Below, in pieces: positions 1 through 58,034 of a stretch of 58,034 nucleotides of DNA. The position numbers were made by a program, and so were the translations under genes. How positions within the stretch are numbered: position 1 is the first letter of the stretch; the number at the start of each line of letters is the position of its first letter. The notes beneath the pieces were generated by a model. The model was given only the letters and a program-made list of their open reading frames with translations. It searched no databases and was not told the origin of the DNA. The DNA is from Flavobacteriaceae bacterium (GTDB lineage Bacteria > Bacteroidota > Bacteroidia > Flavobacteriales > Flavobacteriaceae): contig NZIQ01000031.1 in assembly GCA_002691685.1 (NCBI GenBank), forward strand, positions 1-58,034, read 5' to 3'.

Positions 1-1512
1 TCCTGGTAAAATTCGAAAAATTCCGCCTCCTTTATTATTTAATAAAATAATTCTAAAATTTGATTTTATATAGTTGCTCCAAAGCGCATTGATATCATAA
101 AAAAAGCTCAAATCACCAGTAATTAAAACCACAAATTTGTCTGGATCTGCTTGATGACCACCTATAGCCGTAGATGTGCTTCCTTCAATACCACTCGTTC
201 CTCTGTTGGAGTATACCACGCAAGTTTTATTCAGAGGCATGAGTTGAGAATATCGCACACTTGAAGAATTTGCTAAATGTAAATCAATAGCAGAAGGCAG
301 GTTTTTTTGAAGTGTGTAAAACACCCAAAAATCAGAAAATGGAATTTTAGAGATATAGTCCTCTCGCTTTGCTAAAAAGGTGTTTTTCTTCTCAAGCCAA
401 AATCCGCGATAGTCATTTTTGCAACGGACTTCTGCAATCATTGCTTTAAAAAAATATTCTGGAGTGCAATTTAAATGAGATGTCAAACAGTAAAAGGTAT
501 TCAATGCTTTATTTTTACCTAAATGCCAATGCTCTAGTGCTTTATATCTCCTCAGAAAAGTCTTAATTTTTTTAGATACAATCTGTCCGCCAATAGTTAA
601 GATTAATTCGGGTTGTAAATCTTTAAATTGCTCTTCAACATAAATGCTTTTTTCAATTGGAGCGATGATACTATCAATCGAATTGATAAAATTATCGTGA
701 AAACAATTTGAGGTTGTCTCTGAAAAGACCAAAATTGATTCGTCATCTGTTAATTCAAAAAGGAGTTGCTTTTCAATTTTTGTCGGCTGCCAACCACCGA
801 TAATAATCATTTTTTTCTTGTAACTCTTCCATGATTCTCTAATTTTTGAAGAAATCTCAAATGATTGCAAATCACTCTCATAAGTAGTCGCTGTTGGTTC
901 AGGGATAATGCTTGGCGGGTTCTCACTTATTCCATAAAGAGACTCCTCAAATGGAAAGTTTAGATGTACAGGGAGTTGCTTTGAATAAGACAGAGATATT
1001 GCCTTTTGAATAGCTTTATTGTTAAAACTTTCGATTTCCTCTTGTGATTTAGTCAATAAATGAGGGGCAAAAAGTTCAATCTCATTAGTTGCATGGCATA
1101 CATCCTGTTCAAGGGCCTCACAAAAGGCGACTAGCTTATTAAAAACACCATTTTGTTGTATTGTTTGCCCGTCTCCAATATCAATTTTATACGAAGGACG
1201 ATCGGCAGATGCTACTATAAGTGGAATTTGACTGTAATACGCTTCTGCAACTGCAGGATAATAGTTCAAGAGTGCACTTCCAGAAGTACAGATTAGTATT
1301 ACTGGTTTTTTCTTTTTTTTGGCTATACCCAAAGCAAAAAATCCTGCTGCCCTTTCGTCTACAATACTATAAGCATTAAAATTGTTATTAAGGGTAAAGC
1401 TCAATGCTAGTGGAGCATTTCTAGATCCCGGCGATATTACAACGTCTGTGATTTCGTTCTGCTTAGCAAGTTGCATAAATAAATATGCAGTTGGAATGTT
1501 GCTAAATTTCAT
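1..1512 (-). CDS. menD: 2-succinyl-5-enolpyruvyl-6-hydroxy-3-cyclohexene-1-carboxylate synthase (MenD), 3' part runs off the window edge
   Basis: Own translation of the minus strand from ATG at 1512: MKFSNIPTAYLFMQLAKQNEITDVVISPGSRNAPLALSFTLNNNFNAYSIVDERAAGFFALGIAKKKKKPVILICTSGSALLNYYPAVAEAYYSQIPLIVASADRP...; ThDP-enzyme MenD motifs; adjacent to isochorismate synthase. Not in the ORF track because it is open at the edge. Confidence 0.93.
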   Translation of the reverse strand, partial: MKFSNIPTAYLFMQLAKQNEITDVVISPGSRNAPLALSFTLNNNFNAYSIVDERAAGFFALGIAKKKKKPVILICTSGSALLNYYPAVAEAYYSQIPLIVASADRPSYKIDIGDGQTIQQNGVFNKLVAFCEALEQDVCHATNEIELFAPHLLTKSQEEIESFNNKAIQKAISLSYSKQLPVHLNFPFEESLYGISENPPSIIPEPTATTYESDLQSFEISSKIRESWKSYKKKMIIIGGWQPTKIEKQLLFELTDDESILVFSETTSNCFHDNFINSIDSIIAPIEKSIYVEEQFKDLQPELILTIGGQIVSKKIKTFLRRYKALEHWHLGKNKALNTFYCLTSHLNCTPEYFFKAMIAEVRCKNDYRGFWLEKKNTFLAKREDYISKIPFSDFWVFYTLQKNLPSAIDLHLANSSSVRYSQLMPLNKTCVVYSNRGTSGIEGSTSTAIGGHQADPDKFVVLITGDLSFFYDINALWSNYIKSNFRIILLNNKGGGIFRILPG

Positions 1513-1544
1513 GATGCAAAGTTAGGAACTACTCCTATCTTCAC

Positions 1545-2576
1545 CTAACTCACATTTAAAATATCTAAGAGTGCCTTGGCTTTTTGATTGGTTTCATCAA
1601 ATTCTTCCGTGAGTATTGAACTTTGATTAAGTCCTCCACCGACAAAAAGAGAAACCTCTGAATCCTTTATTTTCATGCAGCGGAGATTGACGTAAAAAAA
1701 TGCTGAATGCCCATGAGTTATTCCTATATATCCCGTATACAACTCTCGATTATAGTTTTCGTGCTCTTCAATGAACGCTCTAGCCTTATGCCTTGGAAAA
1801 CCACATACCGCAGAGGTCGGATGTAAAATAGAAACAGCCTCTACTGCTTTTTGATTACTTTCGAATTCTGCCAAAAAATCAGTCTTTAAATGATAAAGGT
1901 GACCGTATTTAAAATTTGTCGTTTGCTCTTTATGATAGGATATCTGATGTTTTTTAAATTGATTTTCCAATTCATTTTGAACAATTTCTTGTTCTAAAAG
2001 TTCTTTTTCTCTCCATTGAGGCAACTGACCTTCAGCAGCAGTTGTTGTGCCGGCTAAAGCAGTGGTTTTCAACTTTGAATCTCGAACTTTAGCAAGTAAC
2101 TCGGGGGTTGCTCCTATCCAAATATCGAATAACGGATGATAGAGCATATACACAAAAGCATTATCAAATGAATTCATTAGGTGCCGAAAAAGAGAACACT
2201 GATCAACTCCAAGTGTTTGTTCAATTTTTCTGGAAATAACCACCTTTTGATTTCCCTCATTTAAGAAATTTTGAGCCTTTTTAAACAATTCTTTATATTG
2301 CTGAAAGTCTTCCTCAAAAGTCTCAGCATTGCTAGCTCTACATTTTTTACTTAACTCTTTTGCCGCTAAAATGATATGGTTAGAAGCACTAAATTCTACA
2401 CATTGTTGCCTATTGTCAAAAGTTTGTAGCTGTATTTTGCTTTTTATCTCTTGACCAAAACCTGATTGATAAATATGAACTGTAGTACTCTTTGGGTGTT
2501 TACAAACCAGAAATGGTTGTTTTTCTTCAAAAGCCTTATACAAACAATCTCTTAATACTCGAGTCGAATAGTTCAT
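1545..2576 (-). CDS. menF: isochorismate synthase (chorismate-binding family)
   Basis: Chorismate-binding motifs (TTALAGTT, HPTSAVCGFPR, YTGYIGI); next to menD. Confidence 0.88.
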   Translation of the reverse strand: MNYSTRVLRDCLYKAFEEKQPFLVCKHPKSTTVHIYQSGFGQEIKSKIQLQTFDNRQQCVEFSASNHIILAAKELSKKCRASNAETFEEDFQQYKELFKKAQNFLNEGNQKVVISRKIEQTLGVDQCSLFRHLMNSFDNAFVYMLYHPLFDIWIGATPELLAKVRDSKLKTTALAGTTTAAEGQLPQWREKELLEQEIVQNELENQFKKHQISYHKEQTTNFKYGHLYHLKTDFLAEFESNQKAVEAVSILHPTSAVCGFPRHKARAFIEEHENYNRELYTGYIGITHGHSAFFYVNLRCMKIKDSEVSLFVGGGLNQSSILTEEFDETNQKAKALLDILNVS

Positions 2577-2584
2577 TTAATGAA

Positions 2585-3001
2585 TCACCTTCTTTTGAGA
2601 CATATAGTAGATAATTTACACTTTGAGATCAAGCGATCATCCTCATCTCTCACCTCTATATCCAAAAGCTGCAGTGTCTTTCCTTTATGTGTTAAAATTG
2701 CTTTTGCCTGAATAACTCCATGGGTGACACTCTTAAGATGATTTGCAGAGATTTCAATTCCTCGAATTACAGTGTCATTAGAACCAAGAAGCAAATGAGA
2801 GGCCGCACTTCCTACAGTTTCGGCTAATGCAACAGTCGCTCCTCCATGCAATACGCCATCTGGTTGATGTACTTTTGGAGTTACGGGCATTGTAGCCGTT
2901 AAAAAGTCGTTACCAACATCGACGTATTCAATTTCTAAGGTTTGCATCAAAGTATTGTTACTTGAAGCATTTAGTCTTTGCAACACCTCTACTTTATTCA
3001 T
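2585..3001 (-). CDS. hotdog-fold thioesterase (PaaI/DHNA-CoA thioesterase-like)
   Basis: HQPDGVLHGGATVALAETVGSAAS motif; men gene context. Confidence 0.85.
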   Translation of the reverse strand: MNKVEVLQRLNASSNNTLMQTLEIEYVDVGNDFLTATMPVTPKVHQPDGVLHGGATVALAETVGSAASHLLLGSNDTVIRGIEISANHLKSVTHGVIQAKAILTHKGKTLQLLDIEVRDEDDRLISKCKLSTICLKRR

Positions 3002-3935
3002 TTGTTAAGTCTTGATTGTCAGAATAGTAAGTTATCACTCTTGTAGTATAGTCTAATAGTGGCAACTCTATTTTCTTTACCCAATTTGGAGGGTCATGTC
3101 CATCGAACTGAAAAGAATAACTGACCTTGCTTTTATTTCCCTGGCTGTCAGTTTTTTCAACATAATCTAGAACGCCATCAAGGTAGTAATACTCATTTTG
3201 CTCTTCAAGCTCATAATTCTCTTCTTCAGCAGCATCAAAACCCACTACTGTAAGATAAAAGAGCATTTCTGATTTTAGGGTGCCGTCAGGATTAAAAAGC
3301 TTTTGTTTCTTTTCTCCAAATTCATTGGTCGTAATTTCTTCTGCAATGAATTTTTCAAGAGTCATTTCATCTTCCTTGTAAACCTTTATCTTTTGTTCTG
3401 TAGTGTCATTAGATATTACTTTATACACCATTAAGGAATCAACTCTTTCTTCATAAACAATTTCGGTAGAATTAGCGATGGATTGAGGCCCACCAATTCT
3501 TATACCAACTTCTCTTTGAAGGCTATCTAAAATTGTTGAGTAATAACTCATTAAATCACCGTCAAAATAGTAGACATATTCTATGAGTTCCTGAACAGAG
3601 TCTAGAGGTTTATAGTTGAAAGTGTGATAATAAGTTTTAGTGTAGTCTAAAGAATCACCTACGAAATACTCAATATTCTTTTGACTTAAGGTGTCGTTTA
3701 CGAAATGAAAACTAATGTTTTCAAATTCTTTTTCTCCATAAGACGTTTTGACATTGGTTAATGTGCCCTCCGGATTGAACTCCAATAGTATGGAGCCGAA
3801 CTTGGTAAACAACTCACAACTTTTCACAGGGCCGACTAAGTCATAATCTGCAGTGGTAAGGGTAAAGAAATTTTTTTGACCATACCCTAGGGTCATAAAT
3901 ACTGCTGTAAACCATAAAGTCCACCACGTTCTCAT
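2994..3935 (-). CDS. hypothetical secreted protein
   Basis: N-terminal signal-like hydrophobic segment; long ORF. Confidence 0.55.
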   Translation of the reverse strand: MRTWWTLWFTAVFMTLGYGQKNFFTLTTADYDLVGPVKSCELFTKFGSILLEFNPEGTLTNVKTSYGEKEFENISFHFVNDTLSQKNIEYFVGDSLDYTKTYYHTFNYKPLDSVQELIEYVYYFDGDLMSYYSTILDSLQREVGIRIGGPQSIANSTEIVYEERVDSLMVYKVISNDTTEQKIKVYKEDEMTLEKFIAEEITTNEFGEKKQKLFNPDGTLKSEMLFYLTVVGFDAAEEENYELEEQNEYYYLDGVLDYVEKTDSQGNKSKVSYSFQFDGHDPPNWVKKIELPLLDYTTRVITYYSDNQDLTNE

Positions 3936-3949
3936 AATGTAAAATTAGC

Positions 3950-5212
3950 CTAAAAACGATTGAGGACAAAGGGAGACAGGGATATTTCTGTTTTCTGTTC
4001 CAATAAAACAGCTGTGGTCATCTTTCCTGCAGCCGGTCCAATACTCCATCCCATCATAGCTCCACCCGTATTAACTACAATACGAGGATCCTTAGAAACT
4101 CCTATGTAGGGAAGACCGTCAGGAGACAATGGCCTAAGACCGCAACGCACCTTATCAAGCTTAAAATCGTTTACAGAAAGGCCTTGATAATACTGCTCAG
4201 CCGACTCCGCGATAGCTGAAACTCTTAGTTTATTGATGTTGTGATTAATTCCAGAGAGCTCCATAGTACCTGAAAAACGAATTATATCTTTAAAAGGACT
4301 TACAGCGACCTTAGATTCTAATAGAAGTGCTGGAAACGCTATGTGATTTGATTTAGGTGTTTGAATCGCATAGCCCTTACCCGCTTCTAATAAAATAGAA
4401 TCTCCAGCTGATTTTAACAGACGGTTCGCTTGAGCTCCTGTGGTAATGGCCACTTTATCAAAGGAATAACCTTCACCTGAGTCTGTATAAAACCTAACCT
4501 CTGCTCTATTTAAATCGATGGCCTCCACTTTATTTTCAACTAAATTGAAGTTTTGATGTGCCATCAAATAAGCCCACATTTTTGACATGAATTCTATGGG
4601 ATTCGTGCTCACATCGCTGTAATAGCGCACTGCTCCTAATACTGAAGGATGAATATGTGGTTCTATTTTCTTTAAAGCCTCATGTTCGAGTAGTTCTGAT
4701 TTTATGCCAAATTCAGAAGCCCTATGTGAAACTTCAAGCTCCTCATCTCCTACTTCCTTAGTTTTGTATATCATCAATAATCCCCTATCTCTGTATTGAA
4801 AATCTCCAATTTCATTGGAACTCAATATTTCTTGAAAAAGCTCTTTACTATAAAGATTAATCTGAGCAATTTCTGGTATGGCATAATCGACATGCTTGTT
4901 ATTGGAATGCTTGGCGAAGTTAAATCCCCATTTTATCAAATTTGCACTCAAACGAGGCTTGATGTAAAAAGGACTTTTTCGCTGAAACATCATTTTGAGT
5001 CCGGATGCGAATAAACTTGGAGAAGACAATGGAATAATATGGCTTGGAGTCAAATATCCAGCATTCACATAAGAAGCCCCAAATGGAACTTCTTTTTCAT
5101 TTTCTTTATTTGGTTTGTGAGGTTCGAACAATTCAACTTGCACTCCTGCTTTTAATAAATAATACGAGGTGCACAATCCACTTATTCCACCTCCAATTAC
5201 AGCAACCTTCAT
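3950..5212 (-). CDS. FAD-dependent D-amino-acid (hydroxyproline) oxidoreductase
   Basis: VAVIGGGISGLCTSYYLLKAG Rossmann motif, DadA-like; in hydroxyproline gene cluster. Confidence 0.85.
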   Translation of the reverse strand: MKVAVIGGGISGLCTSYYLLKAGVQVELFEPHKPNKENEKEVPFGASYVNAGYLTPSHIIPLSSPSLFASGLKMMFQRKSPFYIKPRLSANLIKWGFNFAKHSNNKHVDYAIPEIAQINLYSKELFQEILSSNEIGDFQYRDRGLLMIYKTKEVGDEELEVSHRASEFGIKSELLEHEALKKIEPHIHPSVLGAVRYYSDVSTNPIEFMSKMWAYLMAHQNFNLVENKVEAIDLNRAEVRFYTDSGEGYSFDKVAITTGAQANRLLKSAGDSILLEAGKGYAIQTPKSNHIAFPALLLESKVAVSPFKDIIRFSGTMELSGINHNINKLRVSAIAESAEQYYQGLSVNDFKLDKVRCGLRPLSPDGLPYIGVSKDPRIVVNTGGAMMGWSIGPAAGKMTTAVLLEQKTEISLSPFVLNRF

Positions 5213-5221
5213 AATATTACA

Positions 5222-6220
5222 CTATATCACTTGAAATCCAAAAGCATATGGATCATCATTTGGATTAATCGTTATGGTATTTTCGCCATAGCATTTAGCC
5301 CAACCTTTAATAGAGGGAATAATCGCCTTGTAATCTCCAACCTTGGTTTCAGAGATGATTTCTCCCTCAAATGTGGAGTTAATGATACTCTCATGAATAA
5401 ATTGTCCTCCTTTTTTTAACCATCCCTTACTGTACCATTGGGCCATTCGCGCTGAAGTACCAGTGCCACATGGGGATCGGTCTATAGCTTTATCACCATA
5501 AAATACTGCATTTCGGGCCGTTGCTCCTTCAGATGGAGCTCCTGTCCACAAAACATGCGAAACCCCATGTATAGAATCATCTTCTGGATGTACAAATCGA
5601 TTGGGATAATCCGCATTGATTTGTGCCCTTATTCTTTTGGCATGCATAATCAAATCAGAGGCTGAAAAATGCTCTAAACCCCTAAAATTGGCTTGAGGAT
5701 CAAAAATGGCATAGAAATTTCCACCATAAGAAACATCAAATTGCAGTTCACCAAAGTATTCGTCTGTTATAGCTAATGCCTCTGAATGCAAAAAACTAGC
5801 AACGTTTTCAATTTTTACCCAATCTACTTTACCAGCATTCATCTCATAATTGACTTTAATCATTCCTGCTGGAACTTCAATTCGCAACGTTCCTTCATTT
5901 TTAGGCCTAATTATACCGTGCTCCAGTCCTAAAGTTACCGTGCCTATGGTACCATGACCGCACATTGGTAAACAACCGCTGGTCTCGATGAATAAGATGC
6001 CAAAATCGACTTCTTCAGCACTACTTGGATAGATAAAACTACCGCTCATCATGTCGTGGCCGCGTGGTTCAAACATCAAACCTCTACGAATGTGATCATG
6101 ATTTTGTACAAAATCAATGCGCTTTTCAGACATACGCTCTCCCTTGAGCTCTGGATGATTATTTGTAACTAAACGAACTGGATTTCCGCAAGTGTGTCCA
6201 TCAAAACATTTGAATTTCAT
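5222..6220 (-). CDS. 4-hydroxyproline epimerase / proline racemase family
   Basis: FDGHTCGNPVRLV, MCGHGTIG and DRSPCGTGTSARMA (both catalytic Cys motifs). Confidence 0.9.
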   Translation of the reverse strand: MKFKCFDGHTCGNPVRLVTNNHPELKGERMSEKRIDFVQNHDHIRRGLMFEPRGHDMMSGSFIYPSSAEEVDFGILFIETSGCLPMCGHGTIGTVTLGLEHGIIRPKNEGTLRIEVPAGMIKVNYEMNAGKVDWVKIENVASFLHSEALAITDEYFGELQFDVSYGGNFYAIFDPQANFRGLEHFSASDLIMHAKRIRAQINADYPNRFVHPEDDSIHGVSHVLWTGAPSEGATARNAVFYGDKAIDRSPCGTGTSARMAQWYSKGWLKKGGQFIHESIINSTFEGEIISETKVGDYKAIIPSIKGWAKCYGENTITINPNDDPYAFGFQVI

Positions 6221-7812
6221 AAAATAGATTCATTGTTAAATTTAGAATTCACCCTTCTCATTTTCATTGTATTATTCTTATTGTGCAGTGTTTCAGGCAG
6301 TATGGTTTCTGGACAGTTCTGATAACTCAAAGGACGCAACCAGCGCTGAATACTATCCACACCAACGGCAGTGTACCTAGGATCAGTGGTTGAGGGATAG
6401 GGTCCACCGTGAAGCATAGACTCGCATACTTCTACTCCGGTTGGTACCCCATTAAAAATTAAACGGCCAACCTTGTGTGCGAGCATTCTTATTTCACGTT
6501 CAAATGTCTTGAATTCATCTTCCTCTCCTAGAATAGAACCTGTTAACTGTCCGTCGAGTGAACATATCATATTAAACAAGTCATCACGATGTTCTAGCTC
6601 GATAATTAGAGAAAATACGCCAAACACTTCCTCGTGAAGTTCTGGATTTTCTATAAAGTTCTTTGCGCTGACTTTAGCCAATACTTTTTCTCCATTAATA
6701 TTGTTTTCTGCACTATTTACTAAATATGATCCTGACAATAATTGCACCCCTTTTTGCGCCAGTAATTTGGCTTTGTTTTTTTGAAAATTATCAAAAATTG
6801 AAGGGTGTAACATGCAACTATCTACTGTATCATTCAATGATTGTCTCAAATCAGAAATAAAGGCATTGCTGTTTTCATCTTTAAAGAGAATGAGCAGTCC
6901 TGGATTCGTGCAAAATTGCCCTGCAGCAAGCGCCATTGAAGCGGCGATTGATGTAGTCCAATGCTCTTTGTTTTCTATTGCTTTTGGCAAAATAATTAAT
7001 GGATTGACTGAACCCATTTCAGCAAAAACAGGTATAGGGGTTTTACGCTTTGAAGCTAAGTCAAATAAAGCTCTACCTCCTTTTAAGCTCCCTGTGAAAC
7101 CCACTCCTTTAATTGCTGGATGCGAGACTAAAAGTTGGCCTTCCTGATGCGTGTTTGAATTGAGATGTGAAAAAACACCCTCAGGCATTTCGGTGAATTT
7201 AGCCGCTTTTAAAATGGCTAATGCAACCAGACTTGAAGTTACCGCGTGCATAGGATGTGCTTTAAGTACAACGGTACAACCCGCAGCCAAGGCAGAAGCC
7301 GTATCACCTCCTGCTGTGGAATAGGCCAATGGGAAATTACTCGAACCAAAAACAGCAATAGGGCCAATCGGAATACTGAGCTTGCGCAAATCTGGTTTTG
7401 GCATAGGTTGGCGCTCTTCATCTGCCGTATCAATCTTCAAATTTAAATGTTCTTCTTTTCTGATGTGGTTGGCGTAGGATCTTAACTGAAAACAAGTTCT
7501 ACCTAATTCACCATTCGCTCTTCCTTGGGGTAGACCACTTTCACTGCAATAGACTTTTACGATATCTTCTTTAATGGCCTCTATTTCAATGGCTATAGCC
7601 TCTAAAAAAGCAGCACGTCTAGAACCATTTAATTCGGCGTAGTCATAAAAGGCTTTTTCTGCTAGTTGAGCGGCAATGTTTATCTCATCTTCAGTAGCCG
7701 TATATAGCCTATACTGATTGTCTTTTAATTCTTTAGGATTAAGGGTAGAAAAAGTATTTCCGAGTTGACTCGTTTGAAATCCGATATAATTGGGGCCTAT
7801 TTGATCAATCAT
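6217..7812 (-). CDS. alpha-ketoglutaric semialdehyde dehydrogenase (ALDH family)
   Basis: ALDH motifs (FGSSNFPLAYSTAGGDTASALAAGC, GFTGSLKGG, AAGQFCTNPG); cluster context. Confidence 0.88.
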   Translation of the reverse strand: MIDQIGPNYIGFQTSQLGNTFSTLNPKELKDNQYRLYTATEDEINIAAQLAEKAFYDYAELNGSRRAAFLEAIAIEIEAIKEDIVKVYCSESGLPQGRANGELGRTCFQLRSYANHIRKEEHLNLKIDTADEERQPMPKPDLRKLSIPIGPIAVFGSSNFPLAYSTAGGDTASALAAGCTVVLKAHPMHAVTSSLVALAILKAAKFTEMPEGVFSHLNSNTHQEGQLLVSHPAIKGVGFTGSLKGGRALFDLASKRKTPIPVFAEMGSVNPLIILPKAIENKEHWTTSIAASMALAAGQFCTNPGLLILFKDENSNAFISDLRQSLNDTVDSCMLHPSIFDNFQKNKAKLLAQKGVQLLSGSYLVNSAENNINGEKVLAKVSAKNFIENPELHEEVFGVFSLIIELEHRDDLFNMICSLDGQLTGSILGEEDEFKTFEREIRMLAHKVGRLIFNGVPTGVEVCESMLHGGPYPSTTDPRYTAVGVDSIQRWLRPLSYQNCPETILPETLHNKNNTMKMRRVNSKFNNESIL

Positions 7813-7815
7813 GAG

Positions 7816-8706
7816 TTATAATTTAGGTCTTATTTGAAGTTGTTGTTCGATAATATGAAATACTTCTTCTCTTCGAGATCCTATTAAATTTAATCTCGGT
7901 GGTCGAACAATTTCGCTTCCTAAACCTGTGGCCACTTCTGCCAATTTAATATTTTGAACTAATTGTGGATCAATATCTAACTCTAACAATGGCATAAACC
8001 AACGATAAAGCTCTCTTGAAGTTTTTAAATCTCCATTCAGCGCAGCATGATAAATCGCAACGGTTTCTTTGGGAAACGCGCAAACTAAACCTGCTACCCA
8101 TCCATCAGCGCCTAATAGTAAACTTTCTAAGGCCAAGGTGTCTACCCCGCACAAAATAGAAAGATCATCTCCAAATGCATTTCTGAGTCTTGTCACATTA
8201 GAAACATCACGCGTTGATTCTTTAACAGCCTTTACATTTTGGAGTTTTAGTAGGCGCTCAAACATCTCGATCGTCACCTCAATTTTGTAATCTACTGGAT
8301 TGTTGTAAATCATAATGGGCAAGCTGGTGCTATTGGCAATTGTTTCAAAATACACCAAGGTTTCGTGATCCGTAGATTTATAGCGCATTGGCGGTAGAAC
8401 CATTAAACCATCTGCTCCGTGTTTTTCGGCGAGTTGAACCGCTTTAATGGCATTTTTAGTTGACGATTCTGCAATGTTCATCACTACAGGACAACGCCCA
8501 TTGGTAACCTCTTTCACAAAAACGAGCAACTCATTTTTTTCGTCTTGCTCTAGCGTACTCACTTCGCCGAGACTTCCAGCTAAAATAATTCCGTGGACTC
8601 CAGCGCTGATTTGAACCTCTGTATTTTTTTCAATAAGTTTAAAATCTAGACTTAAATCGGTATTGAATTTGGTCGTAACAGCGGGCATAACTCCTTTCCA
8701 ATGCAT
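7816..8706 (-). CDS. dihydrodipicolinate synthase family protein, probable 1-pyrroline-4-hydroxy-2-carboxylate deaminase
   Basis: GSLGEVSTLEQDEK, MIYNNPVDYK, KESTRDVSN motifs; start reassigned to MHWKGVMPAV (ORF track start at 8766 looks over-extended). Confidence 0.82.
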   Translation of the reverse strand: MHWKGVMPAVTTKFNTDLSLDFKLIEKNTEVQISAGVHGIILAGSLGEVSTLEQDEKNELLVFVKEVTNGRCPVVMNIAESSTKNAIKAVQLAEKHGADGLMVLPPMRYKSTDHETLVYFETIANSTSLPIMIYNNPVDYKIEVTIEMFERLLKLQNVKAVKESTRDVSNVTRLRNAFGDDLSILCGVDTLALESLLLGADGWVAGLVCAFPKETVAIYHAALNGDLKTSRELYRWFMPLLELDIDPQLVQNIKLAEVATGLGSEIVRPPRLNLIGSRREEVFHIIEQQLQIRPKL

Positions 8707-8730
8707 CATGTGTAAAATTTTATCAAAAGG

Positions 8731-8745
8731 TACTATTTTATAGTA
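8731..8745. promoter_or_regulatory. 6-3-6 perfect inverted repeat TACTAT-TTT-ATAGTA in the divergent intergenic region
   Basis: Seen directly; overlaps a TAnnTTTG-type element (TATTTTTG 8744..8751). Confidence 0.4.
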
Positions 8746-8772
8746 TTTTTGAAAAATACACAACACGAAATT

Positions 8773-10296
8773 ATGAGAACAAATGTATTTACCTTCCTAT
8801 TGGCAGGACTTGGATTTGGATTACTCCAAGCACAATACACTGATGCTGATGCCATTCGTTTTGCAGAGACCATTACAGAAAATGAACTTAAAGAACATCT
8901 CTATACTTATGCTTCAGATGAATTTGAAGGCCGTGATACAGGATCTAAAGGACAAAAATTAGCTGTAGCTTATCTCAAAGATTTTTATGTAAGTCAAAAT
9001 ATTGGTACAGCTCAATCTAACGGCTCTTATTTTCAAAAAGTCCCGGTTTCAATGAATAAAACTCCTGAAGGAAGCATTGAAATTGACGGAAATGCATTAA
9101 CCTTAGGAACAGACTTTGTAAGTTTTACACCTCTAAATGCCTCTTTTGACGTTATCGTTTTTGTTGGCTATGGAATTGATACGCCTGAGTATTCGAATTA
9201 CAATTCTGTTGATGTAAATGGAAAACTTGTTTTTGCAATTAGTGGTGAACCCGTAGGGCCCAATGGCAATTATCTCTTAAGTGGTTCAACTGAGATTTCA
9301 AAATGGAGCAATCGCTCAGAAGGCTTGACTAAGCGGGTCGAAGCAGCAAAAAAACACGGTGCTCAAGGACTTTTGTTATTTGATCCCTTAAATTTTGATC
9401 GCTACAAGAGCTATCTTGGTTTTATGAAGCGAAATAATTCTGGCAGAATGCAGCTAGATGCTGATGGAGCAGCTTATTTTAGCGCTCATATCTCTAAAAG
9501 TATAGCTCAAAACTTGATGGACAAGGTTACCGACGACGAGCAGTCACAAGTGATCAATACTTCAGCGACAGTCGCAATGCAATCAGGTAAAATTGCAATC
9601 GATACAGAAAATGTCGTGGCTTATATCGCAGGAAGTGAGAAGCCAGATGAATACATTGTTATTTCTTCTCACCTTGATCATATCGGTATGACAAGAGATG
9701 GAGAAATCAATAATGGAGCAGATGACGACGGATCAGGATCAGTCGCTATGCTTGAAATTGCACAAGCCTTTAAAATAGCCTCTGAAAATGGATCAGCACC
9801 CAAGCGTTCGATTGTTTTTCTTCATGTCACAGGTGAAGAAAAGGGATTATTGGGATCAAAGTATTATACCGATTTCGAACCTGTATTTCCGTTAAATAAA
9901 ACGATAACAAACTTAAATATTGATATGATTGGTCGTATTGACCCAAAACGTGAAGGCAAGCGCAATTATATCTATCTCATTGGTTCGGATAAACTCAGTC
10001 AAGACTTACATCAAGTTTCTGAAGAGGTCAACTCAAAGTTTATGAATATTGAACTCGACTACACCTTTAATGACGAGAATGATCCTAATCGATTCTATTA
10101 CCGTTCAGATCATTATAACTTTGCTAAAAACAACGTCCCTATCATTTTCTATTTTAATGGGACACATGATGACTATCACAGAATTGGTGATACTCCAGAT
10201 AAAATCAATTACGATTTGCTCGAAAACCGTACCCGGCTTGTTTTTCATACGGCTTGGGTTGCTGCAAACAGAGCTGAACCTATAGCTTTAGATTAG
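8773..10296 (+). CDS. M28 family peptidase (secreted)
   Basis: SSHLDHIG, NGADDDGSG, TGEEKGLLGS metal-binding motifs; ATG at 8773 precedes a signal peptide. Confidence 0.88.
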   Translation: MRTNVFTFLLAGLGFGLLQAQYTDADAIRFAETITENELKEHLYTYASDEFEGRDTGSKGQKLAVAYLKDFYVSQNIGTAQSNGSYFQKVPVSMNKTPEGSIEIDGNALTLGTDFVSFTPLNASFDVIVFVGYGIDTPEYSNYNSVDVNGKLVFAISGEPVGPNGNYLLSGSTEISKWSNRSEGLTKRVEAAKKHGAQGLLLFDPLNFDRYKSYLGFMKRNNSGRMQLDADGAAYFSAHISKSIAQNLMDKVTDDEQSQVINTSATVAMQSGKIAIDTENVVAYIAGSEKPDEYIVISSHLDHIGMTRDGEINNGADDDGSGSVAMLEIAQAFKIASENGSAPKRSIVFLHVTGEEKGLLGSKYYTDFEPVFPLNKTITNLNIDMIGRIDPKREGKRNYIYLIGSDKLSQDLHQVSEEVNSKFMNIELDYTFNDENDPNRFYYRSDHYNFAKNNVPIIFYFNGTHDDYHRIGDTPDKINYDLLENRTRLVFHTAWVAANRAEPIALD

Positions 10297-11726
10297 TACC
10301 CAAGCTCAGTTGCAATTTCTTCGCAACTATTAATAGTTTCCTCTAAATGAGTCATGTTTGTTCTTGGATTAATTAAACACATCCTAAGAACAACTTGACC
10401 CGTGAGAGTTGTAGTCACTATATGTGCTTTTTGTTGAGCCATAATTACTTTTGAAATTCGAAGATTAGCCTTATCTAAAGATTTTTGATCTAGTTTTTTA
10501 GCGATGGGATTATACCTGAAATTGATGATTCCAATCGAAGCAGGAGCTACAATTTCCCACTTATCACTTTTGCGCAGTTTATCTTCTAAGGCCTTGGCTA
10601 AATCAATATTATAGGTAATCGCCTCTCTAAAATGTGCTAAGCCATAGGTCTTAATCGACATATAGAACTTTAGAGCTCTAAATCTTCTTGTGAGTTGAAT
10701 ACCGTGATCAAAAAAATTGATCTCCGAATCATTGCCTTCGACATCTTTTAAATATTCAGGCTTTTCGGTGAACGTATTTCGCAGCCATTTAGCGTTTCTT
10801 ACAATTAAACATCCCATTTCGTAAGGTTGAAAAAACCATTTATGCGGATCTACTGTCACAGAGTCTGCCTTTTCAATTCCTTTTAACAGGTGTGCGTATT
10901 GTTTTGATAGTATTGTTGCTCCTCCGTAGGCTGCATCTACATGCATCCATATGTCCTCGGTCTTACAAATCTTTCCAATTTCATTTAAATTGTCAATGGT
11001 TCCTGTATTTGTAGTCCCTGCGTTTGCAATAATACAAAAGGGAGAGAGCTTATTTAAACGGTCTTTTGCAATTGCATTTTTAAGCTTATTGATGAATATT
11101 TTAAACTCCTGATCTGTTGGAATAATTCGAATCTGATCTTTGCGAAACCCTATGGTTCGAATGGCTTTGATATTTGAGGAGTGGGTTTGATCAGACATGT
11201 AAATAATAGCCTTCGAAAAATCCTCTCCACATTTTTGTGTTCTGGCCGTTACTAGGGCGGTTAGATTTGCCATAGAACCACCACTTGTAAAGATTCCTCC
11301 TCCCCTTTTTAGGGGAAACTTAAACCAATTGAGCATCCAGTTGATACAAACAATCTCAAGTTCTGCAGCAGCCGCAGAGGCATTCCAACCACCGGAGAAT
11401 ACATTGAATCCCGTTGCCAAGGTATCTGACATACTAGAAATAAAATTGCTAGGGCCAGGAACAAAAGAATAAAACTTAGGGTGGCTTAAAATATTGGCTT
11501 TATTTAAGACATTGTTTAAAACAAAATCAAGCACTTCTTGAGATGGCGTAGAGAATTCGGGAGCTTGTTCCAACAAGAGGTCGTCCATCTCCTTACGAGT
11601 GGCCAAATTAATAGGGGATTTCTCTTCTTGCGTACTGAAATGATCGACTATAGCGTCAATAACCTTGTAACCATAGGTTCTCATTTCATCCTCTGACAAC
11701 CTAAAATCTTTATCGGTTTTCTGCAT
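10293..11726 (-). CDS. PLP-dependent aromatic amino acid decarboxylase family
   Basis: VDAAYGG, SVTVDPHKWFFQPYE Lys motif; group II decarboxylase architecture. Confidence 0.88.
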   Translation of the reverse strand: MQKTDKDFRLSEDEMRTYGYKVIDAIVDHFSTQEEKSPINLATRKEMDDLLLEQAPEFSTPSQEVLDFVLNNVLNKANILSHPKFYSFVPGPSNFISSMSDTLATGFNVFSGGWNASAAAAELEIVCINWMLNWFKFPLKRGGGIFTSGGSMANLTALVTARTQKCGEDFSKAIIYMSDQTHSSNIKAIRTIGFRKDQIRIIPTDQEFKIFINKLKNAIAKDRLNKLSPFCIIANAGTTNTGTIDNLNEIGKICKTEDIWMHVDAAYGGATILSKQYAHLLKGIEKADSVTVDPHKWFFQPYEMGCLIVRNAKWLRNTFTEKPEYLKDVEGNDSEINFFDHGIQLTRRFRALKFYMSIKTYGLAHFREAITYNIDLAKALEDKLRKSDKWEIVAPASIGIINFRYNPIAKKLDQKSLDKANLRISKVIMAQQKAHIVTTTLTGQVVLRMCLINPRTNMTHLEETINSCEEIATELGY

Positions 11727-11868
11727 ATCTTGTGTTTAGCACTGCAAAAATACTAATATCCTATGATGAAGCCTTTTTTTAATTTCTAAAGAGTTCAGTT
11801 GGAAATTAATTGGATATTTATTCGGTAAACTTTTGACTTTTAAGTATTTTCCAAACAAATTAACCGAT

Positions 11869-13182
11869 ATGAACAGACAAAAATTTATCAGACAAAGCTC
11901 ACTTCTATTAGGAACAGCTATGATGTATCCCTATAATTTAAGTCTTGCCAATTCAACAGGGGTTCTCGGCGCCAACGATCGCATTCGTTTAGGAGTGATT
12001 GGTATAAACGGCATGGGCTGGGCCGATATGCTTGCTTTAATTCGAATAGATGGTGTTGAGATTGCTGCCATTTGCGATGTTGATCAAAACGTAATTGACA
12101 AGCGTTTGGCTGAATTAAAAAAAGAAAATATAAAGGTTCAATCTTACAAGGAATACACCGATTTATTGAACGATAAAAATATTGATGCCGTCATCATTGG
12201 AACTCCAGATCACTGGCACCCGTTAATGATGATTCACGCTGCACAAGCTGGTAAGCATATTTACTGTGAAAAACCGATTGGAAATTCAATTGGAGAATGT
12301 ATAGCCATGGAAAATGCACAAAGAAAATACAATACCATCGCTCAAGTCGGTCAATGGCAACGCAGTCAAAAACATTTTCAAGAGGCCATATCTTTTGTGC
12401 ATTCTGGTGTTTTGGGGCCGATAAGAACGGTTAAGGTTTGGTGTTATCAAGGATGGATGCGACCCGCACCTATTGTACAAGACAGTGCTCCACCTACTGG
12501 CGTGAATTATGAAAAATGGCTTGGCCCTGCTCCCATAATACCCTTTAATTCAAGTAGATTTCATTTTCATTTCAGATGGTTTTGGGATTACGCTGGTGGT
12601 CTTATGACTGATTGGGGAGTTCACTTATTAGACTACGCCTTATTAGGAATGAAGGCCTCTTTACCCAACTCTATCGTTGCTATGGGTGGCAAATTTGCTT
12701 ATCCTAATTTGGCCGAAGAAACACCTGATACCTTAACAACCCTTTATGAATTCGATGATTTTAATTTGGTATGGGATTCTGCAATGGGAATTGACAATGG
12801 TTCTTATGGAAGAGATCACGGAATTGCCTTTATTGGAAATCATGCCACTCTTGTATTAAATAGAGGTGGATGGGAGGTTATCGAAGAAAAGAACAGTGCT
12901 CAAAAAATAGCTAAACCTCTAGTTACTCCTGAGGATAATGGTCTTTTTAAACATGCAGATAACTTTATTGACGCCATTCGATCAAATAATTCAACCCTAC
13001 TAAATTGTTCAATAGAACAGGGTGGACATGTTGCTAAAGTGGCTCAAATGGGTAATATCGCTTTCAGATCTGGTCATAAACTCTATTGGGACAAATCTAC
13101 GAATGGATTTACAGACAGCGCCATAAATGAGCAGTACCTAAATAGTTCTTATCACAACGGTTATTCCTTGCCTAAGATTTAA
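11869..13182 (+). CDS. Gfo/Idh/MocA family oxidoreductase
   Basis: RLGVIGINGMGWADM, GTPDHWHPLMMIHAAQAGKHIYCEKPIG; start reassigned to MNRQKFIRQ. Confidence 0.88.
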   Translation: MNRQKFIRQSSLLLGTAMMYPYNLSLANSTGVLGANDRIRLGVIGINGMGWADMLALIRIDGVEIAAICDVDQNVIDKRLAELKKENIKVQSYKEYTDLLNDKNIDAVIIGTPDHWHPLMMIHAAQAGKHIYCEKPIGNSIGECIAMENAQRKYNTIAQVGQWQRSQKHFQEAISFVHSGVLGPIRTVKVWCYQGWMRPAPIVQDSAPPTGVNYEKWLGPAPIIPFNSSRFHFHFRWFWDYAGGLMTDWGVHLLDYALLGMKASLPNSIVAMGGKFAYPNLAEETPDTLTTLYEFDDFNLVWDSAMGIDNGSYGRDHGIAFIGNHATLVLNRGGWEVIEEKNSAQKIAKPLVTPEDNGLFKHADNFIDAIRSNNSTLLNCSIEQGGHVAKVAQMGNIAFRSGHKLYWDKSTNGFTDSAINEQYLNSSYHNGYSLPKI

Positions 13183-13190
13183 TTTGAATC

Positions 13191-13718
13191 TTATGGCTCT
13201 TTGTAATTGGTATTCTCTCTTTGTCCTAAAAGAGAAGAGGCTGATAATAATAAATCAGTGTATTCTGTAATTGACGAGACTAGACCCTCTTCGTTAACTT
13301 CATAGATGTAGACGTATTTATTGTTGTAGGTATCGTATAGTGCCTCACTCTCACCGTGCCAAATAAGTGCTGCTCCGTTCTCATCCGCAATGATTTTGTC
13401 GAAATTAAAAATAAGTCCATTAGGCATGGTTGCTAAGGCAGGGGTTAAAAACTCATTAATAAAAGAATCGTAACTGTCATATGTTCGTGAAAGTGGTCGA
13501 CCGTCGTTCCATTTTAGGGTACCCGATAAAATAAATTTGAAATCATCACTAATGGTATTTTGAAAAGAATCCATATCTCCAGAAGAAATGAATTCGAAAT
13601 TTTGAAGTACAACTTCCTTTGTTTTCATTCTTTTTAATTGGGCCTCATTCTCTTTTGGTGTCATTTCACATGAACAAATAAATAAAGCACTACACGCTAT
13701 AAGGATTAGTTTTTTCAT
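13191..13718 (-). CDS. NTF2-like/SnoaL-type lipoprotein
   Basis: Lipobox-like ACSALFICSC; NTF2-like pattern (NFEFISSGDMDSFQNTISDDFKF). Confidence 0.6.
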   Translation of the reverse strand: MKKLILIACSALFICSCEMTPKENEAQLKRMKTKEVVLQNFEFISSGDMDSFQNTISDDFKFILSGTLKWNDGRPLSRTYDSYDSFINEFLTPALATMPNGLIFNFDKIIADENGAALIWHGESEALYDTYNNKYVYIYEVNEEGLVSSITEYTDLLLSASSLLGQRENTNYKEP

Positions 13719-13728
13719 TAGTATTTTT

Positions 13729-14208
13729 TTAAGGTTGTTCTAAGTTCGTATTCCAGATGTCTTTTTTACAAAGCCACTTTCCATCACTTTGTTTTTCCCA
13801 TACTACAATGTATTTGCCATTGTCTTGAATTAATTCCTGGTCAACAGTCATCTGTATATCGTATAAGCCTGTTTCATAAGCGTATTGGCCTTGATGCAGT
13901 ACTTCTAAAGTTTTCAAATCTAGAGTACCCTTTCCCATTTCAATTTCATCTTCATACATTTTTTGAATGGCCTCTCGTCCAACAACAAAATCTGCATGAG
14001 GTGGAATTACAACTGCATCGGTGGTATGAAGATCTGCAATTCCTTTCGCATTTCCGCTGTTGTAATTGTTTACCCATTTTTCGTTATTAACGATGACAAT
14101 AGCTTCTACATCTATTGTGTTTGAATCACAGGCTTGAAGAAGGATAATAAAGGTGAGTGCGATAAAATTTTTCATATTATGTGTTTGTTTGACCGTACTT
14201 TGAAGCAT
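13729..14208 (-). CDS. DUF4440/SgcJ-like NTF2-superfamily protein
   Basis: WVNNYNSGNAKGIADLHTTDAVVIPP pattern. Confidence 0.7.
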   Translation of the reverse strand: MLQSTVKQTHNMKNFIALTFIILLQACDSNTIDVEAIVIVNNEKWVNNYNSGNAKGIADLHTTDAVVIPPHADFVVGREAIQKMYEDEIEMGKGTLDLKTLEVLHQGQYAYETGLYDIQMTVDQELIQDNGKYIVVWEKQSDGKWLCKKDIWNTNLEQP

Positions 14209-14599
14209 ATAAAAGACTGAGCACGGGAATTAAAGAAATAATCATTACTGGTATTGGCGGATGTGTTGACCCCCCAGAAATTAACGTGATAAAATCTGGC
14301 AAGGTCCAAAATAGATGTAGAATAAATAAAATAAAACAGGCTGCTTTAAGTGCTTCGGTATGTTTTAATCGCATGGTATAAATCACTGATAATACAATCC
14401 CAAGTGATATAAATCCTATGACTGAGAACATGATGTCTAAAACCTCTAATGCAGGTTGACTAGATGCTAGTCCTTCAATATTGAAATCTCCTATCATTTC
14501 ACTTTTAAAATCATCATTAATTTTTATTAGTATCAATGGAATGAATTGCAGTAAATCAAAGATCAATGTTATGATGAGCAAGGTTTTAATTTTTTTCAT
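14177..14599 (-). CDS. small integral membrane protein
   Basis: Four hydrophobic segments. Confidence 0.5.
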   Translation of the reverse strand: MKKIKTLLIITLIFDLLQFIPLILIKINDDFKSEMIGDFNIEGLASSQPALEVLDIMFSVIGFISLGIVLSVIYTMRLKHTEALKAACFILFILHLFWTLPDFITLISGGSTHPPIPVMIISLIPVLSLLYASKYGQTNT

Positions 14600-14683
14600 T
14601 GTTTATTGGTTTTAAGTTGTTTTGTAGTTGTTAGTGGTGCTCAAACTTTGATTCTATTTCAAATCTGAACCTCTTCAGGCGTG

Positions 14684-15139
14684 TTACTTTCTTGAGTATC
14701 CTCCAATAGACTCTCTGTATTCGATGACAAAACCGTTATCAGCAGTAAAGGTTTTAAATTCATCTGTTGCGTTTCCAATGGTTATAAAAGACTCTATTTC
14801 AAAAAGCTCAAAAAATTTGTCAAAGTTTGGACCATTAATGAAATCTTTACCGTGTTGAATACCATCTTCACTGTTGTTATATCGTTCGATTAGGGTCACT
14901 TTACTTCCGTCTTCAGAGATGAAGTATCCATAAATGCTAGAGGGTTCTCTTTCTTTGATAAATACTGCAAGGTATTGGGTGAACTCCTCTACCTTTTCTT
15001 TTGAATTGCCTTTTGTATTGAGTTCTATAATGAAGGTTAGCTCTTTAGAATCAGCATCATCTATGGCCTCTAATTGTTTTGAAGGGCTAGCGCAACTTAT
15101 GAAAAAAGATAGTGCAATAAAGCAAAGAAATTTATACAT
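14684..15139 (-). CDS. putative quinol monooxygenase/ABM-like lipoprotein
   Basis: Lipoprotein-like start MYKFLCFIALSFFISCAS; ABM-like pattern YFISEDGSKVTLIERYNNSEDGIQHGKDF. Confidence 0.5.
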   Translation of the reverse strand: MYKFLCFIALSFFISCASPSKQLEAIDDADSKELTFIIELNTKGNSKEKVEEFTQYLAVFIKEREPSSIYGYFISEDGSKVTLIERYNNSEDGIQHGKDFINGPNFDKFFELFEIESFITIGNATDEFKTFTADNGFVIEYRESIGGYSRK

Positions 15140-15250
15140 GGTGTTAGTTGTTTGAATTTAAATTTAAATAAATTCTTGAAATATCAAATAATCTTTTGAA
15201 ATAGATGAAGTTTATGAAATGAACAACTTCTATAGATGAAGAATCTATAC

Positions 15251-15281
15251 AAAAAAACCCTAACAGGTTTTGTCAGGGTTT
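15251..15281 (-). terminator. rho-independent terminator downstream of tRNA-His
   Basis: Minus strand AAACCCTGACA-AAACC-TGTTAGGGTTTTTTT hairpin plus T-tract. Confidence 0.8.
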
Positions 15282-15287
15282 AAAATG

Positions 15288-15362
15288 GGTGGAAGACCGG
15301 GTTCGAACCGGCGACCTCTGGAACCACAATCCAGCGCTCTAACCAACTGAGCTACAACCACC
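15288..15362 (-). tRNA. tRNA-His (anticodon GTG)
   Basis: Minus strand GGTGGTTGTAGCTCAGTTGGTTAGAGCGCTGGATTGTGGTTCCAGAGGTCGCCGGTTCGAACCCGGTCTTCCACCC; extra G-1 typical of tRNA-His. Confidence 0.92.
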
Positions 15363-15378
15363 GTTTAATTTGCGATTG

Positions 15379-15408
15379 CAAATGTACTTCTTTTAAAGAA
15401 TTCAACAA
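15379..15408 (-). promoter_or_regulatory. Bacteroidota-type promoter for tRNA-His (TTG-N19-TACATTTG)
   Basis: Minus strand -33 TTG (15406..15408) and -7 TACATTTG (15379..15386), 19 nt apart. Confidence 0.7.
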
Positions 15409-15524
15409 AGAATTATGCTTTTTGATAAAGAATGTATTTCATCGAAAAATTGAAAATCTAATACTCATATTATACGAATCATCTGAGGTTCTTCGTTTTC
15501 ATACAAGCCACAATTAACAAGACC

Positions 15525-16868
15525 TTGGTGAACTTAACATACTACATCAAAACTGTAACCTTATTTTTATTCTTTCAAAGTCTAAAAACAGATCAACCCG
15601 AGTCACAAAGCTTAGGCGATGAAGCTTTTGAAAATCAAAGGTTTGAATGGGCCTTACATTACTATGACAAAGAACGGAATGACAGTCTTAATCCCGTTCT
15701 TAATTTTAAACTTGCTCAAACTTTTTACCAATTAAACGACTTAGACTCTACCAAATACTACGCGGCATTGGCCTATCAACAAATTCCTCAAAGTTCAGAT
15801 ATTGACCCTTATATATTGTCCAATCAAATTCTTGAGTTTTTAAAAGAAATTAAAGCCTATGAACTTGCCTGGTCTTTAAGTGACATCTATAAATCGACAA
15901 ACGCGAACTATCAAAAACATCTCATTGATTATCAAAACACAGACCTTGCTTCAGCTTATGAAATAGCTCGCTTAAAATCATTGATCACCTTTTTAATCAT
16001 TTTATTTCTAACCTCTATCGGTTTTATTATTTATGGGGTTGTGTTTGTTCAGAATAAAAAAGGAAAATTTGTTCGCCGAATTCGAAACAGCACTAAAGAA
16101 ATTTCAAAGCTTGAGGACAAAATTGCTACACTAAATGATGAAAATTCCACAAAAGACAGACTCTTCTCCGTAATTGGACATGATCTCAGAGGTCCAATTG
16201 GATCCTTAAAAGGTATTCTAGAGCTCACCCAAACTAAGGAACTTAAGGGTAAAGAATTAATGGATTTTATCCCCAATCTTATCGCAGATGTGGAACGGGT
16301 TCAATTTACATTAAACAACCTATTAAATTGGGGGCAGGCACAAATGAATAAAACTCAGGTACGAAAAGGTACAGTGACTCTTCGAAAGGTCGTTGATTCT
16401 AATATACAATTACTGCAAAAATCAGCTTCTGATAAAAGCATCAAGATTATTCAAAATATTAATGAAAAAGTGAAATTTTGGGCAGACAAACACCATATCG
16501 ATATCATTATTCGAAATCTACTCAGTAACGCTATAAAGTTTACTCCTGAAAATGGTTTAATCACCCTTGAAGTATTTGATGCCAAGGATGGTTTCTGGGA
16601 ACTTCACATCAAAGATACAGGGGTTGGCTTAGAAGCTTCTGTTATAGAATCTATATTAAATACCAGCCGAGTTCATTCTACCTATGGAACTCAAAATGAA
16701 AAAGGGACAGGAATTGGTTTATCACTTTGTCTGGATATGGTAACAAGAAATAATGGTCAAATGACTGTAGCAAGTGAGCCTGGTAAGGGATCTACCTTTA
16801 TGATTAAGCTTCCTGCAAAATTAGGTAGATCAGTAAGTAAGCCTATTTCAAATCAAAAAGGGAATTGA
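15525..16868 (+). CDS. TPR-type sensor histidine kinase with TM segment
   Basis: SVIGHDLRGPIGSLKGILE H-box, RNLLSNAIKFTPENG N-box, GTGIGLSLCLDMV; non-ATG start. Confidence 0.85.
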   Translation: MVNLTYYIKTVTLFLFFQSLKTDQPESQSLGDEAFENQRFEWALHYYDKERNDSLNPVLNFKLAQTFYQLNDLDSTKYYAALAYQQIPQSSDIDPYILSNQILEFLKEIKAYELAWSLSDIYKSTNANYQKHLIDYQNTDLASAYEIARLKSLITFLIILFLTSIGFIIYGVVFVQNKKGKFVRRIRNSTKEISKLEDKIATLNDENSTKDRLFSVIGHDLRGPIGSLKGILELTQTKELKGKELMDFIPNLIADVERVQFTLNNLLNWGQAQMNKTQVRKGTVTLRKVVDSNIQLLQKSASDKSIKIIQNINEKVKFWADKHHIDIIIRNLLSNAIKFTPENGLITLEVFDAKDGFWELHIKDTGVGLEASVIESILNTSRVHSTYGTQNEKGTGIGLSLCLDMVTRNNGQMTVASEPGKGSTFMIKLPAKLGRSVSKPISNQKGN

Positions 16869-17565
16869 CGCCCATATAGCGTTCAACCGTAAAACCTTCT
16901 GCATAAGTTACGCCTATCATACGCCCTAGATCAGATGCTCTAAAACTTACACTGTCTAAAAAGGCTTTACTGCTAATTGGAGTCGTTGGTTCTTTGCTGT
17001 TAGGGTCGTAGAACTGACTCTTATATGCCTTCACAGACTCCATTTTCGTATTGATGTGCTCCCCAATATCTACCAATATATCTGGTCGAATATCTTTCCA
17101 TTGAATGTAGTGATATACGGCCTTGGGCCTCCATGGTAGCTGCAGATTTGCATCACTGTCAAAGGTTTCTATCTTTTTCAATCCACTTAGAAAACAACTA
17201 TCACTCAAAAGTTGACTCGCCCGTCCATGGTCAATGTGTCTATCTTCTATGGCATTACATATTACAATTTCAGGTTTGTATTTTCGAATGACTTCAATTA
17301 CTCTTAATTGGGTTTCTTTATCATTTTTAAAAAATCCATCCGCCAAACACATGTTTTCTCTGAAATCTGCTCCGAGAATTTTTAAGGCGTTGTTCGCTTC
17401 TTGACACCTTAAATCTATACTGCCTCTCGTACCCAGTTCACCTTGCGTAAGATCAACTAGACCTACACGCTTACCAAGACTAACTTCTTTCGCTACCGTT
17501 CCTCCAGCACCAAGTTCAATATCATCTGGATGTGCGCCGAATACTAATAAATCAACGTTTTTCAT
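16843..17565 (-). CDS. bshB1: bacillithiol biosynthesis deacetylase BshB1
   Basis: VFGAHPDDIELGAGGTVAKE...LVDLTQGELGTRGS; PIG-L family BshB1-like. Confidence 0.88.
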   Translation of the reverse strand: MKNVDLLVFGAHPDDIELGAGGTVAKEVSLGKRVGLVDLTQGELGTRGSIDLRCQEANNALKILGADFRENMCLADGFFKNDKETQLRVIEVIRKYKPEIVICNAIEDRHIDHGRASQLLSDSCFLSGLKKIETFDSDANLQLPWRPKAVYHYIQWKDIRPDILVDIGEHINTKMESVKAYKSQFYDPNSKEPTTPISSKAFLDSVSFRASDLGRMIGVTYAEGFTVERYMGVNSLFDLK

Positions 17566-18716
17566 AATTGAAGAAGAGCTTGATCAATATCAGCAGTTAA
17601 ATCGTTGAAATCTTCAATTCCAACAGAAAGTCTTAATAAACCATCTTTGATCCCCTGAGCCAATCTCTCTTCTCTAGGCATTAAAGCATGCGATGCAACA
17701 GATGGCAGTAATATAGTACTTTCAATACCTGCAAGAGATAGAGAGGGTTTTATCAACTTTAAATGACGAATGAAATCTAATGCTTTATCTTCTTGTCGAA
17801 TTTCAAAGGAAAGCATCCCACCAAAATCGTTCATTTGAGAGAGAGCTAAATTATGATCAGGATGTGAGCCTAAACCAGGATAATGCACCTGGGTAATCTC
17901 ACTGTGTTTTTGCAGATGTAAAGCCAAGCGCATCGCATTATAACTTTGTTCTTTAACTCGAAGGCCCATGGTTTTAATGCTGCGCTCTAACAACCAAACA
18001 GTGTAATCACTTAGATTTCCCCCATAGCAGATAGCTGCATCCCAAATTTTTTTGATAAGAGACGTGCTTCCAGCAACTGCTCCGGCTGATATATCCGAAT
18101 GTCCGCCCATGTATTTTGTTGCTGAATGTATCACTAAATCAATTCCTAAGGTTATAGGGTTTTGATTGACAGGACTTGCAAAAGTATTGTCAATCATGCT
18201 AATCAGCTTATTGGATTTGCACAAATCTGCAATGGCCTTGATGTCGGTTAAGCGCATTAAGGGATTTGATGGTGACTCTATATAAATGAACTTGGTATTG
18301 TTTTGGATTTTTGCTTGAAAATCTTCTATATTATTGCCCTCAACAAAATCATATGCTATACCATAGCGATTCAACTGAGTGGTAATGAAGTGATACGTTC
18401 CTCCATATATTTCTCGTTGAAATATTGCGTGATCTCCTTTAGCCAAAAACGACATTAGTACAGTAGAAATCGCGGCCATTCCACTAGTAAAAATCAATGC
18501 GTCTTCAGCCATCTCTAAGGCTGCTATTTTTTTATTTAAGGCTTCCTGATTGGGTGTATTAAAATATCTTGGATATCTCTTTATTTCCACCTGATCCCAA
18601 GCATAGGATGTCGAGGGATATAAGGGTGACACAGCTGACTTAAAGGTGTCGTCTTTTAATTCTCCTGCGTGAACTGATCGCGTATTAATATGTGAATTTT
18701 CACTCATTGACTTCAA
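17562..18716 (-). CDS. trans-sulfuration PLP enzyme (cystathionine gamma-synthase/lyase family)
   Basis: SATKYMGGHSD PLP-Lys motif, ESPSNPLMRL. Confidence 0.88.
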   Translation of the reverse strand: MKSMSENSHINTRSVHAGELKDDTFKSAVSPLYPSTSYAWDQVEIKRYPRYFNTPNQEALNKKIAALEMAEDALIFTSGMAAISTVLMSFLAKGDHAIFQREIYGGTYHFITTQLNRYGIAYDFVEGNNIEDFQAKIQNNTKFIYIESPSNPLMRLTDIKAIADLCKSNKLISMIDNTFASPVNQNPITLGIDLVIHSATKYMGGHSDISAGAVAGSTSLIKKIWDAAICYGGNLSDYTVWLLERSIKTMGLRVKEQSYNAMRLALHLQKHSEITQVHYPGLGSHPDHNLALSQMNDFGGMLSFEIRQEDKALDFIRHLKLIKPSLSLAGIESTILLPSVASHALMPREERLAQGIKDGLLRLSVGIEDFNDLTADIDQALLQL

Positions 18717-18725
18717 ATTAATGCT

Positions 18726-21700
18726 TTAATAATATTTCTTGTATTTCAGGTAACTGAAATATCCAAGCACCAAAACTCCAGCAACCGTATACCACACAAA
18801 ACTAGGAGTGATAACCTGATCTCCACTGGCGTATGAATGCAGTCCTACAAGATAAAAATTAACTCCAAAATAAGTCATCATTATACTGGAAAAAGCGATA
18901 ATACTGGCTAGATTAAAAGCCCATACCCCTTTTAAGGAAGGAATCAGACGCATATGCAACACAAATGCATAGACCATAATTGAAATTAAAGCCCAGGTTT
19001 CTTTTGGGTCCCAACCCCAATATCGGCCCCAACTTTCATTAGCCCATTGACCTCCTAAGAAATTACCTATGGTAAGCATAAGCAACCCAATAGTTAATGA
19101 CAATTCATTGATAATCGTCAATTCTTTTATGCTTGATTTCATGCGATCTCGTGTATCTGTTTTTAAGAGCAGCAACAATATGAGGTTTACAACTCCTAAG
19201 ATCATTCCAACGGTCAAGGGACCATAGCTACCTACAATAACAGCAACGTGTATCATTAACCAATAAGAATCTAAAACGGGTTGCAAATTGGCAATCGCCG
19301 GATCTACCCAACTTTGATGTGCAATCCAAAGCAACATTGAACTCACAAATGTAGTTGAAGCAATGGTGAAGTTACTCTTTCGACCCAGAGCAATACCTAT
19401 GGCCATCGTCGCCCAAGAAACGTACAATATACTCTCGTAGGCATCACTCCAAGGTGCATGTCCAGAAATATAGGAGCGGGCAATGAGACCAAAGGTGTGT
19501 AGTACAAACAAGCCGTAAATAATTACTTTAAATGCATTAATGGTAAATTTTAATGTTCTTCTATCCTTATAAATTTGTGCCACTAAAACAAAAAATAACA
19601 CTAAACCAAATAACACATAGTACCTGTAGAGTTTATTGAATATATCCCACTTGTTATAACTGATTTCAGCTTGAATTTTTCTTTCACTGGGCATAACTTC
19701 TGAACCTAATTTTCTTTGACTTTTCTTAAGGCTATTCAAGATTTTGTCTGCTTCAGTGTAATCTTTTGAGATCTGTGCCTGATTTAATAACTGCAGATAA
19801 TAAGGTAATGAATTGGCAACGAAACTTCCATATAAGGTGTCAGAGACTGTAAAAACTCCTGTTCTATACTCAATTGAAGAAATCCATTTATTGTTTTCGT
19901 CTTGGGGTAATGGAAATATCTTCAAGATTTCTCCACTTAAAGCTCGGTTTAATAAGGCTAGCTTTTCTCCAGCCTGTTTAAAATCTTGTTGAAATTTATT
20001 GGGTGTATTTGTCTTATAAGCCTCTTCAAGAAAGGGGTCGAGTTTATTTACTCCTTTTTGATCGAAAAAGTCAGTGACTTTTACGTATTTCTGACCTTGT
20101 TCGATTCCAATTATTTTGCGAATACTATCGTTTTCTTCCTTTTTGTCTAAGGCAATAAAGGGGGTATTATACCATAAGCCAGGGTACAACATCATTGAAA
20201 GCATGACCTGCTCAGCTGATAAATCTTGATAAGTATCTTTGTAACTTAATTTTCTAAGTAATTCACTGGCAAAGGTATGTATAGGTTTCATGCGTCCCCC
20301 ATCGTCTTGAATCACGAGTTCTGCAAAATTTTTAGCGTGTTCAGCGTCAATAGACGTAACCCTGATTATGGAGTCCATTTCTTGATTAGAAGGTAGTTGC
20401 GAATTCACATTTTGACCATAAACCGAGGACAATGCAAAAAACAACAGAACTGCACCCACTGTCTTTTGATTTTGAATTCTTTTGAGTGATTTAGCTAAAT
20501 CCTTGAAACGTGTTTTACCAAAAAACATAATTCCCATAAAGCCGATATATAATAAAAAGTATCCAATATAGGTGATCCACGTACCCCAAAAATCGTGATT
20601 TACGGAAAGAATACTTCCTTTTTCATCTGGAAAGAAACTGGCCTGAAAAAATCGAAAACCTTTGTGATCTAATACGTGATTCATATAGATATTAAAATCA
20701 AAGGGACGCTCATCTTCGATGGTTACCTTACTCATGAAGGATGAATAGTTACGTTCTGTTCCTGGATATTTTTCAGCAATAAAATCATTGAGTTTAATTG
20801 AAAAAGGGAGGTTTAATTGCTTAGATCCATATCTGAAATAATAGGTCAAACCATCAAATTCAATAGGCTCGCTAAATGATGTAGATCCCTGCCCTCCATA
20901 TACAATAATCTCCTTTGCTTTATTCTCTGAAGAGAGACGCAAAATCATCGCATCTAGTGTATCGTCTGTTTTTTCAGACTCCGGAACTTTTAACAACCCG
21001 TATGTTCCTTTCACAGGAAACTCTGGGAAAACAAACTGCATCTCGCCTACTAAATACAATGATCTCAGTTGTAATTCTGAAGAGGTGTTTGCTTCAAGAC
21101 TTCCTTGAAATTGATCAGCCATACGCATAAAACTTCCTTCAAAAGGACTTTCAATAAAGAGATTCCCTCTTTCATCTTCAGTAATATTAATAGTACCTTG
21201 TGTAGGCTTGTTATAACTAAAAAGCACATTGTTAATATTAACTATCTCCCCTCTTTTTATGTAATGATCATGTCGATTACCGTCTCCTGACTCCACCACC
21301 TTTATATAATAATCACCCTGCTCGTCTTCAATAAGGTCTTGTTTGGCTCCTTCAATAAAATCTAGTAGTTCAATTTTAAATTTAGAAGACTCAAAAGAAG
21401 ATTTCCAAGGTAAAGAATTGCGGCTACCTTGTTCTGTAATCAAAATTCGATCTTCTAAAATTTTACGTTGTAATTGACCCTCCACCTCGCCGTCTAAAAG
21501 AACTGTCAAATAAGTTCGTTCGGATAGAAATACCGAAGAAGTTTCACCTTCTCTAATAGGCATGCTTCCTTCATAACCAATGTAACGAGTAACTCCCGCT
21601 CCTAGAATGATTAAAATCCAACTCAAATGTAGCATGAGTAAAGGCCACTTATTTAACTGCCATAAATTATACCTCTTAATGTTGCCAATGAAGGTAACCA

Positions 21701-21896
21701 CCATTAATAGCATAATAATTTCAAACCATTTAGCCTCGTAGATATAAATCTTTGCTGTCTCAGTACTATAATTGCTCTCAACAAAAGTTCCTATACCCAT
21801 GGCAAGAGAGAATAGCAAGAAAAGTACAGCCATCATTTTTGTGGATACTAAGGCATTTGCAATTCGATTTATCATTGATTCGTACATTTTGTGCAA
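18726..21896 (-). CDS. ccsBA: fused cytochrome c biogenesis protein (CcsB/ResB-CcsA/ResC)
   Basis: WGRYWGWDPKETWALI tryptophan-rich motif, ResB-like N-terminal domain, 1056 aa. Confidence 0.88.
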   Translation of the reverse strand: MHKMYESMINRIANALVSTKMMAVLFLLFSLAMGIGTFVESNYSTETAKIYIYEAKWFEIIMLLMVVTFIGNIKRYNLWQLNKWPLLMLHLSWILIILGAGVTRYIGYEGSMPIREGETSSVFLSERTYLTVLLDGEVEGQLQRKILEDRILITEQGSRNSLPWKSSFESSKFKIELLDFIEGAKQDLIEDEQGDYYIKVVESGDGNRHDHYIKRGEIVNINNVLFSYNKPTQGTINITEDERGNLFIESPFEGSFMRMADQFQGSLEANTSSELQLRSLYLVGEMQFVFPEFPVKGTYGLLKVPESEKTDDTLDAMILRLSSENKAKEIIVYGGQGSTSFSEPIEFDGLTYYFRYGSKQLNLPFSIKLNDFIAEKYPGTERNYSSFMSKVTIEDERPFDFNIYMNHVLDHKGFRFFQASFFPDEKGSILSVNHDFWGTWITYIGYFLLYIGFMGIMFFGKTRFKDLAKSLKRIQNQKTVGAVLLFFALSSVYGQNVNSQLPSNQEMDSIIRVTSIDAEHAKNFAELVIQDDGGRMKPIHTFASELLRKLSYKDTYQDLSAEQVMLSMMLYPGLWYNTPFIALDKKEENDSIRKIIGIEQGQKYVKVTDFFDQKGVNKLDPFLEEAYKTNTPNKFQQDFKQAGEKLALLNRALSGEILKIFPLPQDENNKWISSIEYRTGVFTVSDTLYGSFVANSLPYYLQLLNQAQISKDYTEADKILNSLKKSQRKLGSEVMPSERKIQAEISYNKWDIFNKLYRYYVLFGLVLFFVLVAQIYKDRRTLKFTINAFKVIIYGLFVLHTFGLIARSYISGHAPWSDAYESILYVSWATMAIGIALGRKSNFTIASTTFVSSMLLWIAHQSWVDPAIANLQPVLDSYWLMIHVAVIVGSYGPLTVGMILGVVNLILLLLLKTDTRDRMKSSIKELTIINELSLTIGLLMLTIGNFLGGQWANESWGRYWGWDPKETWALISIMVYAFVLHMRLIPSLKGVWAFNLASIIAFSSIMMTYFGVNFYLVGLHSYASGDQVITPSFVWYTVAGVLVLGYFSYLKYKKYY

Positions 21897-21957
21897 AATT
21901 AAGGTGTTTTGAGCGATATCTTTACTTTTGTCTAAACCGAATTAACAGAAGGAAGCA

Positions 21958-22746
21958 TTGAAAATTAACTCAAAAGACACCAATAATTTTAAGGTTTGCG
22001 TCGTAGGATCAGGCAGAGCGGCACATTTTTTTGCCCACCGTATAAATCACACCTCTGCTGCTTTTGAGCTTGTAGGTATTGTTTCACGCAATATGAACAT
22101 GGTATCAGAAAGCTTGTTTCCGTTTTCTATTTATGATTATTCTTGTATTCCAGAGGCAGACATCTTTATACTGGCCGTACCAGATGATTACATCAGGACT
22201 ATAGCTAAACAAATTCCGTATGCTGAGGCCCTGTTTTTGCATTGCAGTGGTGCCCAGGAACTCATAACCAACACTGAGCAAAAACACCAAGGTGTTTTAT
22301 ATCCTTTATTGAGTCTTAACTTTCAGATGGAGTTTGCTTCAAATGTTCCTCTTTTTACAGAGACAAACTCAGAATATCACAAGCCTATTTTGAATCAATT
22401 GGCTAAACAATTAAGTACCAACGTACAGGAACTCACAAGTGAAAAACGACTTAACGTTCATCTCTGTGCAGTTATTTCTCAAAATTTTTCTAATCATTTA
22501 TGGCACATCGCTCAAGACATCTGCGTGAGACGTAACTTAGATTTTAAATGGTTTAAACCTCTCTTAGAACAGGGTCTTAGTCAAGCATTATCACAAAATG
22601 CTAATGAAACTCAAACAGGACCTGCAGTGCGAAAAGATAGAAACACAATAGAAAAACACCTTAAACTACTTTCAAATTCAAAGTGGAAGGATATTTATAA
22701 ACATCTAAATCAATCTATAATCGATACCTATGAAGAAAAACTTTAA
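21958..22746 (+). CDS. Rossmann-like/DUF2520 domain protein
   Basis: VCVVGSGRAAHFFAHRI, LHCSGAQE, TGPAVRKDRNTIEKHL. Confidence 0.85.
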   Translation: MKINSKDTNNFKVCVVGSGRAAHFFAHRINHTSAAFELVGIVSRNMNMVSESLFPFSIYDYSCIPEADIFILAVPDDYIRTIAKQIPYAEALFLHCSGAQELITNTEQKHQGVLYPLLSLNFQMEFASNVPLFTETNSEYHKPILNQLAKQLSTNVQELTSEKRLNVHLCAVISQNFSNHLWHIAQDICVRRNLDFKWFKPLLEQGLSQALSQNANETQTGPAVRKDRNTIEKHLKLLSNSKWKDIYKHLNQSIIDTYEEKL

Positions 22747-23263
22747 GGCCTTAATCAAGCAAATCAACACCTTTGTATTTGATGTTGATGGTGTGTTCAC
22801 CGATGGCACACTACTACTTTCTGAAAATGGAGAACTGCTTAGAAAGATGAATGTCAAAGACGGTCTTGCCGTTAAAATGGCCTTGGATAAAAATTATCGG
22901 GTGTGTATTATTACAGGAGGAACTAATCAAGATGTTAAAAAACGCTTTAAAGATTTAGGAATCACCGATGTTTATTTGGGCTCACATTTTAAAAAGGATG
23001 ATTTATTGGAATATTTCGACAATTATCAAATCAATTCAAAAGAGGTTTTATACATGGGTGATGACTTACCTGATATTGAGGCAATGGGTCTTTGTGGATT
23101 ATCTTCTTGTCCTCAAGACGCGGTTTCTGAAGTAAAAGAACAGGCTGATTATATTTCTCATATCAATGGCGGTGCTGGTTGCGTTAGAGACGTAATTCAT
23201 CAAGTGATGGCCGTCAGAGGTGACTGGCCATCCAATTCAGATTCAACAAGAGCCAATGGATAA
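22730..23263 (+). CDS. kdsC: 3-deoxy-D-manno-octulosonate 8-phosphate phosphatase (KdsC-like HAD)
   Basis: FVFDVDGVFTDGTLLL, GGTNQDVKKR, YMGDDLPDIEAMG. Confidence 0.87.
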   Translation: MKKNFKALIKQINTFVFDVDGVFTDGTLLLSENGELLRKMNVKDGLAVKMALDKNYRVCIITGGTNQDVKKRFKDLGITDVYLGSHFKKDDLLEYFDNYQINSKEVLYMGDDLPDIEAMGLCGLSSCPQDAVSEVKEQADYISHINGGAGCVRDVIHQVMAVRGDWPSNSDSTRANG

Positions 23264-23849
23264 ATTCCAAGGTAATTACAAATTGATTCTCGGATCTAAT
23301 TCACCGAGAAGGGTGGAATATTTAAAACAAATGGGGCTAAAGTTTACCCAGCGAGTTGTCTCCATAGATGAATCTTATCCTCAAGAACTCAAAGGTCATA
23401 GGATTGCTGAATATTTAGCCAAACGCAAAGCAGATGTGCAACAAAATCTTTTAAGCGAAAATGAAATTTTGCTCACCTCAGATACAGTAGTATGGTGTAA
23501 TGGAGAATCTTTAGAAAAAGCTATTAACAAAGATGAGGCTATTCACATGCTAACTAAATTATCAGATAAATCTCACGAGGTAATCACAGCCATATGTTTG
23601 ACTACTACCAACAAACAAATTATCAAACATCAAACCACAAGTGTTTGGTTTAATAAGTTATCAAAAGACCAAATTGCGTATTACGTCGATAATTTTAATC
23701 CTTTTGACAAGGCTGGAGCTTATGGCATACAAGATTGGATCGGTTTGATTGGTATTTCAAAAATTGAAGGGTCTTATAGTTCTGTGGTTGGACTCCCTAC
23801 TTCTTTGCTTTATAGTACTCTAAAAATTATGACAACTGAAATGCACTAA
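23256..23849 (+). CDS. Maf family nucleotide pyrophosphatase
   Basis: LILGSNSPRRVEYLKQMG, SDTVVW, FDKAGAYGIQDW; likely start ATG 23256. Confidence 0.9.
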   Translation: MDKFQGNYKLILGSNSPRRVEYLKQMGLKFTQRVVSIDESYPQELKGHRIAEYLAKRKADVQQNLLSENEILLTSDTVVWCNGESLEKAINKDEAIHMLTKLSDKSHEVITAICLTTTNKQIIKHQTTSVWFNKLSKDQIAYYVDNFNPFDKAGAYGIQDWIGLIGISKIEGSYSSVVGLPTSLLYSTLKIMTTEMH

Positions 23850-23862
23850 TTAAATTAGGAAG

Positions 23863-24000
23863 GTGAGAAGTATATCCAATTATATCAAAGATATTTTTAT
23901 GGCATTCCGCGCTCCGGCTAGCGAAGGGGTTGCTTTTCAAGTGGTATGGGTTTTCTTCTCCTTAATAGTTATATTTTTGTCAATATTACTATTTATTTAA
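23863..24000 (+). CDS. 45-aa small single-TM protein (not in ORF track)
   Basis: GTG start: VRSISNYIKDIFMAFRAPASEGVAFQVVWVFFSLIVIFLSILLFI*; fills the gap between maf and the PIG-L gene on the same strand. Confidence 0.5.
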   Translation: MRSISNYIKDIFMAFRAPASEGVAFQVVWVFFSLIVIFLSILLFI

Positions 24001-24012
24001 AGCCATCCCAAT

Positions 24013-26520
24013 ATGCATATTTTAAGAAACCTTTGCAAAACATATGTTCTGTGCACATGTGTTCTTACCTCAGTGGTATCGGCTCAACGAACAAAATCGT
24101 CACTTGAAATTTACGATGACATTCAGCGGCTCAATTTTTTAGGTAATGCCATGTACGTCGCCGCTCATCCTGATGACGAAAACACAAAAATGATCAGCTA
24201 TCTGAGCAACAAAATTCATGCTAAGGTGACTTACTTGTCCCTGACTCGGGGAGATGGAGGACAAAATTTGATTGGTTCAGAACTCAAAGAATCTCTTGGT
24301 TTAATTCGAAGTAATGAACTTATTGAAGCTCGTAAAATCGATGGTGGACAACAGCGATTTACAACCGCAATAGATTTTGGTTATTCGAAACATCCTGACG
24401 AAACTTTCGAATTTTGGGACAAACCATATATGCTAAAACAAGTTGTTGGTCAGATTCGAAAACTCAGACCTGATATCATCATTAATCGCTTTGATCACAG
24501 AACTGCTGGAACCACTCACGGGCATCATACTGCAGCTTCAATCTTGAGTTACAAAGCATTTGATTTGGCTTCAGATAGTATTTATAAAGATCAATTCAAT
24601 GGGGCGCCTTGGCGTCCTAATCGTTTATATTTCAATACCAATTGGTGGTTTTATGGATCTCGTGAAGCTTTTGATAAAATCGACAAATCTAATCTAGTTG
24701 AAGTAGCAGTTGGCGAATTTGATCCTACACGAGGTCAGTCATACAACGAAATCGCGTCATTGTCAAGAAGTCAACACAAATCACAAGGTTTTGGAACAGC
24801 TCTTCAAAAAAATCAAGAAACTGAATATTTAGAAATTTTGAAGGGAACCAAAAGTGAAAGTAAAAATCTTTTTGATGGTATTGACACTAGTTGGAATCGA
24901 ATAAAAGAAGGCCAAGCTATTGGTCAAATCTTAAATGCTGTAGAGGATTCGTTTGACTTTAAAAATCCTTCAAATCATTTAACAGAACTCATCAAGGCGC
25001 AAAAATTAATAAAAGACATTGAAGATGTATTTTGGAGAAATCTAAAACTTGATGCTATAAATTCTATTATTTTAGACGTTGCTCGTGTAGATCTAGAAGC
25101 ACATGTTGCCCAAAAATCAGTACAGCCCGGAGAAAAAATTGAAGTCGATTTGGATATTGTGAATCGAGGGTCGTCTTCAATTAAACTTCAATCAATTGCT
25201 ATTTCAAATTCAAATATCTTCTCGTCCGACTTGGATACTATCGTCACTTCTAATGCTGAAACAACATTTACTTTCTCTCCTGAAGTCTTGCGAAATAGTC
25301 CCTATTCAAGTCCTTATTGGTTACAACAGAAACACAATAGAAAACAATATACAGTAACCTCAAATTCAGATATTGGAAAACCAGCTTCTGACACTTCTAT
25401 GGCTGTTTCACTTTCTGTAATTATTAGAGATGCAACATTAATGATTGAATTACCGGTTCGTTACAAAGAAATCAAACCTGAATATGGAGAATATTATGAG
25501 CAGTTCCATATTCTGCCATCAGCAGCCCTTCAAATTGATAAATCCATTGAAATATTCGACAGTAAACAATCTAAAAATGTACGTGTTGAAGTGTTGTTAA
25601 ATAAAGAAAAATATGATGGTATTTTAACTATCTCTGCACCTGAGGGCTGGAGCGTATCTCCAAAACAACTTAGTATTAATTGGACTAAAAATCAAGGTAC
25701 ATTTCCTGTCGATATTTTAGTCACTCCTCCAGCAAATCAGCAATCTAAAGCCTTCTTAAGCTTTGAACTCACCTCATCTTTTGAATCTCATAAACTTCAG
25801 CAACAGTACATTTCTTATGCTCATATCGACAAACAAACGCTTTTATCTCCAGCAGAAATAGAATTGAGCCGTATTATAATGCAAAAATCGAATGAAAAGG
25901 TGGGTTATATCATGGGGGCGGGAGACAAGGTATTTGAAAATCTTCTAAATCTTGGATATGATATTGAATTGATTCCTGCTTCTTCTCTTACTACCCAAAA
26001 TCTAAAACGCTTTAAAACAATTATTACCGGAATACGGGCCTATAATGTCTCAATTGACTTGAAAGCTAACCAAGAACTTCTTTTTGATTTTGTGAGGCAG
26101 GGCGGCAATTTAATTTTACAATACAACACGGCCAATAGATGGGGGGCACAATTTAAAAAATTAGCTCCTTACCCAATGAAACTATCTTACAGTAGAGTTA
26201 CCGATGAATATGCTCCTGTGAAAATTCTAAACTCAAAGCATAGAGCGATGAATTATCCCAATAAAATAACAGTGAAAGATTTCGACGGATGGGTGCAAGA
26301 AAGAGGCTTATATTTCCCCGAAACGTGGAGTAATAATTTCACCGCACTACTCGAATTTCAAGACAAGGGAGAAGCGCCTTTAAAAGGTAGCTTACTCATT
26401 GCTCCACTGGGAAAAGGAAACTATATATACACTTCATTAAGTCTGTTTAGGCAGCTTCCTGAAGGCGTTGCAGGTGCCTACCGATTACTCTCTAATTTAA
26501 TTGAATTAAACTCGAAATAA
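24013..26520 (+). CDS. PIG-L family deacetylase (large, with C-terminal extension)
   Basis: YVAAHPDDENTKMISYLSN, DGGQNLIGSEL, HGHHTAAS. Confidence 0.88.
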   Translation: MHILRNLCKTYVLCTCVLTSVVSAQRTKSSLEIYDDIQRLNFLGNAMYVAAHPDDENTKMISYLSNKIHAKVTYLSLTRGDGGQNLIGSELKESLGLIRSNELIEARKIDGGQQRFTTAIDFGYSKHPDETFEFWDKPYMLKQVVGQIRKLRPDIIINRFDHRTAGTTHGHHTAASILSYKAFDLASDSIYKDQFNGAPWRPNRLYFNTNWWFYGSREAFDKIDKSNLVEVAVGEFDPTRGQSYNEIASLSRSQHKSQGFGTALQKNQETEYLEILKGTKSESKNLFDGIDTSWNRIKEGQAIGQILNAVEDSFDFKNPSNHLTELIKAQKLIKDIEDVFWRNLKLDAINSIILDVARVDLEAHVAQKSVQPGEKIEVDLDIVNRGSSSIKLQSIAISNSNIFSSDLDTIVTSNAETTFTFSPEVLRNSPYSSPYWLQQKHNRKQYTVTSNSDIGKPASDTSMAVSLSVIIRDATLMIELPVRYKEIKPEYGEYYEQFHILPSAALQIDKSIEIFDSKQSKNVRVEVLLNKEKYDGILTISAPEGWSVSPKQLSINWTKNQGTFPVDILVTPPANQQSKAFLSFELTSSFESHKLQQQYISYAHIDKQTLLSPAEIELSRIIMQKSNEKVGYIMGAGDKVFENLLNLGYDIELIPASSLTTQNLKRFKTIITGIRAYNVSIDLKANQELLFDFVRQGGNLILQYNTANRWGAQFKKLAPYPMKLSYSRVTDEYAPVKILNSKHRAMNYPNKITVKDFDGWVQERGLYFPETWSNNFTALLEFQDKGEAPLKGSLLIAPLGKGNYIYTSLSLFRQLPEGVAGAYRLLSNLIELNSK

Positions 26521-26521
26521 A

Positions 26522-28189
26522 ATGTCTAATATAGATTGGATTATTCTTTGTTCGACACTAGCTTTTATCGTTGTTTACGGCATATATAAAAGTACTTCAA
26601 AAGCTAGTGCAGAAAACTATTTGCGGGGTAAAGATGGCAGTAAATGGTGGACAATTGGGCTTTCGGTTATGGCTACCCAGGCTAGTGCTATTACCTTTTT
26701 ATCTACTCCTGGTCAGGCTTTTCACGATGGATTAGGATTTGTTCAGTTTTATTTTGGACTTCCAATTGCGATGATTGTAATTTCAAAATATTTTGTGCCC
26801 TTTTATTTTAAACGAAATGTATTTACCGCCTATGAGCTTTTAGAGAATAGATTTGATAAATCCACACGGACCCTTACAGCAATTTTATTTTTGGTGCAAA
26901 GAGGAATGGCTGCTGGTATCACTATTTTTGCCCCCTCTATTATTCTTTCAGCAGTGTTAGGATGGGATTTGAGGTTGCTCAACATTATTATAGGATCAAT
27001 TGTGGTTTCGTATACCGTTGTCGGTGGAACTGCCGCAGTCAACATCACCCAAAAGCAACAGATGACTGTTATTTTTACAGGCCTAATCTTCGTGTTCTTC
27101 TACTTGTTTCAGCTAATGCCTGAATCAGTGTCAAGTAATCGTGTTTTTGAAATCGCACAACTAAATTCAAAGCTCAACGCTTTAGATTTTAGCCTAGACC
27201 CTAAAAACAGATATACCTTTTGGAGTGGTATTACAGGTGGATTCTTTTTAGCTCTTGCTTATTTTGGAACAGATCAAAGTCAGGTTCAACGGTATCTATC
27301 AGGGAACTCTGTAAAAGAAAGTCAGTGGGGTTTATTTTTTAATGGAATCTTTAAAATCCCGCTTCAACTCTTTATACTTTTTCTTGGGGTATTGGTGTTT
27401 GTTTTCTACCAATTCAATTCTAGTCCTCTTCATTTCAATCCTTCGATTGAGAAAATGATTCAAAATTCCGCCTATGCTTCAGACTATAAAACTCTTCAAA
27501 ACGAATACGAACAAATCGAATTGAAAAGGCATGAGATTTATGCCTCTTCATCACCTATTGAAGATCAACAAGAGGAATTGCTTGCCTTGAATATAGTTGA
27601 AAAAGAATTGAGAACACAGACTAAGACATTGGCAACTCAAATAGATGAGAACGCTGTGGTCAACGATAAGGATTATGTTTTTATACATTTCATTTTAACT
27701 CAATTGCCTATTGGTCTAATCGGATTGTTATTGGCGGTTATACTATCTGCGGCAATGTCTTCAACCGCCTCTGAATTGAATGCTTTAGGTGTCACAACAG
27801 CTGTGGATATTTACGGACGACATTCGGGCAAAGAAATGACTAAAGAAGGGCTAGCCAAACAGACCAAATTATTTACCTTACTTTGGGGTATTGTAGCCAT
27901 TTTTATAGCGAGCATAGCTAACTTATTCGATAATCTCATTCAACTAGTGAATATCATCGGATCACTATTTTATGGAAATGTTCTGGGAATTTTTCTTGTA
28001 GCCTTCTTTACAAAACATATCAGTGCCAAAGCGGTATTCTCTGCTGCAATTTTAACTCAAATTGTAATCTTTGTCATCTATTTTATAGATGTCATAGGTT
28101 ACCTATGGCTCAATGCAATAGGATGCCTTTTATTGATTTTAACAGCTTCGATCGTTCAAATTATATCCAATCGGAATCAGGACACTTAG
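26522..28189 (+). CDS. sodium:solute symporter (SSS family)
   Basis: Multiple TM segments; VVGGTAAVNITQKQQ, FGTDQSQVQRYLSG motifs. Confidence 0.88.
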   Translation: MSNIDWIILCSTLAFIVVYGIYKSTSKASAENYLRGKDGSKWWTIGLSVMATQASAITFLSTPGQAFHDGLGFVQFYFGLPIAMIVISKYFVPFYFKRNVFTAYELLENRFDKSTRTLTAILFLVQRGMAAGITIFAPSIILSAVLGWDLRLLNIIIGSIVVSYTVVGGTAAVNITQKQQMTVIFTGLIFVFFYLFQLMPESVSSNRVFEIAQLNSKLNALDFSLDPKNRYTFWSGITGGFFLALAYFGTDQSQVQRYLSGNSVKESQWGLFFNGIFKIPLQLFILFLGVLVFVFYQFNSSPLHFNPSIEKMIQNSAYASDYKTLQNEYEQIELKRHEIYASSSPIEDQQEELLALNIVEKELRTQTKTLATQIDENAVVNDKDYVFIHFILTQLPIGLIGLLLAVILSAAMSSTASELNALGVTTAVDIYGRHSGKEMTKEGLAKQTKLFTLLWGIVAIFIASIANLFDNLIQLVNIIGSLFYGNVLGIFLVAFFTKHISAKAVFSAAILTQIVIFVIYFIDVIGYLWLNAIGCLLLILTASIVQIISNRNQDT

Positions 28190-28190
28190 A

Positions 28191-29033
28191 TTAGCGATTT
28201 GCCGCTATAAAGTCATTATTCATACGAACATAATCCATATTACCGGCACGCTCTGCAATCTCCAAAGAGGTTTCTGCGGCTTTTAAAGCGGAGGGTATAT
28301 CTCCTAAATCTTTATAAATCAATGATTTTAATCGATACATCCAATAAGCGTTGGTATTGCCATTAGTTGCAGTATCAATCCAAGATTTAGCAACAGAAAG
28401 TTCAAGTTTTTCTTCATGGTAGTATTGAGCCGCTCTGTAGTAATCAGATGTAGTCGGACTCGAATTCAAGACTTTTAGTATTGAGGCAACAGCAATTTCT
28501 TTTGTCATTAATTGAATTGGAATTTGCACTAGAGTAGTGTCCCAATGCAGATTTAAACTGCAGAAGTTATTGGTGATATCACCAATATAAATGGATAAAC
28601 TCTCTTCTAAATGATTGATTTCTTTAGCCGTCGCTTGAATTCGTAATACTACCATTTCTTCTTTGAATTCAGCAGGAAGACCCCAGTTATCGGTTGATTT
28701 ATAAAAAATTATTTCCCACTTTTCTTTTCCTGGTATGGTATATAAACTATACAATCCTTTTGTCAGCTTTTTCTCGTTAAGTAAAATATCTTCACTAACA
28801 CTAATTAGGGTATTTTCATTTGCTCCTGTTCTCCATAATTCACCATAAGGAACAAGGTTACCAAAAATAGCTCTACCTCTCTTTGCAGGTCTCGCATATT
28901 CGATTGTGAAATCGGTTAACCCCGCTTGTTGATGTATTTTCGTTTTAGGACTTGGTGCTGGAGTACGCAGTTGACTATAAAGAAAAGTTGAAATGCTCAA
29001 ACTCAACAGCAATGTAATAATCGTCTTTTTCAT
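28191..29033 (-). CDS. DUF2911 domain protein
   Basis: EYARPAKRGRAIFGNLVPYGELWRTGANENT signature. Confidence 0.85.
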   Translation of the reverse strand: MKKTIITLLLSLSISTFLYSQLRTPAPSPKTKIHQQAGLTDFTIEYARPAKRGRAIFGNLVPYGELWRTGANENTLISVSEDILLNEKKLTKGLYSLYTIPGKEKWEIIFYKSTDNWGLPAEFKEEMVVLRIQATAKEINHLEESLSIYIGDITNNFCSLNLHWDTTLVQIPIQLMTKEIAVASILKVLNSSPTTSDYYRAAQYYHEEKLELSVAKSWIDTATNGNTNAYWMYRLKSLIYKDLGDIPSALKAAETSLEIAERAGNMDYVRMNNDFIAANR

Positions 29034-29069
29034 ATTTGTATTTGTTGATAATTGTAAAAGTAGTACATT

Positions 29070-29097
29070 TTGATTTTCATTTTGTTTAATATTTTTG
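29070..29097 (+). promoter_or_regulatory. candidate promoter TTG-N17-TATTTTTG
   Basis: TTG 29070..29072, TATTTTTG 29090..29097; upstream of ATG 29115. Confidence 0.5.
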
Positions 29098-29114
29098 CGA
29101 TATCTTTGAACAAT

Positions 29115-29621
29115 ATGCCGTACGAATTACACGTCAAACAACTCATTCATTGCACACCAACTAAAGCATGGGATTTTCTGTGTGATGTCGATAATTTAGC
29201 AATTCTAACCCCCTCTTTTCTGCATTTCCAAACACAGTATAAATCTCACGACAAGGTTAAAAATGGGGTTGTTTTTGTTCATAAAATCAAACCTTTTTCT
29301 ATCATTGGTTTGACTTGGACCTCTTATATCACGCAATTTAAACAGGGTCATTCCTTCAGCGATATTCAATTAGATGGTCCTTACAAGACATGGATTCACC
29401 AACATATTGTTGAGGATCACCAAGGGGAAGGGTGTTTTGTTACTGACAAGGTTCTGTTTAGCCTGAAGTTCGGGCCACTGAACCCACTCCTGTATGCCCT
29501 TGTGGTAAAACCGAGTATTCTAAAAGCTTTCGAATTTAGACGACAAAAGATAGAAAGACTCTTCAATACAGAATCAGCCTTTCAAAAAAACTATGTATTA
29601 AACTTAAAGAAAATTAAATGA
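29115..29621 (+). CDS. SRPBCC family protein
   Basis: MPYELHVKQLIHCTPTKAWDFLCDVDNLAILTP; start reassigned downstream of the promoter-like element. Confidence 0.75.
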   Translation: MPYELHVKQLIHCTPTKAWDFLCDVDNLAILTPSFLHFQTQYKSHDKVKNGVVFVHKIKPFSIIGLTWTSYITQFKQGHSFSDIQLDGPYKTWIHQHIVEDHQGEGCFVTDKVLFSLKFGPLNPLLYALVVKPSILKAFEFRRQKIERLFNTESAFQKNYVLNLKKIK

Positions 29622-30307
29622 AAACATTTGTCATTATTGGTTCAACAACCGGAATAGGATTGAGTATTACCCAAAAATTGGTTCAAAACAATCAAGTTTT
29701 TGGAGTATCCCGAAGAGAATATTCTGAATTTAGCCATGCGAATTACACTCATTTCTCATTTGATGTTTTACAAGACTCATGGGAAAATGTTCCTTTTCCA
29801 GAACAAATTGATGGTTTAGTCTACTGTCCGGGTAGTATTCAATTAAAACCACTTAAAATGCTGACCGACAAGGTCATTCGCGAAGACATGGAAATCAATT
29901 TCTTTGGAGCCATTAATTGCATTAAAGCAGTAAGTGATCGTCTACAGCAAAACTCAAGTATCCTTCTTTTTTCAACTGTTGCCGTGCAACAAGGTATGCC
30001 ATTTCACGTAAGCATTTCCTCTGCCAAAGGTGCAATTGAAGGTCTTACTAGATCACTTGCTGCAGAGTTTGCTCCGAAGATAAGAGTAAATGCCATCGCC
30101 CCTTCTATTGTAGATACGCCGCTGGTCAAAAGATTACTGAACAATGATCGTAAACGCGACCTTATTTCAGATAAACATCCTTTAAAACGTGTAGGTGAAG
30201 TAAGTGATATTTCTGAATTGGCCTGCTTTTTACTCAGCGAATTAGCCTCTTGGATCACTGGTCAAGTTATTGGTGTTGATGGAGGAAAATCTAGTATCAG
30301 TTTGTAA
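29618..30307 (+). CDS. SDR family oxidoreductase
   Basis: GSTTGIGLSI, SSAKGAIEGLTRSLAAEFAPKIRVNAIAPS. Confidence 0.88.
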   Translation: MKTFVIIGSTTGIGLSITQKLVQNNQVFGVSRREYSEFSHANYTHFSFDVLQDSWENVPFPEQIDGLVYCPGSIQLKPLKMLTDKVIREDMEINFFGAINCIKAVSDRLQQNSSILLFSTVAVQQGMPFHVSISSAKGAIEGLTRSLAAEFAPKIRVNAIAPSIVDTPLVKRLLNNDRKRDLISDKHPLKRVGEVSDISELACFLLSELASWITGQVIGVDGGKSSISL

Positions 30308-31617
30308 TGACAAAGACAGCTATCGTTTGGTTGCGCAGAGATTTGCGAATAGAAGACAATATTGCTTTAAACAGTGCATTATCTGAAGTAGAAAACATTC
30401 AGGTGCTTTTTATATTTGATTCAGCAATCTTAGATCGACTAGGAAAGGACGATGCACGCGTTAGTTTTATTTTTGAACAATTGCATTCTATTGATGAAAA
30501 ACTTAGAGAAAAGGGTTCTTCTTTGCTCATTCGTTATGGTTCTACTAAAGAAGTATTCGATGAACTCCATCATGATATATGTCTAAACTCGATTTACATC
30601 AATCACGACTATGAGCCCTACGCAATTGATAGAGATCAAAAGATAGCAGATTGGGCAGCTCAACACGGAATTAGATTCACGAGCAGCAAAGACCAGGTTA
30701 TTTTTGAAAAAAATGATGTGCTCAAAGACGATGGTAAACCATATGTGGTCTTTACACCCTATAAGCGAAAATGGATTCAGCACTATGAATCTTTGCCTAG
30801 GTACATTCAAAATAGAAAATATAATTGGTCTAATTTAAGACCCGTACACGAAGATGAGCATAAAATTACTACCCTTAAGGACATAGGCTTTAAACCTTCA
30901 ACTGTACCGCTACAAGAATTTGATTTGAGTTTGGATTTAATCGAGAATTACGAAGCCAAGCGTGACTTTCCTTCTGAAAATGGAACCTCACGAATCGGTG
31001 TTCATTTGAGATTTGGAACGATTTCTATTCGAACATTAGTAGAAAAGGCTTATGCGGCTAAAAACCATACTTTTTTAAGTGAATTGATATGGAGGGAATT
31101 TTTTATGCAGATTCTATGGCATTTTCCTCATACTATTAATCAATCATTTAAACCGAAATACGACCGCATTCAATGGAATAACAATCCTGAAGATTTTGAA
31201 CGATGGAAATCAGGTACTACTGGATATCCATTAGTGGATGCAGGTATGAGAGAACTAAACACCTCAGGATATATGCATAATAGAGTGCGAATGCTTTGTG
31301 CTAGCTTTTTGTGTAAACATTTACTTATCGACTGGCGATGGGGAGAGGCCTATTTTGCATCAAAACTATTGGACTTTGAACTTGCAAGCAATGTAGGTAA
31401 TTGGCAATGGGCTGCAGGAAGTGGTGTTGATGCTGCTCCTTACTTTAGAATATTTAACCCGGAATCTCAGATTAAAAAATTTGACCAACGTCTGGCATAC
31501 ATTTCAAAATGGGTGCCCGATTTTCAAGAACTCACCTACCCCCAACCCATTGTCGAACACAAATGGGCAAGAGAGCGTTGTTTAAAGGTGTATAAAGAAT
31601 CTCTAGAGTCCTTGTAA
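30307..31617 (+). CDS. deoxyribodipyrimidine photolyase/cryptochrome family
   Basis: VWLRRDLRIEDN, TGYPLVDAGMRELNTSGYMHNRVRM, WQWAAGSGVDAAPYFRIFNP. Confidence 0.93.
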   Translation: MTKTAIVWLRRDLRIEDNIALNSALSEVENIQVLFIFDSAILDRLGKDDARVSFIFEQLHSIDEKLREKGSSLLIRYGSTKEVFDELHHDICLNSIYINHDYEPYAIDRDQKIADWAAQHGIRFTSSKDQVIFEKNDVLKDDGKPYVVFTPYKRKWIQHYESLPRYIQNRKYNWSNLRPVHEDEHKITTLKDIGFKPSTVPLQEFDLSLDLIENYEAKRDFPSENGTSRIGVHLRFGTISIRTLVEKAYAAKNHTFLSELIWREFFMQILWHFPHTINQSFKPKYDRIQWNNNPEDFERWKSGTTGYPLVDAGMRELNTSGYMHNRVRMLCASFLCKHLLIDWRWGEAYFASKLLDFELASNVGNWQWAAGSGVDAAPYFRIFNPESQIKKFDQRLAYISKWVPDFQELTYPQPIVEHKWARERCLKVYKESLESL

Positions 31618-31649
31618 TTTTGTAAATTCAGTTTCTTTTACAGCATATT

Positions 31650-33083
31650 ATGAAAAATATCTACATTATTCTTCTTGCTTTATTCATGCTGCCTTTTTCA
31701 GTGCAGGGTCAAAAATTAAGCAAGCACAAAAAAGAAATTATCAATTCTATTGAAAAGCATTCTGATAATCTAATAGCCATAAGTGATTCTATTTGGGCCT
31801 ATGCTGAGACTGCTTTTAATGAAACGAACTCTTCAAAATTACTCTCAGACTATGCCGAACGTCAGGGGTTTAAAGTAGTAAAAGGTGTTGCAGGCATGCC
31901 TACAGCATTTGTGGCTACCTATGGAAATGGTTCTCCAGTAATCAGTGTACTTGGTGAATTTGACGCCCTACCTGGAATTTCGCAAAAGACCAGTCCCGTT
32001 AAAGAAGCTCTGAACGAAGGTGCTGCTGGACATGGATGTGGCCATAATCTATTTGGAACAGCTTCACTCGGTGCTGCAATTGCGGTAAAAGAGCTTATTG
32101 AGGCTGGAAAAATCAAGGGTACAGTTAAGTTTATGGGTACTCCTGCCGAAGAGAAGTTTTTCGGAAAAATATGGATGGTCAATGAAGGTATTTGGAACGA
32201 TGTAGATGTAAACGTAAGTTGGCATCCCTCCGCTAAAATTGAAGCTGATGTGCAGTCTACATTGGCTTTAGTTGACTTTAAGGTCGAGTTTTTTGGTCAA
32301 ACAGCTCATGCTTCAGCTGATCCTTGGAATGGAAGATCGGCTTCTGATGCGCTTGAATTATATGCCTCTGGTATTAATTATTATAGAGAACACATCAAAC
32401 CAAGCGTTCGAATTCATTACCACATACAAGACGGTGGTCAGGTTGTGAATGTGGTTCCAGATTATTCAAAACTTTGGGTTCGTGTTAGAGACTCTAATAG
32501 GGATGGAATGATTCCAGTTTACGAACGAGTTAAAGAAATGGCAGAAGGCGCTGCTATTTTAGCAAACGTCAATTACAAGATTTCATTAATCTCAGGGATC
32601 TATGAAGTTCTTGTCAATAGAAGGGGTGGAGAAATCATGCAAAATAATTTAGAAATATTAGGGCCTATATCCTATACTGATGAGGAAATTGCGTTCGGAA
32701 AGAAGATTCAGATAGCCACAGAGAAGCCACAACTAGGCATAGATGGTACTATTCACCCATTATTAGATACTCGAGAAAACCCTGGAGGCGGCTCTACAGA
32801 TGTGGGCGACGTAAGTTGGAATGTGGCCAATATAAATTTAGGAGTAACCACTGCTCCTATAGATACTCCATGGCACTCTTGGGCTGTTGTCTCTTGTGCA
32901 GGAATGAGTATAGGTCACAAGGGTATGCTTTATGCTGCAAAAGCAATGAGCATGACAATGCTTGATTTATTTAAAAATCCAAAATATGTAGAAGAGGTAA
33001 AAGCGGAATATGTAGAGCGCAAAGGAGACGCTCAATATGAGGCGATTATACCTCCTGGTCCACCACCAATTGGACAACAATAA
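31650..33083 (+). CDS. M20 family amidohydrolase (AbgB-like), secreted
   Basis: SVLGEFDALPGIS, GAAGHGCGHNLFGTASLGAA, signal peptide. Confidence 0.87.
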   Translation: MKNIYIILLALFMLPFSVQGQKLSKHKKEIINSIEKHSDNLIAISDSIWAYAETAFNETNSSKLLSDYAERQGFKVVKGVAGMPTAFVATYGNGSPVISVLGEFDALPGISQKTSPVKEALNEGAAGHGCGHNLFGTASLGAAIAVKELIEAGKIKGTVKFMGTPAEEKFFGKIWMVNEGIWNDVDVNVSWHPSAKIEADVQSTLALVDFKVEFFGQTAHASADPWNGRSASDALELYASGINYYREHIKPSVRIHYHIQDGGQVVNVVPDYSKLWVRVRDSNRDGMIPVYERVKEMAEGAAILANVNYKISLISGIYEVLVNRRGGEIMQNNLEILGPISYTDEEIAFGKKIQIATEKPQLGIDGTIHPLLDTRENPGGGSTDVGDVSWNVANINLGVTTAPIDTPWHSWAVVSCAGMSIGHKGMLYAAKAMSMTMLDLFKNPKYVEEVKAEYVERKGDAQYEAIIPPGPPPIGQQ

Positions 33084-33132
33084 CGCCAAGAGCAGAGCAT
33101 TTTGCTGTGCTTATTTTTTACTTTTATAAGCT

Positions 33133-34119
33133 ATGAAATTAACACCTCTGCAAAAAGGAGTGCCCTGGCCTACACAAGACCCTTTTCTTTTTTGCGTTTA
33201 TCATTTAGATCATTATCCTGCGGGAAATGAGCAAATGGGGATTGACAAAGAACTTCTTGCAGGCAGAAGCATAGGAAATGATTTTGACCCAAACCATAAA
33301 TGGCGAATGTATCACGGTCAATCCGTTCCAGGTTTTCCTGCCCATCCACACTGCGGATTTGAAACCATAACTTTTGTGCGAAAAGGTTATATAGATCACA
33401 GCGATTCTCTTGGTGCAGAAGCGCGATTTGGCGAAGGAGATGTGCAATGGATGACTGCAGGCTCTGGAGTTCAGCACTCCGAAATGTTTCCGTTACTCAA
33501 TAAAAAAGAGTTAAATAGATTGGAACTCTTTCAAATATGGTTAAACTTGCCTAAGAAGTCTAAAATAGTTCCACCCTATTTTCAAATGCTTTGGGAACAT
33601 GAAATACCTAAATTAAATGTAAAAGGTGTTGAAATAGAACTCATATATGGTTCACTTGAACCCCTTAAACAAAAGAAGTGCCCACCTGACTCCTGGGCTG
33701 CTGAGGTTGAAAATGAATTATGTGTGGCTCATTTTAAAATGAATAATGAGACGCAATTAACAATACCATCAAGTGAAAATTCGGTTATAAAATCGATATA
33801 TCTTTATGAAGGATGTCTTGAAATTAATGAGCAGTCCATAATTGAACCACACCAAATTATACTAGATTCCTCTAGGACTTATACGATTTTCTCCAAGCAA
33901 AAAAGTAAAATACTTCTACTCCAATCAAAGCCCATCAATGAACCCGTAGCCAAATATGGTCCCTTTGTGATGAATGAACAAAACGAAATAAATCAAAAAA
34001 TTAATGAGTTTCGTTTAACCTTCTTCGGAGGTTGGCCTTGGTCGAAAAACGATAATGTTCATTCTTCTGGTTTTAATAGATTCGCTAAATACCCAAATGG
34101 AAAAACTCAAAAGCCATAA
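33133..34119 (+). CDS. pirin family protein
   Basis: PHCGFETITFVRKGYIDHSDSLG, GDVQWMTAGSGVQHSEMFP. Confidence 0.9.
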   Translation: MKLTPLQKGVPWPTQDPFLFCVYHLDHYPAGNEQMGIDKELLAGRSIGNDFDPNHKWRMYHGQSVPGFPAHPHCGFETITFVRKGYIDHSDSLGAEARFGEGDVQWMTAGSGVQHSEMFPLLNKKELNRLELFQIWLNLPKKSKIVPPYFQMLWEHEIPKLNVKGVEIELIYGSLEPLKQKKCPPDSWAAEVENELCVAHFKMNNETQLTIPSSENSVIKSIYLYEGCLEINEQSIIEPHQIILDSSRTYTIFSKQKSKILLLQSKPINEPVAKYGPFVMNEQNEINQKINEFRLTFFGGWPWSKNDNVHSSGFNRFAKYPNGKTQKP

Positions 34120-34182
34120 TTGTTTTTATCAAGAATTTATATATTTTAGTATTGTTTAATTGACCTAACAACCAATACACAC

Positions 34183-34602
34183 ATGTATTCCATTATCTAT
34201 CGATCTGTAGCCGATGATTCATTTTCATTATCTGACATCTATGATATGCTCAGTAAAGCACGAGAACGAAACTTTAAACAAAACATTACTGGTTGTTTAT
34301 TGTATCATGAAAATGGATTTCTTCAACTCTTAGAAGGTGAACGCAAAGATGTACTTTCGCTTTACGAAAAAATAAGTGAGGACAATCGACATCACACTGT
34401 AGAATTAATTATAGAGGAAAAACAAAGTAATCGACTATTTAGGGATTGGAGCATGGCCTTTTTTGAATTTGAAGCTTTTGAATCAAAAGCAGCCATGAAA
34501 TTGATGCAAATCGATCAGATTTTTAAACACTCAAAAGCACATTTGGTAAATACTAGTTTGACCAAAACCTTCTTTGACCAAGCCAGAAGCATGCTTTTGT
34601 AA
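34183..34602 (+). CDS. BLUF domain blue-light sensor (stand-alone)
   Basis: MYSIIYRSVADD, KQNITGCLLYHENGFLQLLEGE, FRDWSMAF; conserved Tyr, Asn and Gln positions present. Confidence 0.9.
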   Translation: MYSIIYRSVADDSFSLSDIYDMLSKARERNFKQNITGCLLYHENGFLQLLEGERKDVLSLYEKISEDNRHHTVELIIEEKQSNRLFRDWSMAFFEFEAFESKAAMKLMQIDQIFKHSKAHLVNTSLTKTFFDQARSMLL

Positions 34603-34617
34603 ATGGCTTAATTTAAA

Positions 34618-35925
34618 TTAAGAACGCTCTATTTGTGCTCCTATAGCTTTGAGTCTTGAATCGATATATTGATATCCCCTATCGATTTGTTCAATATTGT
34701 GAATTGTAGAAGCTCCCTCTGCACTTAATGCCGCAATTAGCAAAGAAACACCTGCTCGAATATCAGGCGAAGTCATAGTGGTAGCTTTGAGCTTAGACTT
34801 GAAGTTGTGTCCAATAACTGTGGCTCTATGGGGATCACACAGAATGATTTTCGCTCCCATATCTATTAACTTGTCTACAAAAAACAAACGACTCTCAAAC
34901 ATCTTTTGATGAATCAAGCACGAACCTTCTGCTTGAATAGAAACAACTAATAAAACACTTAACAAATCTGGAGTAAGTCCTGGCCATGGAGCATCTGATA
35001 CAGTTAAAATAGATCCGTCTATATAGTTCTGTATTTGATAACCATCTACATGTGCTGGGATATGTATATCGTCATTTACACGGTTGAGGGTTATCCCCAA
35101 TCGCTCAAATACTCTAGGAATTTGTCCAAGATGATCCCAGCCTACATTTTTAATGGTCAGTTCAGATTGGGTCATAGCAGCTAGCCCTATCCAACTTCCG
35201 ATTTCAATCATATCTGAAAGCATGGTATGGGTTGTGCCTTGTAAAGATGAAACGCCTTGTATTTTCAATAAATTTGAACCAACACCTTCAATCTTAGCTC
35301 CCATTCTCACAAGCATTTTACATAATTGCTGTAAGTAGGGTTCGCAAGCCGCATTGTAAATACTTGTCTCTCCTTCAGCCAAAACAGCTGCCATAACAAT
35401 ATTTGCCGTTCCAGTAACAGAAGCTTCGTCAAGTAACATATAGGTACCTTTTAATTTTTGAGCCTCAACCCCATAAAAAGATTCTTTCTCATTGTATCTA
35501 AAATCGGCACCTAGTTTTATAAAACCTTCAAAATGCGTATCTAGACGTCGGCGACCTATTTTATCCCCTCCTGGTTTTGGAATATACCCTTTGCCAAAAC
35601 GCGCGAGCATTGGTCCTACGAGCATTATCGATCCCCTTAGGCCACTACCCTCTTTTTTGTATTGTTCTGATTCTAAATAGGATACATCTACTTGGTCTGC
35701 ACAAAAAGAATAGGAACTCGCGGATAGCTTTTGAACTTTCACTCCTAAATTTTGCAATAAAGCAATGAGTTTATTGACATCTATAATATCAGGCACGTTG
35801 TTTATGACGACCTCTTGGTCGGTTAACAGAACTGCACATAAAATTTGTAAAGCTTCATTTTTTGCGCCTTGAGGAGTGATTTCACCTTTTAATTTAGCTC
35901 CACCTTCAATGGTAAATGTTCCCAT
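34618..35925 (-). CDS. murA: UDP-N-acetylglucosamine 1-carboxyvinyltransferase
   Basis: GAKNEALQILCAVLLTDQEV, PDIRAGVSLLIAALSAEG, HNIEQIDRGY. Confidence 0.93.
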   Translation of the reverse strand: MGTFTIEGGAKLKGEITPQGAKNEALQILCAVLLTDQEVVINNVPDIIDVNKLIALLQNLGVKVQKLSASSYSFCADQVDVSYLESEQYKKEGSGLRGSIMLVGPMLARFGKGYIPKPGGDKIGRRRLDTHFEGFIKLGADFRYNEKESFYGVEAQKLKGTYMLLDEASVTGTANIVMAAVLAEGETSIYNAACEPYLQQLCKMLVRMGAKIEGVGSNLLKIQGVSSLQGTTHTMLSDMIEIGSWIGLAAMTQSELTIKNVGWDHLGQIPRVFERLGITLNRVNDDIHIPAHVDGYQIQNYIDGSILTVSDAPWPGLTPDLLSVLLVVSIQAEGSCLIHQKMFESRLFFVDKLIDMGAKIILCDPHRATVIGHNFKSKLKATTMTSPDIRAGVSLLIAALSAEGASTIHNIEQIDRGYQYIDSRLKAIGAQIERS

Positions 35926-35933
35926 TTAGAATA

Positions 35934-36614
35934 TTATTTATTATTCTTCTTGTGACGGTTGTGTCTGTTATTCTTTTTAGAACTAAATGAAGACCTGTTC
36001 GATCTCATATTTTTGTTTTTGAGCAACTGCTCTGTTGGGGTGAGTTGCTCTTCAGATCCAACTAAGTTGATACTTCCTTCGCTTAATTCATTCAAGTGAA
36101 TAAAAATAACCTCATCATCAACCGTTTCTTTGTTCCAATTGATGTATGATTTTTTCATGTGATTGGCGATTGCCAACTCTAATCCTGATCTCAATTCTCC
36201 TTTTTCCCATTTTACGGCTACATCTACCATGCGTTTAATATTGTTCCCGTAGTATCTATATTTTGGGAAATTTTGAGGATAAGGTAAAGGTTCAGGTCTT
36301 TGATTTATTAACTCTTTTGAAGGTATTTCAAAAGGGGAATCTACATCGAGTTCAAAATCAGACATAATGAATAATTGATCCCATAATTTGTGCTGAAAGT
36401 CCGGCACATCTCTCAAATGAGGTTGCAGATTTCCCATCGTACAAATGATAGAATTTGCTGTTTTATTTCTTTTTTCACGATCTGCTATGCTAAGTGCATA
36501 ATCAACCATCTTTTGAAAATGTCGTCCGTATTCAGGAATTATTAGTCTGTTACGTTCGGTGTTGTACTCTAAATAAGAGGAGTTAAATTCTTCCATATTG
36601 TTGCAAATTAACAA
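35934..36614 (-). CDS. DUF4290 domain protein
   Basis: LEYNTERNRLIIPEYGRHFQKMVDYALSI signature next to murA. Confidence 0.85.
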   Translation of the reverse strand: MLICNNMEEFNSSYLEYNTERNRLIIPEYGRHFQKMVDYALSIADREKRNKTANSIICTMGNLQPHLRDVPDFQHKLWDQLFIMSDFELDVDSPFEIPSKELINQRPEPLPYPQNFPKYRYYGNNIKRMVDVAVKWEKGELRSGLELAIANHMKKSYINWNKETVDDEVIFIHLNELSEGSINLVGSEEQLTPTEQLLKNKNMRSNRSSFSSKKNNRHNRHKKNNK

Positions 36615-36628
36615 ATAAAGACTGAGAC

Positions 36629-36916
36629 TTAGAGCGAAATGATTCCATCAATTTTGGTCACCTCTTTGTATTTATCAATGATGGCATCAGCGTTAGGCAT
36701 TTCCACTAGTATGGTAAAGCTGAAGTATTTTTTAGTTTTTGATGTTTTTACGGCTATTTTTGCGTCTAAGTCATGAAAGCAATTTTTGAGTTGTTCATGT
36801 TTTTCAACATCATTAGGCAGGATAAATTTAAAGGGGTAAATAGATGGCCATACGTTCAATTCATCTAATTGTTTCTTTAACTTTTCGTAAAACTCGTCTG
36901 CTGTATTATTACTCAT
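36629..36916 (-). CDS. DUF493 family protein
   Basis: Small protein, YPFKFILPNDVEKHEQL, VEMPNADAIIDKYKEVTKIDGI. Confidence 0.85.
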   Translation of the reverse strand: MSNNTADEFYEKLKKQLDELNVWPSIYPFKFILPNDVEKHEQLKNCFHDLDAKIAVKTSKTKKYFSFTILVEMPNADAIIDKYKEVTKIDGIISL

Positions 36917-36935
36917 GGCGTAATTTTAAACAAAT

Positions 36936-37499
36936 ATGAGTGTATCTATTCGAAAGACCAAAAAAATACTTTTAACGGGGCCCCCTGGCACAGGCAAAAC
37001 AGCAGTTATAGATGCATTAAAAGAAATGAATTATGCCGTAAAAGAAGAAGTTATTAGAGAAATGACAGCCTCTCTAGACGATTTAAATCAATCTGATGGA
37101 ATGAATCCACTTGTCATTACGGATAACCCTTTGGATTTTAATATCCGATTATTTGAAAAACGAAAAGAGCATTACCAACAAAGTGCAGTGCATGAGTTAT
37201 GTTTCTTTGATCGTGGTCTGATTGATGTTGTTGGTTATATGGAGCATTTTGAACAAACCTATCCCCCGTACTTTACAACTGAGATAAAAAACAACAGATA
37301 TGATATTGTATTTTACTTCGAACCTTGGGAAGCTATATTCACCAAAGATGATCAGCGTTTAGAAGCGTTTATAGACGTGTTATCTATTGATGATACCCTT
37401 AAAAAATGTTATTATAGCCTCAATTATGATTTTGTTGTTGTACCTCAAAAAAGTATCGCTGAGCGAACGCGATTTATACTCAATATGATAAATGCCTAA
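36936..37499 (+). CDS. AAA family ATPase
   Basis: LLTGPPGTGKTAVIDAL Walker A; FFDRGLIDVVGYM. Confidence 0.85.
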   Translation: MSVSIRKTKKILLTGPPGTGKTAVIDALKEMNYAVKEEVIREMTASLDDLNQSDGMNPLVITDNPLDFNIRLFEKRKEHYQQSAVHELCFFDRGLIDVVGYMEHFEQTYPPYFTTEIKNNRYDIVFYFEPWEAIFTKDDQRLEAFIDVLSIDDTLKKCYYSLNYDFVVVPQKSIAERTRFILNMINA

Positions 37500-37502
37500 G
37501 TA

Positions 37503-39374
37503 TTGATACATAAAGAACTAAATTCAATTTTAAAGCATCATTGGGGTTTCGATGAGTTCCGACCACTACAGGGTGATATTATAAAGAATGTGCTCGAGAA
37601 AAAGAATTGCCTTGCGGTGATGAGTACGGGTGCAGGAAAATCGCTTTGCTATCAATTACCGGCATTAGTTTTAGAAGGATTTTGTCTTGTGATATCACCC
37701 TTGATTGCATTGATGAAAGATCAGATTTATCAATTAGATAAAAGGGGGATAAAAGCCTTAGGTCTATTTGGCGCTATAACAGACGAGGATCTCATTCTGC
37801 TTATTGACCGTGTGCTCTACAATGATATCAAAATTGTTTACACATCTCCAGAAAAACTACAAAACAAAATTATTCAAGCGCGTTTAAGCGAATTACCTAT
37901 TTCATTTGTGGCTATTGATGAGGCGCATTGTATTTCTGAGTGGGGACATGATTTCAGACCTTCTTATCGAATGCTAAAAGATTTGCTTCCAGAGGTGCAA
38001 AAATTAGCCCTTACCGCAACAGCAACCGATCAGGTAAAGTCAGATATTTTGACCAATTTGAATATGAAAAAAGCTGAAACTGTTTACGGTAGTAGTTCAA
38101 GGTCAAATATATATTTATCCTCCTTATTAGTACAATCTAAATCAAGATTCATTTACAACCTAATAAAAACTGAGAAGGTGAGTGCAATTATTTATTGTGC
38201 CACTCGCAGAACTGCAGAAGAATTGGGCCGTTATTTAAAATCAAAACAACTAAATGCTCAAATTTATCACGGGGGACTTAGTATTGATCAAAAAAACCAT
38301 GCCTATAATCAGTGGCTAAACAATTCTTCAGTCATGGTGGCTACAAGCGCTTTCGGAATGGGTATTGACAAGGCTGATGTTCGATTAATTATTCATTACG
38401 ATGCCCCACATAGTTTAGAGCAATACTACCAAGAAGCCGGAAGAGCTGGTCGAGATGGTAAACCAGCTCAGGCGTTTTTAATATATGCACCACAGGATTA
38501 CGAAAAAATCAAATCTAGATTTGAGTACAGTCTTCCTCACGCTAATCTTTTGTATGATGTATACACACATTTAAATAGACACCTGCAGATTGCACATGGT
38601 GAAGGAAATGCTGAAATTTTTAACTTGAATTTGACTCCAATTTCTAAAGCACTTGAACTTAAGTCCTATCAACTTCAAAGACATCTACTGCTATTAGAGC
38701 GATATGAAATTATTAGAATTCAAGAAGAAGTCAGACCTTTCATAGCAATTAAAGTAGATCGAAGAAGCATGAATATCGAAAGAGTCTCTGCGCTTAATGA
38801 AAAAACAAAAAATGGACTACACTACTTAATTCGAAACTTTGCTGGAATTACTTCTGCCTATATCCCAATTCCTTTGCACAAATTGATTGTTGAATTTAAT
38901 TTAAGTAAGGTAGAACTCAATAAACAATTGCAGTTTTTAGAACAACACGGATTCTTGAATTACCATAATTCGGAACAAACTATTAGGATTGAATTTCTGC
39001 ATCCCAGAGAGGATCAATTCGTTCAAAATTTAATTCGAAAAAGAACCAAACAAGATAAGAAGCGAAAAACCCAAAAATACGAGGGTATTGTTTCTTATCT
39101 TCAACAGCGAGATTTATGTCGAACTCAATTCATCAACGCCCATTTTGATGAGTCTTCTTCTAAATGTAATAACTGCGATATTTGTAATGCAAACCTAGAC
39201 GAGAACAAAACCTTAAATACCATCGTAAAAAGCTGTGTGCGGCCCAAAACTTTTGAATCTTTGCTCAAAGAGCTCGAAATAGATAATTATCAATTAGGCC
39301 CTTTGCTGGAATTATTATTGCTTGAACAAAAAATAACCTATTTAAATGAGACCTATCAAAGTGCAAGATCCTAA
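37503..39374 (+). CDS. recQ: ATP-dependent DNA helicase RecQ
   Basis: [59 protein letters not shown]. Confidence 0.95.
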
Positions 39375-40317
39375 AAAGATAAATATCGTTTTTTTCGGTA
39401 CGCCAGAATTTGCTGCTCATCAATTAGAGGTGCTTATTGGTGAAAATTATAATGTAGTCGCTGTGGTTACTGCTCCTGATAAGGGTTCTGGACGAGGGCA
39501 AAAAACAAGACCTTCTGCTGTTAAGGAATTAGCACTTGCACATGGTATAACAATATTTCAACCACCAAACTTAAAAGATGAATCCTTTATAAAGGCAATT
39601 GCACAAATCAAGCTGCGACTATTTGTAGTAGTTGCTTTCAGAATGTTGCCTGAACTCGTTTGGATTATGCCCGAATACGGCACCTTTAATTTACACGCAT
39701 CTTTATTACCTAATTATAGAGGAGCTGCACCTATCAATTGGGCGCTAATTAATGGAGAGAAGAAAACAGGTGTAAGTACTTTTTTAATTGATCATAAAAT
39801 TGACACCGGTGATGTTCTTCTGCAAGAAGAACTTGAAATTCAAAAAGAAGATGACCTAAAAAGCTTACACGACAAGTTAATGTTATTAGGTGCACCATTA
39901 ATTATTAAAACCATAAACGGTCTAGTTGAGGGATCAGCAGTGGCAAAAAAGCAAAATCAAAACTTTGATTTAAAACCTGCGCCCAAATTAAATAATGAAA
40001 ACACAAGAATCGATTGGAAACAAAATGGAGGTGATATAGAAAATTTCATCAAAGGTCTTTCTCCTTATCCTACAGCATGGACTCATTTTGTTGAGAATGA
40101 TCAAATCTTCAGGTTGAAAATTTACAAAGCCACTTTTCTCAACGAAAAACATCAATTACAACCAGGGTATTTCAATATTGAAGATCAAAAAATCAAGATT
40201 GCGGTACGTGATGGATACCTAATAGTTAATGAATTACAGTTCCCTAACAAAAAAAGAATGAAAGTAAAAGACCTTCTAAATGGGCGTAAACTAAAAGAAC
40301 ACGCCTTTTTCGAATAA
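39346..40317 (+). CDS. fmt: methionyl-tRNA formyltransferase
   Basis: [42 protein letters not shown]. Confidence 0.95.
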
Positions 40318-40395
40318 AAATTCGCTCGATTTAATTCAACAATTAACAAAATTGGTGAAGTTATTAACAAAAGAGCCATGAGACTGCGTTATTTC

Positions 40396-40425
40396 TTGCG
40401 TGATAGGGTTTAAACTTTATATTTG
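40396..40425 (+). promoter_or_regulatory. Bacteroidota-type promoter of the HU gene (TTG-N19-TATATTTG)
   Basis: TTG 40396..40398, TATATTTG 40418..40425, 33 nt before ATG 40459. Confidence 0.75.
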
Positions 40426-40458
40426 TTTCAATCATTTATAACACCTAAATATATTATT

Positions 40459-40731
40459 ATGAATAAAACGGAATTAATCGATGCGATGGCAGCTGATGCC
40501 GGAATTACTAAAGCAGCTGCAAAAAAAGCAATAGAGTCTTTCTTAGGAAATGTTGAATCTTCATTAAAAGGAGGAAATAGAGTTTCTCTTGTTGGATTTG
40601 GTTCTTGGTCAGTCTCTGAGCGTAGCGCTAGAGAGGGAAGAAATCCACAAACAGGAGCAACTATTAAAATAGCTGCTAAAAAAGTTGTTAAGTTCAAGGC
40701 TGGTAATGACTTGGCAAGTGCAGTAAATTAA
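40459..40731 (+). CDS. HU family DNA-binding protein
   Basis: MNKTELIDAMAADAGITKAAAKKAIESF...VGFGSWSVSERSAREGRNPQTG; start after the promoter. Confidence 0.95.
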   Translation: MNKTELIDAMAADAGITKAAAKKAIESFLGNVESSLKGGNRVSLVGFGSWSVSERSAREGRNPQTGATIKIAAKKVVKFKAGNDLASAVN

Positions 40732-40752
40732 TTTACTAGTAGTCAATATGTT

Positions 40753-40783
40753 AAAAGCACCTCACTGAGGTGCTTTTTTTTTT
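40753..40783 (+). terminator. rho-independent terminator after HU
   Basis: AAAAGCACCTCA-C-TGAGGTGCTTTTTTTTTT. Confidence 0.9.
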
Positions 40784-40797
40784 GCTTATCTTAAATT

Positions 40798-41349
40798 GTG
40801 GAAAGTTTAAAAGGTAAATTATTAATAGCAGATCCATCACTCATTGGCGACGACTCTTTTAGTCGTTCTATCATTTTAATGGCTGAGCATAACGACGAAG
40901 GTGCTCTTGGATTTGTTCTCAACAAACCATCACCCTACAATCTTGAACAGATTTTAGATGGAGTCACTAATAGTAATATGATCTATAAAGGAGGTCCTGT
41001 TGAAACGGATAATTTATTCTACATTCACAGTAGTCCCCAATTAATAACTAATAGCGTTCAAATCAATGAAGAATTGTATTGGGGTGGAGACTTTGAAAAA
41101 CTCAGTGAACTTTTAAATGACAAGGTTTTAGATTCAGATGATGTTCGATTTTTTGTGGGGTATTCTGGATGGTCTGCTAATCAATTAGAGTTTGAAATGA
41201 AACAAAATTCTTGGATTGTACTAGAAGACGATATTTCTGCACAAATACTTACCAAAAGTGCCGAAAGTCTTTGGAAAGAGAAGCTTAAAAACCTTGGTGG
41301 CACTTATGTTTTATGGGTAAATACTCCTGAGAATCCCAATTTAAATTAA
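40798..41349 (+). CDS. YqgE/AlgH family protein
   Basis: GKLLIADPSLIGDDSFSRSIILMAEHNDEGALGFVLNKP; GTG start. Confidence 0.9.
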   Translation: MESLKGKLLIADPSLIGDDSFSRSIILMAEHNDEGALGFVLNKPSPYNLEQILDGVTNSNMIYKGGPVETDNLFYIHSSPQLITNSVQINEELYWGGDFEKLSELLNDKVLDSDDVRFFVGYSGWSANQLEFEMKQNSWIVLEDDISAQILTKSAESLWKEKLKNLGGTYVLWVNTPENPNLN

Positions 41350-42144
41350 CCCCTGTAGCGTTTGCGCAAAAGAGTGGTCAAAGGTTGTTTTTTTATACCT
41401 TTTAACACCTTGGACTCCACCAAATACATCATAAATAATAAACTCATCTGCCCGTTGAATATCAAATGGACTTAATTCTGTTTCTGAAGGCGTGTAATCA
41501 GATAGTTGTTTTAATTTATCGATGACACTCAATCTAAAGGTGCTGTTAAGGACTCCACAAGTTTGAGATGGCAATTTAAGTTCATCTCTAAAACGAAGTA
41601 TAATATCTCCTTTTGTGGCTCGTAATAATTCTTTTTTTTCATTTAGCAGCAAACAATCTCCAAAAGGGTGATCACTAAGAAATCCTTTGGCCAATTCTAC
41701 GAGCTGATTCGTATGGAGCTCTGACATTGAATAGGCCTTAGAAGAGGCTAAAAAATCAGTGTATAATGCGACCTCATCAATATAACTTATCTCGATATGA
41801 TTCTGAGATACATCCTCTGCGGTAATTAAGAATTCAATAGTAGACGAAGCGTTTTGAAAAACCTCAAATGAAAGAAAATAAAATGGTTGTCCTGGCATAC
41901 AATCTATCAACCTTTGCACTTCAGCTTGAAAAAATTCATATGTAAAACTCATGGGAATTTCATAACGAAATACGCGCATGGCAGACATCAAAGCAAAATA
42001 ATGAGACTCGATAATGGCGTCTTGTACGGCACTTAATTTCATGCGTTCAATCAGCCTATTTGAAGTTGATTTTAAAAAGTGCTCAGAAGAAAACAAGGGC
42101 ACGTTACGGTCTAGAAGCTGACCGTTATAATTGATTTGTTGCAT
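41341..42144 (-). CDS. aminotransferase class IV (aminodeoxychorismate lyase-like)
   Basis: GDCLLLNEKKELLRATKGDIILRF; fold-type IV size; divergent from canonical motifs. Confidence 0.7.
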   Translation of the reverse strand: MQQINYNGQLLDRNVPLFSSEHFLKSTSNRLIERMKLSAVQDAIIESHYFALMSAMRVFRYEIPMSFTYEFFQAEVQRLIDCMPGQPFYFLSFEVFQNASSTIEFLITAEDVSQNHIEISYIDEVALYTDFLASSKAYSMSELHTNQLVELAKGFLSDHPFGDCLLLNEKKELLRATKGDIILRFRDELKLPSQTCGVLNSTFRLSVIDKLKQLSDYTPSETELSPFDIQRADEFIIYDVFGGVQGVKRYKKTTFDHSFAQTLQGLI

Positions 42145-42521
42145 TAAACGGAACCTAAGATCTGTTTTAAATCACCAATTTGGTTTTCCCATAACATTTT
42201 AGCTTCTTCGACTTCATCTTCTTCGGCAAAGTCTGTCACGAATAGAGAAAGGTCTTTGGTAATCTCATCGACCTCTATTTTAAATTCGAAATAAACATCT
42301 TCATCCTCAGCTTCTTCCCATCTAAAGCGTATATAATCTTCATTTTTTTTCTTAAGCATATGTGCTCGCTCTTCTGCTCCATCCCATATAAAGATGAACT
42401 CCTCTCCTCTTGAATTCACATTGTCTGCGTACCACTCAGAAAGACCTGAAGGTGTCGCTATAAAGTTGAACAATAATTTAGGAGAAGCTTGAATCACAAA
42501 CTCCATCACAAACTTTTCCAT
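42144..42521 (-). CDS. START-like domain protein
   Basis: FVIQASPKLLFNFIATPSGLSEWYADNVNSRGEEFIFIWDG. Confidence 0.88.
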   Translation of the reverse strand: MEKFVMEFVIQASPKLLFNFIATPSGLSEWYADNVNSRGEEFIFIWDGAEERAHMLKKKNEDYIRFRWEEAEDEDVYFEFKIEVDEITKDLSLFVTDFAEEDEVEEAKMLWENQIGDLKQILGSV

Positions 42522-42560
42522 AATACTTTTAAATCGTACGTGAGGAGCAAAATAATCAAT

Positions 42561-42595
42561 TTGTTCCGATAAAAAAAAATTTAAGTTTATATTTG
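42561..42595 (+). promoter_or_regulatory. candidate promoter of tRNA-Met (TTG and TATATTTG)
   Basis: -7 TATATTTG at 42588..42595, 25 nt before the tRNA; TTG at 42561 has non-ideal 24-nt spacing. Confidence 0.6.
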
Positions 42596-42620
42596 CAGCC
42601 TTTTAAACCACTAAAGATAT

Positions 42621-42694
42621 GGCGAGGTAGCTCAGGTGGTTAGAGCGCAGGATTCATAACCCTGAGGTCGGGAGTTCAAGTCTCCCTCTCGCTA
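42621..42694 (+). tRNA. tRNA-Met (anticodon CAT)
   Basis: GGCGAGGTAGCTCAGGTGGTTAGAGCGCAGGATTCATAACCCTGAGGTCGGGAGTTCAAGTCTCCCTCTCGCTA cloverleaf. Confidence 0.93.
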
Positions 42695-42700
42695 CAAGAA

Positions 42701-42730
42701 AAACCAATTGATTTTCAATTGGTTTTTTTG
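42701..42730 (+). terminator. terminator after tRNA-Met
   Basis: AAACCAATTGA-TTT-TCAATTGGTTTTTTT. Confidence 0.85.
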
Positions 42731-42900
42731 TTTTAAGTCATGTTTATTGAAAAAAAGGTGTCACGAGAGTTCCTTACAACTAACCAGGTCATCAAACAAT
42801 ATGAGTTTGAAGGTGAAAAAATACTATGCGTGCATAAGTTGTTCTATTCATTAAATTAAGAAATTATTATGGTGTTCAATTTTTCACCGATAATTTTGAA

Positions 42901-43137
42901 TGAGATTTACCTTTATTGCATTTATGCGTATTCTTATTCTAATTGTGCTTTTAAGTATTGGCTTTAATACCCCCTTTATTTAGACAAAGTATAGATTCTT
43001 ACGCTATTTTTAATGCGAAAGGAAAAAAAGTCAAGGCAAAAAAAATGCTAAAAAACTTATCGAAATCCGATGTAGTTTTTTTTTGGAAAGCTTCACAACA
43101 ATAGCATTGCACATTGGTTGCAACTCAAATTATTTTA
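42901..43137 (+). pseudogene. degraded 5' remnant of a ChaN-like (haem-binding uptake, Tiki superfamily) lipoprotein gene
   Basis: Signal-like MRFTFIAFMRILILIVLLSIGFNTP, then in shifted frames RQSIDSYAIFNAKGKKVKAKKMLKNLSKSDVVFF / FGKLHNNSIAHWLQLKLF*; frame changes include one in the poly-T run near 43076..43084. Confidence 0.6.
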
Positions 43138-43140
43138 AAT

Positions 43141-43167
43141 AAAAAAGCCCCAGAATTAACTGAGGCT
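43141..43167 (-). terminator. terminator of the outer membrane protein gene
   Basis: Minus strand AGCCTCAG-TTAATT-CTGGGGCTTTTTT. Confidence 0.75.
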
Positions 43168-43189
43168 AAATATTTTGGCTAAATATTTC

Positions 43190-43720
43190 TTAAAGCTTCA
43201 ATTGTAATTGAATTGATAAGGCATTAGCTCTTATCTCTAGACCTTCAATATTCGAGGAATCAGTAAGTTGAGTGCCATAAGAACCTATTAAAGAAAATTT
43301 ATCACTAATGTCATATCCTAAACCTAAAACAGCACTAGTAGCTGATTTTTTTGATAGATCTGTATCCACATCAGCAAGGGCAACACCCACTCCTAATCCG
43401 CCTCTTAGAAAAAAAGAATTTTCACGACCACCTAAATAATAATCTAAATTTGCTCCTAATCCCAAAGCATTATTTGATTCTCCTTCAAGTTGTTCTCCTA
43501 TACCATAAGAAATACTTGGTTGTAAATCTAATTTTTCACTAAGTTCTACATCAACGAATAATCCAATTCCAACAGAATTTGACCCCCCATCAGATGTTAT
43601 ACTTAAGCCTTCCGCTTCAATAACAGGTTTCGAAGAACCATATGAAACAGAAATACCAAATTGTGCATTACTTAAACCAATAAAAGAAAAGAGTGCAAAG
43701 ACTAAAAAATAATTTTTCAT
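43190..43720 (-). CDS. outer membrane beta-barrel protein
   Basis: Signal peptide; alternating beta pattern; C-terminal ALSIQLQLKL. Confidence 0.75.
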   Translation of the reverse strand: MKNYFLVFALFSFIGLSNAQFGISVSYGSSKPVIEAEGLSITSDGGSNSVGIGLFVDVELSEKLDLQPSISYGIGEQLEGESNNALGLGANLDYYLGGRENSFFLRGGLGVGVALADVDTDLSKKSATSAVLGLGYDISDKFSLIGSYGTQLTDSSNIEGLEIRANALSIQLQLKL

Positions 43721-43826
43721 AATAAACTGTTGTTATAAAGTTAGCACTAGAAGTTAAGGATTTTTTTAAATACTTTATTGTACTCGTCTAGTAGGTGGTC
43801 TGTGCCTAACCATGCATCTAACACGG

Positions 43827-44084
43827 TTAAGTATGTTTCTTAATCTCATATAAGGCAACTAACTCCCATAATCTAGACCTCTCATTATTTATCCATTTAT
43901 TCAAATCTGAAGCATAAGAATGATTAACAACTCTCCCATTACATTGAGACTCCTTTAGCTTAATACTCAAGGGTACTAAAATATTCCGTCTGTCTACTCT
44001 AATCCGTAAATAAAGTGTTATAATTCCTCCTTTGGTTACCTTACTTTTGATTAGTGTAATGTTACTCGTATTTATTAGTTTAGT
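43827..44084 (-). pseudogene. N-terminal fragment of a Bacteroidota tyrosine recombinase (arm-binding/SAM-like region)
   Basis: Minus-strand translation TKLINTSNITLIKSKVTKGGIITLYLRIRVDRRNILVPLSIKLKESQCNGRVVNHSYASDLNKWINNERSRLWELVALYEIKKHT*; no ATG, no catalytic domain follows. Confidence 0.6.
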
Positions 44085-44140
44085 GATTTTATTATTGTTG
44101 TAGACAGTGATATGACTAAAACCTATTAACTTAATTCATC

Positions 44141-44833
44141 ATGAAACAAATCTTCTTTACTTTTCTATTGTCATTTCAATTTTTGTTGAGTCAAGCTCAA
44201 ATTGAAGGAGCTTGGGAATATCAGAACCCATCAGATCAAACCGAAACACTAGTGTTTGTCAACGGGTACTTTTCTCATTCCACATTCTCAACGGCTAACG
44301 GCGAGTTTATAGCCACACATGGAGGCCGTGTTTCAGAAACTAAAAAACAGTTGTCATTTACCCTAGAATTTGATACTGAACACAAAGAAAATGTGGGTAA
44401 AACTGTCGATTTAAATTACCGTATCAAGTCCAAAAGAAAATTATACATTGGTGATAAAATATATGTGCGTACAGATAATGGAACTGAAGGTGATCTCAAT
44501 GGTGCCTGGCTTATGTCTGGTCGAAAAAGAGAGGGGAAAATTCAAATAAGATCCACTGATGGGCCTCGTAAAACCATGAAAATATTATCAGGAAAGCGCT
44601 TTCAATGGATTGCGTACAATACGGCAACAGGTGATTTTTTTGGAACAGGTGGAGGTTCGTATACAACAATTGATGGTAATTATACAGAAAACATTGAATT
44701 CTTCTCGAGAGACAACAGTCGCGTAGGAGCAGCATTGACTTTTGACTATGAGTTGATTGATAATAATTGGCACCATTCAGGCTTTAGTAGCAAAGGAGCT
44801 CCACTCTATGAAATATGGAGTCAAAGAGAGTAG
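44141..44833 (+). CDS. hypothetical secreted protein
   Basis: Signal peptide MKQIFFTFLLSFQFLLSQAQ; two repeated GAW-type segments. Confidence 0.65.
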   Translation: MKQIFFTFLLSFQFLLSQAQIEGAWEYQNPSDQTETLVFVNGYFSHSTFSTANGEFIATHGGRVSETKKQLSFTLEFDTEHKENVGKTVDLNYRIKSKRKLYIGDKIYVRTDNGTEGDLNGAWLMSGRKREGKIQIRSTDGPRKTMKILSGKRFQWIAYNTATGDFFGTGGGSYTTIDGNYTENIEFFSRDNSRVGAALTFDYELIDNNWHHSGFSSKGAPLYEIWSQRE

Positions 44834-45787
44834 CTAAAACTCTTTGAGATACCGTTCGACGTTTTTCTGAATTCGTTCAGTTAGATTTTTAACGGATGAC
44901 TTGACAAAAGTTTTACCTGTTATAGCCTCGTATAGTTCGATGTAACGCTGAGATATGCTTGATATATAACTCTCTGACATTTTAGGTAATTGCTGACCTA
45001 GTTTACCTTGAAATCCATTCTCAATTAACCATCGTCTAACAAACTCCTTGGAGAGTTGTTTTTGAGGCATCCGCTTTTCTTGTAATTCTTGATACGTATC
45101 TGCGTAGAAATACCTTGAAGAATCAGGGGTGTGTACCTCATCGATTAATAGAATTTCTCCAGCTTTAGTTTTACCAAATTCATATTTGGTATCCACAAGT
45201 AACAACCCTTGTTTGGCGGCAATTTCTGTCCCTCTTTCGAACAAAGCATAAGTATATTTTTCTAATAGAGCGTAGTCCGATGCAGATACAATTCCTTTTT
45301 TAAGGATTTCTTCTTTTGAAATATCTTCATCGTGATCTCCCTTTTCTGCCTTGGTCGCAGGTGTAATTATTGGATGATCAAACTTCTCATTTTCTATCAT
45401 CCCCTCTTTTAAGGGAATTCCGCATAAAACTCTTTTTCCAGCATGGTACTCTCGAGCTGCATGACCCACTAAATAAGCTCTAATGACCATTTCCACCTTG
45501 TAAGGTGTACATGCTTTTCCAATAGAAACATTAGGGTCAGGAGAGGCTAAAAACCAATTTGGGACAATATCACTTGTCTCTTTTAGCATCTGGGTTGCAA
45601 TTTGATTTAAAATTTGCCCTTTGAACGGAATTCCCTTTGGCATCACAACATCAAATGCAGATAAACGATCTGTAGCTACCATTACCATGATATCATTTTC
45701 TAAAGTGTAAACCTCTCTAACCTTTCCCCTGTAAACTGATTTTTGTCCAGGAAAATGAAAATCAGTGGACATAACTGTATTCGACAT
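44834..45787 (-). CDS. purC: phosphoribosylaminoimidazole-succinocarboxamide synthase
   Basis: [46 protein letters not shown]. Confidence 0.95.
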
Positions 45788-45791
45788 AATT

Positions 45792-46748
45792 TCAATTTTG
45801 ATGTTCTAGACCCTTATAGGCTTCAATAACTTTTTTTACAAGTCTGTGACGTATCACGTCTTTATCATCCAAGTATATTAATCCTATTCCTTCGACTTTA
45901 TTCAATATCAAAAGTGCCTCTTTTAGACCAGATATTACCCGTCTTGGCAAATCTATTTGACCTGGATCACCCGTAATAAGGAATTTAGCATTCTTACCCA
46001 TACGAGTTAAAAACATTTTCATTTGAGCGTGAGTGGTATTTTGAGCCTCATCTAAAATGACAAATGCATTATCTAGTGTTCTTCCTCTCATAAAGGCCAT
46101 AGGTGCAATTTGTATGATACCGTTCTCAATATGACTTGCCAATTTCTCAGCTGGAATCATGTCTCTTAAGGCATCGTATAGAGGTTGCATGTAAGGATCG
46201 AGTTTTTCTTTTAAATCACCAGGCAGAAAACCTAAATTCTCGCCAGCCTCCACAGCTGGTCTAGTTAATATAATTCGCTTAACTTCTTTGTCTTTCAAGG
46301 CCTTGACTGCTAACGCAACGCCTGTGTAGGTTTTACCGGTACCCGCAGGACCTATGGCAAAGACCATGTCATTTTTTGAACAACTATCTACAAGGCGTTT
46401 TTGATTTAAAGTTCTCGCTTTAATTGGTTTACCATTGACTCCATGTACAAGGAGCTCAGATTCTATAGCATTTAAACTTTCAGCTTCTTTGTTAGATGCA
46501 GAACTTAAAATACGTTCGATACTATTTTCATCAAGCTTATTAAATTTTGCGAAATGAGCGGTTAACATGTCAAACCTCAAATCAAATTCTTCTAAAACTT
46601 CTTCATCGCCAAAGGCTTTGAGTTTATTGCCTCTGACAACGATTTTTAGTTTTGGAAAATATCTTTTTAAAAGTTCTGTAGTCTCGTTCTGCAATCCAAA
46701 AAAATCTCTTGCATTGATATCGGTGAGTTCAATTATGAGTTCGTTCAA
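45792..46748 (-). CDS. phoH: PhoH family ATPase
   Basis: [72 protein letters not shown]. Confidence 0.95.
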
Positions 46749-46827
46749 AATTTCTTTTACTAATTTTATATCACAAACTTAGTTTTTTTTCCATTTTTAC
46801 TCATAAAAAAACTATTAAAAACCCCAT

Positions 46828-47652
46828 ATGTCCTTGATAACGCTTACTACAGATTATGGCATCAAAGATCATTTTGTGGCGAGCTTAAAAGGGGTCTTAT
46901 TAAAGTACAATCCAAATACACAAATTGTTGATATATCCCATAAAATCAATCAATATGACACCTTAATGGCTTCTTACATTGTAAAGAGTTGTTATCAAGA
47001 CTTTCCTGAACTCACAGTGCACCTCGTTGCTGTTGATTCCAGTACAAATAGCGAAGAGCCTCATATCGCCGTTTATGCCGACAGACATTTTTTCATCTGT
47101 CCAAACAAAGGATTCATCTCTCAGGTCTTCAGACTGGATCAAATAGAGTCTGTTGTATATATCAACGCAGTGTCGGAAGACTACGAATCCTTTCAGGCTA
47201 AATCCATACTTTCAAAAGCTGCAATTCATTTGTCAAATGGAGGAGCTATAGAGCTCTTAGGAAACCCGGTTGAGGATATTTTTGAAATCAAAACACAGCG
47301 TGTCTATTTTGATGATGCCAATAACAAATTAACTGGACATTTCATTTATATAGATCATTACGGAAATATGGTAACAAATATCAAACGTATTGATTTTAAT
47401 GCTCGAAGAAAAAATAGAGATTTCAGTATTGACTTTGGCAAGACAAGTATTTCTAGAATATACAATTCGTATGATCATTTTAATAGAGAATACAAAAAAA
47501 CAAATGATGCGAGCGGTGAAGTTTTTGCTTTATTTAATTCTTCTGGTTTTCTAGAAATAGGTTTGTACAAATCAAACCCGAAAACAATAGGGAGCGCCTC
47601 AACCCTCTTTGGTCTAAACGTTTTTGATTTAATTTCTGTACAATTTCATTGA
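46828..47652 (+). CDS. SAM hydrolase / SAM-dependent halogenase family (DUF62)
   Basis: ITLTTDYGIKDHFVASLKGVLL, FIYIDHYGNMVTNI. Confidence 0.9.
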   Translation: MSLITLTTDYGIKDHFVASLKGVLLKYNPNTQIVDISHKINQYDTLMASYIVKSCYQDFPELTVHLVAVDSSTNSEEPHIAVYADRHFFICPNKGFISQVFRLDQIESVVYINAVSEDYESFQAKSILSKAAIHLSNGGAIELLGNPVEDIFEIKTQRVYFDDANNKLTGHFIYIDHYGNMVTNIKRIDFNARRKNRDFSIDFGKTSISRIYNSYDHFNREYKKTNDASGEVFALFNSSGFLEIGLYKSNPKTIGSASTLFGLNVFDLISVQFH

Positions 47653-48228
47653 TGAATCGAATTTTCTATTTGTATCTGCATGAATTGAAAAAGATGCTCT
47701 TAAAGTCATCTGTTGTCGTTAGTGTAGTTTCTTTTTGGCTTTTAAACAGTTTGTTTATATGGATATTAAATTCTTCATCAAATCTGACAAATCAGCTTGA
47801 GGCTGATATTAAACCTACTTTTTTACAAGTGCAATACTGCTTACCATCTTATCGTGTTTGTTAGCTAATCTAAGTCTGTTTGAAGAAAAACGTTACCAAA
47901 CTTCAATGTTGCAGGCATTCAGTCCTTTTTCTTCATCTCAATATCTAGGCGTAAAATTTGCACTACTCAAAACGCTTCTCTTTATCAGCATAACTCCAAG
48001 TTTTATGCATTTCTACTTGTTGGAATCAATCTCAAGTGATTCTTTGGAAATTGGTGTTTTTTTAAATTAGTTTTTGCTGTTGTGGCTTTATATATTGGTA
48101 ATTGCGGCTATGGCACTATTTCTAAGTGCTTCTAATAAGAGTCTTGTGGTTGGATTACTGCTTAGCCTACTATGTGGCTTTTCGCTTTTCTATGGATTTG
48201 AATTTTTGGGAAATCATACCTGCTAAAA
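47649..48228 (+). pseudogene. gldF: decayed gliding-motility ABC transporter permease gldF
   Basis: Fragments in successive frames: MNRIFYLYLHELKKMLLKSSVVVSVVSFWLLNSLFIWIL...; frame-shifted TYFFTSAILLTILSCLLANLSLFEEKRYQTSMLQAFSPFSSSQYLGVKFALLKTLLFISITPS; then WLYILVIAAMALFLSASNKSLVVGLLLSLLCGFSLFYGFEFL after a stop; EEKR motif and position before dnaN fit GldF. Confidence 0.7.
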
Positions 48229-48391
48229 CTAAAATCAAAAATCAAAAAACTCGTAGTAATTCAACATGAAAATATCAAAAAGGTTTCTCACCGCTTTTTT
48301 TATTGGAGTTTTTTAATTCCTAGCATTTTGTTTGCGTCAATCATTGCACTCTTGTATTGGGTCAGAAGAAAAAAATATGCAAGCTTGTGAT
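48220..48391 (+). pseudogene. gldG: 3'-end remnant of gldG
   Basis: Open frame ..LKLKSKIKKLVVIQHENIKKVSHRFFYWSFLIPSILFASIIALLYWVRRKKYASL*: C-terminal TM followed by basic tail, as in GldG; rest of gene absent. Confidence 0.5.
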
Positions 48392-48444
48392 AAGTGTTGA
48401 TAAGTAATTTTTTAAAACCTACTGTATTAAAATATATTTGTTAG

Positions 48445-49566
48445 ATGATGAAATTTATTATATCGAGTTCATACCTTTTGAAGCATTTACAAATGCTTGG
48501 AGGTGTCATTAATTCAAACAACACTCTGCCTATTCTCGACAATTTTTTATTCGATTTAGATGAGGGAAGTTTAAAGATTACAGCTAGTGATTTAGAAACT
48601 ACAATTTCAGCAGAGCTATCGGTTGATTCTACTGACAAAGGTCTAATTGCAATTCCAGCAAAATTATTGCTTGATATCCTCAAAACCTTTGCCGATCAGC
48701 CTCTGACTTTCGTTGTAGAAGAAAACAATACAGTTGAAATCAATGCCTCAAATGGTAAATATGCATTGGCCTATGCTAATGGCGATGATTTTCCAAACGC
48801 TATAAGTTTATCCGATGCCTCTAGAACGACCATCCTAGGAGATGTCTTGGCCACTGCCATTTCAAAAACAATCTTCGCCGCAGGTAATGACGATTTGAGA
48901 CCCGTCATGAGTGGTGTGTTTTTTCAATTATCACCAGCCCATTTTACTTTTGTAGCTACTGATGCACACAAATTGGTAAAATACGAGCGTTCTGATTTGA
49001 GTTCTGATAGTGAGGCAGAATTTATAATGCCTAAAAAACCTTTGAACCTACTGAAAGGAATTCTCGCAGGATCAGAATCTGAAGTACACCTTTCCTACAC
49101 TGAAAATAATGCCAAATTCGCTTTTGACAATATAGAATTAATCAGTCGCCTTATCGATGGAAAATACCCAAATTACGAGGCTGTTATTCCTAAAGAAAAT
49201 CCCAACGTTTTATCTGTTTCAAGGAATCAATTTTTAGGTTCTGTGCGACGGGTTTCTATTTTCTCGAACAAAACCACACACCAAATACGTTTAAAAATGG
49301 CCGGTGCAGAAATACAGATCTCAGCTGAAGATGTCGATTTCAGTAATAAGGCCGATGAACGTCTATCTTGTCAATACGAAGGTGATGACTTGCAAATTGG
49401 TTTCAATTCTCGTTTTTTAACTGAAATGTTGAATAATCTGGGGTCTGATGAGGTATCACTTGCTATGAGTTTACCTAACAGGGCTGGAATACTGACTCCT
49501 TCAGACGGATTAGACGAAGGAGAAAACATTCTAATGTTGGTAATGCCCGTTATGCTAAACGGCTAA
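48445..49566 (+). CDS. dnaN: DNA polymerase III subunit beta
   Basis: GGVINSNNTLPILDNFLF, DLETTISAEL, ATDAHKLVKYER, LVMPVMLNG. Confidence 0.95.
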   Translation: MMKFIISSSYLLKHLQMLGGVINSNNTLPILDNFLFDLDEGSLKITASDLETTISAELSVDSTDKGLIAIPAKLLLDILKTFADQPLTFVVEENNTVEINASNGKYALAYANGDDFPNAISLSDASRTTILGDVLATAISKTIFAAGNDDLRPVMSGVFFQLSPAHFTFVATDAHKLVKYERSDLSSDSEAEFIMPKKPLNLLKGILAGSESEVHLSYTENNAKFAFDNIELISRLIDGKYPNYEAVIPKENPNVLSVSRNQFLGSVRRVSIFSNKTTHQIRLKMAGAEIQISAEDVDFSNKADERLSCQYEGDDLQIGFNSRFLTEMLNNLGSDEVSLAMSLPNRAGILTPSDGLDEGENILMLVMPVMLNG

Positions 49567-49572
49567 ATTTAA

Positions 49573-50958
49573 ATGTTATCTCAGGGTATAATTATTGCGA
49601 GGGCTACTGCTGCAGGAACAAGTGCCATTGCGGTTATTCGCCTCTCAGGTGCTGGTAGTATTTCGCTTGTCAGTCGTTTTTTTTCGCCTTTAAGCAAGAG
49701 GAACATTGAGGATTGCGAATCACATACCTTACATTTAGGTCATCTTTATAAAAAAGATGAGCAACAGCCTTTAGACGAGGTTTTGGTTGGTCTATTCAAA
49801 GCACCGAAATCATACACTGGAGAAGAGGTCGTAGAAATATCCTGTCATGGGTCAAATTACATTCAGCAAGAAATTCTTCAACTTTTTTTAAAGACCAAAG
49901 AATGCAGAATGGCAGAAGCAGGAGAATTTACACTGCGTGCCTTTCTGAACGGTAAGATGGGCCTAGACCAAGCTGAGGCTGTGGCCGACCTAATTGCAAG
50001 CGAAAATGAAGCCTCCCATCGCATTGCCATGAGTCAAATGCGAGGTGGCTTTCACTATCAAATCAATGACCTGAGAAAGGAGCTTATTGAGTTTGCCTCT
50101 CTCATCGAACTTGAATTGGATTTTTCAACAGAAGACGTGGCCTTTGCCGATCGCACGCAACTGCATAATCTTTTAGAAAAGTTAAAAACAAGTATTCGTA
50201 GTCTATTGGACTCTTTTGCACTGGGTAATGTGCTCAAAAATGGAGTTCCTATCGCTATTGTAGGTGCACCAAACGTTGGCAAATCGACCCTTCTCAATGC
50301 ATTACTCAATGAAGAAAGGGCTATTGTCAGTTCCATAGCAGGAACAACCAGAGATACTATTGAAGACGAAATAAGTATTGACGGTATTCGATTCCGATTT
50401 ATTGACACGGCCGGAATTCGTCAAACTTCAGATGAGATTGAACAAATCGGTATTCACAAAACCTTTGAGAAAATGCAGCAGGCCTCTCTAGTACTATATC
50501 TACTTGAGGCAAAAGACTATAACATAGCAAAAAAAGAAGAAATTCATGCGTTTTGCGAAACACAACATATTGACCCTGAAAATGTACTCGTTGTGTTGAA
50601 CAAAATTGATATCCACAAACCCGTAGTAACGCAAATCAATAAGGAATCTACTCTTTTTATTTCAGCTCAAAATGGTGAAGGGATTGATATTCTGAGAAAT
50701 AAACTCAGTTCACTAGTTCAATTGGGGAACCTAAATCACACAGATGTTGTTGTTTCAAATAGTCGTCATTTTAATGCATTAAATGCTTCATTAACTGCCA
50801 TTTTAAATGTTCAGGAAGGCTTAACTAATGAACTAAGCGGCGATTTAATGGCTATCGATCTTAGAGAGGCCATCTACCACCTAGGTGAAATAACAGGTAG
50901 CGTAACTACAGATGATTTGCTCGGAAGTATTTTTTCTAACTTCTGTATTGGAAAGTAA
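49573..50958 (+). CDS. mnmE: tRNA uridine-5-carboxymethylaminomethyl(34) synthesis GTPase
   Basis: GAPNVGKSTLLNALLNEERAIVSSIAGTTRDTIED; C-terminal IFSNFCIGK. Confidence 0.97.
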   Translation: MLSQGIIIARATAAGTSAIAVIRLSGAGSISLVSRFFSPLSKRNIEDCESHTLHLGHLYKKDEQQPLDEVLVGLFKAPKSYTGEEVVEISCHGSNYIQQEILQLFLKTKECRMAEAGEFTLRAFLNGKMGLDQAEAVADLIASENEASHRIAMSQMRGGFHYQINDLRKELIEFASLIELELDFSTEDVAFADRTQLHNLLEKLKTSIRSLLDSFALGNVLKNGVPIAIVGAPNVGKSTLLNALLNEERAIVSSIAGTTRDTIEDEISIDGIRFRFIDTAGIRQTSDEIEQIGIHKTFEKMQQASLVLYLLEAKDYNIAKKEEIHAFCETQHIDPENVLVVLNKIDIHKPVVTQINKESTLFISAQNGEGIDILRNKLSSLVQLGNLNHTDVVVSNSRHFNALNASLTAILNVQEGLTNELSGDLMAIDLREAIYHLGEITGSVTTDDLLGSIFSNFCIGK

Positions 50959-51080
50959 GTATAGGTTTCATGGAGTTTCAATTACCTTCTTAACTCCTAT
51001 AATATATAAGTTTAAACAAGTTTCTAAAGGCTTCACATTATTTATCGTATGATTTATTTTACGACAAAAATTACGACATA

Positions 51081-52270
51081 ATGGACGCCAAATTAATACA
51101 AGGACTACAGGGTAAACCAAAGTCAATTAAGCTATACGAACCAATAATAAAAATGAATCGTGGTTACGTTATGCGTTTCTATTATGGTTATGATAGTGAT
51201 ACCAAGAAAACTCATAAGAAAGACGTATATCTTGATCTTGATTATTATTTCACTCCATCTAATGCCTGGGAACGTTCGCAAAACAAGGAGGATAAAAAAC
51301 AAGCTAATCAAATTTTGGAGGCACTTAATACAGCTAACAGGGAAGGAAAGTATCCAATTGCAAAAACAAATCCATTATCAGTATCAGAACATAACTTCAT
51401 AGATTGGTTATTAAAGGCTACGCAGGAAGATGGAAAGTATTCTGACAATACTAAAAAATCTTACAAGGCATTGATTAACCATTTAAAGAAGTTTGCAGGT
51501 AATCACATACCTTTTGAAACAATAGATAAATCCTTTGTAGCAAAGTTCTATGACCATCCTAAATATGACTCTGTAAACTCAAAGGTAATATCTACCTCAT
51601 CAAATTCTTCTATTAAATACCATAAACAGTTTTATTTTCATTTAGCCAAAGCCTCTGCCCTATTCAACATTGAGCTACCTAATAATATAAAATACACACA
51701 GGATAAAACAGAATCAAAACCAAAGGAATATCTTACTACTAAAGAATTAAAAACATTAATTTCAACACCTGAACCAAACTTTACATTAAGAATGGGGTTT
51801 CTGTTTGGTTGTTTTACAGGTCTACCATTTGAAGAAATTATCCACGCTAAATTTTACGATGTTAAGGAAGATAATAAGGGAAGATACTATTTAGAATACC
51901 AAAGAAAAAAAACTCAAATTATAATAACATTCCCTTGTCAAGTAATGCATCAAAAGTAATTGACCAGATGAAGAAAGTAAATGGCAAAAGTTCTAGTCAA
52001 AGTATTTTTAAAGGATTAAAGTATTCAGGTTATAATAATAGTCTTTTACAAAATTGGGTAACCAGAGCAGGTATAACTAAGAAAATTACCCCTCATTGTT
52101 GTAGAAACACTTTCTCAGCAATTCCCTATGATAAGTACAAGGACGTCAGTGCGTTAATGAAGATTTTAGGGCATAAGGATATATCTACGACCCAACGATA
52201 CCTTGCTAAATTCCTAAAGAATATTGATGTTGATGTAGACCCACTGCCTGAATTTGATCTAGCCTTTTAA
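51081..52270 (+). pseudogene. frameshifted site-specific tyrosine recombinase
   Basis: Two overlapping ORFs (51081..51959 and 51935..52270) that together form one integrase; restored reading ..YQRKKTQIIITFP/LSSNASKVIDQMKK.., GHKDISTTQRYLAKF; box I reads FTGLPFEEI. Confidence 0.82.
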
Positions 52271-52359
52271 ATTTTGGCGACTGCGTCTGTTTTAACACTT
52301 ACAAAAACAGTTAGTTATTATTTGCTATTCTCACCCTCATCAGACTTCTTCTATTTTTG

Positions 52360-54216
52360 TTATTCTATTTCAATCGAAAGTTCCAACCATGTATTGGTTC
52401 TTTCTTCTATAGCTTCTTCAGCCAATTTTAATTCGATGGAGAGGGTTTTGATTTCCTCAGGTGACAGGTTGTCATTGGAGAACTGGTTTTGTATTGTTTC
52501 TTTTTGGGCTTCGAATTTTGCGATTTCGATCTCCAGTTTTTTGAGCCTACGTTGGTTTTCGTAGGAAGGCTTGTTTTCTTCTTTATTTTTCCAATCAGTT
52601 TTTGGTTTTTTCTCTGTTGTTTCGGTAGCCACCGAAGTATCCTCATAGGCCTTGAAATCAGAATAATTTCCCGGAAAATCTTCTATTTTACCTGCGCCTC
52701 GAAATACGAAGAGATGGTCCACGATTTTATCCATAAAATAACGATCGTGGGAAACAACAAGCAGGCATCCCGGAAAGTCCAAAAGAAAACTCTCTAACAC
52801 ATTCAGGGTAACAATGTCCAAATCATTGGTGGGTTCATCCAGAATCAAAAAATTGGGATTTTGTATAAGAACGGTACACAAATACAAACGTTTGCGCTCG
52901 CCTCCACTTAGTTTTTCTACAAAATCGTATTGCTTTTTTCGATCGAATAAAAATCGTTCCAACAGTTGTTGCGCAGAAATTTTCCGTCCTTTTTTAAGAG
53001 GGATATAGTCCCCATATTCTTGGATAACTTCAATCACTTTTTGACCTGGTTTTACTGTAATCCCTTCTTGGGTGTAATAACCAAATTTAAGGGTGTCTCC
53101 TCGGACAATTTTACCGGTATCTGGTTGCAGTGCGTTGGTCAGTAGTTTGAGGAAGGTGGATTTACCCGTACCATTATTTCCGATAATACCAATACGGTCG
53201 TTTCGCTGAAAATTATAGTCAAAAGCCTTTAGGATTACATTAGCATTAAAGGCTTTTGATACTTTGTGCATTTCTATCATTTTAGAACCCAATCGCTCCA
53301 TGTTGATTTCCAGTTGCACTTCGTGGTCATTTCTTCGTTGCTGCACTTTTTCCTTGATGGTATTGAAATCTTCTATCCGTGATTTGGATTTGGTTGTTCT
53401 CGCTTTGGGTTGCTTGCGAATCCATGCTAGTTCCTTGGAAAAATGCCGCTTGGTTTTGTGAGCCTCGGTTTCCTTTTGTTCAATGCGGGCTGCACGCTTT
53501 TCGAGATAGTAAGAATAACTCCCCTTGTAGGTGTATAAGTTTCCTTGGTCTAATTCTATAATCTCATTACACACCCGCTCGAGAAAATACCGGTCGTGGG
53601 TAACCATCAATAAGCTTATTTTTTCTTTGATAAAATAAGCTTCCAGCCATTCGATCATTTCTAAATCCAGATGGTTGGTCGGTTCGTCTAGGATCAGTAA
53701 ATCGGGCTTTTCCAAAAGGGCGCTACAGAGTGCCAAACGCTTTTTTTGTCCACCAGACAAGGATCCCGCTTTTAGTGTCAAGTCGTCCAGCTTAAGCTTG
53801 CTTAAAAGCTGTTTGTATTCGGTTTCAAAGTCCCATGCCCCGTGCTGTTCCATCGCTTCAAAGGCCTCTTGGTACTTTTTCTCATCCTCTGGGTTCAATA
53901 ATGCTTTTTCATAGGCAGCAATTATCTCCAAAGTACTGTTATCCGAAGCCAAAATAATCTCCTCTACGGTTTTTTGAGGATCTAAAATGGGCTCTTGGTG
54001 AAGGTAGGACACTTGGGTACCCTTACGGAAATTGACCAATCCGGCATCAGGAGTTTCCTCTCGGGCGATAATCCTTAAGATGGTTGTTTTCCCACTTCCA
54101 TTTTTAGCGATTAGTGCAATTTTTTGCCCTTTACTAATTCCAAAAGAGAGAGACTCAAAAATAACGTGCTCACCATAGGCCTTTGAAATGTTCTCTACCG
54201 AAAGTAGATTCATCAA
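52360..54216 (-). CDS. ABC-F family ATP-binding protein (Uup-like)
   Basis: Two ABC domains (GKNGSGKTTILRI / GNNGTGKSTFLKLL; LSGGQKKRLAL / LSGGERKRLYL) plus C-terminal coiled coil. Confidence 0.93.
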   Translation of the reverse strand: MMNLLSVENISKAYGEHVIFESLSFGISKGQKIALIAKNGSGKTTILRIIAREETPDAGLVNFRKGTQVSYLHQEPILDPQKTVEEIILASDNSTLEIIAAYEKALLNPEDEKKYQEAFEAMEQHGAWDFETEYKQLLSKLKLDDLTLKAGSLSGGQKKRLALCSALLEKPDLLILDEPTNHLDLEMIEWLEAYFIKEKISLLMVTHDRYFLERVCNEIIELDQGNLYTYKGSYSYYLEKRAARIEQKETEAHKTKRHFSKELAWIRKQPKARTTKSKSRIEDFNTIKEKVQQRRNDHEVQLEINMERLGSKMIEMHKVSKAFNANVILKAFDYNFQRNDRIGIIGNNGTGKSTFLKLLTNALQPDTGKIVRGDTLKFGYYTQEGITVKPGQKVIEVIQEYGDYIPLKKGRKISAQQLLERFLFDRKKQYDFVEKLSGGERKRLYLCTVLIQNPNFLILDEPTNDLDIVTLNVLESFLLDFPGCLLVVSHDRYFMDKIVDHLFVFRGAGKIEDFPGNYSDFKAYEDTSVATETTEKKPKTDWKNKEENKPSYENQRRLKKLEIEIAKFEAQKETIQNQFSNDNLSPEEIKTLSIELKLAEEAIEERTNTWLELSIEIE

Positions 54217-54398
54217 TATTAATTTTTATCAAAATTACGGATTCAATTCCAACAATTGAGGCATTGCCAGCGCACGTAAGGCGTGTCATTAAAAATCTCA
54301 AAGCTTCTCGTGAAGTCGTCAGAAAAAGAGCACCCAGATATTTGCTTGTAACCCTTGTAAAATATAATGATTACCAGGGTAGGGATGCAAAGAATAAC

Positions 54399-54423
54399 AC
54401 CCTTCTAGCACCCTTCTAGCACC
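54399..54423. repeat. 11-bp tandem repeat ACCCTTCTAGC x2.3
   Basis: acccttctagc acccttctagc acc. Confidence 0.9.
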
Positions 54424-55097
54424 AAACAATAATGATAATAATTTAATAGAAATAGATAGGGTCCAAGAAATTTGTCTTTCTAGTGTTAAATGGGTGGAGG
54501 CAGTTAAAAGGAATTTTCTTCTAATTAGGTTTCATATCGTTTAAATTAGTTAAAAAATCAACCTTTTGTGGAAAACTACCTCTTTGGTTGTTAATTACTT
54601 ACACGTAATTTTACTTAGTTGATTTAAATATTATATAGTTTAGCTAAACCATAAATAATAATAAAAAATTACCAGTGGTACACCTTAAGAGACTCGTAAG
54701 AAAACAAAGTCTGATTTAGATTTAATTTTATGAAACACGTGACAAAAGAGGGGCTTTCACTAGACAACATCAGGCGACTGGACTATCAAAAGTTAGAGGT
54801 TTATTTTATGAAAACGTCTATTCAAATAGATACCATCCTGATTCAATAATTGAAACGATCAATCCAATGGCAAAATTGTTTTAATGAAGGTTTCTGAGAG
54901 AAATAAAAATCATTCTCTTCCTGTTGAGCAATCTAATAGAATCAACTATTAGTTGAACAATCAGATTCAATAATATACTTTAACCTTTAGTTAAAATTAA
55001 CTCATTTGAATTTTTCTGTAAAAGGTAAATCATCTATCTGCTTTTATGAAGGAAATATATAAAGTGGAACTACGGCTATTCTAAAGAATTAGATACC

Positions 55098-56435
55098 CTA
55101 ATAAATACTTGGTTCCCACCCATTTTCATAACTACGCTTCCATGACTCCATAGCTTTGTCATTATTTAAAACACGAGCCGTTTTAGGATCAATCACAAGG
55201 GTCTCTCCTGCGTCCTGTGCCATATTACCCAAATGACATATCATTGTTGAAATGGCTGCATCTTGAATATCTGAACGAAGTGATTTATCATATCGAATTC
55301 CATCAAAGAAATTACGAACATGATCGACATCTAGACCGCTCATACCCATAGTATCAGTTGATGAGGCTGCTCCTTTATAACGTTCAAACTCAAATTTTAA
55401 AGGGTTACCCTCTAAATCAAACAGCTTATAAAACCCGCGATCCAGTTGAATTGTCCCTTTAGTTCCATATATAGTGGCTCCCCGACCGGGACGTTCTGGT
55501 TTCATAATAATTCGACTGTGCCCCGTCCATGTGATAAACTTCTCGCCAGGATAGGTAAAGGTTACCTGTTGGTTGTCGACAAACTCCCAGTCATCGTCAA
55601 ATGTGTATTTACCTCCAAAAGAAGTTACGCGCTCTGGAATATCTACACCAAGAGCCCAACGGCAAATATCAATCTCGTGTGTACCGTTATTGTGTATCTC
55701 ACCTGTTCCCCAAGTTCGAAACCAATGCCAATTGTAGGGATGAACATTATCTCTGTATTCTTCTCTGGGTGCAGGGCCCTGCCATAAATCCCAATCTAAG
55801 GTTTTTGGAACATCTATCTTTTTTCCATTCCCTATTGAGGTTCTCTTATTAGAATAGTAGGCTTCACCCTTGTAAACCTCACCAATAATTCCGTTTCTGA
55901 TGTCTTCTATAGCCATGATTGAGGTTCTAGCAGAACGTTGTTGATTACCCATTTGCACCTTTTTACCGTACTTTTTTTGAGCAGCCATCAACAGATCATT
56001 TTCATATGGATTATGACTACAGGGTTTTTCTATGTACACGTGTTTTCCTGCCTGCATAGCCATAATTGCCATTGGGGCATGCCAATGTTCAGGAGTAGCA
56101 ATAAATACTGCATCGACATCTTTATCTTCTAAGATTTTTCGAAAATCTTTTTCAACCTTTGGGATGTAACCTATATTTTCTTCACACCATTTATTGTGCT
56201 CTTCAACAATGGTGTCATCCACATCACAATTGTAGAGTACTTTCGCATTTTCAATAGCATTAATTGCAATGATATGTGCCTTAGCTCGGCTTCTAACACC
56301 AAATACCGCACAATTGATGTGGTCATTTGCTCCTAGAATATTAGAATGAAAGATATTGGAAAAAGCTGGGGTTGAAACTCCCAGCCCTATACTTCCAGCT
56401 ACGGTATTTTTTATAAAATTTCGTCTTGTTCCCAT
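55098..56435 (-). CDS. Gfo/Idh/MocA family oxidoreductase with Tat-like signal
   Basis: MGTRRNFIKNTVAGSIGLG; IATPEHWHAPMAIMAMQAGKHVYIEKPCSHN. Confidence 0.9.
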   Translation of the reverse strand: MGTRRNFIKNTVAGSIGLGVSTPAFSNIFHSNILGANDHINCAVFGVRSRAKAHIIAINAIENAKVLYNCDVDDTIVEEHNKWCEENIGYIPKVEKDFRKILEDKDVDAVFIATPEHWHAPMAIMAMQAGKHVYIEKPCSHNPYENDLLMAAQKKYGKKVQMGNQQRSARTSIMAIEDIRNGIIGEVYKGEAYYSNKRTSIGNGKKIDVPKTLDWDLWQGPAPREEYRDNVHPYNWHWFRTWGTGEIHNNGTHEIDICRWALGVDIPERVTSFGGKYTFDDDWEFVDNQQVTFTYPGEKFITWTGHSRIIMKPERPGRGATIYGTKGTIQLDRGFYKLFDLEGNPLKFEFERYKGAASSTDTMGMSGLDVDHVRNFFDGIRYDKSLRSDIQDAAISTMICHLGNMAQDAGETLVIDPKTARVLNNDKAMESWKRSYENGWEPSIY

Positions 56436-56445
56436 CTGGCAATTT

Positions 56446-57828
56446 TTAGTTTGTAAGTTCTTTAATTTTGATATTCTTGAAATGAACAAGGTCACCGTGA
56501 TCTTGGAGAAGTATTTGACCTTCCTCTAATTCTCCGAAATTTGGCCAAACCACATATTTACTTTCAGAAACAAGGGTTCTAAATTCTGCAGTCATTCTTT
56601 CGTATTCCAATACCTTAGCACCATTTAGATAGTGTTTTACGGTATTATTTTTAGAAATAATATGTGCACGATTCCATTCCCCAATTGCTTTTGTAGGCTT
56701 ATCTATATCCGCTTGAATCAAATCGTATAAAGAGGCCAATGTTCTGCTTCCAGGGTGATTTCCCAACTTCGCATCGGGATGCAAATCATCGTCTAGAATT
56801 TGATATTCTAATCCTATCGAAGACCCAGCACCTTTGTTAATATTCGTATCTACATAATACTTTATTCCACTATTGGCTCCAGGAGTTAGCTTAAAATCTA
56901 CCATAAATTCAAAGTCACTGTAATTTTTTAACGTAACGATATCACCCCCAGCTTCTGACTCTCCACCACCACTAGCTAAAACGATGAGTTCACTGTTTTT
57001 AATTTCCCAACCATTCTCAGGAAAAGCCTCGAGTTTGGCTCCTCTCCATCCATTTGTAGTCTCTCCATCCCAAAGCATTTGCCAACCTGAATCAAGCTCA
57101 TTTTTAGTGAGCTTATTGATTTTATCAATCATCGGCAGAGATGTCTTTGTGCTGTATGCCTCTATATTTTCGGTGAGAATTTTGATATTTCTCCATCTAA
57201 TTTCAGTTCCTTCTTCCTGATTTTGGCCAATAGAGTGTACTTGAAGACCAATGAACCCTTTATCTGTTTGATCATCCATTAGGTGTGCGGCTTCATCTCC
57301 ATTGATCCAGGTTTTAATGGTGTCACCAATAGCTTCAATTCGATAGTGATTCCACTGATTTTGCTTGAAAGCACTTTTGGCTGATGTATTTTGGTCATCT
57401 AAGGGATGGAGCCATCCTCGCCTTGCCTCGTCGTAAATACCTGCACTCCAAGCTCTCTTTGAAGGATCTATTTCAACTTGATATCCGTGTACCCTACCGT
57501 TTTGGTAATAAGGTAAACTTTCGCTTCTAATTTGAATTCCTGAGTTCATAGAAGGGTCCACTAAAAACTCGAGTTCAAGAATAAAATCTCCATATATTGA
57601 ATCGGTCACTAGAAATGAATTAGGCGTATCGTGTACTGTAGTTCCAACGATTTCACCATCCCTAACGGTATATTTTGCTTCTCCCCCTTTTTGAGACCAT
57701 CCTTCTAACGAGTTTTCATCAAAAAGAGTAATCCATGGAGTTTGGTCGGTTATCAAATCACAACCAACAAGTAATACACCACATAAAATGCAAGAAATAC
57801 GAAAAAGCTTATTTTTAAAATTGTTCAT
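56446..57828 (-). CDS. DUF1080 (3-keto-disaccharide hydrolase-type) protein, two domains, lipoprotein
   Basis: WITLFDENSLEGWSQKGG and WQMLWDGETTNGWRGAKLEAFPENGWEIKNSELIVL; lipobox LLVGC. Confidence 0.88.
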   Translation of the reverse strand: MNNFKNKLFRISCILCGVLLVGCDLITDQTPWITLFDENSLEGWSQKGGEAKYTVRDGEIVGTTVHDTPNSFLVTDSIYGDFILELEFLVDPSMNSGIQIRSESLPYYQNGRVHGYQVEIDPSKRAWSAGIYDEARRGWLHPLDDQNTSAKSAFKQNQWNHYRIEAIGDTIKTWINGDEAAHLMDDQTDKGFIGLQVHSIGQNQEEGTEIRWRNIKILTENIEAYSTKTSLPMIDKINKLTKNELDSGWQMLWDGETTNGWRGAKLEAFPENGWEIKNSELIVLASGGGESEAGGDIVTLKNYSDFEFMVDFKLTPGANSGIKYYVDTNINKGAGSSIGLEYQILDDDLHPDAKLGNHPGSRTLASLYDLIQADIDKPTKAIGEWNRAHIISKNNTVKHYLNGAKVLEYERMTAEFRTLVSESKYVVWPNFGELEEGQILLQDHGDLVHFKNIKIKELTN

Positions 57829-57993
57829 TGTTGATATAGTTAGTGCTTAAAAAGTACAAAATATTTAAACGCTTAAAAATATTTATTCTAAATCGTAAAT
57901 GAAATTGTATTTTCAAATAGACTTGGCCAATATTTGGCAATTAAAAATTTACGAGCAAATTAATTACCTTAACCGAACATTTAGTTTAAATCA

Positions 57994-58034
57994 ATGATTT
58001 TCGAAGAAAGTTGGCGTTGGTATGGTCCTCACGA
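57994..58034 (+). CDS. uxuA: probable mannonate dehydratase, 5' end only (runs off window)
   Basis: MIFEESWRWYGPHD.. resembles the conserved UxuA N-terminus (xTWRWYGPND); only 13 codons visible. Confidence 0.65.
   Translation, partial: MIFEESWRWYGPH

Follow-up and report, generated by a model that had tools for sequence, protein, structure and literature searches.

A fused gldF-gldG gene that was probably inactivated recently in an uncultured marine flavobacterium

In Flavobacterium johnsoniae, the ABC transporter GldAFG is required for gliding, and mutants lacking it destabilize GldJ or GldK (PMC9127263, PMC9870892, PMC8444969). The role of GldAFG is not known (PMC10202324). A passage in PMC7440613, citing McBride and Zhu 2013, gives gldFG as absent from the gliding species Cellulophaga tyrosinoxydans, C. 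algicola, and Maribacter sp. HTCC2170. Our search of the open-access literature surfaced no description of a gldFG pseudogene. Here, we describe a locus that, on comparison with its relatives, is very probably a fused gldF-gldG gene that three separate mutations have inactivated since the lineage diverged from a sister species. The intact gene would have encoded the permease and auxiliary subunits of GldAFG.

The gldF-gldG remnant and its intact orthologues

The window, the whole stretch of 58,034 nucleotides analyzed here, belongs to G000, a 2.1-Mb metagenome-assembled genome of an uncultured marine flavobacterium (92 contigs, 82.5% complete), and its gldFG locus lies on contig 63. We compared it with its two closest relatives, both of the same genus: MED604 (G002; NZIP01000012.1; gldFG locus L043) and PL36327bin_9 (G006; WTJC01000013.1; gldFG locus L044). 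All window features described below lie on the + strand. Upstream of the remnant is an intact gene for a SAM hydrolase/adenosyl-fluoride synthase-like protein of 274 amino acids (46828..47652; NCBIfam (R)-SAM hydrolase, E = 8e-22; 92% and 81% amino acid identity to G002 and G006, respectively), and downstream is an intact dnaN (48445..49566; 373 amino acids; TIGR00663, E = 1.8e-78, above the cut-off; 98% identity to G002). The fused gldF-gldG pseudogene between them, delimited by alignment with both relatives and by the GldF profile, retains 739 nt (47652..48390) of the 2,385 nt found in G002, and its start at 47652 overlaps the SAM hydrolase stop. The original prediction had placed an eroded gldF-gldG locus at 47649-48391, with an intact neighbor on each side. 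Both neighbors are indeed whole, as profile matches and identity to relatives show, and the fragments and the C-terminal piece lie where it put them; only the limits needed refinement. Its statement that gldFG commonly lies upstream of dnaN in Flavobacteriaceae is also supported, dnaN being next to gldG in 21 of the 30 gldG loci that we fetched from relatives.

The pieces of the remnant follow one another in the order expected of GldF and GldG. The 5' part of gldF, in the original frame (47652..47815), matches positions 4-60 of the GldF profile (E = 0.0014); the middle part, in a shifted frame (47816..48067), matches positions 72-129 (E = 0.0097); and the part beyond an in-frame stop (48071..48214), which aligns continuously with G002, matches positions 144-187 (E = 0.027). 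Read through its stops, the region matches GldF with an E value of 2.3e-8 over profile positions 52-192, with one TAG and one TAA inside. The last ~60 codons and the stop of gldG follow (48217..48390), with the original 3' end kept. Compared with the intact protein of G002, the pieces show identities of 90.8% (residues 1-65), 92.8% (residues 63-201), and 93.5% (residues 741-802), values that exclude chance and identify the last piece as the C terminus of GldG, as had been proposed. The read-through region was the only match in a GldF profile search of the G000 genome, and a GldG profile search of the same genome found no match elsewhere. A second gldFG copy could lie in the missing 17% of the genome, but the relatives have only one.

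Synteny agreed with the profile searches. In G002, gldFG is one continuous open reading frame of 794 amino acids from its ATG (L043:6097-8481), and in G006, it is one continuous frame of 793 amino acids (L044:7003-9384); both stand at the same place, between the SAM hydrolase gene and dnaN. Their GldG scores (464 and 469 bits) exceed the curated TIGR03521 cut-off, whereas their GldF scores (64.5 and 70.9 bits) fall below the curated TIGR03518 cut-off of 288.5, indicating a divergent yet recognizable branch. It had been argued that two intact genes would need more than 2 kb; the size was right, but here gldF and gldG form a single frame. A fused gldF-gldG frame of ~793 to 808 codons occurs in a sizeable share of Flavobacteriaceae, the rest having separate genes with a GldG of ~555 to 566 amino acids.

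Elsewhere in the window, downstream of mnmE, a tyrosine recombinase is split over two frames (51081-52270, +), with a SAM-like domain at 51081-51959 (PF13102, E = 4.6e-9) and a catalytic C terminus at 51935-52270 (PF00589, E = 2.1e-11). It looks like a frameshifted integrase. The stretch that holds it (~50960-55110) differs between G000, G002, and G006.

Three lesions and the age of the decay

Alignment with the relatives located three lesions, all read from the contig sequence of one metagenome assembly. The first, a 1-nt deletion, shifts the frame between 47815 and 47816 (an alignment gap versus G002 at L043:6261). The second, found by codon comparison, is a nonsense substitution at 48068..48070, where the CAG of both G002 and G006 has become TAG. 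The third is a 1,645-bp deletion, the size of which follows from subtracting 739 nt and the single-base loss from the start-to-stop length of 2,385 nt in G002; it took the end of gldF with it and left only the last ~60 codons of gldG, so that most of gldG is gone, as the prediction had held. Its junction lies at a short imperfect repeat (GGGAAATCA / GGGAAAACA) at 48208..48216. The blastn blocks on either side (44085-48216 to L043:2531-6662 and 48192-50958 to L043:8284-11049) overlap by 25 bases because the deletion ends are alike, having the 9-bp imperfect motif GGGAAA(T/A)CA in common. This repeat suggests that the 1.6-kb loss may have occurred by illegitimate recombination between short imperfect repeats. 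Since the three lesions differ in type, separate events are needed to account for them, which agrees with the earlier call of several independent lesions.

No uninterrupted gldFG frame was found in G000. We give almost no credence to the idea that the broken pieces yield a functional short membrane protein, by recoding or as a reduced GldF. Each gldF fragment is still similar to GldF, but a frameshift, a stop, and the loss of ~70% of the coding sequence all stand in the way, and none of the open frames spans so much as the permease.

A more serious concern was that the living population has intact genes and that errors of metagenome assembly, by collapse or miscalling, produced the lesions. 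The genome is uncultured, fragmented, and incomplete, and a single-base deletion is among the lesions. A scan of genome contigs brought up G002, G006, and species farther away, and no second independent assembly of the G000 species. Against an artefact, three types of lesion fall within 740 bp, one of them a nonsense substitution, which fits the earlier argument against a single sequencing error. Repeats of 9 bp with a mismatch are too short to mislead the usual assembly graphs, and G000 carries private substitutions at the deletion junction. In addition, ~40 other syntenic genes of G000 are unbroken relative to G002, so frameshifts are not rife in the assembly, and a poor consensus does not account for the lesions. 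We therefore regard an artefact as very improbable and true inactivation as the far better explanation, within the limits set by a single 82.5% complete genome.

The decay appears to be young. Between the gldF remnant and G002, Ks is 0.12 and Ka is 0.023 (Ka/Ks of 0.19), and Ka to G006 is 0.186 for the remnant versus 0.178 for intact G002. The low Ks and the lack of any excess of amino acid change indicate that the gene was constrained until recently, with no long neutral drift. The loss thus appears to be recent, as first proposed.

gldA and the retained gliding and secretion genes

The original prediction had proposed a search of the rest of the genome for other gldF, gldG, or gldA genes. 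We found no further gldF or gldG, but gldA is present, with a likely frameshift. The best GldA match, and the only GldA-like candidate, is on contig 1 (L073, the G000 gldA locus, at L073:7217-8122). One base is missing after L073:7225, at about codon 20 and upstream of the Walker A motif; this frameshift is found in G000 only, gldA being intact in G002 and G006, with an ATG start and the same neighbors. The genes score 227 to 252 bits, below the curated cut-off, with TIGR03522 as their best match; the presence of pheA next to gldA in four of six fetched relatives supports their orthology despite these scores. The rest of G000 gldA is constrained (Ka/Ks of 0.09), and a GTG directly after the lesion could restart translation before Walker A. 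For these reasons, and with a lesion of one nucleotide, we call inactivation of gldA probable rather than certain. If gldA is indeed inactive, all three subunits of the one transporter have been hit at two distant loci, which would point to relaxed selection, in this planktonic lineage, on the transporter as a module rather than to a local accident.

A low G000-G002 identity in gldA was also considered as a sign of decay and was rejected: the similarity between G002 and G006 is unusually high in gldA and in neighboring genes. Across the region from gldA to pheA/aminotransferase (L073-L075), the G002-G006 Ks is ~0.44 versus ~1 in most other genes, suggesting that these two lineages may have recombined there.

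We then checked gldB, gldD, gldJ, gldK, gldL, gldM, gldN, and sprA. The genes gldK, gldL, gldM, and gldN form a cluster in G000 in which each is complete and scores above its cut-off, and gldB, gldD, and sprA are complete in G000, G002, and G006, so that the search for gldB-N and spr genes proposed with the original prediction found seven of them intact in G000. The secretion system has probably been kept for uses that do not depend on the transporter. None of the six gld genes in this set shows a G000-specific excess of amino acid change. The Ka/Ks of gldD between G000 and G002 is raised (0.195), but Ka to G006 is 0.086 for G000 and 0.104 for G002; the excess is on the G002 side and is not evidence for decay in G000. 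GldJ, PorV, MurF, and pyruvate dehydrogenase were not found in the G000 or G002 assemblies. We rejected loss of gldJ: a 9-kb probe over the G006 locus failed to detect any orthologue of pdh, porV, or murF in G000 or G002, so a whole gldJ-porV-murF block is missing, which indicates an assembly gap. In G006, porV and gldJ lie back to back (L072:6116-9126), with no porU between them, the place of this gene in Flavobacterium.

Repeated loss of gldFG and comparison with known systems

Eight other species of the genus, with genomes of 1.3 to 1.7 Mb, have the SAM hydrolase gene followed directly by dnaN. The interval is ~50 bp wherever it was measured and holds no remnant of gldFG. Searches of these genomes for GldB, GldD, and full-length GldJ gave no match, and GldA-like matches stayed below 190 bits. 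All eight keep a divergent SprA, and seven have PorV-like proteins; they look like bacteria that may have secretion without gliding.

These congeners raise the possibility that G000 is on its way to losing gliding altogether, beginning with the transporter, a course compatible with recent inactivation of gldFG. The eight species would be its end state, lacking gldFG and the three Gld proteins just named yet retaining SprA, and gliding is abolished in F. johnsoniae when gldA, gldF, or gldG is mutated (PMC8444969, PMC9127263). On the other side stand the intact and unaccelerated gldB, gldD, and gldK to gldN of G000 and the retention of GldJ by most family members without GldG (below). We give loss of the whole trait somewhat less than an even chance.

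To place the locus in the family, we surveyed 250 Flavobacteriaceae genomes, of which all but G000 are at least 90% complete. GldG was absent from 26, of which 6 were identified by comparing the GldG and GldJ result tables; the counts were made by hand. Full-length GldJ was kept in 22 of the 26 (E = 9e-195 or better), the exceptions being G000 (the assembly gap), G009, G010, and G194. GldG was missing from 16 of 31 genomes of at most 2.4 Mb but from only 10 of the 219 above that size (Fisher P = 1e-10, or P = 1.5e-8 when the genus of the window is excluded), P values that overstate the evidence for a link to small genomes because related genomes are not independent. The survey suggests that gldFG has been lost repeatedly in Flavobacteriaceae and that such loss is frequent and associated with small genomes. 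In genus g89, G102 lacks GldG and G280 has it, both genomes being ~100% complete; this genus is a second candidate for a recent loss within a genus.

A different reading is that the gliding and secretion machine of pelagic flavobacteria can specifically dispense with GldAFG. The genes gldA, gldF, and gldG would then be the first to go, and would go together, with selection continuing to act on the motor and lipoproteins. We consider this less likely than not. Were it correct, the requirement for GldAFG in F. johnsoniae would be lineage specific or bypassable.

The ancestral gene belongs to the same sequence families as GldF and GldG of the F. johnsoniae GldAFG transporter (TIGR03518 and TIGR03521), with gldF before gldG and dnaN adjoining in most relatives examined; it differs in that the frame was fused and is now a pseudogene. 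Like the gliding Cellulophaga and Maribacter strains, G000 misses gldFG and keeps most gliding and type IX secretion genes, in its case most of those that we checked. Since the absence of gldFG from gliding bacteria is already published, G000 is a new case and not a new kind. What is new is an apparent intermediate of decay with a close intact relative, probable codecay of gldA, and a wider count of losses. With the module intact in G002 and freshly broken in G000 and the motor present in both, the species pair offers a natural experiment on the need for the transporter. The Cellulophaga and Maribacter strains represent completed losses in cultured gliders, whereas G000 represents an intermediate, with the remnants still in place and gldA apparently broken.
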